Positions 1-64,000 of a stretch of DNA of 64,000 nt are shown here, in pieces. The stretch lies in the NCBI GenBank assembly GCA_003140835.1, contig PLLA01000121.1:120984-184983 (forward strand), given 5' to 3'. Under the pieces are notes generated by a model. The model had not been told where the DNA came from. It saw only the letters and a program-made list of their open reading frames with translations, and made no database searches. The first letter of the stretch is position 1. Each line of letters begins with the position of its first letter. Source of the DNA: Candidatus Tumulicola scandinaviensis. Its GTDB lineage: Bacteria; Vulcanimicrobiota; Vulcanimicrobiia; Vulcanimicrobiales; Vulcanimicrobiaceae. Position numbers and translations under genes: made by a program.

Positions 1-562
1 AAACAGCCGCGATGAAAAGGTCGCGCGCGCTGGTAACCTGCTCGAATGCGACGCCCGACACGATAAACGCGAACGTGCCCACCGAGGTAAGAATCGCGCG
101 GCTCAATCCCCAGCGCAAATCCTCAATCGCAAGCATTCGCCAACGGACACGCAGTCCGATCCACATCATGGTGGCGAGCAGCGCGTAGACGATGCTGTAG
201 CTGAACAGCCAGAGCTGCACCGCCTCCCCGGCTCGATCGGCGATTGCGATCAGATGCAGGCTGATCTGCTGGAAGTACACCATGAGAACGAGGCTTCCCA
301 ACATTGCAAAATTGAGAATCAGGGTGACGGGAGTGAGCACGAACAAACTTTTGAACAGGCGGTGATGGATCCACCACACGATTGAGATGAGAACGAACGA
401 AATAATGAAGCCGTTCGTACCGACGACGATCGACGGGAGTGCCGATGCCGTTTTGGGGATTAACAGGTTCAAGCCCATTTCGGCGATGCAAAAACCGATG
501 ACGATGTCGGAAAATGCCTCGAGGCGATGGACCGTCCGCTCGTCGCCGTTTTTCGTTACCAT
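1..562 (-). CDS. TMEM175-family (DUF1211) potassium channel-like protein, 3' end cut by the window
   Basis: Translation from the ATG at 562 gives 187 codons that stay open to the window edge. The N-terminus carries RLEAFSD, the R-x3-FSD signature of TMEM175/DUF1211 channels, at about residues 13-19 in the first membrane helix, followed by WWIHHRLF and further hydrophobic segments. Known members are six-helix potassium-permeable channels of the plasma or endolysosomal membrane. An AAGGA ribosome site lies 6 nt upstream, and an in-frame stop just before it fixes the start. That ribosome site sits inside the dispersed repeat at 568-609. Selectivity is inferred from the family only. Confidence 0.8.
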   Translation of the reverse strand, partial: MVTKNGDERTVHRLEAFSDIVIGFCIAEMGLNLLIPKTASALPSIVVGTNGFIISFVLISIVWWIHHRLFKSLFVLTPVTLILNFAMLGSLVLMVYFQQISLHLIAIADRAGEAVQLWLFSYSIVYALLATMMWIGLRVRWRMLAIEDLRWGLSRAILTSVGTFAFIVSGVAFEQVTSARDLFIAAV

Positions 563-567
563 TCGAC

Positions 568-609
568 CGTCCTTCGACTACGCGCCTACGGCGCTCCGCT
601 CAGGATGAC
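568..609 (+). repeat. 42-bp dispersed repeat with CCTTCGACT and CGCTCAGGATGAC ends, copy 1
   Basis: This 42-bp block begins CGTCCTTCGACT and ends CTCCGCTCAGGATGAC. A second 42-bp copy with the same ends in the same orientation lies at 10949-10990; only the middle of the two copies is rearranged. A partial copy of the right end follows at 617-632. The block lies between the divergently read-out ends of the channel gene and acnA, and supplies the channel gene's ribosome site on the minus strand. Confidence 0.75.
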
Positions 610-622
610 AATGCGGCTCCGC

Positions 623-3344
<2,722 letters not shown>

Positions 3345-3364
<20 letters not shown>

Positions 3365-4535
3365 GGGATAGTCGTATTTTCGGGTCACCGTCGGCGTAGC
3401 CTTCGATGACGAGGCCGGCCTGCCCCGACAACAGCCGCCACAAGGGCTTCGAGACGAGTTCCAGGCGCCAAGGCTGCAGCGCCAGCGCCGCGTCGAAGCT
3501 TTCGAGGTCGCGTGGGAGCTCGCGCGCGACGCGCTCCAGTGCGGCGCGCGGCACTAAGAGATTTGTCGGAAGGTCCGCATTGCGCGCGATTTCTCCGGCG
3601 GCGACGCCCAACAACGCCACCAGCGTGTCGCGGGCGGCGCCGAGCGGCCGCTTCGGCTTCTCCGGAAGGGCATTCTCATCGAGCGCCTCGCCGCGGGCGA
3701 CGGCGTCCAATATCGCATCACCGAGTTGCCGGCGCGTTCCGCCGTCCAAACGACGTAACTGCGACAAGTCTTCGAACTGCTTGGGGCGCAGCGCCGCAAG
3801 TCCGCCGACGACGTCGTCGGGCAGCACGTACTTGGGTGGAAGGTCGCGCTCGCGCGCGATGCGGTCGCGCAGCTTTACCACCTCGCTGAGAATGCCGAGC
3901 TCGCGTCGATTCATGCGCATTGCGCCTGGGATCTTCAGATAGGCGCGCCGCTCGTCTACGCGATAGCGAGCCATATCGCCAAGCTCCGCACATTCCTCGA
4001 GCGCCCACTCGTAGCGGCCTTGACTTTCGAGGCGCGTGCGCAAGGCATCGTACATGGGCAGCAGGTGGGCGACGTCGTCGACGAGATACTCGAGCTGCCG
4101 CTCGGAAAACGGGCGTGACGACCAGTCGCTCACCGTCTGGGATTTTGCCAACCGCACGTGTTGGAGGTCGCGGACCAAGTCCGCCAGCGAGATCTGCATT
4201 CCGTACCCAAGGAATGCGGCCGCAATTTGCGTGTCGAAAACGTGCGCCGGCACCGTTCCGAAGCGGTCGGCGAAAATCTTCAAGTCTGAGGCGAGCGCAT
4301 GTCCGACGACGGTCGTCTCCGCCAATGCTTCGAGCAACGGGCACAAGTCGCGCAAGGCCAGCGGATCGACGATGGCAGCACCATCGTCGAAGGCGAGCTG
4401 CACGACCATCAATCGCGGTGCGTAGCTGCGCTCGGCGTGAAATTCGGTATCGATGGCCACACGTTCGGCGGCGCGCACGCGCACACACAAGAGATCGAGC
4501 GAGGGCGCGTCGGCGACGATGATTGGCGCCGTCAC
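3345..4535 (-). CDS. rnd: Ribonuclease D
   Basis: The 396-residue DEDDy exonuclease shows DTEFH at residues 29-33 (Exo I), [12 protein letters not shown] (Exo II) and [16 protein letters not shown] (Exo III with the Y-x3-D pair), then an HRDC-type helical region. RNase D trims the 3' ends of tRNA precursors and other structured RNAs in the cytoplasm. The GTG start at 4535-4533 overlaps the TGA of the TVP38 gene (GTGA). The reading frame stays open upstream to 4904, but that part is the shadow of the TVP38 gene. It overlaps acnA downstream, suggesting one transcript TVP38-rnd-acnA. Confidence 0.93.
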
Positions 4536-5182
4536 GGTGGCGGCGTCCGGCTCTCGGCGTGGCGAAAGCGGAAGTGCGGACACTGGTGCGTCTCGCAGTA
4601 ATGGTGGAAACGATACTCGTACCGGTTTGTGACGCCGTGTACGAAGACGGTTACCCGGTCGCCGAAAATGGTCAAAACAATGCAGATCGGTACGGCGATC
4701 GCGCACATCGTCCAGACGTGCACCCACAAAGGAACCTTGAACGCCGCCGCGCTGGCAGTCGCTACCGTCCCCCCGAAGCCGGGAATGACGCGGACGGCGA
4801 TGAGAAACGCCGGCGAACCGACTGGAAAACGCTTCACCCATCCCGGTAAACGCTGCAAGTATTCGTGCAAGTCGAGGAGCTTCGAGGCTCGCTGGTTGAC
4901 CCAATAGCCCATCATGGCGGCCAGTACCAAGCCGATCGCATCGACGATCGAGCCTTTAAGCGGCCCGAAAAGCGCGCCGTTCATGATCGCCAGGGCATCG
5001 GTCACCGAAAACGGGGCCGAGGCGACGACCGCGAACACGCCGATCGCCAGCGGATATGCCAGCGGTCCGAGCGTGCGTATTTCGTGCTCGACCCGCGGCT
5101 GATAGCGGATGACGAAGTAGGCCAGGGCAAAAGAAACGACCAGCAGCCCAAATCCAGCACTGCGCCTAAGGAATCGGGTCAA
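4532..5182 (-). CDS. TVP38/TMEM64 family (DedA-like, SNARE-associated) membrane protein
   Basis: The 216-residue protein has an N-terminal helix and several further membrane segments. The family core is visible as ALAIMNGALFGPLKGSIVDAIG, a re-entrant-type segment, and VRVIPGFGGTVATASAAAF, matching the R-x-[IV]-P signature of TVP38/DedA proteins. Such proteins act in the inner membrane, and some relatives are lipid scramblases or transporters; the substrate here is unknown. The start is TTG at 5182, only 12 bp from the divergent start at 5195, so promoter space is minimal. It is translationally coupled to rnd by a 4-bp overlap. Confidence 0.82.
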   Translation of the reverse strand: MTRFLRRSAGFGLLVVSFALAYFVIRYQPRVEHEIRTLGPLAYPLAIGVFAVVASAPFSVTDALAIMNGALFGPLKGSIVDAIGLVLAAMMGYWVNQRASKLLDLHEYLQRLPGWVKRFPVGSPAFLIAVRVIPGFGGTVATASAAAFKVPLWVHVWTMCAIAVPICIVLTIFGDRVTVFVHGVTNRYEYRFHHYCETHQCPHFRFRHAESRTPPP

Positions 5183-5194
5183 GCCGGGACGAGC

Positions 5195-5602
5195 ATGTTA
5201 TTGAAAACGATAGTCACGTTACTTTCCGGCGTTGGCCTCTGCACCGCGCTTTTCATGCTTGCCAAGACGCGCCGGGCCCAGGCCGGCCGGCTCACCGAGC
5301 CGAGCGTCGTACAAACGCCTCGCGCTCGCCTGTACGGCGGCGTCTCGAACGCCCTGGTCGGCGCGATCTACTACCCGGCGGTCGGCTTGGCGATCTGGCT
5401 CGTGCGAACCCCAGCCGCCGAGGTCGCGCTGCTGGCCGCCGTCGCGTTGGCTGCGCTCACGTCGGCGTACTTGGCCTACTCGTTGTTGTTCGTGACTCGC
5501 CGCCCTTGCCCGGTCTGCTGGACCGCTCATGCGATTAACTGGGCGCTGGCATTGCTGTGTTTGCGCCTCCTCAGCGACGGCATATTGTCTTCGCGCGGGT
5601 AA
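5195..5602 (+). CDS. Vitamin K epoxide reductase (VKOR)-like membrane protein without loop cysteines
   Basis: The 135-residue protein has four predicted membrane helices. The last contains RRPCPVCWTAHAINWAL, the CxxC redox site of the VKOR family, and LYGGVSNALVGAIYY resembles the family's S-x-x-GxPN-alxG segment. VKOR homologues reoxidise disulfide-forming partners with quinone in the inner membrane. The relay cysteines normally found between helices 1 and 2 are missing: the aligned stretch reads AGRLTEPSVVQTPRARLYGG. Only one other Cys lies in helix 1. It may therefore work with a different partner or have lost catalysis. No DsbA-like partner is adjacent. Confidence 0.7.
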   Translation: MLLKTIVTLLSGVGLCTALFMLAKTRRAQAGRLTEPSVVQTPRARLYGGVSNALVGAIYYPAVGLAIWLVRTPAAEVALLAAVALAALTSAYLAYSLLFVTRRPCPVCWTAHAINWALALLCLRLLSDGILSSRG

Positions 5603-5776
5603 TTCGGTAGAATCGGCATCTCCGGGCGAGGAACGGTGAGCCGCTATCACCCCCTGCCGTCGGAGGTGGAGTAGCCGGACGCAGCGTTAGTTCTGTGACC
5701 GGCTCGAATGGCAGAAAGAGGGTGGCGCGATTGCGTCACCCTCCTGCTTTTAAACGGCGAGTCCAGTACGGGGTCC
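5603..5776. other. Convergent intergenic region with a terminator, no gene recognised
   Basis: 174 bases lie between the VKOR-like gene and the minus-strand secreted protein gene. I see no ORF, tRNA or riboswitch consensus that I recognise. The first 110 bases are GC-rich and could fold, but no arm is convincing. The last 60 bases hold the hairpin at 5716-5752. Confidence 0.5.
5716..5757 (+). terminator. Rho-independent-type hairpin after the VKOR-like gene
   Basis: GAGGGTGGCGC, a short GATT loop and GCGTCACCCTC pair over 11 positions with one G-T wobble. The hairpin is followed on the plus strand by CTGCTTTTAAA. Position and T-run fit a terminator for the plus-strand transcript; the stem may also stop the convergent transcript. 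Confidence 0.65.
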
Positions 5777-6406
5777 TTACATCGACGAGGGCTTACCCAT
5801 CGCGTTGAAGTGGTAGACCGCCGCCAGATCGTGCATGGCCTGGTTGAGCACCGCGTGGTAGTCCGCGTCGGCGGCGAGGCCATACTTGGCGTCGATGTCT
5901 TTCATGACTTGCTCGTGGATCGGGTGCGAAACGGCGCGGTCGAGCATCACTTCGACGTTGAAGCCGTGGCCGGTTTGGCCGGCCGCCCAGAGCGCACCGG
6001 CGAGCGCCTCACCGTTGCTCGGATCCGGGTTCGGGGCCGACGGGAGGGCGACGCCCTTCTCCTTAGCAATTTTCAGCGAGTCGCTGACGACGAACGGAAA
6101 GATCGTTACGAAGTTGGTGACCTTCTGGTCGCCGAATTTTTGTTTGAGCGCGGCGACCTCGGCATCGGTCTTGTCGCCGGCGAGCACTTTCACGAGGGTG
6201 AGCGTTGCGAAGTTGCTCGGGCCGCCGCCGGCCATAACCATCGAGAGCGTGACCGCAAGCGCCGGCTTACCGGTATAGACGCCGGGACCCGAAAAGCGCG
6301 ACGGAGAGTCGGTGACCTGCGGCAGCCACGCTTCGGCGGCCGTTACAGGCGCGGCGGCCAGCAGCATACCGGCGGCGACGAGCGTTGCAATCCAACGAGA
6401 TTTCAT
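5777..6406 (-). CDS. Secreted protein of unknown function
   Basis: The 209-residue product begins MKSRWIATLVAAGMLLAAAPVTAAEAW, a signal peptide with a probable signal peptidase I site after TAA. The mature part is soluble-looking, with repeated Gly/Asn turns and a C-terminal helical region around HPIHEQVMKDIDAKYGL. I do not recognise a family. The start is fixed by GGAGG 5 nt upstream of the ATG at 6406; a longer frame from 6427 would bury this ribosome site. It is monocistronic between a convergent terminator and the RpiB-like gene, and probably exported to the periplasm or outside. Confidence 0.75.
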   Translation of the reverse strand: MKSRWIATLVAAGMLLAAAPVTAAEAWLPQVTDSPSRFSGPGVYTGKPALAVTLSMVMAGGGPSNFATLTLVKVLAGDKTDAEVAALKQKFGDQKVTNFVTIFPFVVSDSLKIAKEKGVALPSAPNPDPSNGEALAGALWAAGQTGHGFNVEVMLDRAVSHPIHEQVMKDIDAKYGLAADADYHAVLNQAMHDLAAVYHFNAMGKPSSM

Positions 6407-6485
6407 AGTTCCTCCAAGAAACAGCATGACGGAGCGATTCGCTGGGGATAACGGTGCCGCGTCGCCTTTGGATTGTCTCTGGAGG

Positions 6486-6929
6486 CTAGCGGGCGCGCAG
6501 ATCCTCGATCAGCGCGCGATAGCGGGGCTCCGACGTGGGCGCGGTCGCAAACCACGCTTCGAGCAGTTCCTCAGCCAGGGGTCCCGAGGTGGCGCGCAGG
6601 CTCAAGCAGAGCACGTTGGCGTCGTTCCATTCGCGCGCACCGGCGGCCGTCTGCGGATCGCCGCACAGAGCCGCGCGCATGCCTGGGACCTTGTTGGCCG
6701 CGATGGTCACGCCGGTGCCCGTCCAGCAGCACAGGACGCCGAAGTCTGCAGCGCCTGAAGCCACCGCTTCTCCGACGGCGCGGCCCACCGCCGTCCACGT
6801 ATCGGCACCGGCCGCGGCGCCGGGGAGCAGCGCTCCGAAACGCACGACGTCGTGATCGTGCGAGCCCAGCCAGCGCTCGAGGGTTCGCGGCAGTTCGCCG
6901 GCCATGTCGCTGCCGAGGGCTATCCGCAT
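6486..6929 (-). CDS. RpiB/LacA/LacB-family sugar-phosphate isomerase, variant active site
   Basis: The 147-residue product matches the RpiB fold throughout: MRIALGSDMAGE at the N-terminus, CCWTGTGVTIAANKVPGMRA in the middle and NDANVLCLSLR near residue 103. RpiB enzymes isomerise ribulose-5-P and ribose-5-P; relatives act on galactose-6-P or allose-6-P. Two histidines of E. coli RpiB are replaced: SD-H-xG is SD-M-AG, and QHND (His99) is EWND. The cysteine-containing phosphate loop is kept. I recall a CCWTGTG/WNDAN subgroup in other bacteria, so this is probably a functional variant with different substrate use. The start at 6929 faces the Nudix gene. Confidence 0.82.
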   Translation of the reverse strand: MRIALGSDMAGELPRTLERWLGSHDHDVVRFGALLPGAAAGADTWTAVGRAVGEAVASGAADFGVLCCWTGTGVTIAANKVPGMRAALCGDPQTAAGAREWNDANVLCLSLRATSGPLAEELLEAWFATAPTSEPRYRALIEDLRAR

Positions 6930-7011
6930 GTTAGGTGCATCATACCGCGGCCGGCCGGCACCTTCTAGGCACAGGACGCCCGCGCCGAAAGCGACAACTC
7001 GCGGCCTTACC

Positions 7012-7830
7012 GTGAACGCTCCCAGCCCGCGCTTGGCGGCGACCGTCATTCTGGCGCGGCCGGCAAAGCGAGGATTCGAAGTCTACATGACGCGGCGCAG
7101 CCGGCACAGCGCATTTGCTGCCGACGCTTTCGTGTTCCCCGGCGGAACGGTCGACGATCGGGATTTCTCCGCCGAAATGGGAGCGCGAACGCTGGGGTTG
7201 GAACGCGAGCGCGTTGCCGGCGAATTCCGCGCGACGGCACCGTCGCAGCTCCCCAGCAGCGAACCCGCGGTCGGCGAGGATGCGGCCGCGGCCCTTCTGG
7301 TAGCGGCGCTTCGCGAACTCTTCGAGGAGGCCGGCATCCTCATCGCTCGGACGCGCGATAACGCGCCGGTTGATGCTTCGAGCGTACGCTCCCCGAGCGT
7401 GCAAGCCGCGCGCACGCCAGTTGGCAACGGCGAACTCCCCTTCGCCCGCTTTCTGACGCAGCACGACTGGTTTGCCGACGCCCGGGAGTTGACATTGTTC
7501 TCGCACTGGATCACGCCGCCCAGCGAGCCTCGGCGCTTCAACACGCATTTCTTTTTTGCACGAGCCCCCGCCGGTCAAGCGGGCCGAGCGGACGCTTACG
7601 AGACGCACGAAGGTGTGTGGATCGCGCCGCGCGACGCACTCGCCCGGTATCGCGACCGCGCCTTTCATCTCGTGTACCCGACAATCAAGCACCTCGAACG
7701 CCTGTCCGCATTCGACTCTCTCGAAGACGCCCAGAATTTTGCGCGCGCCAAACCGGTCCTGACGATCCTGCCGGCGACTGCGGCGGACGGTGGTTTCGTG
7801 ATGCCGGCCGCACTGGAGCAGACGTGGTAA
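7012..7830 (+). CDS. Nudix hydrolase, NUDT19-like with insertion in the Nudix box
   Basis: The 272-residue protein has FPGG at residues 42-45 and RELFEEAGIL at 101-110. The canonical Nudix box spaces these 14 residues apart, so about 42 residues are inserted, as in animal NUDT19-type CoA diphosphatases. TRRSRHSAFAADAFVFPGG is typical of that group. It probably hydrolyses CoA or acyl-CoA, inferred from family. The GTG at 7012 is my choice because similarity begins right there; ATG codons at 6904 and 6928 would overlap the divergent rpiB-like start. The stop overlaps the next gene, a metallo-beta-lactamase-fold hydrolase. Confidence 0.85.
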   Translation: MNAPSPRLAATVILARPAKRGFEVYMTRRSRHSAFAADAFVFPGGTVDDRDFSAEMGARTLGLERERVAGEFRATAPSQLPSSEPAVGEDAAAALLVAALRELFEEAGILIARTRDNAPVDASSVRSPSVQAARTPVGNGELPFARFLTQHDWFADARELTLFSHWITPPSEPRRFNTHFFFARAPAGQAGRADAYETHEGVWIAPRDALARYRDRAFHLVYPTIKHLERLSAFDSLEDAQNFARAKPVLTILPATAADGGFVMPAALEQTW

Positions 7831-8771
7831 CGCTCGTCAGGGCGCCCAATCCCTCGGCAATGACCTTGAGCGGTACCAACTCCTACATTGTCGACTGCGG
7901 GGGCGCGGCGTTGGTCATCGATCCGGGTCCGCCGATCGCGCGCCACGTCGATAACTTGGTCGCGACGGCGCGCGCCCGAGGGTTGACGATCGATGCAATC
8001 GCGATAACGCACGGACACCCCGATCACGCGCCCGCGGCGGCCATGCTGGCGTCGCTATGCGGTGCGCCGGTATACGCACATCCAGCCACCGCGATTTCGC
8101 ACGATCGCGATCTCGAACTCGAAGACGACTTTCGCGTCGGCGCCGTCACGTTGCGTGTCATCGACGCTCCCGGGCATACGTTCGATCACGTGGTGTTCTA
8201 CGCACCCGGCGAGCGCGCGCTCTTCACCGGCGACGTGATCCTCGGCCAAGGAACCGTCGTGATCGCGCCGCCGCACGGCGCGATGCGGCCATACCAGCGA
8301 ACGCTGGAGCGGCTTGCCGGCGAATTTCCCGATGCACGCAAGATCTACGGGGGCCATGGCCCGGTCGTTGAGGACGCCCAAGCCAAGATCGCCGAATACA
8401 TTGCACATCGCCGTCTACGCGAACGCGAGCTCATCGATGCGCTTGCATCGAACGGCACGCAAACCATTCCCGAACTCGTGCTCTGGATCTACGGCGACGA
8501 TCGCCCCGAGCTCATGCCGGCGATGGCGCGCCAAATGCTCGCCCATTTGATGGCATTGGAAAGTGAAGGTCGCGTTCTCGCACGAGCCGTCGATCGCGCG
8601 ATGTCCGAAGAAGAACGGTGGATTCTCAATCCTCCGCTGGAAAAGCTCGTCGGAAGCGAGCAGGCCGCAGTTATTGCCGCCGAACTCGGTTCGTCGCTTC
8701 GCCTCGACCAGCTGTATGCCTACCGCTTAGCGGACGAGCAGTCCGTGACGATGCCGCCCGATACCCCGTAA
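7824..8771 (+). CDS. Metallo-beta-lactamase-fold hydrolase, LACTB2-like
   Basis: The 315-residue product has the zinc motif THGHPDHA near residue 56, a GHTFDHVVFY segment, TGDVILG and a YGGHGP motif, followed by a C-terminal winged-helix-like domain (IAEYIAHRRLRERELIDAL). This layout is that of LACTB2/YflN-type hydrolases, some of which are endoribonucleases and others thioesterases. The GTG start at 7824 overlaps the Nudix TAA, so the two are translated together. A joint role in acyl-CoA or nucleotide clean-up is inference. Its stop shares a base with the next ATG. Confidence 0.88.
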   Translation: MVTLVRAPNPSAMTLSGTNSYIVDCGGAALVIDPGPPIARHVDNLVATARARGLTIDAIAITHGHPDHAPAAAMLASLCGAPVYAHPATAISHDRDLELEDDFRVGAVTLRVIDAPGHTFDHVVFYAPGERALFTGDVILGQGTVVIAPPHGAMRPYQRTLERLAGEFPDARKIYGGHGPVVEDAQAKIAEYIAHRRLRERELIDALASNGTQTIPELVLWIYGDDRPELMPAMARQMLAHLMALESEGRVLARAVDRAMSEEERWILNPPLEKLVGSEQAAVIAAELGSSLRLDQLYAYRLADEQSVTMPPDTP

Positions 8772-9862
8772 TGTTTCCGAGAACTCCGGCGCCCGTTATT
8801 GCAATATTTCTCGCTATCGTTGTGGGTGGATGCAGCGGCAACGTGGCGACGCCGATTTTGTCAACGACCGCACCCGAGGGTTGCTCGAATTTGGGGCGCT
8901 ACGTCTCCGTCGGCGGGACCGCCGGGTTCAATGCGCTCGTTCGTCGCGACTTCACCACCGCGCTTCTCGCAAGCGGTCACGCGAGACTCTACGAACACGC
9001 AACCGCAATTGCAGCCGCGATTACCGGGAGCCCGCGCTCGAATCCATATGCGATTCTTCAGACGATCCAGGACGTATTTCGCGCGAGCGGCCCAGGTGAG
9101 GCCGAGCTGGGGCTCGTCGGCTGGAATTATTTCACGCTTCCGGCCGCCGGCTATCCCGCGTACTACCAGTATCAGTACGTCAAGAGCGGTCTGCGTCCCG
9201 ACGCCGCCAACGTAAACGTTCCGTATAAGCCGCCGTCCGCCATACGATTCGATCGAAAGAACGTACGGGCGTGGAAAAGATGGGTGCGAGCCGGCAGATC
9301 GGTGGGGATCGTAACCATGGCTCCGATCGTCGCTCCCAATGCAATGTGGCAACCGCACAACCCGATCTTTCCGCCCACGCGCGCGGCGTACTACGATCTC
9401 AACAGCTCGTTCTATGCGTTAGCACGATTTGAGGCGACGTACGGTGGCGCAATCGCGCTCGACACTCCATCGGATTTCTTTCTCGCCGGTGGCAGCGGCC
9501 CGGGGTACCGCAAGTTTATCGAGCAAGCCGTCCGGTGGGGCAATGCCAATGGTCTGCGCACGACGGTGCTGGTCTCCCCGTATGCGCACCGGGAAACGTT
9601 CGCCGAAGGCACCAAGGAATTCGTGAGCATCCTGCTGGCGGACGATGCGGTTCCCACCGAATGGGCGGTAGACAACTACGAGAACACCGATCCAAACGAC
9701 GCCAACGCGATGGGGCCCGAGACGCTCGTCAACACCACCACCCAGGTCGGCCTCTGGTTAGTCGATCACGCGCCGGTCTACGTGCAAGTACGCACGGACG
9801 GCAAACTCGCCGGCGGGATCGTTTGCCGGCCGGATCCGTCCGCCGGTTCCGCCGGCGCTTGA
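8771..9862 (+). CDS. Lipoprotein of unknown function, 363 aa
   Basis: The product starts MFPRTPAPVIAIFLAIVVGGCSG; the lipobox VGGC puts the lipidated Cys at residue 21. The rest is hydrophilic, rich in aromatic residues, with segments such as GLVGWNYFTLPAAGYPAYYQY and TEWAVDNYENTDPNDANAMGPE. Alternating strand/helix character hints at an alpha/beta barrel, perhaps sugar-related, but I do not recognise a family. The ATG at 8771 overlaps the previous stop by one base, so it is the third gene of the Nudix-MBL operon. The operon ends before the promoter at 9859. Confidence 0.7.
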   Translation: MFPRTPAPVIAIFLAIVVGGCSGNVATPILSTTAPEGCSNLGRYVSVGGTAGFNALVRRDFTTALLASGHARLYEHATAIAAAITGSPRSNPYAILQTIQDVFRASGPGEAELGLVGWNYFTLPAAGYPAYYQYQYVKSGLRPDAANVNVPYKPPSAIRFDRKNVRAWKRWVRAGRSVGIVTMAPIVAPNAMWQPHNPIFPPTRAAYYDLNSSFYALARFEATYGGAIALDTPSDFFLAGGSGPGYRKFIEQAVRWGNANGLRTTVLVSPYAHRETFAEGTKEFVSILLADDAVPTEWAVDNYENTDPNDANAMGPETLVNTTTQVGLWLVDHAPVYVQVRTDGKLAGGIVCRPDPSAGSAGA

Positions 9863-9888
9863 CAACCGCAAACCCGAAAGGCTATATT
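9859..9888 (+). promoter_or_regulatory. Strong sigma70-type promoter for the ArsR/SRPBCC operon
   Basis: TTGACA at 9859-9864 and TATATT at 9883-9888 are separated by 18 bp. Transcription would start near 9895, leaving about 5 nt before the ATG at 9900 and no Shine-Dalgarno. The -35 box overlaps the end of the upstream lipoprotein gene. A direct repeat GGTTATGGAA (9896 and about 9912) around the start could be an operator. Confidence 0.75.
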
Positions 9889-9899
9889 ACCCTTAGGTT

Positions 9900-10283
9900 A
9901 TGGAACTACTTGGTTATGGAAAAATCCCGGCCGAACGCCTCAACGCGACGTTCACCGCGCTTGCCGATCCGACTCGACGCGCGATTTTAGTCAGGCTGGC
10001 TGCCGGCGAGTTGTCGGTTACCGAGCTGGCGGCGCCGTTCGCGATGAGCCAGCCGGCCATTTCCAAGCATCTCAAAGTACTCGAGCGGGCCGGTCTCATT
10101 TCGCGCGGCCGCGACGCGCAGCGGCGTCCGCGGCGGATTGAGGCCAAACCGCTGGCCGAAGCAACCGGGTGGCTCGAAGGCTACCGGCAGCTGTGGGAAG
10201 GCAACTTCCAGCGGCTGGACGCGCTCCTCGGCGAGTTACCCGGCGCGAAAAGAACGAAACGAACCAAACACCGGAGGAAATAG
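9900..10283 (+). CDS. ArsR-family winged-helix transcriptional regulator
   Basis: The 127-residue protein shows the ArsR helix-turn-helix: ADPTRRAILVRLAAGELSV then MSQPAISKHLKVLERAGLI (about residues 52-70) and a basic Lys/Arg-rich tail. No metal-binding Cys pair is present, so it belongs to the metal-independent group commonly paired with an SRPBCC gene. It probably represses its own operon. The ATG at 9900 lies only about 5 nt after the expected transcription start, so the mRNA is likely leaderless. The SRPBCC gene follows after 3 bp. Confidence 0.9.
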   Translation: MELLGYGKIPAERLNATFTALADPTRRAILVRLAAGELSVTELAAPFAMSQPAISKHLKVLERAGLISRGRDAQRRPRRIEAKPLAEATGWLEGYRQLWEGNFQRLDALLGELPGAKRTKRTKHRRK

Positions 10284-10286
10284 TCC

Positions 10287-10775
10287 ATGAATCACGCCGA
10301 AGCGAAACGTATGCTGGAAGTTACGACGCCCACCGATCGCGAGATCGTCATGACGCGCGCATTCGATGCGCCGCGCGATCGCGTCTTCGATGCGTTCACA
10401 AAACCCGAGCTCGTCCAGCGATGGTTGCTCGGCCCCGACGGCTGGTCGATGATCGTCTGCGACGTCGACCTGCGCGCCGGCGGAACGTTTCACTACGCCT
10501 GGCGCAACGACGCCGAAGACAAGCAGTTCGGTTTGAACGGCGACTACCGCGAAGTCGCGCGCCCGGAACGCATCGTACACGCGGAACGCTTCGACCAGTC
10601 CTGGTATCCCGGCGACGCTGAGGTTACGACTACATTCGAAGAACGCGACGGCACGACCATCGTCACCCTGACCACGCTGTTCGACTCGCGCGAGATCCGC
10701 GACCAAGCGATCGAGTCCGGAATGACCGACGGCGTCGCCATCAGCTTCGACCGCCTGGAAAACGAATTGGGGTAG
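10287..10775 (+). CDS. SRPBCC (AHSA1-like) domain protein
   Basis: The 162-residue product fits the START/AHSA1 fold: the N-terminal strand segment REIVMTRAFDAPRDRVFDAF, the tryptophan site W-LLGPDGWSM, RAGGTFHYAWRN, and the long C-terminal helix QAIESGMTDGVAISFDRLE. Family members bind small hydrophobic ligands; many stand next to ArsR regulators and the ligand is unknown. A GGAGG site lies upstream of the ATG at 10287. The ArsR gene 3 bp upstream suggests that this protein and its ligand are under ArsR control. Confidence 0.9.
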   Translation: MNHAEAKRMLEVTTPTDREIVMTRAFDAPRDRVFDAFTKPELVQRWLLGPDGWSMIVCDVDLRAGGTFHYAWRNDAEDKQFGLNGDYREVARPERIVHAERFDQSWYPGDAEVTTTFEERDGTTIVTLTTLFDSREIRDQAIESGMTDGVAISFDRLENELG

Positions 10776-10831
10776 ACGGCTGACGACTTCGCTCGCGATG
10801 GCGCGGTGCCCCAGGGCGCGGGCCTCTGGAC

Positions 10832-10918
10832 GAGGAGCGGCGGCTAGATGCCGGGAGCGACGAGCCAGGGAGCAGCTTTTTCGGACGGATCCGAAAAAGC
10901 GAGCGTCCCGCCGCTCCG
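10832..10918. repeat. Structured intergenic element with nested inverted repeats
   Basis: GGAGCGGCGG at 10834-10843 pairs with CCGCCGCTCC at 10909-10918. Inside it a perfect 11-bp hairpin, GCTTTTTCGGA (10875-10885), loop CGGA, TCCGAAAAAGC (10890-10900), stands alone. The cluster is directly followed by a copy of the 42-bp dispersed repeat. It does not code for protein. It could be a terminator for the SRPBCC operon, but there is no T-run after the stem; a miniature mobile or REP-like element fits better. Confidence 0.6.
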
Positions 10919-10948
10919 AGGTAACGTTCCGCAGCGAGCGAAGTTTTC

Positions 10949-10990
10949 CGTCCTTCGACTGCGGCGCTACGCGCCTCCGCTCAGGATGAC
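10949..10990 (+). repeat. 42-bp dispersed repeat, copy 2
   Basis: The block CGTCCTTCGACT...CGCCTCCGCTCAGGATGAC has the same ends, length and orientation as 568-609. The middle reads GCGGCGCTACGCG here against ACGCGCCTACGGCG there, consistent with rearrangement of short GC-rich words. It abuts the start region of the next lipoprotein gene. Confidence 0.75.
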
Positions 10991-11689
10991 ATGAGGCGAA
11001 ATGCGATGACGATATTCGTTTGGATGAAGCGTTGCACGTTGGTTGCGGCGGCGATGGTTCTGGCGTCGTGCGGTCAGCCGAACGTGCCTGCGCTGCCATT
11101 CGGCTCGTCCGGCGGCGGTAGCGGGCTCGCGGCGGTGCCGTTCGGATGCTACGTGACGAAGGTCGCGCCGGCACGGGTGCACGCAACGATCACTTTCTAC
11201 GGCTGGCCCGACAACAGCCCGCCGGGAAATCAGATCGCGCATCCGGTCATTCACAACGTCGCGTCGGGCGACGGAACGTATTGCAACCCGACGACGTTTG
11301 CGACCGAACGCAAGAACGACGTGCGAATTCCGTACGGTATCAAGATTTACGTGCCGTTCTTGAAGCAATACTTCATCCGGGAGGACGATTGCGCGCATTC
11401 TGGTCCGCGCAAAGGCCACGGCCACAACGGATGCTCCGGACTCTGGTTCGATCTTTGGATTGGTGGAGATGCGGCGTCGAAGGGCCACGCCGTCATCTGG
11501 TGCGAAAATCATTTGACGCCGAACGCGAAGGTTCAAGTCGTGCTCGATGCCGACAGCGGTTTGCCGGTAGCGAACGCCGGCGCGCTCTATCAAGACGCTC
11601 CGCCACCGCTCGGAACGTGCGATGGAACGCCCGAAAAAGGGACGCTAGGCGTCGATCCGGAGAACGATCTTTCCGAACTGGCCCGATGA
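10991..11689 (+). CDS. Lipoprotein, possible double-psi beta-barrel fold
   Basis: The 232-residue product (start ATG 10991; a second ATG at 11006 is equally possible) has a signal helix ending VLASCGQ, a lipobox. The mature part contains six Cys, several His and segments such as IPYGIKIYVPFLKQYFIREDDC and WFDLWIGGD, reminiscent of RlpA/3D-type double-psi beta-barrels of secreted wall-active proteins. That resemblance is by eye only. The gene begins right at the end of a dispersed repeat. Its last 45 bp overlap the convergent oxidoreductase gene. Confidence 0.68.
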   Translation: MRRNAMTIFVWMKRCTLVAAAMVLASCGQPNVPALPFGSSGGGSGLAAVPFGCYVTKVAPARVHATITFYGWPDNSPPGNQIAHPVIHNVASGDGTYCNPTTFATERKNDVRIPYGIKIYVPFLKQYFIREDDCAHSGPRKGHGHNGCSGLWFDLWIGGDAASKGHAVIWCENHLTPNAKVQVVLDADSGLPVANAGALYQDAPPPLGTCDGTPEKGTLGVDPENDLSELAR

Positions 11690-12655
11690 TGCCATGCGCG
11701 TCGCTGCCGCGACCGCTTCCTCCATCGGATACACGCGATCGATGACCGGCTTGAGGGCGCCGCTTTCCATGAAATCCAGCATGCCGGCAAAATCTTGCGG
11801 ACTGCCCATCGACGTACCCAAGACCGAAACGTGCTTCCAAAACAGCGGAAACAGTTTGACGGTCGCCTCGCCGCGGGTGCCGCCGTAGATTACGATGCGG
11901 CCGCCCGGCACGATCGCGTCGATGGCCTTAGCGAGCGTTTCTCCACCCGACGAATCGACGACCACGTCGATCGGTCCAGCAGCGCGCGCGCGTTTGTGCC
12001 AATCCGGCGTGGTCGCATAGTTGAACGTCACGTCGGCTCCGAGCGCGGTGGCGCGCTCGAGTTTTTCGTCGCTGCCCGAGGTGACGATCGTGCGCGCGCC
12101 GGCGTGTTTGGCGAACAATAACGTAAACGTTTGCACGCCGCCGCCGACGCCGGGAATGAGTACGGTTTCGCCGGCCGCGAGCTTGGCGCGCGTGAAGAGC
12201 GCGCGATACGCCGTGAGGGCGGCCAGCGGAATGGCGGCCGCTTCTTCCATCGACAACGCCTTGGGTTTCCGGTATACGTTGGCAGCCGGGACGACGACGA
12301 ACTGAGCGAACGTTCCGTCGTGCGGCATCCCTAAGATACTGCTGCTTTTCGTATCCCAGACGCGTGGGTCGTCGCCCCAACCGAGCATCGGATCGATGAC
12401 GACTTCTGCGCCCGCCTCGATGCTGCAGCCGGTTTCCGGACCGAGTTCGGCGAGTTCGCCGGCACCGTCGGATCCGAGCGTCTTGGGAAGAACGATTCCC
12501 GGATAGAGTCCCTGCGTGATGAAAACGTCGCGCCGGTTGAACGCCGCGGCGCGGATACGAACGAGCGCTTCGCCGGCGCCCGGCTCGGGGACCGGCACGT
12601 CGTCGATCCGAAGCTTTTCGGGTCCGCCGATTTCGTGCAGCCGAAGCGCGTGCAT
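11645..12655 (-). CDS. MDR-family zinc-independent alcohol dehydrogenase / quinone oxidoreductase
   Basis: The 336-residue protein has the medium-chain GroES-like N-terminal domain (FNRRDVFITQGLYPG, GSDGAGEL) and a Rossmann domain with VLIPGVGGGVQTFTLLFAKHAGA near residue 165. The catalytic and structural zinc cysteines of classical alcohol dehydrogenases are missing, so it should be an NAD(P)H-dependent quinone or enone reductase type. The start is the ATG at 12655; the frame is open further upstream to 12796 but that part opposes the gene at 12722. The 3' end overlaps the convergent lipoprotein gene by 45 bp. Confidence 0.88.
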   Translation of the reverse strand: MHALRLHEIGGPEKLRIDDVPVPEPGAGEALVRIRAAAFNRRDVFITQGLYPGIVLPKTLGSDGAGELAELGPETGCSIEAGAEVVIDPMLGWGDDPRVWDTKSSSILGMPHDGTFAQFVVVPAANVYRKPKALSMEEAAAIPLAALTAYRALFTRAKLAAGETVLIPGVGGGVQTFTLLFAKHAGARTIVTSGSDEKLERATALGADVTFNYATTPDWHKRARAAGPIDVVVDSSGGETLAKAIDAIVPGGRIVIYGGTRGEATVKLFPLFWKHVSVLGTSMGSPQDFAGMLDFMESGALKPVIDRVYPMEEAVAAATRMASSGQFGKIVLRIDA

Positions 12656-12721
12656 GCGGCGCCATTCGCTTTGCGTCGCGGGCCAGGCCTTCTCGCGCGC
12701 CACGCCGTAGAAGGGCCGCCC

Positions 12722-12976
12722 ATGAACAAACGAATCGGTACCCTGCGCACCTTCCTTCGCGGAGTCGCTCGCCTGCAGAAGAGCTTTACCATCCAAATCG
12801 GCCCGTTGCGCGCCACCGGCATTCCGGCGATTCTCATCGGAGTCAGCGGCGTCGTGCTCGCAAGCGGCATCACCAACGCGTTGGGCAAGAGTGCGAACCG
12901 CCTTCCCGAAACCCTCGGCGAGGCGCGCGGGTTGGCAGAAGCGATGACCGGCGGCTCGCCACGGTTGAAATCGTGA
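12722..12976 (+). CDS. Small single-helix membrane protein upstream of bolA
   Basis: The 84-residue product has a basic N-terminus (MNKRIGTLRTFLRGVARLQK), one hydrophobic segment at about residues 30-50 (GIPAILIGVSGVVLASGITNAL) and a polar tail. I do not recognise it. The ATG at 12722 stands 66 bp from the divergent oxidoreductase start. Its TGA overlaps the GTG of bolA, so it is the first gene of the BolA-glutaredoxin-sulfurtransferase operon. A role in that operon's membrane attachment is speculation. Confidence 0.65.
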   Translation: MNKRIGTLRTFLRGVARLQKSFTIQIGPLRATGIPAILIGVSGVVLASGITNALGKSANRLPETLGEARGLAEAMTGGSPRLKS

Positions 12977-13212
12977 TCGACGACACGGCGCTCACCAACC
13001 TGATCCGCACGCAGCTTCCGGACGCGGACGTGCAGATCTTCGATCGAACCGGTACGATGGATCACTTCAATCTTACGGTACGGTCGCGGGCGTTCAAGGA
13101 TATTCCGCCCATCCAGCAGCACCGGCTCGTATACGGAGCGCTAAAAGCGGCACTCGAAGACGGTCGCGTCCACGCGGTGGAACTCAAGACCGTCGTCCCT
13201 ATGGAGAACTAA
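12973..13212 (+). CDS. BolA-family protein
   Basis: The 79-residue protein matches BolA/IbaG: the N-terminal helix IDDTALTNLIRTQLPDADVQ, central strands with DHFNLTVRSRAF, and the helix QQHRLVYGALKAALEDGRVHAVELKT. The His in the QxHRLVY segment is the usual cluster ligand. BolA proteins bind [2Fe-2S] clusters together with monothiol glutaredoxins; the glutaredoxin gene follows after 8 bp. The GTG start overlaps the upstream stop (GTGA). The function is Fe-S trafficking or regulation by family knowledge. Confidence 0.93.
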   Translation: MIDDTALTNLIRTQLPDADVQIFDRTGTMDHFNLTVRSRAFKDIPPIQQHRLVYGALKAALEDGRVHAVELKTVVPMEN

Positions 13213-13220
13213 ACCAGGCC

Positions 13221-13586
13221 ATGTCGGAAAACCAAGCGATCGCCGAACAAATCGCGCACGAAGTCGGCACGAACACCATTCTCGTTTATGGCAAAGGCAC
13301 CAAAGCTGCGCCGCGCTGCGGCTTTACGCTGGAGACGATCGAATTCTTCAACGGATTGGGCTACCCGTTCGAGGTCATCGACGTCCTCGAGAATATGCCC
13401 AAGCGCGAGGCGCTGGCCGCGATGACCGACTGGCCGACGCTGCCGAAAGTTTTCATCAACGGTACCTTTTACGGCGATACCGATCTCCTCGGCCCGATGG
13501 CGCAGACGGGCGAGTTGCAAACGCTGCTCAAGGACGCCTTCGGCGGCGTCGAGCCGGCGCCCAAGCAAACCATTTCGCTCCGTTGA
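13221..13586 (+). CDS. grxD: Monothiol glutaredoxin, Grx4 type
   Basis: The 121-residue protein has the Grx4/Grx5 pattern VYGKGTKAAPRCGFTLETIEFF with a single Cys; the usual CGFS reads CGFT. WPTLPKVFINGTFYGDTDLL carries the cis-Pro glutathione-binding TLPKVFI segment. Such proteins bind [2Fe-2S] clusters with glutathione or BolA rather than acting as thiol reductases. It lies directly after bolA, the classic partner, and its TGA overlaps the TTG of the sulfurtransferase. Symbol given by homology. Confidence 0.92.
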   Translation: MSENQAIAEQIAHEVGTNTILVYGKGTKAAPRCGFTLETIEFFNGLGYPFEVIDVLENMPKREALAAMTDWPTLPKVFINGTFYGDTDLLGPMAQTGELQTLLKDAFGGVEPAPKQTISLR

Positions 13587-14440
13587 GCGGCACCGTGTTT
13601 ACGGCCCTGGTGACACCCGAGGTGCTGCGCGAGCACCTCGACGATCCGTTATACGTGGTGGTCGATTGTCGTCACGCGTTAGCCGACTTCGCCCTCGGAC
13701 GACGCCTGTATTCCGAGGCGCACGTTCCCGGCGCGTTCTTCGCCGACGTAGAGAACGATTTGGCCGGCCCCAAAACCGGCACCAACGGCCGGCATCCCAT
13801 GCCCGATCCGGAGACGTTCGCGCGCTTCCTTCGCGGTCTCGGCGTCGACGACGCAACCCAAATCGTAGCTTACGACGCCGGCGCCGACATGTTCGCGGCG
13901 CGGTTATGGTTTCTGTGCCGTTGGATCGGCCATCCGGCGACCGCAGTGCTGGACGGCGGCTTCGGGACATGGCAGGCAAAGGGCTTTCCGGTAACCGCCG
14001 CGCCGTCCGAGCCGAAGCGCCAGGGTAGCGTCGTCGCTCGACCGCATCCGGAAATGCTGGTCGACTCGGCCTACGTGCTCGCGCACTTAACGGATCCCGC
14101 GATGCAGCTGCTCGACGCGCGCGCGGAGGATCGGTTTGCCGGTCAGAACGAGACCGTCGACCCGGTCGCCGGTCATATTCCGGGCGCCGCGAATCGCTGG
14201 TTCAAACGAAATTTCAACGACGACGGAACGTTCAAGCCGGCCGAAGCGCTGCGCGCCGAATTCGCAGCAGAAAATCTAGACCCCAAACGCGTCGTGCATC
14301 AGTGCGGCTCGGGAGTTTCCGGAGCGGCCAATCAACTCGCGATGGTGTGCGCCGGCATCGACGGCTCGCGTCTGTACGGTGGGTCGTGGAGCGAGTGGAT
14401 CAGCGATCCATCGCGCCCCATCGCAACCGGACCGGCTTAA
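13583..14440 (+). CDS. sseA: Sulfurtransferase, rhodanese/3-mercaptopyruvate type
   Basis: The 285-residue protein contains two rhodanese domains. The N-terminal one has YVVVDCRHALADF and HVPGAFF, and the C-terminal one has QLLDARAEDRFAG, GHIPGA and the active loop HQCGSGVSGAANQLAM with the catalytic Cys. The CGSGVSG loop fits 3-mercaptopyruvate sulfurtransferase. The start is TTG at 13583 overlapping the glutaredoxin stop (TTGA); GTG at 13595 is an alternative. It likely donates sulfane sulfur in the cytoplasm, fitting the neighbouring BolA/glutaredoxin genes. Confidence 0.92.
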   Translation: MSGTVFTALVTPEVLREHLDDPLYVVVDCRHALADFALGRRLYSEAHVPGAFFADVENDLAGPKTGTNGRHPMPDPETFARFLRGLGVDDATQIVAYDAGADMFAARLWFLCRWIGHPATAVLDGGFGTWQAKGFPVTAAPSEPKRQGSVVARPHPEMLVDSAYVLAHLTDPAMQLLDARAEDRFAGQNETVDPVAGHIPGAANRWFKRNFNDDGTFKPAEALRAEFAAENLDPKRVVHQCGSGVSGAANQLAMVCAGIDGSRLYGGSWSEWISDPSRPIATGPA

Positions 14441-14464
14441 GGCATCTCTAGACTATCGGCGGAC

Positions 14465-14953
14465 TTAGCGTTTTCGCGGGGGCGGAACGGCGAATGGTTT
14501 GGCGACGGCGCCGGCAGGCGACTGGGCCAAACGTGCCAGTTCGTCGGGCGTCGGCTCTTGCGAGAAGTCCCGGCAGGCGTCGACGAAACAAAAAAATCCG
14601 AACGGCCGGTCGCCCCGATTGACTAATTGGTGGAGTTCGAGAGGACCGACGTACACCACGTCGCCGGCTCCAACTTCGGTAGCACGGTCGCCGAGGATCG
14701 CATAGCCGTCGCCGTCGCGTACGATCACGTAGTGCTCGTGCTCGTGCTTTTCGAGGCGCGACGCAGCGCCGGGCTGCAGTTCGAAATACCGCAGTTCCAT
14801 CGCCGGGCCGGGTTCGCTTGCGTCGTTTTTGCGGCCGCCAACAATCGTGTGCCGCGAAACCCCGGTCTTGGCGGCGTCGTCGCCTGGGCGATAGCCCTCG
14901 ACTTCTATGCCTTCCCAGCCGGATTCGGTCGCCCGGATTACTCGTTTCTGCAT
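14465..14953 (-). CDS. Cupin-domain protein
   Basis: The 162-residue product has a single cupin barrel: MELRYFELQPGAASRLEKHEHEHYVIVRDGDGYAILGD supplies cupin motif 1 with His-Glu-His metal ligands (KHEHEHYV), and VGPLELHQLVNRGDRPFGFFCFVDACRD is motif 2. The C-terminus is Pro/Arg-rich. The family includes metal-dependent enzymes and sensors; the substrate cannot be read from the sequence. It is convergent with the sulfurtransferase gene and divergent from the EVE gene, so probably transcribed alone. Confidence 0.88.
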   Translation of the reverse strand: MQKRVIRATESGWEGIEVEGYRPGDDAAKTGVSRHTIVGGRKNDASEPGPAMELRYFELQPGAASRLEKHEHEHYVIVRDGDGYAILGDRATEVGAGDVVYVGPLELHQLVNRGDRPFGFFCFVDACRDFSQEPTPDELARLAQSPAGAVAKPFAVPPPRKR

Positions 14954-15015
14954 GCCGCCATCTACCTTAGCATACCCAGGAGCGGGCGGGCGACGACGCT
15001 AACCGCAACCACCCG

Positions 15016-15477
15016 ATGCCGCCCCGCTACTGGCTTTTCAAGACCGAGCCGCACGCATTCTCGTTCCAGCAACTGCAACGAGACGGAACCACGCCGTGGA
15101 CCGGCGTTCGAAACTTTCAGGCCCGTAACAACATGATGGAGATGCGCGTCGGCGACTTGGGCCTGTTCTATCATTCCAGTATCGCCGAACCGGCGGCCGT
15201 TGGGATTTGCAAGGTCGTCAAGCCGGCGTATCCCGACTTCACGCAATTCGAGCGCGACGGCGACTACTTCGACGGCCGCGCCAAACCCGATAAACCCATT
15301 TGGATGATGGTCGACGTCGCCTACGCCGAAGCGCTCCCGCATCCCGTTACGCTCGCGCGCATGCGCGCCGAACCGCGGCTCACCGGCATGGCATTGCTCA
15401 AGCGTGGCCAGCGGCTCTCCGTGCAGCCGGTCATGCCGCACGAATGGGACATCGTCCTCGAACTCGCGCGAGAGTAG
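15016..15477 (+). CDS. EVE-domain protein
   Basis: The 153-residue product is a complete EVE domain: WLFKTEPHAFSFQQL at the N-terminus, TTPWTGVRNFQARNNMM, GDLGLFYHSS and VGICKVVKPAYPDF. Family knowledge links EVE (PUA-like) domains to binding of modified bases in DNA or RNA. It is close to human THYN1 and the bacterial YqfB-like group in length. It stands alone between the cupin and the convergent ppk1, with no restriction or modification gene nearby in this window. Confidence 0.93.
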   Translation: MPPRYWLFKTEPHAFSFQQLQRDGTTPWTGVRNFQARNNMMEMRVGDLGLFYHSSIAEPAAVGICKVVKPAYPDFTQFERDGDYFDGRAKPDKPIWMMVDVAYAEALPHPVTLARMRAEPRLTGMALLKRGQRLSVQPVMPHEWDIVLELARE

Positions 15478-15481
15478 TTCG

Positions 15482-17593
15482 CTAGCCTAAAGTCTGGGCT
15501 TGGGTCAAAAAGACGCGCTGTGCGTCGATGGGCATCTCGCCGGGTCCCGGAACCCGTCGCCGGTAGGATCCGTTTTCGAGCAGCTCGCGACTCTTGACGT
15601 TGTCTGCAAACAACACCGAAAGGATCTGGCCGTCGATCGCTTCGGCGACCATCGGGTCGATGACCGGCGTGACGATTTCGACGCGACCGTCGAGGTTACG
15701 GCCCATCCAGTCGGCGCTGGCGATGAAGACTTCGCGGTCGCCGCCGTTTTCAAACGCATAGATTCGCGAGTGCTCCAAAAATCGGCCGACGATGCTGCGC
15801 ACGCTGATGCGTTCGCTTAGCCCCGGAACCCCCGGCCGCAACACGCACTGCCCGCGCACGAGGAGATCTATGGATACGCCGGCCTGCGACGCACGATACA
15901 GGGTGCGGATGACTTCACCGTCGCTGATGTGGTTGAGTTTGGCTCGAATGCCGGCCGAGCGGCCGGCTTTGGCGTGTTCGGTCTCGCGCTCGATTCTCGA
16001 AATGAGTTCGCGCCGCAGGGTTACGGGCGCGACCCACAGTTCCTCGTAGTCGGTGATTTTGGAGAAGCCGGTGAGCGCGTTAAAGAGCTGCGTGATGTCG
16101 GCTCCGAGCTCGGGCAAACACGTAAAGAGGCTAATGTCGGTATAGAGGCGCGCCGACTTTTCGTTGTAGTTGCCGGTTCCGAAATGCATGTAACGGCGCA
16201 GACCGTCCTCGTCTTCGCGCACCACCAGCAGCGACTTGGCGTGGACTTTTTGATTTGCAAACCCATACACGACGTGCGCGCCGGCGCGCTCCAAGCGCCT
16301 CGCCCACTCGATGTTGTTCTCTTCGTCGAAGCGCGCCTTAAGTTCGATGACGACGGCAACCTGCTTCTCGTTCTCGGCCGCCTTCAGTAACGCGCGGGTG
16401 ATCGGCGAATTCTTGCCCGAAGTGCGGTAGAGCGTCGCTTTGATGGCCAGCACCTTTTCGTCTTCGGCGGCCTGTTGCAGAAACTGCACGACTGGATCGA
16501 ACGATTCGTACGGGTGGTGCAGCACGATGTCGCCTTCGCGAATGGCGGCGAACATGTCGGTCACACCGATCAATCGCTTCGGGATTGCCGGCATGAACGG
16601 CTTCTCTCGCAAGTGATCGTAGTCCGGTAGGTTCACGATCTGCCAGAGATCGCTCAGCGCCATCAGGCCTTCGACGTCGTAACAGTCGACGGCGGTGAGA
16701 TCGAGCGCGTTGCAGAGAAAATCGCGCAGGTATTCGGGCATGCCGCGCTCGAGTTCCATCCGGACCGGTTCGCCGAACCGGCGGCGCTGAAGTTCCGACT
16801 CGATCTCGCGCAGGAGGTCGGCGGCTTCGTCTTCCTGCAGATCCAAGTCGGCGTCGCGGGTCACCCGGAAGAGGTACGCATCGCGTACGTGCATCCCGGG
16901 GAAGAGCCCGTCGAGATGATGCGCGATCAAGTCCTCGAGCAAGATGAACCGCCGCTCGCCCGGCGGCGACACCTCCAACGGAATGAAGCGCGGCAGGGTC
17001 GGCGGAATTTTGACGCGCGCAAAGTGCAGCTCGATGCCGTCGTGGGTCGTTTCCTCGAGCTCCACCGCGAGCGAGAGCGAGAGATTCGAAATATACGGGA
17101 ACGGATGTCCGCTGTCGACGGCCAGCGGCGTCAGCACCGGGAAGACGGTATCGTCGAACGTGCGCTCCAGCGTGGCTTGGGTTTCGTCGTCGAGGTCCGA
17201 GACCCGCATCAACCGGATGCCCTCGCGTTCCAGTGCCGGCAAGAGGTCGTCGTTGAGTAGCCGCATCTCGGTGTGCAGCGAGGTTCGCAAACGCTCCGAG
17301 ATGGCCGAAAGGTGTTCGGCCGGCATTCGGCCGTCGTCCGAGCGGCGGACGACGTGGGCGTCAATCTGCTGTTTGATCGCGGCCACCCGGATCATGAAGA
17401 ACTCATCGAGATTGGTCCCGTAGATCGCCACGAACTTGAGCCGCTCGAGGAGCGGATTGTGCGGGTCGAGTGCTTCTTCGAGCACGCGGTCGTTAAATTC
17501 GACCCACGACAACTCGCGGCTGATATAGAGCGACGGATCGTCCAGCGCGACGACCGGGACCGGGCGTTCCGGCAGAACAGACGGCTTTATCAT
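15482..17593 (-). CDS. ppk1: Polyphosphate kinase 1
   Basis: The 703-residue protein carries the PPK1 signatures: YISRELSWVEFNDRVLEEA at the N-terminus, FFMIRVAAIKQQ, the phosphotransfer segment MHFGTGNYNEKSARLYTDIS with the autophosphorylated His, and KVHAKSLLVVRE with the second His. The C-terminal phospholipase-D-like domains are complete. It polymerises ATP gamma-phosphate to polyphosphate reversibly, at the inner membrane. The ATG at 17593 lies in the palindrome CATATG, whose other strand could start the osmolyte permease. A longer frame reaches 17677 without support. Confidence 0.95.
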   Translation of the reverse strand: MIKPSVLPERPVPVVALDDPSLYISRELSWVEFNDRVLEEALDPHNPLLERLKFVAIYGTNLDEFFMIRVAAIKQQIDAHVVRRSDDGRMPAEHLSAISERLRTSLHTEMRLLNDDLLPALEREGIRLMRVSDLDDETQATLERTFDDTVFPVLTPLAVDSGHPFPYISNLSLSLAVELEETTHDGIELHFARVKIPPTLPRFIPLEVSPPGERRFILLEDLIAHHLDGLFPGMHVRDAYLFRVTRDADLDLQEDEAADLLREIESELQRRRFGEPVRMELERGMPEYLRDFLCNALDLTAVDCYDVEGLMALSDLWQIVNLPDYDHLREKPFMPAIPKRLIGVTDMFAAIREGDIVLHHPYESFDPVVQFLQQAAEDEKVLAIKATLYRTSGKNSPITRALLKAAENEKQVAVVIELKARFDEENNIEWARRLERAGAHVVYGFANQKVHAKSLLVVREDEDGLRRYMHFGTGNYNEKSARLYTDISLFTCLPELGADITQLFNALTGFSKITDYEELWVAPVTLRRELISRIERETEHAKAGRSAGIRAKLNHISDGEVIRTLYRASQAGVSIDLLVRGQCVLRPGVPGLSERISVRSIVGRFLEHSRIYAFENGGDREVFIASADWMGRNLDGRVEIVTPVIDPMVAEAIDGQILSVLFADNVKSRELLENGSYRRRVPGPGEMPIDAQRVFLTQAQTLG

Positions 17594-17641
17594 ATGGTGG
17601 AGCAACGGGTTTCGCCTTATCGGCGAAAAACTCTCGCGAGT

Positions 17642-18241
17642 ATGTGGACGGACTTGGCGGCGCACGCCGGCCAGCACGTGATCCTGGCGGCATGCGCGCT
17701 GGCCCTCGCACTGGCGGCGGGCGTGCCGCTCGGCGTTGCCGCCGCAACCTACGCGCCGCTGCGAAGCCCCGCCCTCGCACTGGCAAGTATCGGCCGGACG
17801 CTGCCAAGCCTGGCGGTCCTGACGCTGCTGCTGCCCTTCATGGGGGTGGGAACTGCACCGGCGATCGTCGCCCTAGCACTGCTGGCGGTTCCGCCGATCG
17901 TCATCGGCGTCGACCTCGGCATTCGCGGCGTTCCGGCGTCGGCGCTCGACGCGGCCGCCGGCATGGGAATGAAGCCGGCCGAAGCCTTCGCGCGGGTGAT
18001 CGTTCCTCTCGCTTTGCCGGTATCGTTTGCCGGCTTGCGGACCGCGGCGACCGAAACGATCGCCAGCGCAACCCTCGCGACCTTCATCGGCGGTGGCGGC
18101 CTCGGTGACGAAATCGTTCGCGGCTTGCAAACCGACGATCCGTCGCTGCTGATCGCGGGCGCACTGGCGGTGGCCCTCTTGGCGCTGAGCGTCGAAATAC
18201 TCCTCGGCCAAGTCGGCCGTCTCGTCGAGGTACCGTCGTGA
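17642..18241 (+). CDS. Osmoprotectant ABC transporter permease 1 (OpuCB/YehW type)
   Basis: The 199-residue protein has five to six membrane helices and the permease loop EAFARVIVPLALPVSFAGLRTAATETIASA, the EAA motif of binding-protein-dependent permeases. GRTLPSLAVLTLLLP is typical of the OpuC/YehW/ProW group. It works with the following three genes to import betaine, choline or carnitine-like osmolytes. I chose ATG 17642; an in-frame ATG at 17594, inside CATATG shared with ppk1, would add 16 residues. The GTG of the binding protein overlaps the stop. Confidence 0.88.
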   Translation: MWTDLAAHAGQHVILAACALALALAAGVPLGVAAATYAPLRSPALALASIGRTLPSLAVLTLLLPFMGVGTAPAIVALALLAVPPIVIGVDLGIRGVPASALDAAAGMGMKPAEAFARVIVPLALPVSFAGLRTAATETIASATLATFIGGGGLGDEIVRGLQTDDPSLLIAGALAVALLALSVEILLGQVGRLVEVPS

Positions 18242-19119
18242 ACCTTTCGCGCACTCGGGCGCTCGCGCTGCTTGCGAGCGGACCGCTTTTCGTAGGCTGC
18301 GGCTCGCGCGGCGGCACGATACGGGTCGGCTCGAAGAACTTCACCGAATCGTTCGTCATCGCCGAGATTTACGCGCAGGCTTTGGAACGCGCCGGCTTGC
18401 GGGTCGAACGCCGCTTCAACCTCGGCTCGACGCAGATCGCGATGGCGGCGATGCAACGCGGCGACATCGACCTCTACCCGGAATACACCGGTACGGCGCT
18501 AATCGACGTGCTCCACCTTCCGCCGATGCAGGATCCCGAACTGCTGTATAGCACCGTTGCGCGAGAATTCGACCGGCGCTACGGTCTCATCTGGCTGCAT
18601 CCGTCGCCCATGAACGATTCGCAAGCGCTGGCCACCACGAAAGCGATCGCCGCCCGCGAACGAATCGCAACCCTCTCCGATCTCGCGCCAATCGCCTCGC
18701 GACTACGGCTGGCGACGATTCAAGAGTTCCTCAGCCGCGCCGACGGGCTCCCCGGATTGCGCCGCGTCTATGGTGGATTTGCATTTCGCGACGTACGAAC
18801 GTACGACATCGCATTGAAGTATCAAGCGCTGCTTTCCGGTCAAGCCGACGTCGCGAGCGCGTTTACGACCGACGGCGCGATCGCCTCGGACGATCTGGTC
18901 GTGCTGCGGGACGACCGCCACCTATGGCCGCCGTATAACGTGGCTCCGGTCGTCCGCAAAGCCGCATTGCAGTTGCAGCCGCGGATCGTGTCCGTGCTCG
19001 ACGCAGTTTCCCCCGCCATTACCGACCGCGCCGCGCAACGGATGAATGCCGAGATCGAAAGCCAGTATCGCGATCCGGCCGACGTCGCGGCCGCATTTCT
19101 CGCGAGCGCCGGCCATTGA
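18238..19119 (+). CDS. Osmoprotectant ABC transporter substrate-binding lipoprotein (OpuAC family)
   Basis: The 293-residue protein starts with a signal peptide ending FVGCGSRGG, a lipobox. RVGSKNFTESFVIAEIYAQ and DLYPEYTGTAL are hallmark segments of glycine betaine/choline/carnitine binding proteins (OpuCC, OsmX, YehZ). DVASAFTTDGAIASDDLVVL belongs to the second lobe. It is anchored on the outer face of the cytoplasmic membrane and delivers the ligand to the permeases. GTG start overlaps the upstream stop (GTGA), and its own TGA overlaps the TTG of the ATPase gene. Confidence 0.92.
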   Translation: MNLSRTRALALLASGPLFVGCGSRGGTIRVGSKNFTESFVIAEIYAQALERAGLRVERRFNLGSTQIAMAAMQRGDIDLYPEYTGTALIDVLHLPPMQDPELLYSTVAREFDRRYGLIWLHPSPMNDSQALATTKAIAARERIATLSDLAPIASRLRLATIQEFLSRADGLPGLRRVYGGFAFRDVRTYDIALKYQALLSGQADVASAFTTDGAIASDDLVVLRDDRHLWPPYNVAPVVRKAALQLQPRIVSVLDAVSPAITDRAAQRMNAEIESQYRDPADVAAAFLASAGH

Positions 19120-19901
19120 GCGGAGCGTCGATTCAATTCGACGGCGCAACCGTTCGTTATCCCGGCGCCGGCCACGCTGCCGTCGAAAACGTCTCATTCG
19201 AAGCCGCTCCTGGAGAACTCGTCGTCCTGCTCGGACCGTCGGGCTGCGGCAAGTCGACCCTGTTACGAACGGTGAACCGGCTCGTCGAACTGCAAGGCGG
19301 AAGCGTTGCTGTCGACGGTCACGACGTTGCCGGGGTCGACGCGGTCGAGCTGCGGCGCAGCATCGGATATGCGATCCAAGCGGTGGGACTCTTCGCACAC
19401 ATGAGCGTCGCTGAGAACATCGCCGTCGTTCCGTCGCTGCTGGGGTGGCCGCCGCAAGAGATCGCCGCGCGCGTCGACGAGCTGCTCGCGACGGTCGGAT
19501 TGGATCCTGCGCGATATCGAAGCCGCCGGCCGCGCGCGCTGTCCGGCGGTGAAGCCCAGCGCGTCGGCGTTGCGCGCGCGATCGCCGCTCGACCACGCGC
19601 GCTGCTGATGGACGAACCTTTTGGCGCCGTCGACGCGCTGGTGCGCAGCACGCTTCAGCGGGAGCTCGTACGCATCGTGCGCGAGCTGCGGACGACGACA
19701 CTGTTCGTCACGCACGACTTTGACGAAGCGCTGAAGCTGGCCGACCGCATCGTCGTCATGCGCGCCGGAAGCGTGGAGCAAGTAGCGACGCCGGACGAAC
19801 TCCTCGCGCGCCCGGCCACGGCCTACGTTCGCGAACTCGTACACGCCGGCGACGCCGTGTACCGCAGCTACTACGTTCACGTTCGCGAAACGCTGCGATG
19901 A
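19116..19901 (+). CDS. Osmoprotectant ABC transporter ATP-binding protein
   Basis: The 261-residue ATPase shows the Walker A box GPSGCGKSTLLRTVNRL, the signature SGGEAQRVGVARAIAARP, Walker B LLMDEPFGAVDALVR and the H-loop VTHDFDE. The Q-loop is AIQAVGLF. It belongs to the ProV/OpuCA group but is short: no CBS domains follow, so the ionic-strength sensing described for OpuA/OpuC ATPases is probably absent. TTG start overlaps the stop of the binding-protein gene; the second permease starts at the overlapping ATGA. It energises uptake. Confidence 0.93.
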   Translation: MSGASIQFDGATVRYPGAGHAAVENVSFEAAPGELVVLLGPSGCGKSTLLRTVNRLVELQGGSVAVDGHDVAGVDAVELRRSIGYAIQAVGLFAHMSVAENIAVVPSLLGWPPQEIAARVDELLATVGLDPARYRSRRPRALSGGEAQRVGVARAIAARPRALLMDEPFGAVDALVRSTLQRELVRIVRELRTTTLFVTHDFDEALKLADRIVVMRAGSVEQVATPDELLARPATAYVRELVHAGDAVYRSYYVHVRETLR

Positions 19902-20509
19902 GTTACGCGTTCGCACATCTCGGCCGCATCGCGGTCTTGGCGGCCGCCCACGTCGAAGTGGTTGCGGCGGCCCTCGCGGTAGCGATGGCGATCGCCGTTC
20001 CGCTCGGGATCTACGCCGCCCGGCGTCCCCATCTCGCCGGCTGGGTGCTCGGCATACTCGGCGCGCTCTATACCATCCCGAGCCTTGCGTTATTGGCGGT
20101 TTTAGTGCAGCTTTTCGGCCTCGGCTTTGCGCCGATTTTCGTCGCGCTGGTTGCGTACGCGCAGTTCATGCTGGCGCGCAACGTCGTCGCCGGCATCAAC
20201 GGCGTGGATCCGGCGCAGGTCGATGCCGCGCGGGGACTCGGCATGTCGGCGCGGCAAATTCTCACGCGCGTCGAGTTTCCGCAGGCGCTGCCGGTCGTCA
20301 TCGGCGGCGTTCGCATCGCGGCGATCGCCGCGATTGCCATCGCGACGCTGGGAGGCTACGTCGGCGGCAGCGGCCTGGGCGTGCTGATCTTCAACGGCCT
20401 CACGTTACATCAACCGGAAATGATCGTCGCGGGAAGCCTGGCCGCGTCGGCGCTCGCCGTGACCGTCGACGGCTTGCTGCGCATCGTCGAACGGCAAGTT
20501 CGAACCTAG
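19898..20509 (+). CDS. Osmoprotectant ABC transporter permease 2 (OpuCD/YehY type)
   Basis: The 203-residue protein resembles the first permease in helix layout and EAA loop (ARGLGMSARQILTRVEFPQALPVVIGGVRIA). LGALYTIPSLALLAVLVQLFGLG is typical for OpuCB/CD. The two permeases probably form a heterodimer with one binding protein and an ATPase dimer. It starts at an ATG overlapping the ATPase stop (ATGA). The operon ends here, before a hairpin that mainly serves the convergent gene. Confidence 0.9.
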   Translation: MSYAFAHLGRIAVLAAAHVEVVAAALAVAMAIAVPLGIYAARRPHLAGWVLGILGALYTIPSLALLAVLVQLFGLGFAPIFVALVAYAQFMLARNVVAGINGVDPAQVDAARGLGMSARQILTRVEFPQALPVVIGGVRIAAIAAIAIATLGGYVGGSGLGVLIFNGLTLHQPEMIVAGSLAASALAVTVDGLLRIVERQVRT

Positions 20510-20523
20510 CTGGGATCGCGGAC

Positions 20524-20553
20524 AAAAACGGGGGGATCGGAAACGATCCCCCC
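20524..20553 (-). terminator. Rho-independent terminator of the first duplicated lipoprotein gene
   Basis: GGGGGGATCG (20530-20539), loop GAAA and CGATCCCCCC form a perfect 10-bp stem with a GNRA-type loop. On the minus strand it is followed by CGTTTTTGTC (T-run at 20524-20528), 21 bp after the stop of the minus-strand gene. On the plus strand no T-run follows directly. Confidence 0.85.
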
Positions 20554-20573
20554 GCTCGTTCTCCCGTAGCGAT

Positions 20574-21533
20574 TTACGGGTAGTGGTGGACGCAGGAGCT
20601 CGAAGCGTTACTGAACATGGACTGCGCCGTGTAGGTCTTGGATGCGTAGGGATCGTTCGCAATGTGCGTTCCCCAAGCGCAAAGATCGCCTATTTCGCCC
20701 GAACCGCTATTCCAGCCGGTGAACGGTTGCGGGTCGGTGATCGACTCGCCGTACTCGTGGCCCTCGACGACCGTGACGCCTTCGTCGGCGCCGGTTTCGT
20801 CGGACGGCGGGCTGATGTAGTTTGCACCGCAGTTCGCACCGGCATCCGGAATGTAGGGCAGGTTCGTGTACGCAACCAGCTGACCACCGGTCGTCGTGTC
20901 GCTATGATACGCGCAATACGACGTACCGAAGCCTGACGAACTGTGGTCGTGCGCCGTTACGACGACGTACGAACCATTCGCATCATACCCGAAGTGGGCA
21001 ACGCCCGCGAGCGCTTCGGCGGCAACTTGACCGTCGGTCGGGTGCGACGGGATCGGGTTGGTGTCGTCCGCCCAGAACGTCGTCTTGTTGCCCTGATTGC
21101 CCGGGTTCGTGATGTTGGTCTTGACGTTGTTGACGATTTCATAATACTGCGTATAGATATTGTTATACGCGCTGCCGCCGATATTCTTCGCATAGTTTTT
21201 GAGCAACGGCTTGACTTTGTTCGGGTCTCCGGCGGCCTTAAAACCCCAGAAAATGACATACATCTTGGGCGCGACCAAAACCGGTCCGCCGCCGTACGTC
21301 AACTGGAGGTCTGGCTTCACCGCGGGAGCCGGTGACTTAACGGTGCCCATGTAATGCGGCACGCGGTAGGTGACGCCGCCCTCGTGAATCCATCCGGCGT
21401 TATCGGCGGCCTGCTGCTGCAGGTTCATCGGCGAACCGGCGCTCGGGGTGACGCCCGAATTCGACGAACATCCCGCTGCCGCAAGCGCTGCCGTGCACGC
21501 AACAATACCGACGAGCCGCGAAAGCTTATCCAT
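20574..21533 (-). CDS. Secreted lipoprotein, HExxE/Phi_1-like family, copy A
   Basis: The 319-residue product starts MDKLSRLVGIVACTAALAAAGCSS with a lipobox (AAGC). The mature domain has YGGGPVLVAPKMYVIFWGFKAAGD and, near the C-terminus, VVEGHEYGESITDPQP followed by GEIGDLCAWG. The H-E-x-x-E-x-x-T-D-P...E-I-x-D-x-C pattern recalls EXORDIUM/Phi_1 proteins and metallopeptidase-like secreted proteins; zinc binding is inference. The ATG at 21533 follows a GAGGAG site 10 nt upstream. A frame open upstream to 21827 is non-coding leader. The paralogue at 21728-22687 is nearly identical. Confidence 0.78.
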   Translation of the reverse strand: MDKLSRLVGIVACTAALAAAGCSSNSGVTPSAGSPMNLQQQAADNAGWIHEGGVTYRVPHYMGTVKSPAPAVKPDLQLTYGGGPVLVAPKMYVIFWGFKAAGDPNKVKPLLKNYAKNIGGSAYNNIYTQYYEIVNNVKTNITNPGNQGNKTTFWADDTNPIPSHPTDGQVAAEALAGVAHFGYDANGSYVVVTAHDHSSSGFGTSYCAYHSDTTTGGQLVAYTNLPYIPDAGANCGANYISPPSDETGADEGVTVVEGHEYGESITDPQPFTGWNSGSGEIGDLCAWGTHIANDPYASKTYTAQSMFSNASSSCVHHYP

Positions 21534-21542
21534 CGCGTTCTT

Positions 21543-21621
21543 GCTCCTCATGAGGGAATTGGGGGTAGCAAGACCCTCCTTTTTGCGCCCTTGGGTCTGG
21601 TTACCTTCGATAGCCGGGCCG
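21543..21621 (-). promoter_or_regulatory. Structured leader of duplicated lipoprotein gene, copy A
   Basis: Reading on the minus strand: CGGCCCGG (21614-21621), a stem made of AGACCC (21593-21598) and GGGTCT (21571-21576) flanked by GGTA/TACC pairs, then TGCTACCCCC (21561-21570) and TCATGAGGAGC with the ribosome site. The same blocks in the same order precede copy B, but with a different stem sequence. I do not recognise a riboswitch class. Confidence 0.5.
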
Positions 21622-21670
21622 GCGCTGCGTGCACGGCAGCCAGAATCGAGAATGCACTTATGGCACGCGA

Positions 21671-21709
21671 AAATTAAAACGAGGGGACCGCTCGGGAGCG
21701 ATCCCCTCG
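21671..21709 (-). terminator. Rho-independent terminator of the second duplicated lipoprotein gene
   Basis: CGAGGGGA-CCGCTC (from 21680), loop GGGA region, and GAGCGATCCCCTCG (to 21709) form a stem with a small mismatch. On the minus strand the stem is followed by TTTTAATTTT (21671-21679). It lies 18 bp downstream of the copy B stop and matches in position the terminator after copy A. Confidence 0.8.
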
Positions 21710-21727
21710 TCGTTCTAACCGTGCTTT

Positions 21728-22687
21728 TTACGGATAGTGGTGGACGCAGGAACTCGAAGCGTTGCTGAACATCGGTTGCGCCGTATAGCTCTTGCTGCCG
21801 TACGGGTCGTTTGCAATGTTCTGCCACGCACAGATGTCGCCGATCTCACCCTGCGCGTTGTTGTACCAGCCCGAGGGCGGGTTCGGATCGGTAACGGACT
21901 CGCCGTACTCGTGGCCTTCGACGATGGTGACGCCTTCGTCGGCGCTGGTCTCGTCGGACGGCGGGCTGACCTGACCGGAGCCGCAGCTATGGCCGGCATC
22001 CGGAATGTAGGGGAGGTTGGTGTACGAAACGAGCTTACCGCCCGACGTCGTCGCGCTATGGTACGCGCAGTACGACGTGCCGAAGCCTGACGAGCTGTGA
22101 TTGTGCGCCGTCACGACGACGTACGAACCGTTCGCATCGTAGCCGAAGTGGGCGACGCCGGCGAGGGATTCGGCGGCAACTTGACTGTCGGTCGGGTGCG
22201 ACGGGATCGGGTTGGTGTCGTCCGCCCAGAACGTCGTCTTGTTGCCCTGATTGCTCGGGTTCGTGATGTTGGTCTTAACGTTGTTGATGTCTTGGTAGTA
22301 CTGCGTGTAGATGTTGTTATACGCGCTGCCGCCGATATTCTTCGCATAGTTTTTGAGCAACGGCTTCATCTTATTCGGGTCGCCGGCGGCCTTGAAGCCC
22401 CAGAAAATCACGTACATCTTCGGGGCGACCAATACCGGTCCGCCACCGTAGACGAGTTGGATGTCGGGCTGCACCGCACCGCGGGGCATGTCGGCCGTGG
22501 GCATGTAACGGGGAACGTGGTAGGTGACGCCGCCGTCGTGTACCCAGCCGGCATTGGTTGCAGCCTGCTGCTGCAGGCCCATCGGCGAGCCGGTGCTCGG
22601 GGTGACGCCGGAATTCGACGCACATCCCGCTGCTGCAAGCGCCGTTGCGCACGCAACAATACCGACGAGCCGCGAAAGCTTATCCAT
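21728..22687 (-). CDS. Secreted lipoprotein, HExxE/Phi_1-like family, copy B
   Basis: This 319-residue product has the same length as copy A and the same segments: MDKLSRLVGIVACATALAAAGC lipobox leader, YGGGPVLVAPKMYVIFWGFKAAGD, and HEYGESVTDPNPPSGW with GEIGDICAW. Differences cluster in the N-terminal linker (MPTADMPRGAVQPDIQ against MGTVKSPAPAVKPDLQ) and around Cys-containing loops (GHSCGSGQVSPP against GANCGANYISPP). Recent tandem duplication with retained leader and terminator is evident. The ATG at 22687 uses the same GAGGAG site. Function is unknown; expected on the cell surface. Confidence 0.78.
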   Translation of the reverse strand: MDKLSRLVGIVACATALAAAGCASNSGVTPSTGSPMGLQQQAATNAGWVHDGGVTYHVPRYMPTADMPRGAVQPDIQLVYGGGPVLVAPKMYVIFWGFKAAGDPNKMKPLLKNYAKNIGGSAYNNIYTQYYQDINNVKTNITNPSNQGNKTTFWADDTNPIPSHPTDSQVAAESLAGVAHFGYDANGSYVVVTAHNHSSSGFGTSYCAYHSATTSGGKLVSYTNLPYIPDAGHSCGSGQVSPPSDETSADEGVTIVEGHEYGESVTDPNPPSGWYNNAQGEIGDICAWQNIANDPYGSKSYTAQPMFSNASSSCVHHYP

Positions 22688-22697
22688 CGCGTTAATA

Positions 22698-22775
22698 GCT
22701 CCTCATGAATGAGTAAGGGGGTAGCAAAGGCGCTCCATTTGTGCGTGCAGGCGCCAGGCACCTTTGCCCGGGCCG
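22698..22775 (-). promoter_or_regulatory. Structured leader of duplicated lipoprotein gene, copy B
   Basis: On the minus strand: CGGCCCGG (22768-22775), then GCAAAGGTGC (22758-22767) pairing over 10 positions (one G-T) with GCGCCTTTGC (22724-22733), then TGCTACCCCC (22717-22726) overlapping the stem end, and TCATGAGGAGC (22698-22708). Order and conserved blocks match copy A, with a wholly different stem sequence. CATAAGTG, a possible -10 area, lies about 15 nt further upstream. Confidence 0.5.
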
Positions 22776-22850
22776 ACTTTTAACACTTATGAATTCTTGC
22801 TCCCTCGGGAGTTAAACGAGTGAGAGGATGCTTGGGTTCCCGAAGGGCCG

Positions 22851-23867
22851 TCAGCTCGGCTCGAGCAGCTGATCGATCGTGCAGTCGCGCGGACTTTTGT
22901 CGGGACGCCATCGTAGCAAGCGAGCCGAATGGCGAAAACGCCGCGCCGTCACGTGGTCGAACGACACCTCGACCACGACGATCGGCTTGGTCGGGACCCA
23001 TTCGGACTCAGTTTCGCCCTTGCGCCAGCGGCTCGGACCGCCCGGCGTAACCCCGGTGAAGCCGGGCGGCGCGACGATCGGCTCGAGCACTTCCGAAGCT
23101 CGCCGACGTTCGGCAGCGCTCATGCTGCCGACGAACCCGACGTGGTCGAGATTCCCATCGTCGTACAGTCCAAGTAACAGCGATGCGACCGCACCGTCAC
23201 CGGATCGCCGGAAACCGCCGACCACGCAGTCGGCCGTGTAGCGACGTTTCACTTTGACGACCGCATCGCGCCCGCCAAAACCGTACGGTGCGTCGAGGCG
23301 TTTTGCGATGACGCCGTCGAGACGGGCGGTGTCGCCGTCGAGCCACTTCTGCGCGACGGCAACGTTCTGAGTTGCGGGCGAAACGACCAGCGGCGATCCG
23401 TTCGCAAAGTATCTCTCGGCAAACGATTCGAGTGCAGCGCGCCGCTCCGAAAGCGGCCGCTCGTACCACGGCTTTTTCTTTTCGTCCACGAGCACGTCGA
23501 AAACGGCGAAGCGCGCGGGCGTTTGCTGCGAGAGCTTCATTACGCGGCTCTGCGCCGGGTGGATTCGTTGCAGCAAAGCGTCGAAGTCGAATCCCGGCCC
23601 GCTCTCGACGAAAATTTCGCCGTCGATGACGAACCGTCGTGCTCCGAGCGCTCGCAGCGCGGTGACGATCTCGGGGAAGTATCGCGTGAGCGACTGACCC
23701 GATTTCGATTCGAGCTCCACGTCGTCGTCCGATCGAAACGCGATGCAGCGGAAGCCGTCCCATTTCGGCTCGTACAGCCACTGGTCGCCCCGCGGAATCT
23801 GCAGCACTTGGCGCGAGGCCATCGGCTCGATCGGCGGCTTCAGCGGAAGATCGTCGAAGCGTCCCAC
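22851..23867 (-). CDS. ATP-dependent DNA ligase (LigC / LigD-ligase-domain type)
   Basis: The 338-residue protein has the adenylation motif EPKWDGFR (catalytic Lys near residue 34), FVIDGEIFVESG (motif III/IIIa), DGVIAKRLDAPYGFGG (motif IV) and VKVKRRYTADCVVGG (motif V), then an OB domain with SEWVPTKPIVVVEVSFDH. It is the size of a stand-alone LigC or the ligase domain of LigD. The GTG start at 23867 follows a GGTGGA site, 6 bp after the stop of the polymerase gene, so both are in one operon. It likely seals breaks in end joining or base-excision repair. Confidence 0.9.
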   Translation of the reverse strand: MGRFDDLPLKPPIEPMASRQVLQIPRGDQWLYEPKWDGFRCIAFRSDDDVELESKSGQSLTRYFPEIVTALRALGARRFVIDGEIFVESGPGFDFDALLQRIHPAQSRVMKLSQQTPARFAVFDVLVDEKKKPWYERPLSERRAALESFAERYFANGSPLVVSPATQNVAVAQKWLDGDTARLDGVIAKRLDAPYGFGGRDAVVKVKRRYTADCVVGGFRRSGDGAVASLLLGLYDDGNLDHVGFVGSMSAAERRRASEVLEPIVAPPGFTGVTPGGPSRWRKGETESEWVPTKPIVVVEVSFDHVTARRFRHSARLLRWRPDKSPRDCTIDQLLEPS

Positions 23868-23873
23868 TCCACC

Positions 23874-24854
23874 CTACGTTCCCAGTCTTCGACCAAGCTT
23901 CTGTAAATCGTAGCGGGCACGTTTGTCGAGCAGCGGCGCCCACAAATCGCCCAGACGCTCGAGGCGCACGGGGACGTCGAGCATCGTGAAGTCGGCCGAC
24001 TCGCAACCTCGTTCGACCTCTTCCCAGGTCACCGGCGTGGATACCATGGCGGCTTCGTTGGGGCGCACCGAATAGATCGACGCCAGCGTGCGTCCGAAAG
24101 CGTTTTGGTTATAGTCGAGCAACACGCGGCCGCGCGGGCGCTTTGCGACCCGATACTCGACGATGAGAAGGTCCGGGTGCGCCTGGGCGATCGCGTGCGA
24201 AAGCGCTTTGGCTATTTCCCACACCTCGTGCTGCGTCGGCCCGGTGCGGATGGCGACGTACACGTGCATGCCCTTGCTCCCGGTCGTTTTCACGTACGGA
24301 ATCATTCCCAGCGACGTAAACACGTCGCGCACGACCAGCGCGGCCTCGCGCACGGCCGAGAAGGGTGCGTCGAACGGATCGAGGTCGATGTGAAGGTAGT
24401 CGGGGTGGTTGAAATCGTCGCACGGTGCGTACCAGGGATTGAGGTCGATGCAGCCGAGATTGATGAGCCATAGCAGCGATGCCGCATCGTCGATCACCGG
24501 AAAATCGATGACGTTCCCGGACCTATGTTCGATCGGACAGGTTCGAATCCACTCCGGGCGCGGCGATGGGGCTCGTTTCATGAAAAAGAAATCGCCGGTC
24601 GCTCCGTGCGGATAACGCTTCATGACCATCGCCTTTCCGGCGACGTGCGGAATCACCGCCGGAGCGACGCGCAAATAGTAGCGCAGCAGATCGCCCTTCG
24701 TCAGCCCGAGCTCGGGAAAGAAGGTCTTATTTAAGTTCGTCAAAGCGACCGCAAGGCCGTCGACCGTAACGGTCGCAGCATCGACGCCGGTCGGAATTAC
24801 GCTTACGTTCGAACCAGGAGGTGAACGCTGAAGCGTTGCGCGCGATCGTGCCAC
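23874..24854 (-). CDS. LigD-type polymerase (PrimPol) domain protein
   Basis: The 326-residue product matches the LigD polymerase domain: TKGDLLRYYLRVAPAVIPHVAG, LLWLINLGCIDLNPW, the catalytic HIDLDPFDAPF with two Asp, TGSKGMHVYVAI and FGRTLASIYSVRPNEAAMVSTPV. Such enzymes add ribo- or deoxynucleotides at DNA ends in bacterial end joining. Here polymerase and ligase are separate genes rather than one LigD. I find no Ku and no 3'-phosphoesterase domain in the window. The only visible start is GTG 24854, which overlaps the methyltransferase gene by 52 bp, an unusually long overlap. Confidence 0.9.
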   Translation of the reverse strand: MARSRATLQRSPPGSNVSVIPTGVDAATVTVDGLAVALTNLNKTFFPELGLTKGDLLRYYLRVAPAVIPHVAGKAMVMKRYPHGATGDFFFMKRAPSPRPEWIRTCPIEHRSGNVIDFPVIDDAASLLWLINLGCIDLNPWYAPCDDFNHPDYLHIDLDPFDAPFSAVREAALVVRDVFTSLGMIPYVKTTGSKGMHVYVAIRTGPTQHEVWEIAKALSHAIAQAHPDLLIVEYRVAKRPRGRVLLDYNQNAFGRTLASIYSVRPNEAAMVSTPVTWEEVERGCESADFTMLDVPVRLERLGDLWAPLLDKRARYDLQKLGRRLGT

Positions 24855-25804
24855 GTCGACGACAAGCGGAAGCCGGCAATCGCCCCCAGGCGGGCTACGT
24901 CTCGATCCGAGAATTTATACGACGACTCGGTGTGAATGCGCTCGCCTTCGGAGAAGGCGACGCGCGCGCCGATCGACTCGACGAACACGTCGGCGGCGCG
25001 ACGGGCTTCTAAGAACGAATCGACGCTCCCCCGTTCTTCGTCGTAGTGAACGACGTGCGCGAAGTTGCGGAGATCGAAGTTACCGCCGAGCTGCTGATTG
25101 ATGCGTTCGAGAATGTTCTTGTTGAAGGCGGCGGTTACGCCGAGCGGATCGTCGTAGGCAGCTTCCAGCGTCGCTCGGTCCTTTTTCAAATCGGTTCCGA
25201 GCAACAAGCCGTCGCCGGGACTCAACGCCGCCGACAGCAAGCGTAGCAAGCGCGCCGCTTCGCCTGGCTCGTAGTTCCCGATGTTCGAACCCATGAACAT
25301 GGCGAGTTTCCGGCGCTCGAATTGCAGCGTCTTCGATGCCAGCACGTCGAAGTAATCTCCGGCGTAAGCGCGGATCGACAGTCCCGGGTACGCTTCGACG
25401 AGTGCCAGCGACGACGTTCGCAGCGCATCGGTCGAAATGTCGATCGGGCTATAGCGCAGGCTGCCCTGTACCCGCAGCGCGTCGGCGATCAGCAGGCGAG
25501 TCTTGACCGCGCTGCCGCTGCCGAGCTCCAAGAAATCGATGGGTTCGTCGAGAACGCGAACGATTTCCCAGCCGGATTCGCGCAAAATCTCGGTCTCGGC
25601 ATTCGATAGATAGTATTCCGGAAGGTGGGTGATTGCGTCGAACAGCGCCGAACCGATTCGATCGTACAGGTATTTCGACGAAAGACGCTTAGGCGAGGCA
25701 TTCAGCCCTGCGGCAACGTCCTCGGCAAAGGAAGCCGCGCCGCTTGCGTGCGGTACCTCAATGAGCTCGAAGCGGTCCGAGACCGCGGTGCCGGCACTCT
25801 GCAT
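24803..25804 (-). CDS. EgtD-like L-histidine N-alpha-methyltransferase
   Basis: The 333-residue protein fits EgtD (DUF2260): KYLYDRIGSALFDAITHLPEYYLSNAETEIL, the SAM-binding FLELGSGSAVKTRLL near residue 90, YSPIDIST, FMGSNIGNYEPGEA, LLLGTDLKKD and the C-terminal ESSYKF. EgtD trimethylates histidine to hercynine, the first step of ergothioneine synthesis. EgtB and the later genes are not in the window, so the product could also be another methylated histidine. The start ATG 25804 has GGAGG 5 nt upstream and a promoter at 25823. The DNA-repair pair follows in the same transcript. Confidence 0.88.
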   Translation of the reverse strand: MQSAGTAVSDRFELIEVPHASGAASFAEDVAAGLNASPKRLSSKYLYDRIGSALFDAITHLPEYYLSNAETEILRESGWEIVRVLDEPIDFLELGSGSAVKTRLLIADALRVQGSLRYSPIDISTDALRTSSLALVEAYPGLSIRAYAGDYFDVLASKTLQFERRKLAMFMGSNIGNYEPGEAARLLRLLSAALSPGDGLLLGTDLKKDRATLEAAYDDPLGVTAAFNKNILERINQQLGGNFDLRNFAHVVHYDEERGSVDSFLEARRAADVFVESIGARVAFSEGERIHTESSYKFSDRDVARLGAIAGFRLSSTWHDRAQRFSVHLLVRT

Positions 25805-25822
25805 TAGCCCTCCGTGCGGCGG

Positions 25823-25831
25823 ATTATACCA
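25823..25831 (-). promoter_or_regulatory. Extended -10 promoter upstream of the egtD-like operon
   Basis: On the minus strand TGGTATAAT reads as an extended -10 element (TGN plus a perfect TATAAT at 25823-25828). No good -35 box stands 16-18 bp upstream (GGTTCG-like). The expected transcript start is near 25816, 12 nt before the ATG, with the GGAGG ribosome site between. Confidence 0.65.
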
Positions 25832-25859
25832 CCCCAACGCCTGGACGAACCGCCGGGTT

Positions 25860-27269
25860 TCACGGTTCGGGCAAATTCACCCGCAACCGCGAATTCCGAA
25901 AACCGTAGAGCGCGTATACGAGGATCCCAACGACGAACCATATGCCGTAGCGGATCCAGGTGGCGAGTTGCAGGCCGGTGATGAGATACAGGCACACGCC
26001 GGCGCCGGCGATCGAAAAGAAGGGCAGCAAGGGCGCGCGGAACGGGCGGTTGGCCGTCGGGTTGACGATTCGCAGCACCAGGACGCCGGCGCAGACGATC
26101 GCAAAAGCGGCCAGGGTTCCGACATTCACCAGCGTTAGCAAGTCGGTGAGCGGAAAAACTGCCGCGAAGATCGCGACGATGATGCCCGTGATTGCAGTCA
26201 TTCGCGCCGGCGTGCGAAAAACGTGGTGGATGCGCGCGACGCCCGGGGGCAGCATCCGATCGCGCGCCATGACGTAGAAGATCCGCACCTGTCCGAGCAA
26301 CGACGTCAGCATCACGGTCGTATTTCCGGCAATGCCGCCGATGGCGACGATCCAATAGAAGGCGTGGTTCTTGGTCACCGCGCCGAGCGCGTCGAGCATG
26401 GCGGCGCCGTCTGAGAGGCGGTCGTAGCGCAGCACACCCACCGTGCAAAGCGTAAGTACGACGTAGAGGATGCCGCCGATCGCCAAAGCGAGAATGATAC
26501 CGATAGGAACGTCGCGCTCCGGCCGCTTCGCTTCTTCCGAAGCGACGGTCACCGTATCGAAGCCGATGTACGCGAAAAACACCAGCGCGGTGCTCGCCAG
26601 AATTCCGTGATATCCAAACGGCGCGAAGGGATGCAGATTCGCCGGAACGATGGCGTGAGCGACGACCGCGACGAAAACGATCATCGACACGATCTGCACC
26701 AGAACCAGAATGCCGTTGACGCTCGCCGACTCGCGGATGCCGACGGCGACTAAAGCGGCGATCGCCAGCGTCATAAAGGCGGCGAACACGTCGATTTGCG
26801 GGTGGGCACCGGTGAGATTGGCGGTTTGCGCCCAAACCGGAAACGTGACTCCAACGTTGGCCAGCATGTGCTGAAAGTAGTCGGAGAGCGACGATGCCGT
26901 GGGCGCCAGCGACAGGCCGTATTCTAAGATCAAGTCCCAACCGATAATCCAGGCCACCAGTTCGCCCAAGGTCGCGTAAGCGTAGGTGTACGCGCTTCCC
27001 GCCACCGGAACCATCGACGCAAACTCGGCGTAACAGAGCGCCACGCAAACGCTGACGAGCCCGGAAAGGACGTATGCCAAAATTACGCCGGGACCGGCGG
27101 CGTGCGCGCCCGCGCCGATCGTCGGGAAGATACCGCCCAGCATCGTCCCCAGCCCGATCGCCGTGAGTGCCGGCCACCCCAGCACGCGGCGCAACGCCGG
27201 CCCTTGATGTTCGGATGACGTCCAGCCTAACGGCTGCCGCGCAAATAGTTGCTTGAAGGAAGCCTTCAT
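25860..27269 (-). CDS. APC-superfamily amino-acid permease
   Basis: The 469-residue protein has 12 predicted helices. GLGTMLGGIFPTIGAGAHAAGPGVILAYVLSG is the substrate-binding TM1 region of the CAT/YfnA group, FASMVPVAGSAYTYAYATLGEL follows, and FFAYIGFDTVTVASEEAKRPERDVP is the conserved TM6-loop. It is likely to import cationic or other amino acids with protons; the substrate is not readable. The start ATG 27269 lies within a small hairpin (27262-27281), with GGGAGG 12 nt upstream. It lies 16 bp after the lipoprotein gene. A second, more diverged paralogue is at 59981. Confidence 0.9.
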   Translation of the reverse strand: MKASFKQLFARQPLGWTSSEHQGPALRRVLGWPALTAIGLGTMLGGIFPTIGAGAHAAGPGVILAYVLSGLVSVCVALCYAEFASMVPVAGSAYTYAYATLGELVAWIIGWDLILEYGLSLAPTASSLSDYFQHMLANVGVTFPVWAQTANLTGAHPQIDVFAAFMTLAIAALVAVGIRESASVNGILVLVQIVSMIVFVAVVAHAIVPANLHPFAPFGYHGILASTALVFFAYIGFDTVTVASEEAKRPERDVPIGIILALAIGGILYVVLTLCTVGVLRYDRLSDGAAMLDALGAVTKNHAFYWIVAIGGIAGNTTVMLTSLLGQVRIFYVMARDRMLPPGVARIHHVFRTPARMTAITGIIVAIFAAVFPLTDLLTLVNVGTLAAFAIVCAGVLVLRIVNPTANRPFRAPLLPFFSIAGAGVCLYLITGLQLATWIRYGIWFVVGILVYALYGFRNSRLRVNLPEP

Positions 27270-27281
27270 CTATCTGAAGGC
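27262..27281 (-). promoter_or_regulatory. Hairpin covering the start codon of the amino-acid permease
   Basis: GCCTTCA (27262-27268), loop TCTATC and TGAAGGC (27275-27281) form a perfect 7-bp stem. The permease start codon (27267-27269) is at its edge, and the ribosome site GGGAGG lies just outside. Pairing would hide the start codon. Confidence 0.45.
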
Positions 27282-27285
27282 CTCC

Positions 27286-27762
27286 CTAGATTTTCGAGCA
27301 GAGTTCCCGTAAGGCGGCGGCCGCATCGCCGTTGGGCGACCCGCCGACCGGATAGATGTACATCGCCAGGTACGTGCTGCCGGCCGCATTCGTCATCACC
27401 ATTTCGATGTTGCTGTTGCCGCCTTGCGACGACGTGCCTTGAGCTTGGAAAAACTCGGCCGGCTGGCTTCCGCAAATGGTGATCGGCTTTTGCGTCTCGA
27501 CTTTCGCGTCTTTCAAGTTGGCGCTGTTGAAGACGTCGTGCGCCTGCAACGGCTTGGGCGACTTGAAGAGCATCAGCACTTCTTTGTTGCCGTTCGGCGC
27601 CTTCCAGAACTGCATGAAGCCCATGATGCCGGGCGAACTCGGCCAGCCTGCCGGTGCTTTGAACGTGAGATTGTCGGCCGGGCTGCTCGTGAAGCCGCAT
27701 CCGCCGGCGGTCAAAATCGACAATAGCAGCACGCAGGCCGCCGAAAAGCGCGAACGCGTCAT
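27286..27762 (-). CDS. Lipoprotein of unknown function, 158 aa
   Basis: The product starts MTRSRFSAACVLLLSILTAGGCGF with a lipobox (AGGC). The mature part contains AGWPSSPGIMGFMQFWKAP and TICGSQPAEFFQAQGTSSQGG, a pattern seen in small secreted proteins that resemble the PsbP/MOG1 type or DUF1795, but I cannot assign it. Two Cys remain in the mature domain. The ATG overlaps the transglycosylase stop by 4 bp (ATGA), so it is co-translated with it and followed by the permease gene. It is probably membrane-anchored on the outside. Confidence 0.72.
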   Translation of the reverse strand: MTRSRFSAACVLLLSILTAGGCGFTSSPADNLTFKAPAGWPSSPGIMGFMQFWKAPNGNKEVLMLFKSPKPLQAHDVFNSANLKDAKVETQKPITICGSQPAEFFQAQGTSSQGGNSNIEMVMTNAAGSTYLAMYIYPVGGSPNGDAAAALRELCSKI

Positions 27763-28484
27763 CGTAAAACCCTCTCTGTGCGCCTCGAATCGCCCTTAAG
27801 CTTCCACTCGCCTGCCGGAGCGGCCTCGTACGAAACGATGCGAGCCCATCGATCGAAGACCAACGCGACGTATTCGCGCGTTTCGGGGTACGGCGGCACG
27901 CCGCGATAGCGGCTCACCGCAACCGGACCGGCGTTATAGGCCGCAAGCGCGGTCGCAAACGGATCGCCATACGACGCCCGATAGGTGGCGACGTAGGCGC
28001 CCAGCAGTTCCGCGGCACCGCCGATCGCTTCGAGCGGGTCGTGCGGATCGATGCCGATGCCGGCCGCGGTTTCCGGCATGAACTGCGCGATACCGACTGC
28101 ACCCGCCGACGACAACGCGTTCACGTCGTAGGCCGATTCTTGTAAGAGCGTTGCAGCAAGAAACTCGGGCGGTAGATCGCGTTCGCGCGCCGAGCGCGCG
28201 GTTTCGATCGCAAGCAGAAGCGCCCAGATTTGTGCGATGCGCGGATTGGTGTGCAGGACGGCGCGCGCGATCGCCAGTTCGGGTTGCGCTACCGGTCCGC
28301 CGTCGCGGAGCAGCACCGCACCGGAAAGCGCGTCGACGTCCGGCGGCGACGGCCAACTTAACACCATGTTAAGAGCTCGCGTAAGATGGGGAAGCTCCAC
28401 GACGTGCGCGTGCGAACGCACCGACCTTGCCGTCGTGCAACCGCAAAGCAGCAGGGATACTATAAGAACTAGGAGGCCCTTCAC
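27759..28484 (-). CDS. Lytic transglycosylase (SLT domain) lipoprotein
   Basis: The 241-residue product begins VKGLLVLIVSLLLCGCTTARS, a lipoprotein-like signal. LLQESAYDVNALSSAGAVGIAQFMP contains the catalytic Glu of the Slt/MltC fold (motif ES), followed by ALAAYNAGP. Such enzymes cleave peptidoglycan between MurNAc and GlcNAc in the periplasm. I choose GTG 28484, which sets the signal peptide at the N-terminus; longer frames from 28535 or 28553 would overlap the divergent hydroxylase gene. It is coupled to the following lipoprotein gene by ATGA. Confidence 0.86.
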   Translation of the reverse strand: MKGLLVLIVSLLLCGCTTARSVRSHAHVVELPHLTRALNMVLSWPSPPDVDALSGAVLLRDGGPVAQPELAIARAVLHTNPRIAQIWALLLAIETARSARERDLPPEFLAATLLQESAYDVNALSSAGAVGIAQFMPETAAGIGIDPHDPLEAIGGAAELLGAYVATYRASYGDPFATALAAYNAGPVAVSRYRGVPPYPETREYVALVFDRWARIVSYEAAPAGEWKLKGDSRRTERVLR

Positions 28485-28527
28485 AAACGACGTTCGCGTG
28501 TTACCGTAGTGCCGAGAGGAGTTCCCG

Positions 28528-29058
28528 ATGTTCATAGCTGCGGCGGCCGTCATTACCCTGGTTGCCGGCGACTTCGCCTCGACGTTTTTTTACCACGTGC
28601 CTCAGCACGTATGGTTTACGTTACACCTGCGCACGCACCACGACCGTCGTCGCTCGTACTGGGATCACGCCGTGCTCACGTCCGATCCGTCGGTGCTGCT
28701 CGACGGCATCTTGGGCGCGCTGCCGTACGTCCTGGTCGCCGCGCTGGTTTGGCGACTGTCTTGGGAGGGGACGCTCCTGGGGCTAGCGATCGGCCAGGTC
28801 CACGTCTGGTGGCGCCATACCACCGAACTCGGCTGGAAGAGCCCGGCGTGGGTTCGAGCCGCCTTGCGGCCGCTGTGGGTGGTGCTTCCCGAGGACCACG
28901 ACGGCCACCACCGAAACCCCGATATCGAGTTTGGCGACATTTTTCGCTTCTACGACGCCCCGGCTCGGGCGCTGCTCGCCATTCTCGCTCCGACGAGCCG
29001 GCGGACGCGTAACGCGGCCGGGCGCGGTCGTCCAGGGAGGACGCCGGCTCGAGCCTGA
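28528..29058 (+). CDS. Fatty acid hydroxylase / sterol desaturase superfamily membrane protein
   Basis: The 176-residue protein has several helices and the histidine clusters of membrane di-iron hydroxylases: FYHVPQHVWFTLHLRTHHD, HVWWRHTTELG and DHDGHHRNPDIEFGDIF. It probably introduces a hydroxyl group or double bond into a lipid or carotenoid-like substrate. The C-terminus is Arg-rich and lacks similarity. GAGAGGAG stands upstream of the ATG at 28528, 43 bp from the divergent transglycosylase start. The glycosyltransferase gene follows after 11 bp, so both may modify the same membrane lipid. Confidence 0.85.
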   Translation: MFIAAAAVITLVAGDFASTFFYHVPQHVWFTLHLRTHHDRRRSYWDHAVLTSDPSVLLDGILGALPYVLVAALVWRLSWEGTLLGLAIGQVHVWWRHTTELGWKSPAWVRAALRPLWVVLPEDHDGHHRNPDIEFGDIFRFYDAPARALLAILAPTSRRTRNAAGRGRPGRTPARA

Positions 29059-29069
29059 CGGGAGAGCGA

Positions 29070-30266
29070 ATGACGAAGCGGGCGATGTTCTTGATCTCGG
29101 ATACGGGCGGCGGTCATCGCAGCGCCGCCAACGCCATTACGGCGGCCCTGGACGAGATCCAGACCCCCAACGCGTTCGAACACCGCATCGAAGACGTCGC
29201 CGCCCACTGTTCGTTCCCCCTCACCCAGCTCGGTCTCGGCTACAGCATGGCCTTGCGTTATGCGCCGCCGGTCTACGGTGCGCTCTACTACGCGACCAAT
29301 GGACGCCGGCGCTACAAGGCGCTCATTCGCTTTTGCGAACCCCTCTATCGCGAGCGTCTGCGCGATCTCTTCATCAGCTATCAGCCCGACGTCATCATCT
29401 CGGTGCACCCGCTGCTCAATCACGCCGCGCTGCGCGCTCGCGCCGACGCTCACATGCAGCACGTCCCGATCGTCACGGTCATCACCGACCTGGGAAAAGT
29501 TCACGAGTCGTGGCTGGTTGCCGACGCCGACGCGGTCGTCGTGCCGGCGCGCGAGGTATACCAACGTGCGCTTTCGCGGGGCGTCTCGCCGGCCCGGCTG
29601 CGGCTGCTCGGGCATCCAATTCACCCAAAGTTCGACGACGTCACCGGTACCGCCGCCGAGTTGCGCACGCAGCTCGGCCTTCCGATCGACGGACTCATGG
29701 TAATGCTGATGGCCGGGGGCGAAGGCGGCGGGAAGCTGCTGTCCACCGCCTTGGCGCTGGCCCGCGCTCACTTGCCAATCCAACTCGTCGTCGTATGCGG
29801 CCGCAACGAGCATCTGCAACAGAAGCTCGCCGAGATGTCCAAAGGATTACCAACGCCGATGCACGTCCTCGGTTTTACCGATAAAATTCCGGAGTATTTC
29901 CGCGCCGTCGACCTGCTGGTCACCAAAGCCGGCCCCGGGACCCTCGCCGAAGCCAACGCCGCCCAGCTTCCGGTGATCGTCTACGACTACGTTCCCGGAC
30001 AAGAGCGCGGCAACGTCGACTTCGTGCGACACAACGGCCTCGGCGAAGTGGCCATCGGCAGCGCTTCCCAAGTCGTCGAAGCGGTTCGTTCGATGATTCG
30101 CACGCCGGAAAGGCTCGCCGCCATCCGCCACAACCAAGAAATCGTCGCTCCGCGTAGCAGCTCGCGCCGAATCGCCGCACTCATCTCCGCAATCGTCGAG
30201 ACCGGGACCATTCCAGCCCAAGAACCGCTCCCGCCCGAACCCCTCCGCCAAGCCGCCGGCGTATAG
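29070..30266 (+). CDS. MGDG-synthase-like glycosyltransferase (GT28 family)
   Basis: The 398-residue protein opens with FLISDTGGGHRSAANAITAAL, the MGDG_synth motif, and has a C-terminal GT-B donor domain with VLGFTDKIPEYFRAVDLLVTKAGPGTLAEANA, matching UgtP/MurG-type nucleotide-sugar binding (TK-x-GP-x-T-xxEA). The likely acceptor is diacylglycerol, giving a glycolipid at the cytoplasmic membrane, but sugar and acceptor cannot be read. It follows the fatty-acid-hydroxylase-like gene by 11 bp, supporting a lipid role. The Pro-rich tail lacks a domain. Confidence 0.87.
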   Translation: MTKRAMFLISDTGGGHRSAANAITAALDEIQTPNAFEHRIEDVAAHCSFPLTQLGLGYSMALRYAPPVYGALYYATNGRRRYKALIRFCEPLYRERLRDLFISYQPDVIISVHPLLNHAALRARADAHMQHVPIVTVITDLGKVHESWLVADADAVVVPAREVYQRALSRGVSPARLRLLGHPIHPKFDDVTGTAAELRTQLGLPIDGLMVMLMAGGEGGGKLLSTALALARAHLPIQLVVVCGRNEHLQQKLAEMSKGLPTPMHVLGFTDKIPEYFRAVDLLVTKAGPGTLAEANAAQLPVIVYDYVPGQERGNVDFVRHNGLGEVAIGSASQVVEAVRSMIRTPERLAAIRHNQEIVAPRSSSRRIAALISAIVETGTIPAQEPLPPEPLRQAAGV

Positions 30267-30309
30267 CGTCGGAGCCTGAGCAACCAGCGCTCGGGCTATC
30301 TCCTAGTGA

Positions 30310-31761
30310 TCAGGGAGCCGGTTCCGCGATAGTGCCGTTCCAGACGGTCGCATTCGGGAGCGTCTCGGGCGGACGGAGCGATTGTGCGAAGTCGAGGTCG
30401 GAGCGCAGGTCGCCGAGTTGCGAAGCGTTCTCGCGAACGTCGGGGCGCCGATCCGGACGGCCGTCGGTCTTCGGATCGATGCGTTCGCCACCGAGGAAGT
30501 CGTCCTCGATGAATTTCACGTACGCGTCGTGGCTGAGCACCTGATGGTCGATGAACCCGCGGCGAGCGTAAGGACTGATGACCAGACCCGGCACGCGGAT
30601 CCCGTATCCGTTCCCGTCGACTTTCGGCGGCGGAACGTGATCGTAGAATCCACCCCAATCGTCCCACGAGAGAAAGATCACCGTGCTGTCCCAATCCGGG
30701 CTCCGCATGACCGCGTTGATGAGCCCGGTGACGTAGGATTGCCCGGCGCTCACGAGCGAGGCGGGATGTTCGCTATACTTGCCGGCCGGGCAAATCCAGA
30801 CCACGTTCGGCAGCGTTCCGTTCTTCGCCGCAACGTAGAACTGGCGAAGGTCCTGGATGTTGCCGAGTTCGCCGTCCTGCTTCACGGTATCGAATGAAGG
30901 CAGCACGTTCCAAATTCCGGGCGTCTTGAAGCTTTGCGTGCGCCCCTTGCAGAGTTCCAAATCGTTGGCGCAGTCGGGTTCGGTTCCCGACATCACGTAG
31001 TACGCCCAGCTGACGCGTTTGCGGTGAAGCAGATACGTCAGATCGGTCCACGCGTAGTCGGGCCTTCCCGGGCCGTGCAGTTGGGTCGCTCGCGGACGAA
31101 AGTCGGGCGGATAGTCCGGATCCTCGGGTTCGTTGGTGCAACTCGACGCTACGTGAAGCTGCGCGCACCGAGCCGACCATTCCGACACCATGAAGAGATG
31201 CTGCGGCAAACTCCACGACGCGATGTTTTCAAACATGTGATCTTGCAAGACGAAGTCGTGCGCGTATTTCCAGTAGTTCGCCAACTCACGTCCGTCGTGA
31301 TATCCGAGCACGTCACGAACCCGCGCTCGGCCCGCGCAATTTGGATCGTCGAACGCCGTGCACTTCGCGGAGCCTTTGTGGATGGAGGTGAGAAAGCCGT
31401 CCATGCGTCCACCATTGACGTCGGCTTCCGATGCGTGGACGTTGTGCGGACCGCCTCGATTCCTATCGTTCGGATCGTAATACGGCTTTACGCAATCGTT
31501 GCTATCCGGAGACGGGACGCATACGGTCGGAACGCCGTCTTTCATCGGGATCCCGTCGGCACCGGGGTAGGTTCCAAAATAATGGTCGAACGACCGGTTC
31601 TCTTGCATGATGATGATGACGTGTTTGATCTTGTGAATGTCGCCCGGTGCGGCGTTCGATCTCGACGTGGTCGAACCCACGGCCACCCACGCGGCCACCG
31701 CCGCGGCGACCAGCGCCACCGAAACCGCCAGCGCACTGCGTTTATACATCGTTTCGTTCAT
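30310..31761 (-). CDS. Secreted phosphoesterase, phospholipase C / acid phosphatase AcpA type
   Basis: The 483-residue protein has an N-terminal hydrophobic signal segment ([18 protein letters not shown]) and then [24 protein letters not shown], the hallmark of the phosphoesterase family (PF04185). [24 protein letters not shown] and [14 protein letters not shown] complete it. Relatives are secreted phospholipases C or acid phosphatases, with metal ions at the conserved Asn/Asp. The start could be ATG 31761 or 31749. It overlaps the SDR gene stop (31742) by 20 bp, so it is in that operon. Substrate is unknown. Confidence 0.9.
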
Positions 31762-32530
31762 CCTCCACGGCCTTACGCGAAATCCAAAGCAAGAGTCGAC
31801 GGGGTAGCAACCGAGCCGAAATCTCGACCAGCCGGTTCGACGGCGGCCACGGCACTACGACGTCTTTACCCCGCAGCATACCGCGGTACCCGGCCCGCGC
31901 CATGTCTGCCGCATTAGAAACCGGCAGCTTGAAGAGCAAGCTACCTGTGGCGCCCGCGCGCTCGGCGAAGCCGGTCGCGGTCGCTCCCGAGCAGACGCAG
32001 GTGACGGTAACGCCGGTTCCGCGCAGCTCTTCGGCCAGTGCCTGCGAGAACGAAAGCACGTATGCCTTGCAGGCGTAGTAGACCGCCATGAACGGTCCCG
32101 GAAGGAAGCCGGCGGTCGATGCGATGTTGAGAATCTTTCCGCTACCGCGGGCGATCATGGCGGGAAGATACGCGCGCGTCAGGCGCGTCAGGGTCAGAAC
32201 GTCGAGCACGATCTCCTGGGTCAGCCGGCCCTCGCCGATGCGGTCGAAGCGCCCGTTGGATGCAAAGCCCGCATTGTTGATCAGTACGTCGCACTGTGGT
32301 ATTTGCACGACGACCGCGTCGGCGGCATCCGGGAGCGACAAGTCTTGCGCGACCGTGACCACGTCGACGCCGTATTTCGCGCGCATCGCCGTTCCAACGG
32401 CGGCGAGTTTATCCGCCGACCGAGCGACGAGCGCGAGATCGTAGCCGTCGCCGCCGAGCAACTTTGCATACTCCGCACCCATGCCGCCGGAAGCGCCGGT
32501 GATTAACGCAAGCTTACGCGCCGGCGGCAT
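31742..32530 (-). CDS. Short-chain dehydrogenase/reductase (SDR)
   Basis: The 262-residue protein has the classical SDR Rossmann motif [17 protein letters not shown], the NNAG motif ([11 protein letters not shown]), [10 protein letters not shown] with the catalytic Ser and [19 protein letters not shown] with the Tyr-x3-Lys. It is NAD(P)-dependent, cytoplasmic or membrane associated; the C-terminal [21 protein letters not shown] is amphipathic, as in DltE-like SDRs that act on lipids. The start overlaps the end of the ROK kinase gene (stop 32514). Substrate unknown. Confidence 0.9.
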
Positions 32531-33479
32531 CGCCGGCCGTCAGACCGCCGCGAAATACCATGGCGGCCGCACCGACCTGTCCGGCGTTGTTGCCGAGCCG
32601 CGCAATCGTGATCTCGGTGGTGCCTTTCGGAACCATCGTCGTTAACGCGTCTACCGGGCCTCGGACGGCGTCGAGCATGAAATCGGCGGCCGTCGAAACA
32701 CCGCCGCCGAGCGCGATCTTTTCCGGATTGACGAACGCGATGACGTTCGCCAGTCCGATTGCAAGATCGGCAATGAAATTGTTCCACGCGGCGCTCGCAT
32801 GTTTGTCGCCGGCTTGCGCGGCCTTGCGAATTTTCTTGGAGCTGAGCTTGTCGCGTGCGACCTCGAGCAGGGTGCTCCGCGGAAAGGACGGCGCGACCGC
32901 AAATGCGTGACGGATCAGTCCGGTCCCCGACGCCTGCGCTTCGAAACACCCAATTTTTCCGCAACCGCAAACGAACCCGTCGCTGGGGCGGATCTGATGG
33001 TGCCCGATTTCCCCGGCGCCCCAGCGATTGCCGAGTAACAATCTTCCGCCCGCAACGATACCGCCGCCGATCCCCGTCCCCAGCGTCAGCAGAACGAAAT
33101 CTTCCGTCCCTTCACCGGTCCCGAACGCATGCTCGCCGAGCGTGGCGCAGCGCGCATCGTTTCCGACGAAGACCGGCACGCTGAACTTCTTGCGGAGCGC
33201 CTCCCCCAGCGGGGCGCGCGTCCAGCCGAAGTTCGGGCTGTACAGCACGGCGCCCGTGGCGGCGTCGATGTTACCGGGCGAGCCGATGCCGATGCCGGCG
33301 ACGCCGCTTCCGGCATCTTTCATGGCCGCCGAAATCTGCGATGCCACCGCGGCGACGACCGCCTCGAACTGCAAGTCTTCGAGGTCCTGCTCGTGCTGGG
33401 AATGTATCGTCCCGTCGTCCGTTACGACCGCGGCGGTCACGTGCGATCCGCCGAGGTCCACGCCAATAGCCGTACGCAT
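32514..33479 (-). CDS. ROK-family sugar kinase (glucokinase-like)
   Basis: The 321-residue protein carries the ATP loop AIGVDLGGSHVTAAVV, VGNDARCATLGEHAFGTGEG, LTLGTGIGGGIVAGG and the zinc site CGCGKIGCFEAQASG; E-I-G-H-H is the substrate-binding ROK signature. ROK kinases phosphorylate glucose, mannose, fructose or N-acetyl sugars in the cytoplasm. No HTH is present, so it is not a repressor. ATG 33479 faces the YkgJ gene 61 bp away, and the SDR and phosphoesterase genes follow. Substrate is not resolved. Confidence 0.92.
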   Translation of the reverse strand: MRTAIGVDLGGSHVTAAVVTDDGTIHSQHEQDLEDLQFEAVVAAVASQISAAMKDAGSGVAGIGIGSPGNIDAATGAVLYSPNFGWTRAPLGEALRKKFSVPVFVGNDARCATLGEHAFGTGEGTEDFVLLTLGTGIGGGIVAGGRLLLGNRWGAGEIGHHQIRPSDGFVCGCGKIGCFEAQASGTGLIRHAFAVAPSFPRSTLLEVARDKLSSKKIRKAAQAGDKHASAAWNNFIADLAIGLANVIAFVNPEKIALGGGVSTAADFMLDAVRGPVDALTTMVPKGTTEITIARLGNNAGQVGAAAMVFRGGLTAGDAAGA

Positions 33480-33540
33480 GGCCGCTTATGTTTGGCGTGG
33501 CTACAGGCCGCACCCGCACGCCGGAGGAATCGAAGGGCGC

Positions 33541-34221
33541 ATGGAGACCATCGACCTCATTAACCTGCGGAGCTATTCGCGTCGCACCGGGCAGCCCACG
33601 CACCCCGAGTTGCTCGACGCGCGTCCGCTCGAACACGTCAATAAGATCGAAATCGACGAAGAACACATTACCATCGAGTTCGATGAAAAGACGACGCGTT
33701 ATTATAACGCCAACGAAATCACCAAGCGCGAATGGGTGTACAAATACAACGACGACCCGGAATTCGTGAAGGTCGTCGGCAAAGTCATCGACCTCGCGCG
33801 CAAGCATCTCACGGACATGCCCGACAACGTGGCGTGCCCGCCCGGCTGCGCCGAGTGTTGCAGCGGTTACGAACCGTTCGTCAACAAAGGCGACGTCCGC
33901 CGAATTGCCGAGCACCTCGGCCTGAGTTACGACGAGGTCATGCGAGATTACGTCGTGGAACGTCCGTCGGCCGACGGATTTCACGTCGGCTGGCTGCGCA
34001 AGGTCGGCGACGACATCTCCGACCAATGCGTATTCCTCATGGGTTCGCGCAGCGGACGTCACTACTGCGGTATCTACGAGGGACGGCCGAGCGATTGTCG
34101 CGACTTCAGCCCGATCGGCTGCGACGACGTCGACGATACGCTGCCGCGCAAAACCGCGTGGAAAATCGGAGCCGCCTTCGCACCCAAACACCGCGGCAAG
34201 CGTAACGGGAAGCGCCTGTAG
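33541..34221 (+). CDS. YkgJ-family cysteine cluster protein
   Basis: The 226-residue protein contains CPPGCAECCSGYEPFV and, 70 residues later, CGIYEGRPSDCRDFSPIGCDD: the CxxxCxxCC...PxxC arrangement of the YkgJ/CxxCxxCC family, thought to bind zinc or an Fe-S cluster. Unlike minimal YkgJ it has about 100 extra N-terminal residues beginning METIDLINLRSYSRR, partly charged. The frame is open upstream to 33028, but that is the shadow of the ROK gene; ATG 33541 is the first start after it. The Lys/Arg-rich C-terminus may bind nucleic acid. Confidence 0.8.
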   Translation: METIDLINLRSYSRRTGQPTHPELLDARPLEHVNKIEIDEEHITIEFDEKTTRYYNANEITKREWVYKYNDDPEFVKVVGKVIDLARKHLTDMPDNVACPPGCAECCSGYEPFVNKGDVRRIAEHLGLSYDEVMRDYVVERPSADGFHVGWLRKVGDDISDQCVFLMGSRSGRHYCGIYEGRPSDCRDFSPIGCDDVDDTLPRKTAWKIGAAFAPKHRGKRNGKRL

Positions 34222-34227
34222 CGCCTG

Positions 34228-35118
34228 ATGGCTAGCCTGGGAGCGCGTGCGCTACGCCTGGTCCTTCGGGTGACGTCCAAAATTCCGGGCGCGCGCACCA
34301 TTGCGAGCCCGCATTTCGTGCGCAAGTATCGCCGTTTAATCGGCCGGAGCGTATTGTTGTTCGGCCGCCTTCCGCGCGGTCTCATGCGCGCGTCGGTGGA
34401 AGATCGCGCTGCGGGCGTTCGCGGCGAGTGGGTCATCCTCAACGCGGCGCCCAACGCGGAAACCGTCGTCTACTATCTGCACGGTGGCGGATACGTCGCG
34501 GGATCGCCCGCCATGTATCGCTCGCTCACCGGCGCTTTTTGCCGGCGTTGCGTGGCTCGCGTGTTCGCCCTCGACTACCGGCTGGCACCCGAACACCGCT
34601 TCCCGGCGGCCGTGCACGATGCCGTGGCCGGATATCGGTGGCTGTTGGCGGCCGGGAACGAGCCGCGCAACATCGTGATCGCCGGCGACTCGGCGGGCGG
34701 GGGGCTGGCCCTCTCGACGCTGCTGGCCTTACGCGATGAGGGCCTGCCGCTGCCCGCGGGCGCGGTCATGATCGCCCCCTGGGTCGATCTCGCCGCAACG
34801 CTAGTAGTCTCGAATCGGGGCGAGCGGCGCATCGCGCACGCGTACGTCGGCGACCGTCCGCTGGACGATCCGCTGGCTTCCGGCCTCTATGCCGAGCTTC
34901 ACGGATTGCCGCCGCTGATGATTCAGGCGAGTACGATCGAAATGCTTCGCGACGACGCCGTGCGCCTCGACGCTAAAGCCCGCGCGGCCGGCGTCGATTC
35001 AAGCTTGCGTCTGTGGGACGGGGTTCCGCACGTCTGGCATATTTTCTCGAGCCTGCCCGAATCGCGCGAAGCCTTCGGAGAAATCGCGGCATTCGTCGGC
35101 CGGGTGACGCGGCGTTGA
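34228..35118 (+). CDS. Alpha/beta hydrolase, HSL-type esterase
   Basis: The 296-residue protein has the hormone-sensitive-lipase group signature: oxyanion HGGGYVAGSP near residue 84, nucleophile elbow IAGDSAGGGLAL near residue 150, and the acid and His late (GVDSSLRLWDGVPHVWHIFSS). It probably hydrolyses short-chain esters such as acetylated sugars or lipids. It is 6 bp downstream of the YkgJ gene, and its TGA overlaps the TTG of the propeller protein gene, so all three may be co-transcribed. Confidence 0.92.
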   Translation: MASLGARALRLVLRVTSKIPGARTIASPHFVRKYRRLIGRSVLLFGRLPRGLMRASVEDRAAGVRGEWVILNAAPNAETVVYYLHGGGYVAGSPAMYRSLTGAFCRRCVARVFALDYRLAPEHRFPAAVHDAVAGYRWLLAAGNEPRNIVIAGDSAGGGLALSTLLALRDEGLPLPAGAVMIAPWVDLAATLVVSNRGERRIAHAYVGDRPLDDPLASGLYAELHGLPPLMIQASTIEMLRDDAVRLDAKARAAGVDSSLRLWDGVPHVWHIFSSLPESREAFGEIAAFVGRVTRR

Positions 35119-38060
35119 TCGGTCGGGAGTTCGGTCGACGGCTCGTGCTGCTGGGCGTGGCGATCGGTTTGGCGGGCGTTTCACCGGCGCTCTACCAGGA
35201 TATGCACTGGCGCTTCGTCGGTCCGCTTCGCGGCGGTCGAACGACCTCGATCGCCGGCGTGCCTGGGCATCCCAATCTCTTCTATATCGGCGTCGCAAAC
35301 GGCGGGATTTGGAAAACCGACGACGCCGGCCGCACGTGGACGCCGCTTTTCGATTCCCAGCCGACCGGTTCGATCGGGGCCCTTGCGGTCGCGCCGAGCA
35401 ACACCAACGTCATTTACGCCGGCAGCGGCGAGGGATTGCAGCGACCGGATCTCGCGGTCGGCGACGGTATCTATAAATCGACCGACGGCGGTGCGAACTG
35501 GACGCACCTCGGTTTGCGCGACGGTCGTCAAATCGCCGCGATCGCCGTCGACCCAAAGAACGCCGAGCGTCTTTTCGTAGCGGTGCTCGGACACCCGTAC
35601 GGCCCCAACGACGAGCGCGGCATCTATCGCTCGACCGACGGCGGCGCGACCTTCGCGCGCGTGCTCTTCAAAAACGAAAACACCGGCGCGTTCGATGTGG
35701 CGATCGACCCGCACGAGGCAAACACGGTCTACGCGACGTTGTGGGCGGCACGCCAGGCACCCTGGGAGATCGGCAGTTCGTTCGAGCTACCCGGCAGCGG
35801 GATTTTCAAATCGACCGACGGCGGGACAACCTGGACGCAACTCGCCAACGGCTTTCCGGCGCAAATCGGCCGCTCGGAGATCGCCCCTTCGCCCAGTAAC
35901 CCGGACGTCGTCTACGCGTACGCCGACACCGAGCAGGACGGCGGTGCCGTCTACCGCAGCGCGGATGCCGGCGCGCATTTCGTAAAAACCAACGGCGATC
36001 CAAACATCGCGCAGCGCGGCGACGACCTCGTCTCGATTGCGGTCGATCCGCACGACTCCGGCGTCGTCTACCTCACCAACACGTCGACGTACCGGTCGAC
36101 CGACGGCGGCAAAACGTTTACGGCTATCAAAGGCGCGCCCGGAGGGGACGACTATCACGGCATCTGGATCGATCCCAACGATTCCAGCATCGTCGGCTTG
36201 GTGAGCGATCAAGGTGCGGCGATTTCGGTGAACGGGGGCCGCACGTGGAGCTCCTGGTACAACCAGCCGACGGCGCAGATGTACCACGTTTCCGCGGACG
36301 ACCGCTTTCCGTATTGGGTATGCGGTGGGCAACAGGAAAGCGGTTCCGCATGCGTGAGCAGCCGCGGCGATTGGGGCGCGGTAACGCAGCGCGACTGGCG
36401 CACCGCCGGCGCGCAAGAGTACGGCTACGTGATTCCCGATCCGCTGCAAGCGGGTATCTTTTTCGGCGGGAAAGTCGAGCGCTTCGCCGAGCGAACCGGT
36501 CAATCGCAGGAAGTCTCGCCTTTCGCGCTACCGTCGAAAACGAATCGAGTCGTGCGTACCGAACCGCTGGCGTTCGATCGGTTCGACAAGCGCCGGCTGT
36601 ACTTCGGTTCCAACCTCGTTTTTCAAACCGACGACGACGGCGTGCAGTGGCACGCCATTAGCCCGGACTTGACGCGCACGCATCCGGCGGTACCGACGGT
36701 GCTCGGCGCATTCGAACGCGACGATCCACAACGCGGCTCGCATCGCGGCGTGGTGTACGCACTCGCACCCTCGTATCGCCACCGCGGGACCATCTGGGCC
36801 GGCACCGACGATGGGCTGGTGTGGATCACGCGCGACGGCGGGACTCGCTGGAAAAACATCACGCCTGCCGGACTCGGACCGTGGAGCAAGATCGCGCAAA
36901 TCGATGCGTCGCGCACCGACGATAATACCGCCTTCGTCGCGGTCAATCGGTTTCGCCTCGACGATCTGCGTCCGTACGTCTACGTAACGCGCGATGGCGG
37001 CACGCACTGGCAACTTGCGATCGACGGTCTCCCCGATCAACCGGTGAACGCCGTGCGGCAAGATCCGCAGCAGCCTCAGTTACTCTACGCCGCAACCGAA
37101 AACGGCGTCTATGCGTCGTTCGACGCCGCCGCGCACTGGCAGAGCCTGCAGCTCGGACTCCCGCGCACGTCGGTGCGCGACGTCATCGTTCACGGAAACG
37201 ACGCGATCGTTGCAACGCACGGCCGCGGTTTCTGGATCTTGGACGACGTTACGCCGCTGCGCGCGCTGGCGGCTGAGAACGGTAACGTGTTGAACGGGAC
37301 CGATCGCGGCGCGTACCTCTTTTCGCCCGAGCTCGCGTACCGCGTGCGGCGCAGCACGAACACCGACACGCCACTGCCACCCGAGGAGCCCACCGGCCAA
37401 AATCCGCCCGACGGCGCCATTGTGGACTACGCGCTGGCGGCGAACGCAAGCCGCGTAACGCTGACGATTTACGACGATCGGGGGCGAATCGTGCGCCGCT
37501 ACGCCAGCGACGATCCGATGCCGCCGCCAATTCCGGACCTCGACAAGCCGGCGTATTGGGAGCGTCCGTTCCGCCGTCCGGCGACCGGCGCCGGAATGCA
37601 TCGCTTCGTTTGGGATTTGCGCGAGCCGGCACCCCGTTCGCTCAGCCAAGACCTGCCGATCTCGGCGGTTCCCCACGATACCCCGCCCGTGCCCGAGGGC
37701 GCACTCGTCGTTCCGGGAAGCTTCGTCGTCGCGTTAAACGTCGATAGGACCACCGTACGACGCCCACTGATCGTCAGTATGGATCCCCGCGTGCGGATGA
37801 CGCCGGCCGAGCTACGCCGCCAATACGAGCTCGCGCACGCATTGACGTCGCTCATGGACCGGAGTTTCCGCGACGCGTCGGCCGCTAGGACGTCGAATCA
37901 TGCCAAGGCCGCCGACGCGTTCGACTCGATCAACGACAGCGCCGCCGGTCTTCTCGACACCGTCGATGGCGTCGACGCGCCTCCGACGAACCAAGCCGCG
38001 GCGGCGGTCGCCACCCTGGGTAACCGGCTCGAACGAGCCGAAAGAACGCCTCCGCACTAA
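35115..38060 (+). CDS. Large secreted BNR/VPS10-like beta-propeller protein
   Basis: The 981-residue product starts LIGREFGRRLVLLGVAIGLAGVSPAL, a signal peptide. Its body holds repeated Asp-box motifs (KTDDAGRTW, KSTDGGANW, RSTDGGATF, KSTDGGTTW, RSTDGGKTF, TRDGGTRW, TRDGGTHW), the mark of sialidase- or sortilin-type multi-bladed propellers. A C-terminal part has a FlgD-like segment (TLTIYDDRGRIVRRYASDD) and ends with helices. Homologues are annotated as glycosyl hydrolases, but I see no catalytic residues to support that. TTG start overlaps the esterase stop. It is probably extracellular or periplasmic. Confidence 0.87.
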   Translation: MIGREFGRRLVLLGVAIGLAGVSPALYQDMHWRFVGPLRGGRTTSIAGVPGHPNLFYIGVANGGIWKTDDAGRTWTPLFDSQPTGSIGALAVAPSNTNVIYAGSGEGLQRPDLAVGDGIYKSTDGGANWTHLGLRDGRQIAAIAVDPKNAERLFVAVLGHPYGPNDERGIYRSTDGGATFARVLFKNENTGAFDVAIDPHEANTVYATLWAARQAPWEIGSSFELPGSGIFKSTDGGTTWTQLANGFPAQIGRSEIAPSPSNPDVVYAYADTEQDGGAVYRSADAGAHFVKTNGDPNIAQRGDDLVSIAVDPHDSGVVYLTNTSTYRSTDGGKTFTAIKGAPGGDDYHGIWIDPNDSSIVGLVSDQGAAISVNGGRTWSSWYNQPTAQMYHVSADDRFPYWVCGGQQESGSACVSSRGDWGAVTQRDWRTAGAQEYGYVIPDPLQAGIFFGGKVERFAERTGQSQEVSPFALPSKTNRVVRTEPLAFDRFDKRRLYFGSNLVFQTDDDGVQWHAISPDLTRTHPAVPTVLGAFERDDPQRGSHRGVVYALAPSYRHRGTIWAGTDDGLVWITRDGGTRWKNITPAGLGPWSKIAQIDASRTDDNTAFVAVNRFRLDDLRPYVYVTRDGGTHWQLAIDGLPDQPVNAVRQDPQQPQLLYAATENGVYASFDAAAHWQSLQLGLPRTSVRDVIVHGNDAIVATHGRGFWILDDVTPLRALAAENGNVLNGTDRGAYLFSPELAYRVRRSTNTDTPLPPEEPTGQNPPDGAIVDYALAANASRVTLTIYDDRGRIVRRYASDDPMPPPIPDLDKPAYWERPFRRPATGAGMHRFVWDLREPAPRSLSQDLPISAVPHDTPPVPEGALVVPGSFVVALNVDRTTVRRPLIVSMDPRVRMTPAELRRQYELAHALTSLMDRSFRDASAARTSNHAKAADAFDSINDSAAGLLDTVDGVDAPPTNQAAAAVATLGNRLERAERTPPH

Positions 38061-38130
38061 ATCCGGGAAGGATCTCTTCATTAACTATGCGTCTTCGTAC
38101 GTATTGCTCGAGAAAGGAACTACAAACCAT

Positions 38131-38544
38131 ATGAACGCCACCCGATTCTCAATCGCCGCTTTTGCCCTCGCAGCTCTGGCCTTCACCGCCGCGCCCGCCA
38201 TGGCGGCCAGCGGACCGCTGACCGTCACGATGGGAGCCCAGAACGGCTCGGGCGAGGACGGCTCCGCAACGCTGACGCAGACGCCCGACGGCGTGCAAGT
38301 CGTGGTTACCGTCAAGAACGCTCCCGCGGCAGCGCAGCCGGCGCACATTCACCCCGGCACCTGCGCCAACCTCACGCCGGCCCCGAAGTATCCGCTGACG
38401 AGTCTCGCTAACGGCACGTCGACGACGCTCGTCAAAGGCGTCACCATCGACCAGCTGCTGGCGTCCCCGTTCGCGATCAACGTTCACAAGAGCACGTCGG
38501 ACTTGGGCACGTACGTCTCGTGCGGCAACATCACCGGCTCGTAA
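38131..38544 (+). CDS. Small secreted protein, possibly CHRD-like
   Basis: The 137-residue product has a clear signal peptide (MNATRFSIAAFALAALAFTAAPAMAASG) and a beta-rich mature part with QTPDGVQVVVTVKNAP, AQPAHIHPGTCANL and FAINVHKSTSDLGTYVSCGNI. The HIHPGTC and INVHKS segments recall the CHRD and Cu/Zn SOD-like folds, where His pairs bind metal; assignment is weak. Two Cys probably form a disulfide. AAAGGA lies upstream of the ATG. It is 12 bp before the peroxidase-type gene. Confidence 0.72.
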   Translation: MNATRFSIAAFALAALAFTAAPAMAASGPLTVTMGAQNGSGEDGSATLTQTPDGVQVVVTVKNAPAAAQPAHIHPGTCANLTPAPKYPLTSLANGTSTTLVKGVTIDQLLASPFAINVHKSTSDLGTYVSCGNITGS

Positions 38545-38556
38545 GCGCGTAGCCCG

Positions 38557-39132
38557 GTGACCCGATCGTCAGCTTCGCGCTTCGGCGAGCCCGCCGAAGC
38601 CGAGCTGCCGCCCGACATTCGCGACATCTACGAGGCCAATCGCGCGAAGGTCGGATTCGTTCCGAACGTCTTTCGCGCGTACGCGCGACGGCCGGAACAT
38701 TTTCGCGCATTCATGGCCTATCACGACGTGCTGATGAAAAGCCCCGGCGGGCTGAGCCGCGCCGAACGCGAAGCGATCGTGGTAGCGGTGTCGGCCGAAA
38801 ACCGCTGTCAGTATTGCATGACGGCCCACGGTGCGGCGTTGCGCATTCTCGGTAAAGACCCGATCCTCGCCGAACAGATTGCCAATAACTGGCGAACCGC
38901 CGATCTGTCTCCACGCTGGCGCGCTATGCTCGAATTTGCATCGCGCGTCAACGAACCCGGCTTCGCCGCCACCGACGCCGAGATCGGAACGATGCACGAC
39001 GCAGGATTCACCGACGACGAGGTTTGGGACGTCGCCGCAATCGCTGCGTTTTTCGGATTTTCAAATCGCATGGCGGGCTTGATGGATATGCGCCCAAACG
39101 CCGAATTCTACGCCATGGGCCGCCAGATTTAG
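38557..39132 (+). CDS. AhpD/carboxymuconolactone-decarboxylase-like peroxidase-related protein
   Basis: The 191-residue protein fits the peroxidase-related AhpD family: GFVPNVFRAYARRPEHFRAFMAYHDVLM, the redox pair with helix SAENRCQYCMTAHGAALR (CxxC plus His) and DEVWDVAAIAAFFGFSNRMA. It probably reduces hydroperoxides or shuttles disulfides in the cytoplasm. GTG start at 38557. Its stop codon is inside the left arm of the inverted repeat at 39125-39207. The gene before it encodes a small secreted metal-site-like protein. Confidence 0.9.
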   Translation: MTRSSASRFGEPAEAELPPDIRDIYEANRAKVGFVPNVFRAYARRPEHFRAFMAYHDVLMKSPGGLSRAEREAIVVAVSAENRCQYCMTAHGAALRILGKDPILAEQIANNWRTADLSPRWRAMLEFASRVNEPGFAATDAEIGTMHDAGFTDDEVWDVAAIAAFFGFSNRMAGLMDMRPNAEFYAMGRQI

Positions 39133-39207
39133 CTCATCTCTTCGTCGGCTCGGGCCTTATTTGCAGAGCAGACTTCAGCCCTCGCCTTCTCGATCTGAGC
39201 TAAATCT
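39125..39207. repeat. 12-bp perfect inverted repeat spanning the convergent gene ends
   Basis: AGATTTAGCTCA (39125-39136) and TGAGCTAAATCT (39196-39207) are exact reverse complements, separated by 59 bases. The left arm contains the TAG stop of the peroxidase gene; the right arm lies 18 bp before the stop of the dehydratase gene. No T-run follows, so a simple terminator is not evident. The DNA between holds no ORF. Confidence 0.6.
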
Positions 39208-39224
39208 CGTCACCTTGTCAACTC

Positions 39225-40190
39225 CTAAGAACGACCCTCGAGCAGTTGCGCGTAGCGCGCGATGTCGATGTTGCCGCCGCTGACGATGGCTCCAATCCGT
39301 CGTCCGGCAAGGTCGGGAATTCGCCGCTGCAATAACGCCGCTATGGGCGCGGCTCCGCTCGGTTCGACGACCGTTTTCAATCGCTCGAAGGCAAAGCGCA
39401 TCGCACCGCACAGTTCGTCGTCGCTGACGCGGACGATGCTCCGAACATGTTCGCGGGCGATCGCGAACGGAAGAATTCCGGGCGAGGTCGTCTGCAATCC
39501 GTCCGCAATGGTTTGCGGGACGCCGATGCTCACCCGCTCGCCGCGCGCTAGTGATTGCGCGAAGTCATCGCCCGTTTCGGGTTCGACGCCGTAGATCGCG
39601 ATGACTTCGTCGATACCGTGGGCGGCCAGCGCGGTGCCGGCCATTAATCCGCCGCCGCCTACCGGCACCACCACCGCGTCGAGACTACCGGCATCTTCCA
39701 GCAACTCGAGGGCAGCGGTTCCGGCACCCGCGACGATGCGCGGATCGTCGAATGGCGGAACGATCGTCGCTCCCCGCTCCGCGGCGATGCCTCGCGCGAT
39801 CTCTTCCCGGTGCGAGCGCGCGCGTTCGTAGAGTACGACTTCGGCCCCGTATTCGCGCGTGGCCGCGAGCTTGACGTGCGGTGCGTCGGAAGGCATGACG
39901 ATGGTCGCGGAAATCCCGAGAATCCGGGCCGCCAAAGCCACGCCTTGCGCGTGATTTCCGCTCGAGAAGGCGACCACTCCCGCGTTGCGCTCGGCGGGTG
40001 AGAGCGACGCGAGTAAATTATAGGCGCCCCGAAACTTGAAGGCGCCCATTCGTTGCAAATTCTCGCACTTGATGAAGATCTCGGCGCCGCAGGCGGCATC
40101 GAGCGTCCTCGATCGTATCACCGGCGTACGGTGTGCGATACCGGCCAAACGTTGCGCCGCAGCGCGGACGTCGGCGTAAGCGACGGTCAC
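39225..40190 (-). CDS. PLP-dependent threonine/serine dehydratase
   Basis: The 321-residue protein has the fold-type II PLP motif KCENLQRMGAFKFRGAYNLL with the Schiff-base Lys, FSSGNHAQGVALAARILG, the phosphate-binding PVGGGGLMAGTALA and C-terminal IGAIVSGGNIDI. There is no regulatory ACT domain, so it is a catabolic-type threonine dehydratase or serine racemase. It would make 2-oxobutanoate or pyruvate. GTG 40190 is chosen; the frame upstream to 40310 crosses the lipoprotein gene. The lipoprotein, prfC and a membrane protein lie upstream on the same strand. Confidence 0.9.
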   Translation of the reverse strand: MTVAYADVRAAAQRLAGIAHRTPVIRSRTLDAACGAEIFIKCENLQRMGAFKFRGAYNLLASLSPAERNAGVVAFSSGNHAQGVALAARILGISATIVMPSDAPHVKLAATREYGAEVVLYERARSHREEIARGIAAERGATIVPPFDDPRIVAGAGTAALELLEDAGSLDAVVVPVGGGGLMAGTALAAHGIDEVIAIYGVEPETGDDFAQSLARGERVSIGVPQTIADGLQTTSPGILPFAIAREHVRSIVRVSDDELCGAMRFAFERLKTVVEPSGAAPIAALLQRRIPDLAGRRIGAIVSGGNIDIARYAQLLEGRS

Positions 40191-40212
40191 CGATTCGCCG
40201 CCGGGGACGCTC

Positions 40213-40587
40213 CTACGAGCCGGCAGCGGATGGGGCCATCCTGAAGTTCCAATTGACGACTTTGCCGTTTTCGTCGAGGCGCATCCGCTCGAGATAGACG
40301 CGTTTCTCAAACTTTGCTTCGAAGCAGTGCCAACCGGGCTCGCAGTTGGTCGCGACCTCCTTGATGGAAATTAGCTTGCCCTGGGCGTTGAGTTCGTCCG
40401 ACCATTCCGCAACCTTCACGCGCGGAATCGTGACGCCTTTCGCAATGTCGTCGGCCACCGGCCGCAGGTCGTTGTTCATCACGGCGTGCGTGATCTTGTC
40501 GGCTTCGCGCTCGTCTTTGTTCTGAAACGAGCAGGCGGCTAGGACGGCGGCAGCGGCTAAAACACTGAACGCTCGAATACATTTCAC
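40213..40587 (-). CDS. Small lipoprotein of unknown function
   Basis: The 124-residue product starts VKCIRAFSVLAAAAVLAACSFQ with a lipobox (LAAC). The mature part has KDEREADKITHAVMNNDLRPVADDIAKG, ISIKEVATNCEPGWHCFEAKFEK and a final strand VVNWNFRM, a cystatin- or NTF2-like small alpha+beta pattern that I cannot assign. Two mature Cys may pair. The GTG start overlaps the TGA of prfC (GTGA), so it is translated with the release factor gene. Confidence 0.72.
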   Translation of the reverse strand: MKCIRAFSVLAAAAVLAACSFQNKDEREADKITHAVMNNDLRPVADDIAKGVTIPRVKVAEWSDELNAQGKLISIKEVATNCEPGWHCFEAKFEKRVYLERMRLDENGKVVNWNFRMAPSAAGS

Positions 40588-42179
40588 GGTGCGACGGTCT
40601 CCTTCGTCGTGTCGGCTGAAAATCGGACGAACGCCAGGTCCGGATTCCACTCTCGGGCCAGCCGCAGGCTCCATTCGCTCTCGAACAGGGCTGCCGGGCG
40701 ACCGTCCCAATCTTCGACCAGCTTGGCGTTTGAGGGCATCTGTGCGGCCGAGATGCGTGCGGCGTCGCCGTCGACGTGGCGCGCGATGGTGAACGGTAAG
40801 TTCGAGAAGACAGTCTTCACGCCGTACTCCGCTTCGAGGCGGTACTTGGCCACTTCGAATTGCAGTTCGCCGACGACGGCCACGATCGGCTCGGTGCGCG
40901 TCGACCCGAGGGAATAGAACACTTGCACCGCTCCCTCTTCGCGCAGCTGCGCGATGCCTTTGCCGAACGATTTGTAACTCGAAGTATCGATACTCCGAAC
41001 GCTCGCAAAATGTTCCGGGGCAAAGGCGGGGATCGGCGCAAACTCCACCGGCGCTCCGTCGAAGAGCGAATCCCCGATGGCGAATACGCCTGGATTGGCG
41101 AGTCCGACCACGTCGCCGGCATAGGCCGCATCCAGGGATTCGCGCTCGTCCGCGAAGAGCCGCATGGCACGCGACAGGCGGACTTCTTTTCCGCTGCGGC
41201 CGTTGCGTACCGTCATGTCGCGCTCGAACTTCCCCGAGCACACGCGCACGAATGCGACCCGATCGCGGTGACGGGGATCCATATTCGCCTGAATCTTGAA
41301 AACGAACCCGGTGAACTCCGCGTCGTCCGGCGGTATGCCTGCCCTCGACGTCGGCAAAGGCGCCAGTTCGACGAAGTTGTCGAGAAACAGTTGCACGCCG
41401 AAGTTCGTCACCGCGCTGCCGAAGAAGACCGGCGTCGTCGCGCCGCTCAACATGGCGTCGCGATCGAACGTTTCGCCCGCGCCGTCGAGCAAATCGATGC
41501 CGTCGCGAAACCGCGTGAAATCGTAGTCGTCTACGAGCTCGCGAAGGCGCGCGTCGCGAGCGTCGGCCATGGTGACGGACGCGCGTTTCGCACCGTGCGC
41601 GGAGCGTTCGAATAAGTGCAGGGCGTGCGTGCGACGGTCGTACACGCCCCGGAATCCTTCGCCGCTTCCGAGCGGCCAGTTCATGGGGTAGGCGCCGATG
41701 CCGAGCACCGATTCGAGCTCGTCGAGCAGTTCCAGCGGGTCGCGGCTCGGGCGATCGAGTTTGTTCATGAAGGTAAAGAGTGGAATACCGCGCTCGCGAC
41801 AGATGGCGAAGAGTTTTTTGGTCTGCGGTTCGACGCCTTTGGCGGCATCGATGAGCATGACCGCGCTGTCGGCGGCGAGCAGCGTTCGATACGTATCTTC
41901 GCCGAAGTCTTGGTGGCCGGGCGTATCCAGCAGATTAATGGTGTGGCCGCCGTACGGGAACTGCAGGACCGTCGACGTGATCGAAATCCCGCGCTCTCGT
42001 TCGAGCGCCATCCAATCGCTGGTCGCTTGACGCTGGCGTTTTCGCGCCGAAACTTGACCGGCGACGTGAATCGCTCCGCCGTAGAGCAAGAGCTTCTCGG
42101 TGAGCGTCGTCTTGCCAGCATCCGGATGCGAGATGATCGCAAACGTGCGGCGCTTTTGGACTTCTTCTTCGATAGTCAT
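40584..42179 (-). CDS. prfC: Peptide chain release factor 3
   Basis: The 531-residue GTPase has SHPDAGKTTLTEKLLLYGGAI (G1), the RGISI switch, LLDTPGHQDFGEDTYRTL (G3) and FMNKLDRPSRDP (G4); domain II and the C-terminal RF3 domain (TEPIVAVVGELQFEVAKYRLEAEYG) are complete. RF3 recycles RF1 and RF2 from ribosomes after termination. The ATG at 42179 overlaps the stop of the membrane protein gene (ATGA), and its stop overlaps the small lipoprotein start. Nothing unusual in the motifs. Confidence 0.96.
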   Translation of the reverse strand: MTIEEEVQKRRTFAIISHPDAGKTTLTEKLLLYGGAIHVAGQVSARKRQRQATSDWMALERERGISITSTVLQFPYGGHTINLLDTPGHQDFGEDTYRTLLAADSAVMLIDAAKGVEPQTKKLFAICRERGIPLFTFMNKLDRPSRDPLELLDELESVLGIGAYPMNWPLGSGEGFRGVYDRRTHALHLFERSAHGAKRASVTMADARDARLRELVDDYDFTRFRDGIDLLDGAGETFDRDAMLSGATTPVFFGSAVTNFGVQLFLDNFVELAPLPTSRAGIPPDDAEFTGFVFKIQANMDPRHRDRVAFVRVCSGKFERDMTVRNGRSGKEVRLSRAMRLFADERESLDAAYAGDVVGLANPGVFAIGDSLFDGAPVEFAPIPAFAPEHFASVRSIDTSSYKSFGKGIAQLREEGAVQVFYSLGSTRTEPIVAVVGELQFEVAKYRLEAEYGVKTVFSNLPFTIARHVDGDAARISAAQMPSNAKLVEDWDGRPAALFESEWSLRLAREWNPDLAFVRFSADTTKETVAP

Positions 42180-42664
42180 CGTTTAACGTATGCCGGTTCG
42201 TAGACGCGGAGCTCGTTCCCGTTCGAATCCACGCGCAAGACGGCTAAAACGCCGGCCGCGCGATAGAACCGGACGCGCGGTGGAATCCTGAACCGGTCGG
42301 CTCCACGGCTGACGTACGCTTCGTCGTCGTCGAGCGAAATCGTGCAATCCCCGTAGCGCAGGGATGCCGGAGCCGAAACGGGATCCGCCCCGGGCGGGAG
42401 ATGCCGCTCGACGAAAGCGAGCGGCCCGGTCGACTTCGACATTTGTACTAGGCACTCTGGGAGCGCGGAAAGCGCCCAGGGAGCGTCTCCGCGCAACCCG
42501 CTCTCGGAACCGCTGCCGATCGCGCTCGTTGCCTCCGGCTTCGGAGCGACCGCTCCATACGCCGACGCGATCTTGATACGGATGAGATCGCGGTTCGCCC
42601 AGCCCGTCACTCCCACCGTGACGGCGAGTACGATGACCGTCGCGAGAAGCAAGTAGCGCACCAT
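42176..42664 (-). CDS. Single-pass membrane protein of unknown function upstream of prfC
   Basis: The 162-residue product starts MVRYLLLATVIVLAVTVGVTGWA, one N-terminal helix, and continues with an extracytoplasmic-type domain containing LPECLVQMSKSTGPLAFVERHLPPGAD and DCTISLDDDEAYVSRGADRFRIP. I do not recognise it. A longer frame reaches 42793, but it lacks a ribosome site and would extend across the divergent gene. The stop overlaps the prfC start by 4 bp (ATGA). A role linked to prfC is not evident. Confidence 0.68.
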   Translation of the reverse strand: MVRYLLLATVIVLAVTVGVTGWANRDLIRIKIASAYGAVAPKPEATSAIGSGSESGLRGDAPWALSALPECLVQMSKSTGPLAFVERHLPPGADPVSAPASLRYGDCTISLDDDEAYVSRGADRFRIPPRVRFYRAAGVLAVLRVDSNGNELRVYEPAYVKR

Positions 42665-42776
42665 GCGATGCGTTTCGATACGCCGAGCAACGGGTACTCT
42701 TACGCTCAACCAAGAGGCAAGAAAGCGCGGCAAACCGTTACGAACGCCGTCGTGCAAAAAAGAAAGGGTACTTGTG

Positions 42777-43013
42777 ATGAATGATGACCGCAACGTAATC
42801 GTCCGGGATGGCTCGGCCGGGCCGAGCGTGGCAGCCGTAACGATCGTCGCAATCGTCGTTGCCGCGGTTCTGGTGGTTCTATTTTATTGGCACCCGTGGA
42901 ACACCACGTCGACGACCAACACGACGACCGTAACGCAGCCGGCAAACGGCAGTCAGCAAAAGAGCGACTCGACGTCGACCACCAATACGCAACCGCAACC
43001 GCAGTCGACGTAG
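42777..43013 (+). CDS. Small membrane protein with Thr/Asn/Gln-rich tail
   Basis: The 78-residue product has a polar N-terminus (MNDDRNVIVRDGSAGP), one helix (SVAAVTIVAIVVAAVLVVLFYW) and a low-complexity tail of Thr, Ser, Asn and Gln repeats. It resembles small stress-related membrane proteins by composition only. AAAGG lies about 14 nt upstream of the ATG, a weak ribosome site. It is followed by a strong bidirectional terminator. Family unknown. Confidence 0.62.
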   Translation: MNDDRNVIVRDGSAGPSVAAVTIVAIVVAAVLVVLFYWHPWNTTSTTNTTTVTQPANGSQQKSDSTSTTNTQPQPQST

Positions 43014-43037
43014 CGCGGATCCGCCGGATGACGAAAG

Positions 43038-43067
43038 AAGACGGCTTCGAAAACGAAGCCGTCTTTT
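43038..43067. terminator. Strong bidirectional terminator hairpin
   Basis: AAGACGGCTTCG (43038-43049), loop AAAA and CGAAGCCGTCTT (43054-43065) form a perfect 12-bp stem followed by TT. On the minus strand CTTCTTT follows. It stands between the convergent small membrane protein gene and the helical stress-type gene. Confidence 0.85.
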
Positions 43068-43090
43068 ACGCGGAAAACAACCGCCAAACG

Positions 43091-43312
43091 TTACGTTTTG
43101 TCGCGCAGGTCCTTTTTTGCGGCGTCGTATTCCGCCTGCACGGTTTCCTTGGCTTGATGCGCGACCGATTTGGCCTTTTCGCCAACCGTCATTTCGTCGC
43201 CCAAGAGTTCGCGCTTTGCCTTTTCCCCCTCGGCATTACCGCGATGCGCCGCTTCGTTCACCCCGTCCTTCACGTCATCCAAAACCTTCTTGACCTCATC
43301 GGTTGCTTTCAT
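43091..43312 (-). CDS. Small hydrophilic helical protein, LEA/CsbD-like composition
   Basis: The 73-residue product (MKATDEVKKVLDDVKDGVNE...) is almost entirely charged and Ala residues with a regular amphipathic pattern and no Cys, like late-embryogenesis-abundant or CsbD-type stress proteins. This is a resemblance in composition, not a confirmed family. AGGAAGGG stands upstream of the ATG at 43312; the topoisomerase gene starts 23 bp away on the other strand, so the two divergent genes may share control. Confidence 0.68.
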   Translation of the reverse strand: MKATDEVKKVLDDVKDGVNEAAHRGNAEGEKAKRELLGDEMTVGEKAKSVAHQAKETVQAEYDAAKKDLRDKT

Positions 43313-43335
43313 TCTTACCCTTCCTATCGAGTTAC

Positions 43336-44436
43336 GTGAAGCATCTATACCCAGAGACACCTCCGGTAAACGGTGCGCACGCGATTGCAGCGTCGCCCGC
43401 GCAGTCGGAGGCAGTGCTCCACGCTCACGATGCCGGGCTCCGCTACGTTTCCAACGACGTTCCTGGGATTCGTCAAGCCCGGTATCGAGGAAAATTCCGC
43501 TACGCGTGGCCGGACGGTACGCCGGTCCGCGATCGCCGCACGCTCGACCGAATCGCCAAACTCGCCGTTCCGCCCGCGTATGAGGACGTCTGGATATGCC
43601 CCCACGCAGACGGCCACTTACAAGCGACCGGGCGTGACGCGCGCGGTCGAAAGCAGTATCGTTATCACGAACGCTGGCGCGCCGTTCGCGACGCAACCAA
43701 ATACGAACGGCTCATGGACTTTGCCAGAGCTCTTCCGCGGATACGGAAGGCCGTGTCTCGAGATCTGGCACGAGCGAGTATGCCGAAGGAAAAGATCCTG
43801 GCCGCGGTCGTCACCTTGCTGGAAACGACGCTAATTCGCGTCGGGAACGAGGAATACGCGCGGGCAAACCACTCCTACGGCCTCACGACCTTGCGGAATC
43901 GCCACGTGCGAGTACGCGGCGCGAAGCTTCGCTTTGCATTCAAAGGCAAGAGCGGCGTTGCGCATCGAGTGGATTTGCACGATCGCCGTTTAGCACGCAT
44001 CGTGGCGCAATGCCAAGAGCTGCCCGGGCAACATCTGTTCAGTTTTCTCGACGACGAGGGCAATCCGACGCCCGTCGATTCGTCCGACGTCAACGAGTAC
44101 ATTCGAACCCTCGCAGGGGCGAACTTCACGGCCAAAGACTTTCGAACGTGGTTAGCCACCGTGTGCTGCGTCCAGTGGCTCGGCGAGAATCCGGAGGCAA
44201 ACGCGAGCGACCGGAACGCCGTCCTCGTCCGGGCGACAAAGGCGGTCGCGACGAGGTTGCGCAACACGCCCGCGATCTGTCGCAAGTGCTACATTCATCC
44301 GTTCGTCCTCGAGCGCTATCTGAAAACCGGCCATCTTGACGTTTCATCCAAGCCAACGACGAGCCGCCACGGACTGCGGCCCGAAGAGCGCGCCACGTTC
44401 AACCTGTTGCGGAAATCCGTTTCGCGCCGAGTGTAA
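43336..44436 (+). CDS. Type IB DNA topoisomerase (poxvirus-like)
   Basis: The 366-residue protein matches bacterial TopIB: VPGIRQARYRGKFRYAWPDG, WICPHADGHLQATGRDARGRKQYRYHERW, ETTLIRVGNEEYARANHSYGLTTLRNRHV and the C-terminal active-site stretch CRKCYIHPFVLERYL with the conserved Tyr before IHP. It relaxes supercoils by nicking one strand without ATP. GTG 43336 is the start by similarity; a frame extends to 43303 without support. It is next to a small stress-type protein and a Crp/Fnr regulator. Confidence 0.93.
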   Translation: MKHLYPETPPVNGAHAIAASPAQSEAVLHAHDAGLRYVSNDVPGIRQARYRGKFRYAWPDGTPVRDRRTLDRIAKLAVPPAYEDVWICPHADGHLQATGRDARGRKQYRYHERWRAVRDATKYERLMDFARALPRIRKAVSRDLARASMPKEKILAAVVTLLETTLIRVGNEEYARANHSYGLTTLRNRHVRVRGAKLRFAFKGKSGVAHRVDLHDRRLARIVAQCQELPGQHLFSFLDDEGNPTPVDSSDVNEYIRTLAGANFTAKDFRTWLATVCCVQWLGENPEANASDRNAVLVRATKAVATRLRNTPAICRKCYIHPFVLERYLKTGHLDVSSKPTTSRHGLRPEERATFNLLRKSVSRRV

Positions 44437-44481
44437 CTTGAAAAGGGGTGGCGCCCCGGGGTTCGAAGGTTCGCGACTACC

Positions 44482-45219
44482 ATGCGCCCCGATTCCACCG
44501 AATCTTTGCTGAGCAACCGCGTTCTGAGCATGCTCGCGCCGGCGGCATTGGAGTCGCTTCGGGGCGCGATCGAGGTGCGGCACGTCGACGCCCACTTTGA
44601 GCTGATCGAGGCCGGCGAGCCGGTGTCGTTCTTCTGCTTTCCGTTGACCGCGGTTGCTTCTACGGTCACGTGCATGAGCAACGGCGATGTGATCGAAGCG
44701 GTCACCATCGGAAACGAAGGCGTGGTCGGAATCTCGGCGATTCTCGGCGGCGAAACCGGAACGCCGCGTTCTTTCATTCAAGTCCCGGGGGTCGCGTGCT
44801 TGGTCCCCGCCGACGTTTTCATGCGCGCGGTTCGGGTGCATCCCGAGGTCTTTCGTTTCTTGCTGAGATATGCCAACGTCCTGATCAACGTCATTTCTCA
44901 GTCGGCTGCCTGCAACCGGCTGCACAACGTCGTCCAGCGATGTGCTCGTTGGCTGTTGACGACTGCCGAGAGGGCGCGAAGCGACGATTTCCAGCTCATT
45001 CAAGAGCTCCTTGCGGAAATGGTCGGCTCGCGAAGGCCGACCGTTTCCGACGCCGCCGCCACGCTGCAGAAGACCGGACTCATTCGATACAGACGTGGCG
45101 AAGTGCGCATTCTGGATCGCGCCGGCCTCGAACGAATTTCGTGCGAGTGCTACGGCGCGATCTCCAAGGCGTACGATCAACTCTATACGCCATCCTCTCA
45201 ATCCGGCGCCTTACTATAG
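44482..45219 (+). CDS. Crp/Fnr-family transcriptional regulator
   Basis: The 245-residue protein has an N-terminal cNMP-binding-like domain (LIEAGEPVSFFCFPLTAVASTV, EAVTIGNEGVVGISAILGG) and a C-terminal winged helix: LIQELLAEMVGSRRPTVSDAAATLQKTGLIRYRRGEVRIL, with the recognition helix. There are no N-terminal Fe-S cysteines, so it is not Fnr itself; the Crp phosphate pocket is not well kept. It lies 45 bp after topoisomerase. Targets are unknown. Confidence 0.9.
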   Translation: MRPDSTESLLSNRVLSMLAPAALESLRGAIEVRHVDAHFELIEAGEPVSFFCFPLTAVASTVTCMSNGDVIEAVTIGNEGVVGISAILGGETGTPRSFIQVPGVACLVPADVFMRAVRVHPEVFRFLLRYANVLINVISQSAACNRLHNVVQRCARWLLTTAERARSDDFQLIQELLAEMVGSRRPTVSDAAATLQKTGLIRYRRGEVRILDRAGLERISCECYGAISKAYDQLYTPSSQSGALL

Positions 45220-45273
45220 ACGCCGCTTGCAGCCGCGTCCGTCAGGAACCTGACATACGCGGGCAAGAGGAGC

Positions 45274-45435
45274 TTAGATTCTTGCGCCTCTACCGGTGAG
45301 CAAATTCACGATCAGCAAGACCACCGCGACGACCAAAAGCAGGTGAATCAGTCCGCCGCCGATGTGAAATGCCAGAAAGCCCAACAACCACAAGACGAAC
45401 AACACCACTATAATCGCCCAAAGTATACCGCCCAT
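45274..45435 (-). CDS. lmo0937-family small membrane protein, 53 aa
   Basis: Read from the ATG at 45435, the product is MGGILWAIIVVLFVLWLLGF followed by a second helix (LIHLLLVVAVVLLIVNLL) and GRGARI, the pattern of lmo0937/YqaE-like two-helix proteins that are often stress-induced. GGAGG lies 12 nt upstream. It is below the usual size cut-off and easy to miss. The function is unknown. It is preceded on the same strand by the NRAMP-type gene, 77 bp away. Confidence 0.8.
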   Translation of the reverse strand: MGGILWAIIVVLFVLWLLGFLAFHIGGGLIHLLLVVAVVLLIVNLLTGRGARI

Positions 45436-45512
45436 TTACCGAAGCCTCCACTGTTTTCAAGCGACGAGTTTTCCCCATCCTACCCACCTTAGCGTATCCT
45501 GAATCGCCGATC

Positions 45513-46823
45513 TCAAGCGCCTTTGATCGTAAAATAAAACATGCCCGCGGTGGCCGCAGCCATGAGCGCGGCGGTCCCCCATCCCCAAGCTCGCGCCAAC
45601 GGCGAGCTGCGCCATTGGCCCATAATCGTTGCATTCGACGCAAACACGACGATAACGACGATGAGCGGTACGGCCGCAACGCCGTTGAGAACGGCCGACC
45701 AAAATAGCGCTCTAATCGGGTCGACGTGGAACAAATTCATCCCAATGCCGACGCTCAGACCGGCTGCAATGACGCCGTAAAATTGCGGAGCCCGATGCGG
45801 CTTCTCGTTCAGACCTTCGCGAAATTGGAACGTCTGGGCGACGACGTACGCCGACGAGCCGGCCAATACCGGGACGGCGAGGATTCCCGTTCCGACCATT
45901 CCGAGGGTGAATAATAGCGCGGCGAACGGACCGGCGAGCGGACGCAGGGCTTCGGCGGCCTGCTGCGCCGTCGCGATATCGTGCTTCCCGTGCGCCCCCA
46001 ACGTTGCCGACGTCGTCACGATGATGAAGAACGCCACCAGATTCGAAAAGATCATCCCAGCGTTCACGTCGGCGTGCATGTCGCGCACGGACCCTCCGTC
46101 GGTTCCTCGGCGTGACGCCTTGGTCGTCTTGCCTTGCTCCTTTTCTTCTTCGACCATGAGCGCCGATTGCCAAAAAAAGAGATACGGGGTAATCGTCGTT
46201 CCCAGGACGCCGACCATTGTGGAAAGCCAGCCCGAATCGAAAGCGATATGCGGAACGACGAGATGCGTTAGAACGATCGGCCAAGGAGGGCGCACCACGA
46301 AGGCGGTGACGACGTACGCGAAAAGGGAGAGCGTGAGCCACTTGAAGACGCGCGCGATGGTCGCGTACGAAAGCCACATCTGCGCCGCCATCAGACCGAC
46401 GCCGAAGAGAAAGACGCCCGCTTCCACCGGTACCGGCACGATCGTCGCGAGGGCGGCGCCCATCCCGCCAAGATCGGCACCCACGTTGAACGTGTTGGCT
46501 ACGATGACGAGCGCGGCCAGAGCGTATGCCACTGGAATCGGCAAGCGCTTGCGCATCACCGCCGCGAGCCCTTCGCCGTTCACCATTGCGATGCGCGCGC
46601 ACATGCCTTGGATCACCGCCATCATCGGCGTCGAAATCAACGTCAGCCAAAGCATGGAGTATCCGGTCGACGCGCCTGCGACCGAATACGTTGAAATCCC
46701 CGAAGGATCGTCGTCGGCCGCACCCGTGATGAGTCCGGGAGCGAGAACTTTGAAAAAGCCGGCAATCCGCGCCGGTATTGCGCGCAAAGAAGCGGCGCGC
46801 GAGGTGCGGGCACTCATGGCCAA
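45513..46823 (-). CDS. NRAMP-superfamily metal transporter, NRMT-like
   Basis: The 436-residue protein has 11 helices. TM1 reads GAADDDPSGISTYS where classical NRAMPs have DPGN, and TM6 reads VLGTTITPYLFFWQSAL where MPHN is expected. Both features are those of the NRAMP-related Mg transporters (NRMT) group, in which a coordinating Met is lost and a hydrated Mg2+ or Mn2+ is transported. A long polar loop (EKEQGKTTKASRRG) lies between TM6 and TM7. It is likely a plasma-membrane divalent metal importer. Start at 46823. Confidence 0.88.
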   Translation of the reverse strand: MAMSARTSRAASLRAIPARIAGFFKVLAPGLITGAADDDPSGISTYSVAGASTGYSMLWLTLISTPMMAVIQGMCARIAMVNGEGLAAVMRKRLPIPVAYALAALVIVANTFNVGADLGGMGAALATIVPVPVEAGVFLFGVGLMAAQMWLSYATIARVFKWLTLSLFAYVVTAFVVRPPWPIVLTHLVVPHIAFDSGWLSTMVGVLGTTITPYLFFWQSALMVEEEKEQGKTTKASRRGTDGGSVRDMHADVNAGMIFSNLVAFFIIVTTSATLGAHGKHDIATAQQAAEALRPLAGPFAALLFTLGMVGTGILAVPVLAGSSAYVVAQTFQFREGLNEKPHRAPQFYGVIAAGLSVGIGMNLFHVDPIRALFWSAVLNGVAAVPLIVVIVVFASNATIMGQWRSSPLARAWGWGTAALMAAATAGMFYFTIKGA

Positions 46824-46861
46824 CGCTATTCCCAGAGCGCCGGCGAAATTAACCTAGGCGC

Positions 46862-47959
46862 TCACCGCAGAGGCTGGCCGAGCCACATTCGGGCCGCGCC
46901 GACGGAATGGTCGCCCATTCCGTAATATATGTCGAAGACCCGATCACCGAGATCGGTCCGGGGGTCGAGTCCGGTCGGGAACACCACGTTGTCGACGACG
47001 CCCGAGCGCTCGCGGTCGCTCTGGGGCGAAAGAATCGGTTTGGGCGAGCGATAGACGATGCGATCGGGTCGCTCGAGGTCGTGAATCACTAGGCCGCTGC
47101 TATAGCTCAAGGACGGCTTGTTGTGCTCGTCCGCGACCACGTCCACGCCGTGAAAGAGCGACATCCAGCCCTCGGCGATGCGCACGGGCGGCGTTCCCGC
47201 GCCGATCTTGATCGATCCCCAGTTCGCATCCGGTGACATCACTTCCACGCTCTCGTTTACCGCCAGCAGATTCGCCCGATCCTTGCGGACCGCGCGCAGC
47301 GGAACGTACGCGATGCGAATCGATTCGCGCTCCGAGAACGGCATGCGTTCGATCATCGGAATCGCGGCCCGTCCGTCTACCGCCGAAAGATGCAGCATCG
47401 GGCGGTGATAGAACGCCAAACTCTTCACTCCACTCGGAGAAAGCACCGGTTCCGGAAAGAAGGCCGCATCCTTGTCGTCGCCGATTATGACGCCGCCGCC
47501 CTCGAAGCGGACCAATCCCAGGCGATCCCAACGATGTGCGTCCTCAGAAATTGCAATCGCGATGCGCGGCCCGTCGGGTCCGAACGCGGTATACGTCATG
47601 AGATAGGCATCGAGGACCGGTACGAAGGTGACGCGAGGATCTTCACAGCCGTATCCGGGATGCGCGCGGACCTCGTACTCGGCTTGCGGGACCAGCGCGA
47701 AATCGAGGCGTTTCACGTCAAAGCCGCGGTCCAGCGCCTGCGCGTGCACGGTGCGAATGCGCGAAATGTTTCCCTCCGCGACGCAGCGCGGGTACAGCAG
47801 CAACTCGCCGTTCGGCGCGCGCGCGGCCGCGGGATTGAGGATTCCGCCGGCTTCGGTCGGGTCGCCGTCGGGCTGGAGGACCAGACCGAGCCGCTCGACC
47901 CGAACGTCGAGGGAAGGCTCGGATTCGCGCGCTAGCATCGGGTCTTTTGGAGAAAGCAT
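46862..47959 (-). CDS. Glycoside hydrolase family 130 protein
   Basis: The 365-residue protein fits the five-bladed GH130 propeller: ILNPAAARAPNGELLLYPRC, HPGYGCEDPRVTFVPVLDAYLMTYTAFG (the ED-R signature) and WMSLFHGVD, plus DNVVFPTG and IYYGMGD at the end. GH130 contains mannoside phosphorylases and mannosidases acting on beta-1,2/1,4-mannosides. There is no signal peptide, so it is cytoplasmic. ATG 47959 chosen; ATG 47938 also possible. Exact linkage cannot be read. Confidence 0.88.
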   Translation of the reverse strand: MLSPKDPMLARESEPSLDVRVERLGLVLQPDGDPTEAGGILNPAAARAPNGELLLYPRCVAEGNISRIRTVHAQALDRGFDVKRLDFALVPQAEYEVRAHPGYGCEDPRVTFVPVLDAYLMTYTAFGPDGPRIAIAISEDAHRWDRLGLVRFEGGGVIIGDDKDAAFFPEPVLSPSGVKSLAFYHRPMLHLSAVDGRAAIPMIERMPFSERESIRIAYVPLRAVRKDRANLLAVNESVEVMSPDANWGSIKIGAGTPPVRIAEGWMSLFHGVDVVADEHNKPSLSYSSGLVIHDLERPDRIVYRSPKPILSPQSDRERSGVVDNVVFPTGLDPRTDLGDRVFDIYYGMGDHSVGAARMWLGQPLR

Positions 47960-47977
47960 GTGCTCAAACGTGTCCGC

Positions 47978-48409
47978 CTACGGTAAGTACGTCGTTGCAA
48001 TCGGTTCGTCGCTGGGCGTCACTACCTCAACCCGCACGCCGCGCCGGTACACGCTATTGGGCACGATCCATAAGGTGTACGTGCGATAGCTCGTGGAAGG
48101 TTCGCCGCCGTCCGCCGGTTCCTGCTCGAAGGCTACCACCCGAACGCGTTGATCGTTGGCTCGGATCGACTCGATGATCTGCTTGTATCCGGTACGGGCG
48201 TGGGGGCCCATCATGAGGATGACGCCGAACTCGCCACGAAAGTGGACCGGCGCACGAATGCCGAGCTTGGCGAGATCGGCCGGGTCGCGCACCACCTCGA
48301 TTTGATTCCCACCTGGAGCGGTTATCGTTCCCTGAGCGAGCGTTTTCACGCGGACCTCCCGGCAACCGACCAGGAGCAAGAGCGCCGCCAGCGCCCACCA
48401 GCGTTTCAC
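47978..48409 (-). CDS. Lipoprotein, PrcB C-terminal-like domain
   Basis: The 143-residue product starts VKRWWALAALLLLVGCREV with a lipobox (LVGC). The mature part (GGNQIEVVRDPADLAKLG, FGVILMMGPHARTGYKQIIES, VRVVAFEQEPADGG, YTLWIVPNS) follows the pattern of the protease-complex subunit PrcB family: a strand, an embedded G-x-x-x-T-G-Y segment and a final basic strand. The assignment is by eye. GTG 48409 is preferred; an ATG at 48481 would put 24 residues before the signal. It precedes the GH130 gene by 18 bp. Confidence 0.65.
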   Translation of the reverse strand: MKRWWALAALLLLVGCREVRVKTLAQGTITAPGGNQIEVVRDPADLAKLGIRAPVHFRGEFGVILMMGPHARTGYKQIIESIRANDQRVRVVAFEQEPADGGEPSTSYRTYTLWIVPNSVYRRGVRVEVVTPSDEPIATTYLP

Positions 48410-48521
48410 GGCCGACGGCTTCGCCCGCGCAGTCCTAGCGCCCCCCGCAGAGGCGATGATTTCACTAGCCTCCAATGTCATTGTGGTCGATGAAGCCGCA
48501 AGGCTACCCTGAAAGTTGGTA

Positions 48522-49445
48522 ATGAAAACTCTTCGTGGCTTGGCGTTGGGAGCCGATCTCGTCGCTCTCGGCACGGTCGTGCTCGGAAGTTGGACGCGGA
48601 TCAACGGCGCCGGCGAAACCTGTCCCGACTGGCCGCTATGCCACGGAAGCGTCATTCCCTCGATGAGCGACGGCACGATTTGGGAATGGCTTCACCGGTT
48701 GCTCGCATTCTTGGTCGCCCCACTCGTCATCGCGCTGGTCGTCTACGCCTGGCGTCGGCGTGCACGCTCGCCGTTCATCGCGCCCACCGTCGTCGCCATC
48801 GGCCTCCTCTTTCTGGCTCAAGTATTGCTCGGGGCGGCAACGGTGCGTCTGGCCAATAGCCCGATGTCGGTGGTTCTGCACTGGGGCACGGCAATGGCCC
48901 TCATCGCCGCGCTGTCCGCGATGGCCATCTTCGCAAGCGCGGCCGACGCAGCCGAAGCCGGCATCGGCGCCGCCGTCCAACCCGGAGCTCAACTTCGCGT
49001 CATGCTGGCCGCAACGGCGACAGTTGCGTTCCTGACCATGTGCGTGGGCGCGTACGTGAGTTCGAGCGGGGCAGGACTCGCGTGTCTATCGATTCCGGGT
49101 TGTGCCGGAAGCGTCGTCGTTTACACCGACGGACAGTTCGTGCAGATGCTCCATCGTTTTGCCGCCGGCGCCACCTTGATCGGCGCGGCCGGATCGCTGG
49201 CCCTGGCGTGGGCTCGCCCCGCCTCGACGCGCGTTCGCGCCGCGACCAGCATCGGCGTGGCGCTTGTGTGCTTCCAAGTATTGCTCGGGTTGCTCAACGT
49301 CGCGCTACGCTTGCCGACCGATCTGCGCGAGGCGCACGCAGTCAACGCCGCACTCGCGTTTTTGGCCTTCGTCGTGGCGATGCTCTTCGCGCTTCTCGAC
49401 GCCGGCGCGTTGAAAGACGCCAAACCCGCGGTCGCCGGCCGTTGA
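48522..49445 (+). CDS. ctaA: Heme A synthase (COX15/CtaA)
   Basis: The 307-residue protein has eight helices in two repeats. RINGAGETCPDWPLCHG and WEWLHRLLAFLVAP belong to the first half, and GAYVSSSGAGLACLSIPGC and QMLHRFAAGATL to the second; the four His in helices 2, 4, 6 and 8 and the CxxxxxxC pairs on the outer loops are present. It oxidises the heme O methyl to heme A in the inner membrane for the caa3 oxidase. I chose ATG 48522; a TTG at 48516 exists. It is coupled to ctaB by TTGA. Confidence 0.93.
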   Translation: MKTLRGLALGADLVALGTVVLGSWTRINGAGETCPDWPLCHGSVIPSMSDGTIWEWLHRLLAFLVAPLVIALVVYAWRRRARSPFIAPTVVAIGLLFLAQVLLGAATVRLANSPMSVVLHWGTAMALIAALSAMAIFASAADAAEAGIGAAVQPGAQLRVMLAATATVAFLTMCVGAYVSSSGAGLACLSIPGCAGSVVVYTDGQFVQMLHRFAAGATLIGAAGSLALAWARPASTRVRAATSIGVALVCFQVLLGLLNVALRLPTDLREAHAVNAALAFLAFVVAMLFALLDAGALKDAKPAVAGR

Positions 49446-50317
49446 AAGCCGCGCTCTCTTACGCCGGCGACTATTACGAGCTCTCCAAGCCGCGCATCAT
49501 CTTATTGCTGTTGATCACGACCGCCGCGGCGATGGTCATGGCGGCTCGCGGCCTTCCCCCGTTAGGACTCGTGTTCTGGACGCTTTTAGGCGGAGCGATG
49601 GCCGCCGCGTCGGCGGGCGCGTTAAACTGCGCGTACGACGCCGACATCGACCGCCTGATGCAGCGCACGAGTATGCGGCCGATTCCGCGCGGACGCATTC
49701 CAGTGCGCGATGCCACCATCTTCGCACTCGTCATCGGCCTGACCGGATTTGCCATTCTCTATCTGCTCGTCAACCCGCTGGCAGCAGGGCTCTCGCTGGC
49801 CGGCAACGTGTTCTACGTCGTCGTCTACACGATGTGGCTGAAGCGGCTTACGCCGCTCAATATCGTGATCGGCGGCGCGGCCGGGGCGGTTCCGCCGCTG
49901 GTCGGTTGGGCAGCCGTTACGCACGCGATCGGAGGCCCGGCCTTAGGCCTGTTTGCGTTGATTTTCCTGTGGACGCCGCCGCATTTCTGGTCGCTTTCGC
50001 TGGTAACCGAGCTCGACTACGCCAAAGCGAAAATTCCCATGTTCCCCAACGTCTACGGCGAGCAGCGTACCAAGCGCGAAATCGTCTACTATAGCTTGGT
50101 ATTGGTAGCGGTTTCGCTCGCGCTCTATCCGCTGCACGTCATGGGCGCGTTCTACTTCGCCGCGGCCGCCGTGCTGGGCGGCGTCTTTCTGCTCGACGCC
50201 ATACGAACGTGGCAAGCCAAAGATACAAAGGCGCCCCGCCGGCTCTTCCGCTTTTCGCTCCTCTATTTGGCGTTGATGTGCGCCGTTATGGTCATCGACC
50301 GAATCGTCATCTCGTGA
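49442..50317 (+). CDS. ctaB: Protoheme IX farnesyltransferase (heme O synthase)
   Basis: The 291-residue membrane prenyltransferase has YYELSKPRIILLLLITT, the two Asp-rich motifs NCAYDADIDRLMQRTSMRPIPRG and LDYAKAKIPMFPNVYG, and several helices. It attaches farnesyl to heme B, giving heme O for CtaA. The TTG start overlaps the TGA of ctaA (TTGA). The MFS gene begins at the overlapping GTGA. The substrate heme O/A chain fits the divergent cytochrome oxidase operon 2 kb away. Confidence 0.95.
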   Translation: MKAALSYAGDYYELSKPRIILLLLITTAAAMVMAARGLPPLGLVFWTLLGGAMAAASAGALNCAYDADIDRLMQRTSMRPIPRGRIPVRDATIFALVIGLTGFAILYLLVNPLAAGLSLAGNVFYVVVYTMWLKRLTPLNIVIGGAAGAVPPLVGWAAVTHAIGGPALGLFALIFLWTPPHFWSLSLVTELDYAKAKIPMFPNVYGEQRTKREIVYYSLVLVAVSLALYPLHVMGAFYFAAAAVLGGVFLLDAIRTWQAKDTKAPRRLFRFSLLYLALMCAVMVIDRIVIS

Positions 50318-51651
50318 AGCCCCTGCTCTTTACGCTCGGTTTGGGCGTCTTCGCCGGCGCGCTCGACTTGAGCGTTCTCTCGCCGGCATTGCCGGCTCTG
50401 GGAAAAGACTTGGGCGTTGCGACCAGCGATCTGGCATGGGTGTTCACGCTCTACCTGCTGGCGACGATCGTGTCGATTGCGATCGCGAGCGCGCTCGCCG
50501 ACCGCTACGGGCGCCGCGCCGTCTATCTGGGATGCATCGCGCTGTTCGCTGCCGGCAGCGTGCTGGCGATGGTTGCGTCCAACTACCCCGTGTTTCTGGC
50601 GGCGCGCGCGCTGCAAGCGTTGGGCGCCGGCGGCGTTTTTCCGGTGGCCACCGCGGCCATCGGCGACGTAGTTCCGCGCGAGCGGCGTGGCGCCGCACTC
50701 GGTCTCGTTGCGGCCACCTGGGGTCTCGCGGCGGTGATTGGCCCGACGTTCGGCGGTCTCGTGACGCACTTCATTTCGTGGCGCTGGATCTTTGCGGCGA
50801 ACGTTCCGATCGCGGCGGTCGTCTTCGCGCTCGCACGCATCTACGTGCCCGCGGTGGCTCCGCGCCGGAACGAGCCGCTCGACGGGGTCGGCTTGTTCTT
50901 GTTGTGCGTCGGCCTGCTCGCACTCATGGACGGTTTGATCGCGTCGCGTCCGCTCATCGGCGTGTTGGGGGCTATGTCGCTCGCCGGTTTCGCGCTGTGG
51001 GAGCAGAACGTCGCGGACGCGCCGATCGTTCCTATGAGCCTTTTTCGCATGCCGCAACTCGCCAAGACCTACGCGCTGGAAATCGCCATCGGCATGCTCG
51101 AGGGCGCACTCTTCTTTATTCCGACGGTTTTGGTCGGCGCTCAGAACCTTTCAACGGCGGCTGCCGGGCTCGTCGCGGCTTTGGGCGCGCTAACGTTCGT
51201 CGTCGTCATTCCTTCGGCGGGACGCGGGCTCGATCGCATCGGCAGTCGCGACGTTTTGCTCGCCGGAACGATGCTGACGGAGATTGGTTTAGGAATTTTT
51301 GCGCTCGGATTCGGCTCGCTATGGCTCGCGTTGCTCGCCATGGTCGTCGCCGGCGCCGGCTTCGGAACGCTGCTCGGAGCGCCTACGCGCTATATCGTGA
51401 CGAATGAAACGCCCGAAGCCGTGCGCGCGACCGCCGTCGGGCTGCTGAGCCAGTGTTTGATCGTCGGCCAAATCGTCGGCACGTCGCTCGCCGGCGGACT
51501 CATCGGGTTAGCGACCAACGAGTTGCTGGGATACCGGCACGCCTACTTGGGATTCTGCGCCGTCGCGTTCGTCGCGCTGGTGTTGGCGGCGACGTTGAAA
51601 TCGCACCGCGACGAGCGCACTCAGCCGGTAGCTCAGCTCGAAGTCGCATGA
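50314..51651 (+). CDS. MFS transporter, drug:H+ antiporter-like
   Basis: The 445-residue protein has 12-14 helices. ALDLSVLSPALPALGKDLGV is motif D1-like, ALADRYGRRAVYLGCIALF is the MFS loop 2/3 motif and GVFPVATAAIGDVVPRERRGAALG and AATWGLAAVIGPTFGGLV (motif C of antiporters) follow. It probably extrudes drugs or metabolites with protons. GTG start overlaps the ctaB stop, so it is transcribed with heme genes; a link to heme handling is not visible. The stop overlaps the following gene (ATGA). Confidence 0.88.
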   Translation: MKPLLFTLGLGVFAGALDLSVLSPALPALGKDLGVATSDLAWVFTLYLLATIVSIAIASALADRYGRRAVYLGCIALFAAGSVLAMVASNYPVFLAARALQALGAGGVFPVATAAIGDVVPRERRGAALGLVAATWGLAAVIGPTFGGLVTHFISWRWIFAANVPIAAVVFALARIYVPAVAPRRNEPLDGVGLFLLCVGLLALMDGLIASRPLIGVLGAMSLAGFALWEQNVADAPIVPMSLFRMPQLAKTYALEIAIGMLEGALFFIPTVLVGAQNLSTAAAGLVAALGALTFVVVIPSAGRGLDRIGSRDVLLAGTMLTEIGLGIFALGFGSLWLALLAMVVAGAGFGTLLGAPTRYIVTNETPEAVRATAVGLLSQCLIVGQIVGTSLAGGLIGLATNELLGYRHAYLGFCAVAFVALVLAATLKSHRDERTQPVAQLEVA

Positions 51652-52235
51652 AGTTCCGCGAGTTCGATCGCCGCGCCCGGCAGCTAGCGAATCGTCCGTG
51701 GACCGTACAAGAACGCCGCGTCGTCTGGCGCGGGTTGACCGGCCGCTTTGCGCTCGCCGTCGAGCCGTTGATCGGCATGGTTTTCATGGCCCTGTTGACC
51801 TGGGGGATCGTGTGGCGCGCGCAACACGTGCCCGACGACGCGACGCTGATTAAGATTGCGCCGATCTTCGGACTCGGTGCGATCGCTTTCGGCGGCTACT
51901 TTATCGCCGTGCTGGTCGCGCCGTTCGCCGCTTACCTGCAAACGTTCAAGCCGATTTACGTGCTCGACGGGTACGTCCGCTATCGCGAGCCCGACGAACT
52001 CTCGCAAAGCGATGCCTGCGGCTACGTCGCAGCCCTCTTCGCCGATCGATCGGTCGCCTGCGAATGGGAGTGGCTGGGGAAAAAGCGTTTACCGAACGCG
52101 ACCATTCCGTCGCTGATCGAGTTTTCCGTGTACGCCGGCATACACAAAATCGACGGCAGGCCGACCGGGCTGCTGCCCGACGACGAGTTGCCGGCGCTCG
52201 CCATCGGAATCGCCCGCGAAAAATTTCGGCGGTAG
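51648..52235 (+). CDS. Two-helix membrane protein of unknown function
   Basis: The 195-residue product has a basic N-terminus (MKFREFDRRARQLANRPWTVQERR), two helices (EPLIGMVFMALLTWGIVW and IFGLGAIAFGGYFIAVLVAPF) and a C-terminal domain with YVLDGYVRYREPDELSQSD and YVAALFADRSVACEWEWLG. I do not recognise it. The ATG overlaps the MFS stop (ATGA), so it is the last gene of the ctaA-ctaB-MFS operon, convergent with the cytochrome oxidase small-subunit genes 14 bp away. Confidence 0.7.
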   Translation: MKFREFDRRARQLANRPWTVQERRVVWRGLTGRFALAVEPLIGMVFMALLTWGIVWRAQHVPDDATLIKIAPIFGLGAIAFGGYFIAVLVAPFAAYLQTFKPIYVLDGYVRYREPDELSQSDACGYVAALFADRSVACEWEWLGKKRLPNATIPSLIEFSVYAGIHKIDGRPTGLLPDDELPALAIGIAREKFRR

Positions 52236-52249
52236 ACGCTTTGTCAGGG

Positions 52250-52453
52250 CTATTGGTGGTAGGGGCCGAGCTTGACGCGCATCGAGTGGTCCGCCGGCCA
52301 CACGTGTCCGTAGCCTGAGAGCAGCACCGTTGCTCCGCCGATAGCAAAAATCATGATCAGCCCAACGATCACCGCGTAACGGATGACCGGCGGGATGCCG
52401 CGGCTCTGAGGAACCTGGCTGAAGTCGAGGTATTCGTTGTCGCTTACAATCAT
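52250..52453 (-). CDS. Small membrane protein of the cytochrome oxidase operon, 67 aa
   Basis: The 67-residue product has a polar N-terminus (MIVSDNEYLDFSQVPQSRG), one helix (YAVIVGLIMIFAIGGATVLLS) and the tail HVWPADHSMRVKLGPYHQ. It is the last of the minus-strand oxidase operon, 10 bp after the previous small gene. Its position suggests a subunit IV-like or assembly factor; I see no family signature. The start ATG 52453 is certain only as the frame's first Met. Confidence 0.65.
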   Translation of the reverse strand: MIVSDNEYLDFSQVPQSRGIPPVIRYAVIVGLIMIFAIGGATVLLSGYGHVWPADHSMRVKLGPYHQ

Positions 52454-52463
52454 GGTTGCGTCC

Positions 52464-52679
52464 TCACGCGACCTTCGGGAAGTTGCCGAGCACGTTGATG
52501 CCGGCGAGAATCGCCAGAATCGCGCCGAACCCCAGCAAGAGCAGCATCAACTTGAAAACGTGGTTCTCAACGCCCGGGGTGCTCCAGTCCTTGTAGAGGG
52601 CGTAGAAGGCGACGACGCCGACGATGATGCCGCCGGCAACCGCGCCGGTCCGTTCGAGCACTGCGAAATCTACGTTCAT
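52464..52679 (-). CDS. Small two-helix membrane protein of the cytochrome oxidase operon, 71 aa
   Basis: The 71-residue product has two helices (GAVAGGIIVGVVAFYALYKDW and HVFKLMLLLLGFGAILAILAGI) and a short polar end. It follows ctaE by 10 bp and precedes another small gene, so it is probably a small oxidase subunit or assembly protein. Its length and two-helix shape are similar to CtaF-type subunits, but the sequence is not recognisably CtaF. Confidence 0.68.
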   Translation of the reverse strand: MNVDFAVLERTGAVAGGIIVGVVAFYALYKDWSTPGVENHVFKLMLLLLGFGAILAILAGINVLGNFPKVA

Positions 52680-52689
52680 CGTTGAATCC

Positions 52690-53309
52690 CTATATCAAGT
52701 AGAAGATCGAGAAGAGCACAACCCAGATGACGTCGACGAAATGCCAGTAGAGCGTACCCGCGGTGATGCCGAAGTATTTTTGACCCGTGTAAACGCCGGC
52801 GGCCGACTGCAGCAGCAGCACCGTGAGATAACAAACGCCGACGAAGACGTGAAAGCCGTGCATGCCGGTGAGCGTAAAGAACGACGCGCCGAAAATGCCG
52901 CTTCCCCACCAACTGACGTGCTCTGCAACGATGAGGTGGGTGTACTCGTAGGCTTGGCCGCCCAGGAATCCCGCGCCCAGAATGATGGTGAAGATCAGCA
53001 TCCACATGTACTTCATGAAGTTGCCGTGCTTCCAATTTTCGAGCGCGTAGTGCATCGTCGCGCCGGAGCCGAAGAGCAGCACCGAGTTCCACGCGGCAAA
53101 TGCGACGTCCAGGCGCTTGATACCGGGCGGCGGCCAACCCTGACCGCTATTGCGCAAGTACAGATATGCGAAGATGAACGAAGAGAAGAGGACGCAGTCG
53201 CTCACCAGGAACAGCAAGAATCCCTGAAGCCGTAGCTCGCGCGTCTCGACGTAGAGCTGATCGGCTCCGTCGCCGTGCGCGCTACCGTGCGCGATCGAAG
53301 CGACGGCCA

Positions 53310-53310
<1 letters not shown>
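52690..53310 (-). CDS. ctaE: Cytochrome c oxidase subunit III
   Basis: The 206-residue protein has five helices: ELRLQGFLLFLVSDCVLFSSFIFAYLYLRN, the conserved GTMHY-like ATMHYALENWKHG, LTGMHGFHVFVGVCYLTVLLL and a final YWHFVDVIWVVLFSIFYLI. The HGFHVFVG and WHFVDVVW segments are subunit III signatures. It belongs to the short subunit III group without N-terminal helices. ATG 53310 overlaps the ctaD stop by one base. The operon order is ctaC-ctaD-ctaE on the minus strand. Confidence 0.95.
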
Positions 53311-54995
<1,685 letters not shown>

Positions 54996-55021
54996 GTTTC
55001 CTCTTCGGCTACCTCAGGCGT

Positions 55022-56116
55022 TCACTTCAACGAATCCAAGTAAGCGACGAGATTGGCGATATCTTGGTTCGACAGTCCGTTGGTGGTTGCGTTGGGCATC
55101 GCTCCGAGGCTGCCCACGTAACCGGTTTGCAGAATCTTTGCGACGTTAGCCGGCGTGGCCGGGTCGCCGTTGACCAAGTCCGGGTGAGACGGATCGTGCA
55201 GCACGCCCTTGAGTCCGGGACCGACGATGCGCTGGTTGAACGGCCCGATCGCGTGACACGCCGAGCATTTTTGCGCGAACAGCGTCTGGCCCGCCGGCGC
55301 GGACCCGCCGGTCAGCGCGACCGCGGCCCCGCCGGCGGCCGGCAGCGCGTTGCTGACGTGCGCGTTCTTGACCTGCCATCCTTGATACCATCGGTCGAAC
55401 GACGCTTTGTCCTCGACGACCAAGACCTGCTTGTTCATCTGAGCGTGCAGAACGCCGCAGAACTGCGTGCAGATAATCTGATATCGCCCGGTCAAGCGAG
55501 GCGTAAACCGAATCGACGTGACCAACCCCGGCACCGTGTCGTTCTTGAGGCGCATGGCCGGTACCCAAAACGAGTGGATCACGTCCGACGAGGTGAGATT
55601 GAGCGTCACCGGCACGCCGATCGGGAGATGCATCTCGTCGGTGATCTCGCCGTTGATCTGGGGGTAACGGAACGTAAAGTTAAACTGGTGGCCGATTGCT
55701 TGAACCACGAGCCCGTTCTGTGGCTCGAGCATGATTTCGTACCAGATCTTCACCGAGACGACCGACAGCAGCACCACGAACAGCGCCGGGATCAGCGTCC
55801 ACCAAAACTCGAGCCGGTGGTTATCGTGCACCTGAACGCCGATAGCGTCGGGCGGATCGCTCGGCTTGACCCGAAACGCTATCGCGAAATACAGCAGGTA
55901 GCCGAAAACGAAGATGTAGAGTGCCGATCCGGTGGCGGCCATGAAGCGGAACAGGGTGTCGACCTGGCGCGCGGTGACGATCGCCGCCGGCAAGTACTGT
56001 TCTAGCGGAAACCAATACCAAAATACGATCGATGCGATCGCGAGCAGCCCCAAGACTGCCGTAACGCTCCAAAAGCCGGGACCGACGTGTGCCGACTGCG
56101 CTCTGTTCTCAACCAA
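55022..56116 (-). CDS. ctaC: Cytochrome c oxidase subunit II with fused cytochrome c (caa3 type)
   Basis: The 364-residue protein has two N-terminal helices, a cupredoxin domain with the CuA ligands CTQFCGVLHAQM (Cx3Cx3HxxM) near residue 230 and a C-terminal cytochrome c with FAQKCSACHAIGPF (CxxCH) and the distal Met in GSLGAMPN. Such caa3 oxidases take electrons from soluble or bound cytochrome c into the own c domain. The start is TTG at 56116 with GGAGAGA 9 nt upstream. The gene is 55 bp after nanE and heads the oxidase operon. Confidence 0.95.
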   Translation of the reverse strand: MVENRAQSAHVGPGFWSVTAVLGLLAIASIVFWYWFPLEQYLPAAIVTARQVDTLFRFMAATGSALYIFVFGYLLYFAIAFRVKPSDPPDAIGVQVHDNHRLEFWWTLIPALFVVLLSVVSVKIWYEIMLEPQNGLVVQAIGHQFNFTFRYPQINGEITDEMHLPIGVPVTLNLTSSDVIHSFWVPAMRLKNDTVPGLVTSIRFTPRLTGRYQIICTQFCGVLHAQMNKQVLVVEDKASFDRWYQGWQVKNAHVSNALPAAGGAAVALTGGSAPAGQTLFAQKCSACHAIGPFNQRIVGPGLKGVLHDPSHPDLVNGDPATPANVAKILQTGYVGSLGAMPNATTNGLSNQDIANLVAYLDSLK

Positions 56117-56171
56117 AGAAAAGTCTCTCCGTCACTAGGCTATAAGGAAGCATCTCGGCTTCGCACCGACT

Positions 56172-56855
56172 TTAGCGGTTTCGCGCTCTGTCGGCAGACC
56201 CTGCAAAGCTGCGTACGAGCCAGTCGACGTTCGTAATCGCGGTACCCACCACGACGGCGTCGGCGCCCGCGTCGAATGCCGCCCGCAACTGCGCGGGCGA
56301 CGCAACGCCTCCTTCGCAGACGACGAACGCGTCTAACTCCGACATTTCGCGTACCAAATCCAGCGCGGGTAACGGATGGCCGGTGGTTTCGGCCGTGTAC
56401 CCGCACAGGGTGGTAGCGATGATCTCGGCGCCGGCTGCGCTCGCGCGCCGGACGTCGGCAACGGTCGCGCAGTCGGCCATTGCAATTCGCCCGGCGGAAT
56501 GGATGGCTTCCAGAATTCCTTTGATCGTCGCTCCCGCCGGACGGCGGCGCACCGTTGCGTCGACGGCTACCACGTCGGCTCCAGCGCCGACCACCTCGGC
56601 GACCTCGGCGAGGGTCGGCGTGATATACGGATCGAATTCGTCGTAAGCACGTTTGACGAGCCCGATAATCGGCAGGTCGACGCGCGCGCGCACGGCTCGA
56701 ATGTGCTCGCCGCCCGCGACTCGCACGCCCACCGCTCCACCGTCCCGAGCAGCCTGCGCCATCGCCGCAATGACGTGTGGATCGTCGAGCGCCGAACCTT
56801 TCCAGGCCTGCACGGAAACGATCAGGCCGCCGCGGAGTTTCTCGAAAAGGCTCAG
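56172..56855 (-). CDS. nanE: N-acetylmannosamine-6-phosphate 2-epimerase (NanE-like)
   Basis: The 227-residue protein is a complete NanE TIM barrel: LRGGLIVSVQAWKGSAL, GLVKRAYDEFDPYITPT with the catalytic Lys, VVAVDATVRRRP, MADCATVADVRRASAAGAEIIATTLCGYT and FVVCEGGVASPAQLR. It converts ManNAc-6-P to GlcNAc-6-P. No ATG, GTG or TTG precedes the family start; CTG at 56855-56853 overlaps the kinase TGA as CTGA and is the only start that fits the operon's 4-bp spacing. The reading frame runs open to 57998, but that is the kinase gene in another frame. The CTG start is inference. Confidence 0.88.
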   Translation of the reverse strand: MSLFEKLRGGLIVSVQAWKGSALDDPHVIAAMAQAARDGGAVGVRVAGGEHIRAVRARVDLPIIGLVKRAYDEFDPYITPTLAEVAEVVGAGADVVAVDATVRRRPAGATIKGILEAIHSAGRIAMADCATVADVRRASAAGAEIIATTLCGYTAETTGHPLPALDLVREMSELDAFVVCEGGVASPAQLRAAFDAGADAVVVGTAITNVDWLVRSFAGSADRARNR

Positions 56856-57766
56856 ACGAGGCCGCCGATTTCTCGAAACGGGCCGAGCCCCGCTTCGCGA
56901 TATGCCAGCATCAACGCGCCGATGCCGGGATCGTATTTCGGAGCGATCACGGCCACTGCCGGGAAGGCCTCGCGGATGCCGGCAGCCAGGCGTGCGCCGA
57001 ACCGCGCGTCGGCGAACATGCCGCCGGAAAAAGCAACCTCCGGCGCCGCGCCGGCCGCGAGCGCGGTTCGGGCCAACGCTGCCAAGCAATCGGCTCCACG
57101 AGCGGCGATCGCCTGGAACGCAGGGAAGGCCAGAGCTACGGGCGCGAACGCCGCCAACCGTTCGCGCGATATCTCGCCGCTGTAGAAGCCCCGCGCAATC
57201 CGGCGTAAGGAAGGCAGACCGAAGAAGTCGCACGCCGCGCGCACGTCTTCGCGTGCCCCGGCGTCGGTATCGTCGCTGCGCATCAGCGCTGCAAGCGCCT
57301 CGCGGGCAACCCAGAACGCACTCCCTTCGTCGCCGAACAGATACCCCCAGCCGCCACCGGTCCACGCGTGCGTGCCGCCGGTCGCGTACACCACCGAACC
57401 GGTGCCGGCGATAACGACGACGCCCGGCCGGCCCGCGAGCGCACCGGCGTGAGCAATCGGCGCGTCGTGAACGAGGAGTTCGCGCGGCGTGGGCAGTTCG
57501 GGAGCTCTTCCGTAGAGCCGGCCTTCGTAACCACTGATGCCGGCGACGATGGCGGCGAACGATACGTCGCGAGGAAGGCCGGCCTGCTCGCGCGCGGCCG
57601 ACAGCGCGCCGCGCAACGCATCGCGCAGACGCGACGAGTGCGCCCCCGCGCCGACTTCGTCGGCTGCATCGGCGCGGCCGCGTCCAACGACCACCCCGGT
57701 TTCGTCGCCGATAGCCGCGCTCGTGGAACTCTGACCGCCGTCGATGCCGGCGACGTACACGCTCAC
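56852..57766 (-). CDS. N-acetylglucosamine-kinase-like protein (BadF/BcrA ATPase family)
   Basis: The 304-residue protein has the ASKHA nucleotide motifs VYVAGIDGGQSSTSAAIGD, VVIAGTGSVVYATG and GGGWGYLFGDEGSAFWVARE, typical for NAGK-type and BadF/BcrA kinases. The C-terminal AFSGGMFADA is the adenosine motif. With NanE it makes N-acetylglucosamine-6-phosphate; the true sugar may be ManNAc or a related compound. The GTG start at 57766 overlaps the HExxH gene's TGA (GTGA). The frame upstream to 58108 is not coding. Confidence 0.88.
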   Translation of the reverse strand: MSVYVAGIDGGQSSTSAAIGDETGVVVGRGRADAADEVGAGAHSSRLRDALRGALSAAREQAGLPRDVSFAAIVAGISGYEGRLYGRAPELPTPRELLVHDAPIAHAGALAGRPGVVVIAGTGSVVYATGGTHAWTGGGWGYLFGDEGSAFWVAREALAALMRSDDTDAGAREDVRAACDFFGLPSLRRIARGFYSGEISRERLAAFAPVALAFPAFQAIAARGADCLAALARTALAAGAAPEVAFSGGMFADARFGARLAAGIREAFPAVAVIAPKYDPGIGALMLAYREAGLGPFREIGGLV

Positions 57767-58068
57767 GTGCTCTGCTCCAGCAACTCGCGAGCATAGCGAT
57801 CGGCGGCTCGCTCGCGCGCCGCTCGATTGCCGATAACGGGGATTTCGCCGATGCGTTCGCGGTGGTGATACAGCTCGTGCCCGATCGCCATGGTGACGAA
57901 CGTTCCCAAGTCTCCCAGCGCCATGCCTTCGGCCACGCGAGCGTTGAGCCGAATGAACGGCCCGTTTGGATCGTACTCTGCGCACAGCTCCGCCGCACCC
58001 CAGTCGCCCAAATCGGCGAAGCCGACGGCGACGCCGTACGAGCGCGCCAGCGCGAGGGCTGCGTTCAC
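57763..58068 (-). CDS. Minimal ImmA/IrrE-like (M78) HExxH protein, 101 aa
   Basis: The product (VNAALALARSYGVAVGFADL...) has the zinc motif AIGHELYHHRERIGE at about residues 61-75 and a following RAARERAADRYARELL helix carrying the third-ligand-type Glu/Asp, as in ImmA/IrrE (DUF955) peptidases, but it lacks the usual extra domain and is only 101 residues. ImmA-type proteins cleave repressors. Both ends overlap neighbours by GTGA, so it is fully embedded in the FAD oxidoreductase-kinase-NanE operon. No HTH partner is nearby. Confidence 0.68.
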   Translation of the reverse strand: MNAALALARSYGVAVGFADLGDWGAAELCAEYDPNGPFIRLNARVAEGMALGDLGTFVTMAIGHELYHHRERIGEIPVIGNRAARERAADRYARELLEQST

Positions 58069-59417
58069 GGAGAGCCTCCGCTGCGCCGCAGGTCGACGCC
58101 GTCGGCAATCAGCTGCCGGCGAAGGTCGTTCGTGTCGACGTCGCCGGCGTTCGCATTACGCGAACACGCTAACGCGGCTGCCGTTCCGGCGCCCTGGCCT
58201 AACGTCATGACGGTCGGCGTCAGACGGGTCGACGCGAGCGCTTCGTGCGTGGTCGAAATGCAACGCCCGGCGACCAACAACTGCTCCCGATTGATCGGTA
58301 CCAAGCAACGGTACGGAATCTCGTAACTTTCGCCGGGTGCTAAGCGCCGCGTCGTCGTTCCGGAACCCGAGGGGTTGTGAATGTCGATCGGATAGGCGCT
58401 GCGAGCTATTGCGTCGTCAAATCGCCGCGCCTGCAGCACGTCCTGCGCGGTCAGCGTGTAACGACCGACGATACGCCGCGATTCGCGAATTCCAACCTGC
58501 GCTCCGGTGGCGGCCAGCCGGGCGCGTTCGAAACCCGGAACCCGCGCACGAAAAAAGTCCAGCAGCTGCATGACTTGCAGGCGAGCCTCGACCTCGGCGC
58601 GCGTCAGGTCTTCGGGATCGAGCGGATCGATATCGACGACGCGCGTCATGTTGACGGTGACTTCGTCGGGATACGGCGAGATAAAAAACGACACCAACTC
58701 GCGCGGAATGTCGACTTCGCCATTTTCGCCCGCGCGCTCCCATAGCTCCCGCAGCCCGGCCACTGCAGTCAAGGCCGGCGCCGTTCGTTCGTGCACCTTC
58801 AACGACGTGCGCATCTGATCCGGATGCTCGCGCAGATACGCCGCGAGTTCGTCCAGATTCACGTGGCTCAAGCGAAACATCAAGCTGGCGGGCTGAACGC
58901 GACCGCGCTCGTCGCCCTGCTGCGTCTGGACACCGGCCGACGCAGCGACGACCGCATCCGCAGTCGTATCGATGACGACGCGGCCGCGGTAGGTGCGCGT
59001 TCCGCCAACCGTCGCGAAGACAGCGCCCCGAACGCAGTCGCCGTCAACCTCGGCCGACAGCACGTACGCGTGGAGCAAGAGCTCGACGCCGGCTTCGCGC
59101 ATCATCTCGAAAAGCAGCGCCTTGTGCACTTCCGGGTCGAACGGCGTAATCGTCGAAACGTAGTCGGAGGAGTCGGCAACGTGCCCCGGCGACGCGCCTC
59201 TTTGCACCAGGCGCTCGACCATTTCTTGCGCGATCCCGCCGACGATTCGGTCGGCGCCGGAATGGAAGGTCATCCACGGGCCGACCATCGACGCAGTGGC
59301 CGTTCCGCCAAGAAATCCATACCGCTCGACCAGCATCGTCCGCGCCCCGTGCCTGGCCGCCGCAATCGCGGCCGCGCAGCCGGCATTCCCACCGCCGATC
59401 ACCAGCACGTCGTGCAT
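58065..59417 (-). CDS. FAD-dependent oxidoreductase (FAD_oxidored family)
   Basis: The 450-residue protein starts MHDVLVIGGGNAGCAAAIAAARHGARTMLVERYGFLGGTATASM, the dinucleotide GxGxxG and family signature. VVIDTTADAVVAASAG is the central segment, and the C-terminal LLVAGRCISTTHEALASTRLTPTVMTLGQGAGTAAAL closes the FAD site. Family members are flavoproteins of sugar- or amine-linked pathways with unknown substrates. It is the first gene of an operon of four with 4-bp overlaps; the DUF4870 gene starts 58 bp away on the other strand. Confidence 0.9.
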   Translation of the reverse strand: MHDVLVIGGGNAGCAAAIAAARHGARTMLVERYGFLGGTATASMVGPWMTFHSGADRIVGGIAQEMVERLVQRGASPGHVADSSDYVSTITPFDPEVHKALLFEMMREAGVELLLHAYVLSAEVDGDCVRGAVFATVGGTRTYRGRVVIDTTADAVVAASAGVQTQQGDERGRVQPASLMFRLSHVNLDELAAYLREHPDQMRTSLKVHERTAPALTAVAGLRELWERAGENGEVDIPRELVSFFISPYPDEVTVNMTRVVDIDPLDPEDLTRAEVEARLQVMQLLDFFRARVPGFERARLAATGAQVGIRESRRIVGRYTLTAQDVLQARRFDDAIARSAYPIDIHNPSGSGTTTRRLAPGESYEIPYRCLVPINREQLLVAGRCISTTHEALASTRLTPTVMTLGQGAGTAAALACSRNANAGDVDTNDLRRQLIADGVDLRRSGGSP

Positions 59418-59475
59418 CGCCCGCGAGTTCGCCGCAGGGAAGCACCCGCCTGGGCGGCCGTGCTAAGATCGGGTC

Positions 59476-59919
59476 ATGACGACCGAAATCGCGACCACCC
59501 AACACACTCCAGAGGAGCGCAACTGGGCGATGGCCGCGCACTTATCGGCGCTGGTAGCGATCGTGGGCATCCCGTTCGGCCACGTGATCGGGCCGCTCGT
59601 CGTGTATCTGATTCAGCGCGACAAATCGCCGTTTGCCGCGGCCCACGCTCGGGATTCGCTGAACTTCCAAATCACGCTGTCGCTGGCAGCGGTGCTCCTT
59701 TTTATCCTGGTCTTTGCCGGTTGGGCCGCGCTGCTCGTCCAGCTGCCCGAGGGCGCGCAGTCGCCGCTGCCTTTTTGGATATTCGGAGGCTGGATGGTCG
59801 TGGCGTGCGTGGCGTTGGCCGCCGCAATCGGCGCCATCGCCTTGATCGTCGCCGGTGCCGTCGCGGCGAGCAAAGACCAGCCGTACCGGTATCCGTTCGC
59901 GATTTCTTTCGTCCATTAG
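59476..59919 (+). CDS. DUF4870 (TIC20-like) membrane protein
   Basis: The 147-residue protein has an N-terminal polar segment ending HTPEERNWAMAAHLSALVA, then GPLVVYLIQRDKSPFAAAHARDSLNFQIT, the DUF4870 signature, and three to four helices. The function is unknown; the family is widespread in aerobic bacteria and distantly related to chloroplast Tic20. AGGAG lies well inside the frame, so I rely on the first ATG at 59476, divergent from the FAD oxidoreductase gene. It precedes the amino-acid permease by 61 bp. Confidence 0.88.
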   Translation: MTTEIATTQHTPEERNWAMAAHLSALVAIVGIPFGHVIGPLVVYLIQRDKSPFAAAHARDSLNFQITLSLAAVLLFILVFAGWAALLVQLPEGAQSPLPFWIFGGWMVVACVALAAAIGAIALIVAGAVAASKDQPYRYPFAISFVH

Positions 59920-59980
59920 GGCCGGCAAAAAGCAGCAAAAACCAGGGAGTCGCGCGCCGAGGGTGTATTTCGAGGCGCAA

Positions 59981-61639
59981 ATGCTGCTAGAACGTGTAAA
60001 GCCTCTTGCGCGAATCCTCGCCGAGGGCAGTGACGAAAAGCACGGCTTGAAGCGGTCGCTCGGGCCCTGGGCGCTAACTGCGATGGGCATCGGTGCGATC
60101 ATCGGGACCGGCATCTTTGTGCTTACGGGTGTTGCCTCGGCGACCCGCGCGGGTCCGGCACTAACCGTTTCATTTATCGTTGCTGGTATCGTGAGCGCGC
60201 TTGCCGCCCTTTGTTACGCCGAAGTCGCTAGCAAGGTGCCAATCTCCGGCAGCGCATACACGTACACATACGCGACTCTGGGCGAGTTCATGGCTTGGAT
60301 CGTCGGTTGGGGCCTTGTGCTGGAGTACGCCCTGGGTGCATCGACCGTGAGCGTCGGATGGTCGGGTTACTTCACCTATATCCTTCACACGCTACACATC
60401 TGGGACGTTCCACAGTTGTGGCAGCATAGTCATTGGGACCCGACACCGGGGATCGCCAATCTCCCAGCGGCCGCCATTATACTGCTGATTACTGCGTTGC
60501 TCGTCCGAGGGACGAAGGAGTCGGGGAGCGTCAATGCGGTGATCGTCGCGATCAAGGTCGCGATCGTCCTCTTCTTTATCGCCATCGGCGTCGGTCATAT
60601 CGACACTGCAAACTACCACCTCCCACCAGGTCCGATGACCGGTGCCGGCGGATATTTTCCGTTCGGGTTGGGTGGCATGCTTGGGGGCGCGGCGTTCATA
60701 TTTTTTGCGTACATCGGCTTCGATGCGGTATCGACAACAGCCGAAGAGGCGAAGAATCCCGGTAAGGATCTACCGTTTGGCATCATCGTGAGCCTTGCGG
60801 TATGCACGATCCTCTATATTATCGTCGTGGCGATTCTTAACGGCATGGTTCCTTTCAACGAGCTTAACGTGGCGTACCCCGTCGCGTTTGCGGTCGACAA
60901 GGTCGGCATGGCTTGGGCCGGAGTTGTCATTTCGTTCGGCGCCATAGCAGGCTTGACGACTGTTCTGCTCGTCATGATGTTCGGACAAACGCGCGTCTTC
61001 TATGCGATGTCGCGCGATAAGCTGATCCCCCCGAGTTTTACGACCCTTCACCCGACCTGGCGCACGCCGGTATTCTCGCAGATCTTTTTTGGGATATTGA
61101 TCGCCGCGGCGGGTGCGTTTTTCCCGATCGGCATCCTGGGCTCTCTTACAAATATGGGAACGCTGATCGCGTTCGTCCTCGTTTCGATTGCTGTTCCCAT
61201 CTTGCGTAAGCGCCACCCTGATTTTACCGGAACATTTAAGATTCCGTTCGGGCCGTATCTCATTCCGGCGCTGTCGGCGGTTACGGCTCTCGGCCTGATC
61301 TATTATCTACGTGTAGGTAATCCGGTCGTCCCGATTGCGATGCCGATCGTGCTGGGCATCCTCGCCATCATTTGGTTTGCCGCCCGCGTCCTTCGAGGGT
61401 TGCTAAATTTGGAGGGGTTCTTCGGGGTAATCGCCGACGGTGCCGTGGCACTCTTTGCCGGTGGGGTTGTCTACTGGCTAACCGGCCATCAGATCCTCGA
61501 CTTCCCGCTTGTGTGGCTAGCATTCTTGATCTGGCTCACGGTCGGCCTAACGATATACTTCAGTTACGGGCGGCGCAAGAGCACCGTCGCGCTCGAGGAA
61601 GCGGAAGGTTTAGCAATCAGGCAGCCGCCGGTGAATTAG
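59981..61639 (+). CDS. Cationic amino-acid transporter-like APC permease, less GC-rich than its neighbours
   Basis: The 552-residue protein has 14 or so helices. SLGPWALTAMGIGAIIGTGIFVLTGVAS is the TM1 binding site of CAT-family APC transporters, and FFAYIGFDAVSTTAEEAKNPGKDLP follows. C-terminal extra helices (VLRGLLNLEGFF...) are CAT-typical. It likely imports amino acids with H+. By eye, more codons end in T or A than in neighbouring genes, so the gene may be a horizontal acquisition or a different expression class. The ATG at 59981 with GAGG upstream is my choice; the frame is open earlier. Confidence 0.86.
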   Translation: MLLERVKPLARILAEGSDEKHGLKRSLGPWALTAMGIGAIIGTGIFVLTGVASATRAGPALTVSFIVAGIVSALAALCYAEVASKVPISGSAYTYTYATLGEFMAWIVGWGLVLEYALGASTVSVGWSGYFTYILHTLHIWDVPQLWQHSHWDPTPGIANLPAAAIILLITALLVRGTKESGSVNAVIVAIKVAIVLFFIAIGVGHIDTANYHLPPGPMTGAGGYFPFGLGGMLGGAAFIFFAYIGFDAVSTTAEEAKNPGKDLPFGIIVSLAVCTILYIIVVAILNGMVPFNELNVAYPVAFAVDKVGMAWAGVVISFGAIAGLTTVLLVMMFGQTRVFYAMSRDKLIPPSFTTLHPTWRTPVFSQIFFGILIAAAGAFFPIGILGSLTNMGTLIAFVLVSIAVPILRKRHPDFTGTFKIPFGPYLIPALSAVTALGLIYYLRVGNPVVPIAMPIVLGILAIIWFAARVLRGLLNLEGFFGVIADGAVALFAGGVVYWLTGHQILDFPLVWLAFLIWLTVGLTIYFSYGRRKSTVALEEAEGLAIRQPPVN

Positions 61640-61811
61640 CCGCTCCAACCAGACGGGCGCCCGTCCAATCTGCGCGGTCGTACGCCGCAGATTTGGTATA
61701 GTTTCGGCGTTTGACGTGTCGCTTGCGTGGTATAGACTCTCCGCGGGATGTATGTTCGTTCCGCAGGCGGAGTGTCCGACACCACCGCGTCTTCGTCTAA
61801 GGGAGAATCTC
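61640..61811. promoter_or_regulatory. Intergenic region with palindrome and possible promoter elements
   Basis: 172 bases separate the permease and hemerythrin genes. GACGGGCGCCCGTC (61652-61665) is a perfect 14-bp palindrome without a T-run. GGTATAG occurs twice (61695 and 61729), and TTGACG (61711) with TATAGA (61731) would be a -35/-10 pair with a short 14-bp spacer. GGGAGA upstream of the ATG at 61812 is the ribosome site. I see no gene. Confidence 0.45.
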
Positions 61812-62330
61812 ATGGCCGTCGCCAGAACTACGTCAAAACAATCAACCAGCAACGGGCAACGCGCCGAAGCGCTCGACGTCTTGTCGTTGCTTCACCAGGA
61901 CCACGAAGCGGTCGGCGCGATGATCGAAGAGGTCAACGACTGCGAACCCGGAGATCGGCGCTTGAAAGAACTCTCCGAGTCTATCGCTCAAGCGCTGACC
62001 GTTCACGCAAAGATCGAGGAAGACGTCTTCTACCCGGCGTTGCGAAAGCGTGCCGAGGAAAGCGAACAGTTGACCGACGTGTTCGAAGCGTATACCGAGC
62101 ACGACGTCATCAAGCATTTAATCGCGCTGGTCGAATCCGACAGAACCCGGGACGAAAAATTCAAGGCCGAACTGCAAGTCCTCGGCGAAGCGGTCACGCA
62201 TCACGTCAAGGAGGAAGAGTCGACCATCTTCGCAATGGCGCGCGAACTGATGAGCCGCGAAGAGCTGGTCGACTTCGGAGCCAAAATGGCGAAGAAAAAA
62301 GAACGGCTCATGAAGGACGTCGCCGCATAA
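61812..62330 (+). CDS. Hemerythrin HHE-domain protein
   Basis: The 172-residue protein has VLSLLHQDHEAVGAMIEEV, LTVHAKIEEDVFYPALRK, TEHDVIKHLIALVE and THHVKEEESTIFAMARE: His and Glu positions of the HHE cation-binding four-helix bundle. Such proteins bind a di-iron site and take part in oxygen, nitric oxide or iron handling. A basic Lys-rich C-terminus follows. Frames open from 61716 have no start evidence. The gene is followed by a strong terminator. Confidence 0.92.
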   Translation: MAVARTTSKQSTSNGQRAEALDVLSLLHQDHEAVGAMIEEVNDCEPGDRRLKELSESIAQALTVHAKIEEDVFYPALRKRAEESEQLTDVFEAYTEHDVIKHLIALVESDRTRDEKFKAELQVLGEAVTHHVKEEESTIFAMARELMSREELVDFGAKMAKKKERLMKDVAA

Positions 62331-62357
62331 AACCCTAGTTCACGCCGCAAACGGTTC

Positions 62358-62389
62358 GCGGGTCCTCGCAGTCGCGAGGACCCGCTTCT
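62358..62389. terminator. Bidirectional terminator after the hemerythrin gene
   Basis: GCGGGTCCTCGC (62358-62369), loop AGTC and GCGAGGACCCGC (62374-62385) form a perfect 12-bp stem followed by TTCTT. It lies between hemerythrin and the convergent DUF6496 gene, whose stop codon is at 62392. Confidence 0.85.
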
Positions 62390-62391
62390 TC

Positions 62392-62655
62392 TCAGTGTTG
62401 ATTATTCGGAACCTTGTCGCCTTCGCGCCGAGCCTCACTCAGCCCAATCGCGATCGCTTGTTTGCGGCTGCGAACTTTCCGACCCGAACGGCCCGATTTG
62501 AGTTCTCCGTGCTTCATCTCATGCATCGCGCGCTCGACCTTTCGGCCGGCTTTGCGCGAATACTTACGCGTGGTTTTCTTGCGGCCTGTCGTTTTCTTGC
62601 GGCCTGCCGATTTCTTTCGGCTGCCCGCGCTCGAGGTTTTGCGAATCGTTGCCAC
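62392..62655 (-). CDS. DUF6496-type basic protein, histone-like composition
   Basis: The 87-residue product has a Lys/Arg/Thr-rich N-terminus made of repeats (RKKSAGRKKTTGRKKTTRK) and then KVERAMHEMKHGELKSGRSG and RKQAIAIGLSEARREGD, the DUF6496 signature. Its charge suggests nucleic-acid binding, but the function is not known. The repeat KKTTGRKKTTRK-type units resemble the C-terminal tails of HU- and histone H1-like proteins. It is convergent with the hemerythrin gene and on the same strand as the hydantoinase gene. Confidence 0.85.
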   Translation of the reverse strand: MATIRKTSSAGSRKKSAGRKKTTGRKKTTRKYSRKAGRKVERAMHEMKHGELKSGRSGRKVRSRKQAIAIGLSEARREGDKVPNNQH

Positions 62656-62732
62656 CGTGTCTTCACCTTTTCTGGAGGAGCGTTGCTCGGCTTGTACCGC
62701 AACGAAACGTGCGCCAAACGCTCGACCGCCGG

Positions 62733-64000
62733 CTACGCCGAGCGAACCGTCGTAAGAATAGCCACCGGCTCGTCCGCGTCGCTGCCTTCGAGTTCCTCGA
62801 AGACCAGTGCAACGGCTTGATCGCTGCTTACCAAACCGTCAAAGGCGGCGATTCGCGCGCGCCGCACCAGGTAGAGGGCGGGAAGCGCACGGCCCACGTC
62901 CCCGAACCGCGTTGCGCCGTCGATCGCACGCCGCACGCGTTCTTCGATCCCGCCCGCCGGCGTACGTACGACCTCGGCATCGCGCAGCGCCAGGCGGATG
63001 ACGCCGCGTTCGTCGACGATTCGCGCGTCGACGGTTTCGCGCGGCCTTCCAAAAGCGCGGGGGATTTGAAAACGATACCGATAAGCCACCAGCGCCGGCG
63101 TCAGTTCGACGCGCTCCAGCTCTGTCGGCTCGCAGCGCAGCGATCGCGCGGCCGCGACCCGGCGCGTTGGCTCATCGCAGACGTCGCCGGCCAGCGCATC
63201 GGCCAATGCGGTCGCTCCCGAGGCGATCGCGCGCACTCGATTGCGTTGGGCGTCGATCTCGACGGCCACCTCGACGCGGTCGGGCGCCGCTCCCGCCGCC
63301 ACCACCCGGTCGGCGGCTTCGCGCCGAATGCGCGCGATGTCCCCGGGCGTCGGCGCCACGATCGTGCGTTCGACGACGTCGCGAACCAGCGCGAGCGCTA
63401 CCCCGATGGGGGCGATCACCTCGGCATCGCGCGCAATCCGACACGGCAGCCGCATCGCCCGGGCGGTGAACGGTACGATCGCGCCGGCGCCGCCGCCCCC
63501 TCCCACGATGACGACGTGACTCGGGTCTAGTTCGTAGTCGGCGATCAGTTCCTCGATCGCGACGCGAAGCTTGGCCGCCGCGATCTCGAGCACCGCACGG
63601 GCGAGCAGGTCCGGATCCGAACCGGTGCGTTGCGCCAGCAGAGCGAATGCACGCCGGGCCGATTCGGTATTTCCACGCGCGTACGCGCCGTCGGGAATAA
63701 CCCCAAGGGCGTTGGCCGCGCAACTCGGAGTGATCGCCATGCGCGTTCCGTCGGGTGCCAGCAGCACGGCGTAATCGGCTGGATCGCGACTCGACGGCGC
63801 CATCGTTTCGACATGCGCGCCGGCGAGCTGCGACTGATCGGCATAACACGCATACGCGCAACCGGCGATGTGCGCGCTGCGCGGTCCGACGCCGACGATG
63901 CCCTCGCTGCCGATGCGGACCATGCTTCCGCCGGCAATGCCGAGCGTCCGCACGTCGAGGGTTTGCAGCATCGTCCGGTGGCCGCCGATACGAGCCGCTT
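62733..64000 (-). CDS. Hydantoinase/oxoprolinase-family protein, 5' end cut by the window
   Basis: The reading frame is open to the right edge; the coding sequence upstream of the Met at 63971 continues as RIGGHRT and then MLQTLDVRTLGIAGGSMVR, matching the HyuA core (xVGG-RT-x-DIRT-x-GxGGS). HVVIVGGGGGAGAIVPFTA is the second nucleotide-binding region. The C-terminal domain continues to the stop at 62733. HyuA-type proteins hydrolyse hydantoins, oxoproline or acetone-like substrates with ATP. The N-terminal part and any HyuB partner lie outside the window. Confidence 0.88.
   Translation of the reverse strand, partial: AARIGGHRTMLQTLDVRTLGIAGGSMVRIGSEGIVGVGPRSAHIAGCAYACYADQSQLAGAHVETMAPSSRDPADYAVLLAPDGTRMAITPSCAANALGVIPDGAYARGNTESARRAFALLAQRTGSDPDLLARAVLEIAAAKLRVAIEELIADYELDPSHVVIVGGGGGAGAIVPFTARAMRLPCRIARDAEVIAPIGVALALVRDVVERTIVAPTPGDIARIRREAADRVVAAGAAPDRVEVAVEIDAQRNRVRAIASGATALADALAGDVCDEPTRRVAAARSLRCEPTELERVELTPALVAYRYRFQIPRAFGRPRETVDARIVDERGVIRLALRDAEVVRTPAGGIEERVRRAIDGATRFGDVGRALPALYLVRRARIAAFDGLVSSDQAVALVFEELEGSDADEPVAILTTVRSA

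Follow-up and report, generated by a model that had tools for sequence, protein, structure and literature searches.

The tandem lipoprotein genes of this locus raise the question whether their similar 5' leaders represent a conserved regulatory RNA or just sequence that was duplicated together with the genes. Both genes are situated on the minus strand of the window, i.e. the whole stretch of 64,000 nucleotides of DNA that was analyzed, which belongs to an Eremiobacterota genome of 4.0 Mb in 130 contigs. Gene A (20574..21533) encodes a predicted lipoprotein of 319 amino acids with a signal sequence and Cys22, which has distant similarity to the Phi_1 family (PF04674), while gene B (21728..22687) encodes a paralogue of the same length with 84% protein identity. 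Their ATG codons at 21533 and 22687 are preceded on the same strand by leader A (21534..21632) and leader B (22688..22780), respectively. Downstream of gene B an intrinsic terminator was found (21678..21711, minus strand) with a 15-bp stem and a T-rich tail; the terminator scan as a whole stayed at the level of shuffled sequences, nonetheless this stem is exceptional. Gene A therefore most likely possesses its own promoter, which would be located within 21534-21677. The region in front of gene A also contains a second in-frame ATG in one of the shared blocks (TC-ATG-AGG-AGC, 21533-21551, minus strand), which lies 18 nt ahead of the annotated start and would give a protein beginning with MRSKNAMDKL. 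The downstream, annotated ATG is the likelier start codon, because the upstream one stands before the Shine-Dalgarno sequence.

The first-pass annotation of this DNA had claimed that both leaders share several blocks in the same order, and these blocks are indeed present upstream of both ATGs. On the minus strand, CGGCCCGG occurs at 21614..21621 in leader A and 22768..22775 in leader B, followed by TGCTACCCCC at 21561..21570 and 22717..22726 and by TCATGAGGAGC at 21543..21553 and 22698..22708, the last of which includes the Shine-Dalgarno sequence (AGGAG in leader A). The two leaders are 0.71 identical, and the fourfold degenerate sites of genes A and B reach 0.74; hence, common descent accounts for the shared blocks. 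Inheritance from a tandem duplication of one gene-plus-leader unit, which gave rise to both copies in the window, explains them on this comparison. The exact sequence TGCTACCCCC was also tried as a marker and rejected, since four sites in a genome of 4 Mb are roughly what a 10-mer yields by chance, and of these only the ones in the two leaders are relevant.

The more far-reaching claim was that the leaders contain stems of different sequence that both pair, and that such retained pairing with changed sequence indicates selection on RNA structure. The complementary arms do exist, AGACCC/GGGTCT around a 16-nt loop in leader A (21571..21598, minus strand) and GCAAAGGTGC/GCGCCTTTGC with one G-U pair around a 24-nt loop in leader B (22724..22767, minus strand). 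However, when the leaders are aligned, the 5' arm of the A stem occupies columns 35-41 and that of the B stem columns 23-32. When the stem columns of A were imposed on leader B, 4 of 6 pairs could form, and the B columns gave 5 of 10 pairs in leader A. Moreover, the 3' arm of the B stem overlaps the TGC of TGCTACCCCC, whereas the 3' arm of the A stem stops before this block. Judged by these positions, the two stems are not homologous. Dinucleotide-preserving shuffles of the sequence between CGGCCCGG and TGCTACCCCC were searched for a stem beside TGCTACCCCC: 52% of them yielded a stem as long as that of A, which is thus at chance level (p=0.52), and 0.35% one as long as that of B (p=0.0035). 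Neither named stem appears in the minimum-energy structure of its full leader, and the full leaders do not fold better than shuffled versions (z +0.79 for A and -0.49 for B). The consensus fold of A and B together is likewise at the shuffle level (z +0.34). Compensatory pairing between leaders A and B is not supported, and with the chance-level A stem, the consensus fold at shuffle level and the failing cross-pairing the argument for structural selection within this pair falls away. The locus illustrates how two paralogous leaders can mimic covariation when they have inherited the same blocks and carry unrelated short stems between them.

The single other genome of the genus that was examined (G001) permits a comparison over a longer distance. 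Its closest homologue, L008, is 64% identical to the gene B product in the alignment. It stands after a ligD-type ligase gene as gene B does, and is therefore regarded as the positional orthologue; in the window, the adjoining genes (22851-24854, minus strand) are ligase-like and polymerase-like and presumably encode LigD functions. The leader of this orthologue lacks the TGCTACCCCC motif and retains chiefly ATGAGGAG and CGCG close to the start codon. Compared without the ribosome site, its similarity to the window leaders is not significant (p 0.096 against B and p 0.198 against A).

A different picture emerged from a sister genus, here called g5, where a conserved leader of about 86 nt, which could not be recognized from the window, precedes genes of the same lipoprotein family. 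It consists of GCAGGGGAGG, a variable section that contains an invariant GAA, then CTTT(C/A)CCTGC, TAGCTA-pyrimidines-TAGCTAC, GAGAGGTT and the ATG. Three divergent pairs of g5 loci were compared. Leader identity amounted to 0.80 for L012/L013, 0.86 for L010/L038 and 0.79 for L018/L022, versus 0.56, 0.58 and 0.58 at fourfold sites and 0.48, 0.63 and 0.59 in the upstream sequence, which is thus at the level of the random baseline (0.51). Identities of 0.79-0.86 in the leader against 0.56-0.58 at fourfold sites show that the leader is under selection, and these comparisons clearly point to purifying selection. A covariance model built from 14 g5 leaders (R1) was searched against 99 genomes of the family and 103 genomes of the order. 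It yielded 14 strong matches (E 2e-15 to 7e-7), all of them in g5 and all leaders of this gene family. No further strong match was detected elsewhere in the order and none before any other gene in its 103 genomes, and the model failed to reach the more distant paralogues within the same g5 genomes. In the window no Rfam family reached its gathering threshold, and no existing family was matched by the window leaders or their relatives. Lenient E-values returned only weak sub-threshold matches of leaders and relatives to unrelated families, which were rejected.

The structural support for the g5 leader, including one covarying hairpin, is moderate. Its consensus fold is better than that of column-shuffled alignments, with z -2.7 for 14 sequences, -3.1 for 20 and -3.4 for one clade of 7, while the other subclade gave no structural signal (z 0.04) and the single-sequence folds reached an average z of only -0.5. 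The outcome for covariation in the relatives depends on the register in which the second hairpin, P2, is read. In the register chosen first, TAGCTA/TAGCTA, covariation did not exceed that of shuffled alignments (0.111 vs 0.112). Read as GCUAG/CUAGC, a register picked after the sequences had been seen, it was 0.175 vs 0.133 (8/500), and slid versions gave 0.07-0.10. In this hairpin two pairs display double changes, A-U to C-G in two sequences, which may be one event, and G-C to U-G in one. The weak CUC/GAG hairpin at the Shine-Dalgarno sequence is paired in 97.6% of cells. Two further features of individual leaders were observed. Upstream of the first copies at L014 and L016, there is a more distant CCCTG that could replace CCCTGC as the partner of CAGGG in the first stem and might give an alternative structure. 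In L010 and L038, some 95-135 nt ahead of the ATG, a 5' segment (AACCTCTCGT and GCCTCTCGTTA, respectively) has 10-11 nt of complementarity to the Shine-Dalgarno region (ACGAGAGGTT and TAACGAGAGGT), which would allow long-range sequestration of this site; no such complementarity was seen by eye in the other g5 members.

The connection between the window and g5 is mainly through leader B. On the window, R1 scored leader B at 2.9 bits (E=2.4) and gave no full-length match for leader A. In a positional comparison with the g5 leaders that disregarded the ribosome site, leader B reached z 3.6 (0/200 shuffles) and leader A z 1.1; with the ribosome site included, leader A reached z 2.5. In this comparison, control regions taken from further upstream of A and B showed no similarity to the g5 leaders. 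By eye, the succession GCTA-CCCCC-TTACTC of leader B resembles GCTAGCTA-ACCCCCC-TTAGCTACTC of g5, so that B looks like a g5-type leader from which the second hairpin has been lost. The window leaders, B in particular, thus look like diverged homologues of the g5 leader. In this respect, the expectation that relatives would carry homologous leaders was borne out by the g5 set and by the weak similarity of leader B to it. The wider idea of a conserved leader finds its footing in g5, through the selection, the lack of an Rfam match, the fold better than column shuffles and the modest covariation in one hairpin; the compensation claimed for the window pair does not hold.

As the best explanation we propose a 5' initiation leader that is specific to one lipoprotein gene and affects this gene in cis, with the window leaders as its duplicated and diverged forms; we give this reading about an even chance (roughly 0.5). 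The g5 leader would fold into a stem GCAGGG/CCCUGC, followed by the GCUAG/CUAGC hairpin with a pyrimidine loop and then the short CUC/GAG hairpin around the Shine-Dalgarno sequence. For this single gene, it probably determines how readily ribosomes reach the start site, or how stable the mRNA is. Both its action as RNA and its effect on translation are probable features that we infer from the leader sequences. An input by a protein or a small RNA is possible, given that Hfq and CsrA are encoded. A more specific version is considerably more tentative and on balance improbable, namely that Eremiobacterota possess a new regulatory RNA, specific to one gene, whose three hairpins end at the Shine-Dalgarno sequence, which controls a Phi_1-like lipoprotein in two genera, and which occurs in the window in derived copies that no longer have the second hairpin.

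For the window itself it may be sufficient to assume that 5' untranslated sequence was duplicated along with an ordinary ribosome-binding site and has lost whatever function the ancestral leader had. We consider this possible, if still rather doubtful: leader identity does not rise above that of the fourfold sites, the A stem and the A+B consensus fold do not differ from shuffles, the leader of the ligD-flanking orthologue is not conserved and R1 finds no match in the window, yet neither the length of the B stem nor the similarity of leader B to the g5 leaders is expected on this assumption. The conserved block might also be a DNA element, i.e. the promoter or operator of the lipoprotein gene, with the complementary arms as an inverted repeat or incidental. 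It is mainly the primary sequence that is conserved, in several g5 members there is a near-tandem TAGCTACTCC repeat of 10-11 nt, and a sigma-70 scan above the block gave nothing consistent. Furthermore, in the second copies L014 and L016 the apparent terminator of the upstream gene, in our reading, has its end about 100-110 nt ahead of the ATG, hence a promoter would need to overlap the block. Against a DNA element, conservation continues through the Shine-Dalgarno sequence to near the ATG, the P2 pairing is kept with double changes, and in L057 and L020 the direct repeat decays while the hairpin pairing is retained. We hold a DNA element to be unlikely, but it stays a serious rival and the main one to the RNA reading, since the GCUAG/CUAGC register is post hoc, its C-G cases are maybe one event, and single sequences fold hardly better than shuffles.

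The remaining alternatives carry much less weight. It appears quite improbable that the leaders are targeted by a global RNA regulator, be it CsrA through GGA sites or a small RNA that depends on Hfq. Both regulators are encoded in the genome and GGA occurs in the candidate hairpin loop of both window leaders and again in the Shine-Dalgarno sequences (AAGGAG/TGGAG and GAGGAG), but GGA is common and part of any Shine-Dalgarno sequence, and in g5 the loop GGA is not maintained, several members having TGAA or CGAA in its place. A leader peptide acting by attenuation or translational coupling is very improbable, because the short ATG- or GTG-initiated frames in a few g5 leaders (L021, L018, L020, L057 and L010) have no common start codon, frame or stop across the members and are disrupted by indels. 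The ligand control envisaged by the first-pass annotation, i.e. a ligand-binding riboswitch class, is hardly to be expected either. A conserved leader with a ribosome-site hairpin and without Rfam match would suit it; however, the R1 matches are confined to one genus and to one gene family, which leaves the ligand-sensing reading unsupported, and they have yielded no multi-stem core in which unpaired residues are conserved. The literature consulted contained no paper on riboswitches in Eremiobacterota.

Among known systems, conserved 5' untranslated regions are found on abundant outer-membrane or lipoprotein mRNAs of the ompA/lpp type. The gene-specific g5 leader with hairpins before a gene for a secreted protein or lipoprotein resembles them, which is a resemblance only. 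The CIRCE operator consists of TTAGCACTC-N9-GAGTGCTAA, and the g5 leaders carry TTAGCTACTC, a short spacer and then GAGG; an identity with CIRCE was rejected, because by eye no matching second half-site is present. The TIGR03647 and RS05825 motifs (PMC6429828), with 770 and 80 unique examples, are alike in their narrow distribution, their constant position before one gene and their hairpins near or enclosing the ribosome site. They differ in that the present leader has 14 model matches in one genus and little covariation, and in that the window copies lie outside the model. In that work (PMC6429828), narrow motifs with a ribosome-site hairpin were listed as cis-regulatory candidates, poorly structured ones being low-ranking, and by this practice the present leader would be a low-ranking cis-regulatory candidate. 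It nevertheless offers a conserved and undescribed element before a defined gene, in a phylum that has been little studied, and a set of sequences open to direct testing.

Homologues of the lipoprotein gene are present in 53 of the 99 genomes of the family. The products of genes A and B scored 17 and 14.8 bits against PF04674, and neither reached the Pfam gathering threshold of 25; at E<=0.01, 2 of 16 members of the lipoprotein family matched Phi_1. The structure prediction for protein A had a mean pLDDT of 47, hence the fold search with it (best hits ADAM metalloproteinases, E 0.08) was discarded as evidence, and a profile search of solved structures gave a single weak match (E 0.03). The genes of this Phi_1-like family (20574-22687 and the homologues L010-L065) often occur as tandem copies, and the proteins share the invariant residues HE-x-x-E...DP and GEI-x-D (H259, E260, E263, D267, P268, G279-I281, D283), motifs that resemble a metalloprotease site. 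A third homologue, L007 (G000:C11:89727-90632), lies about 50 kb away; it is 42% identical, and an in-frame TAG falls within the part that was matched.
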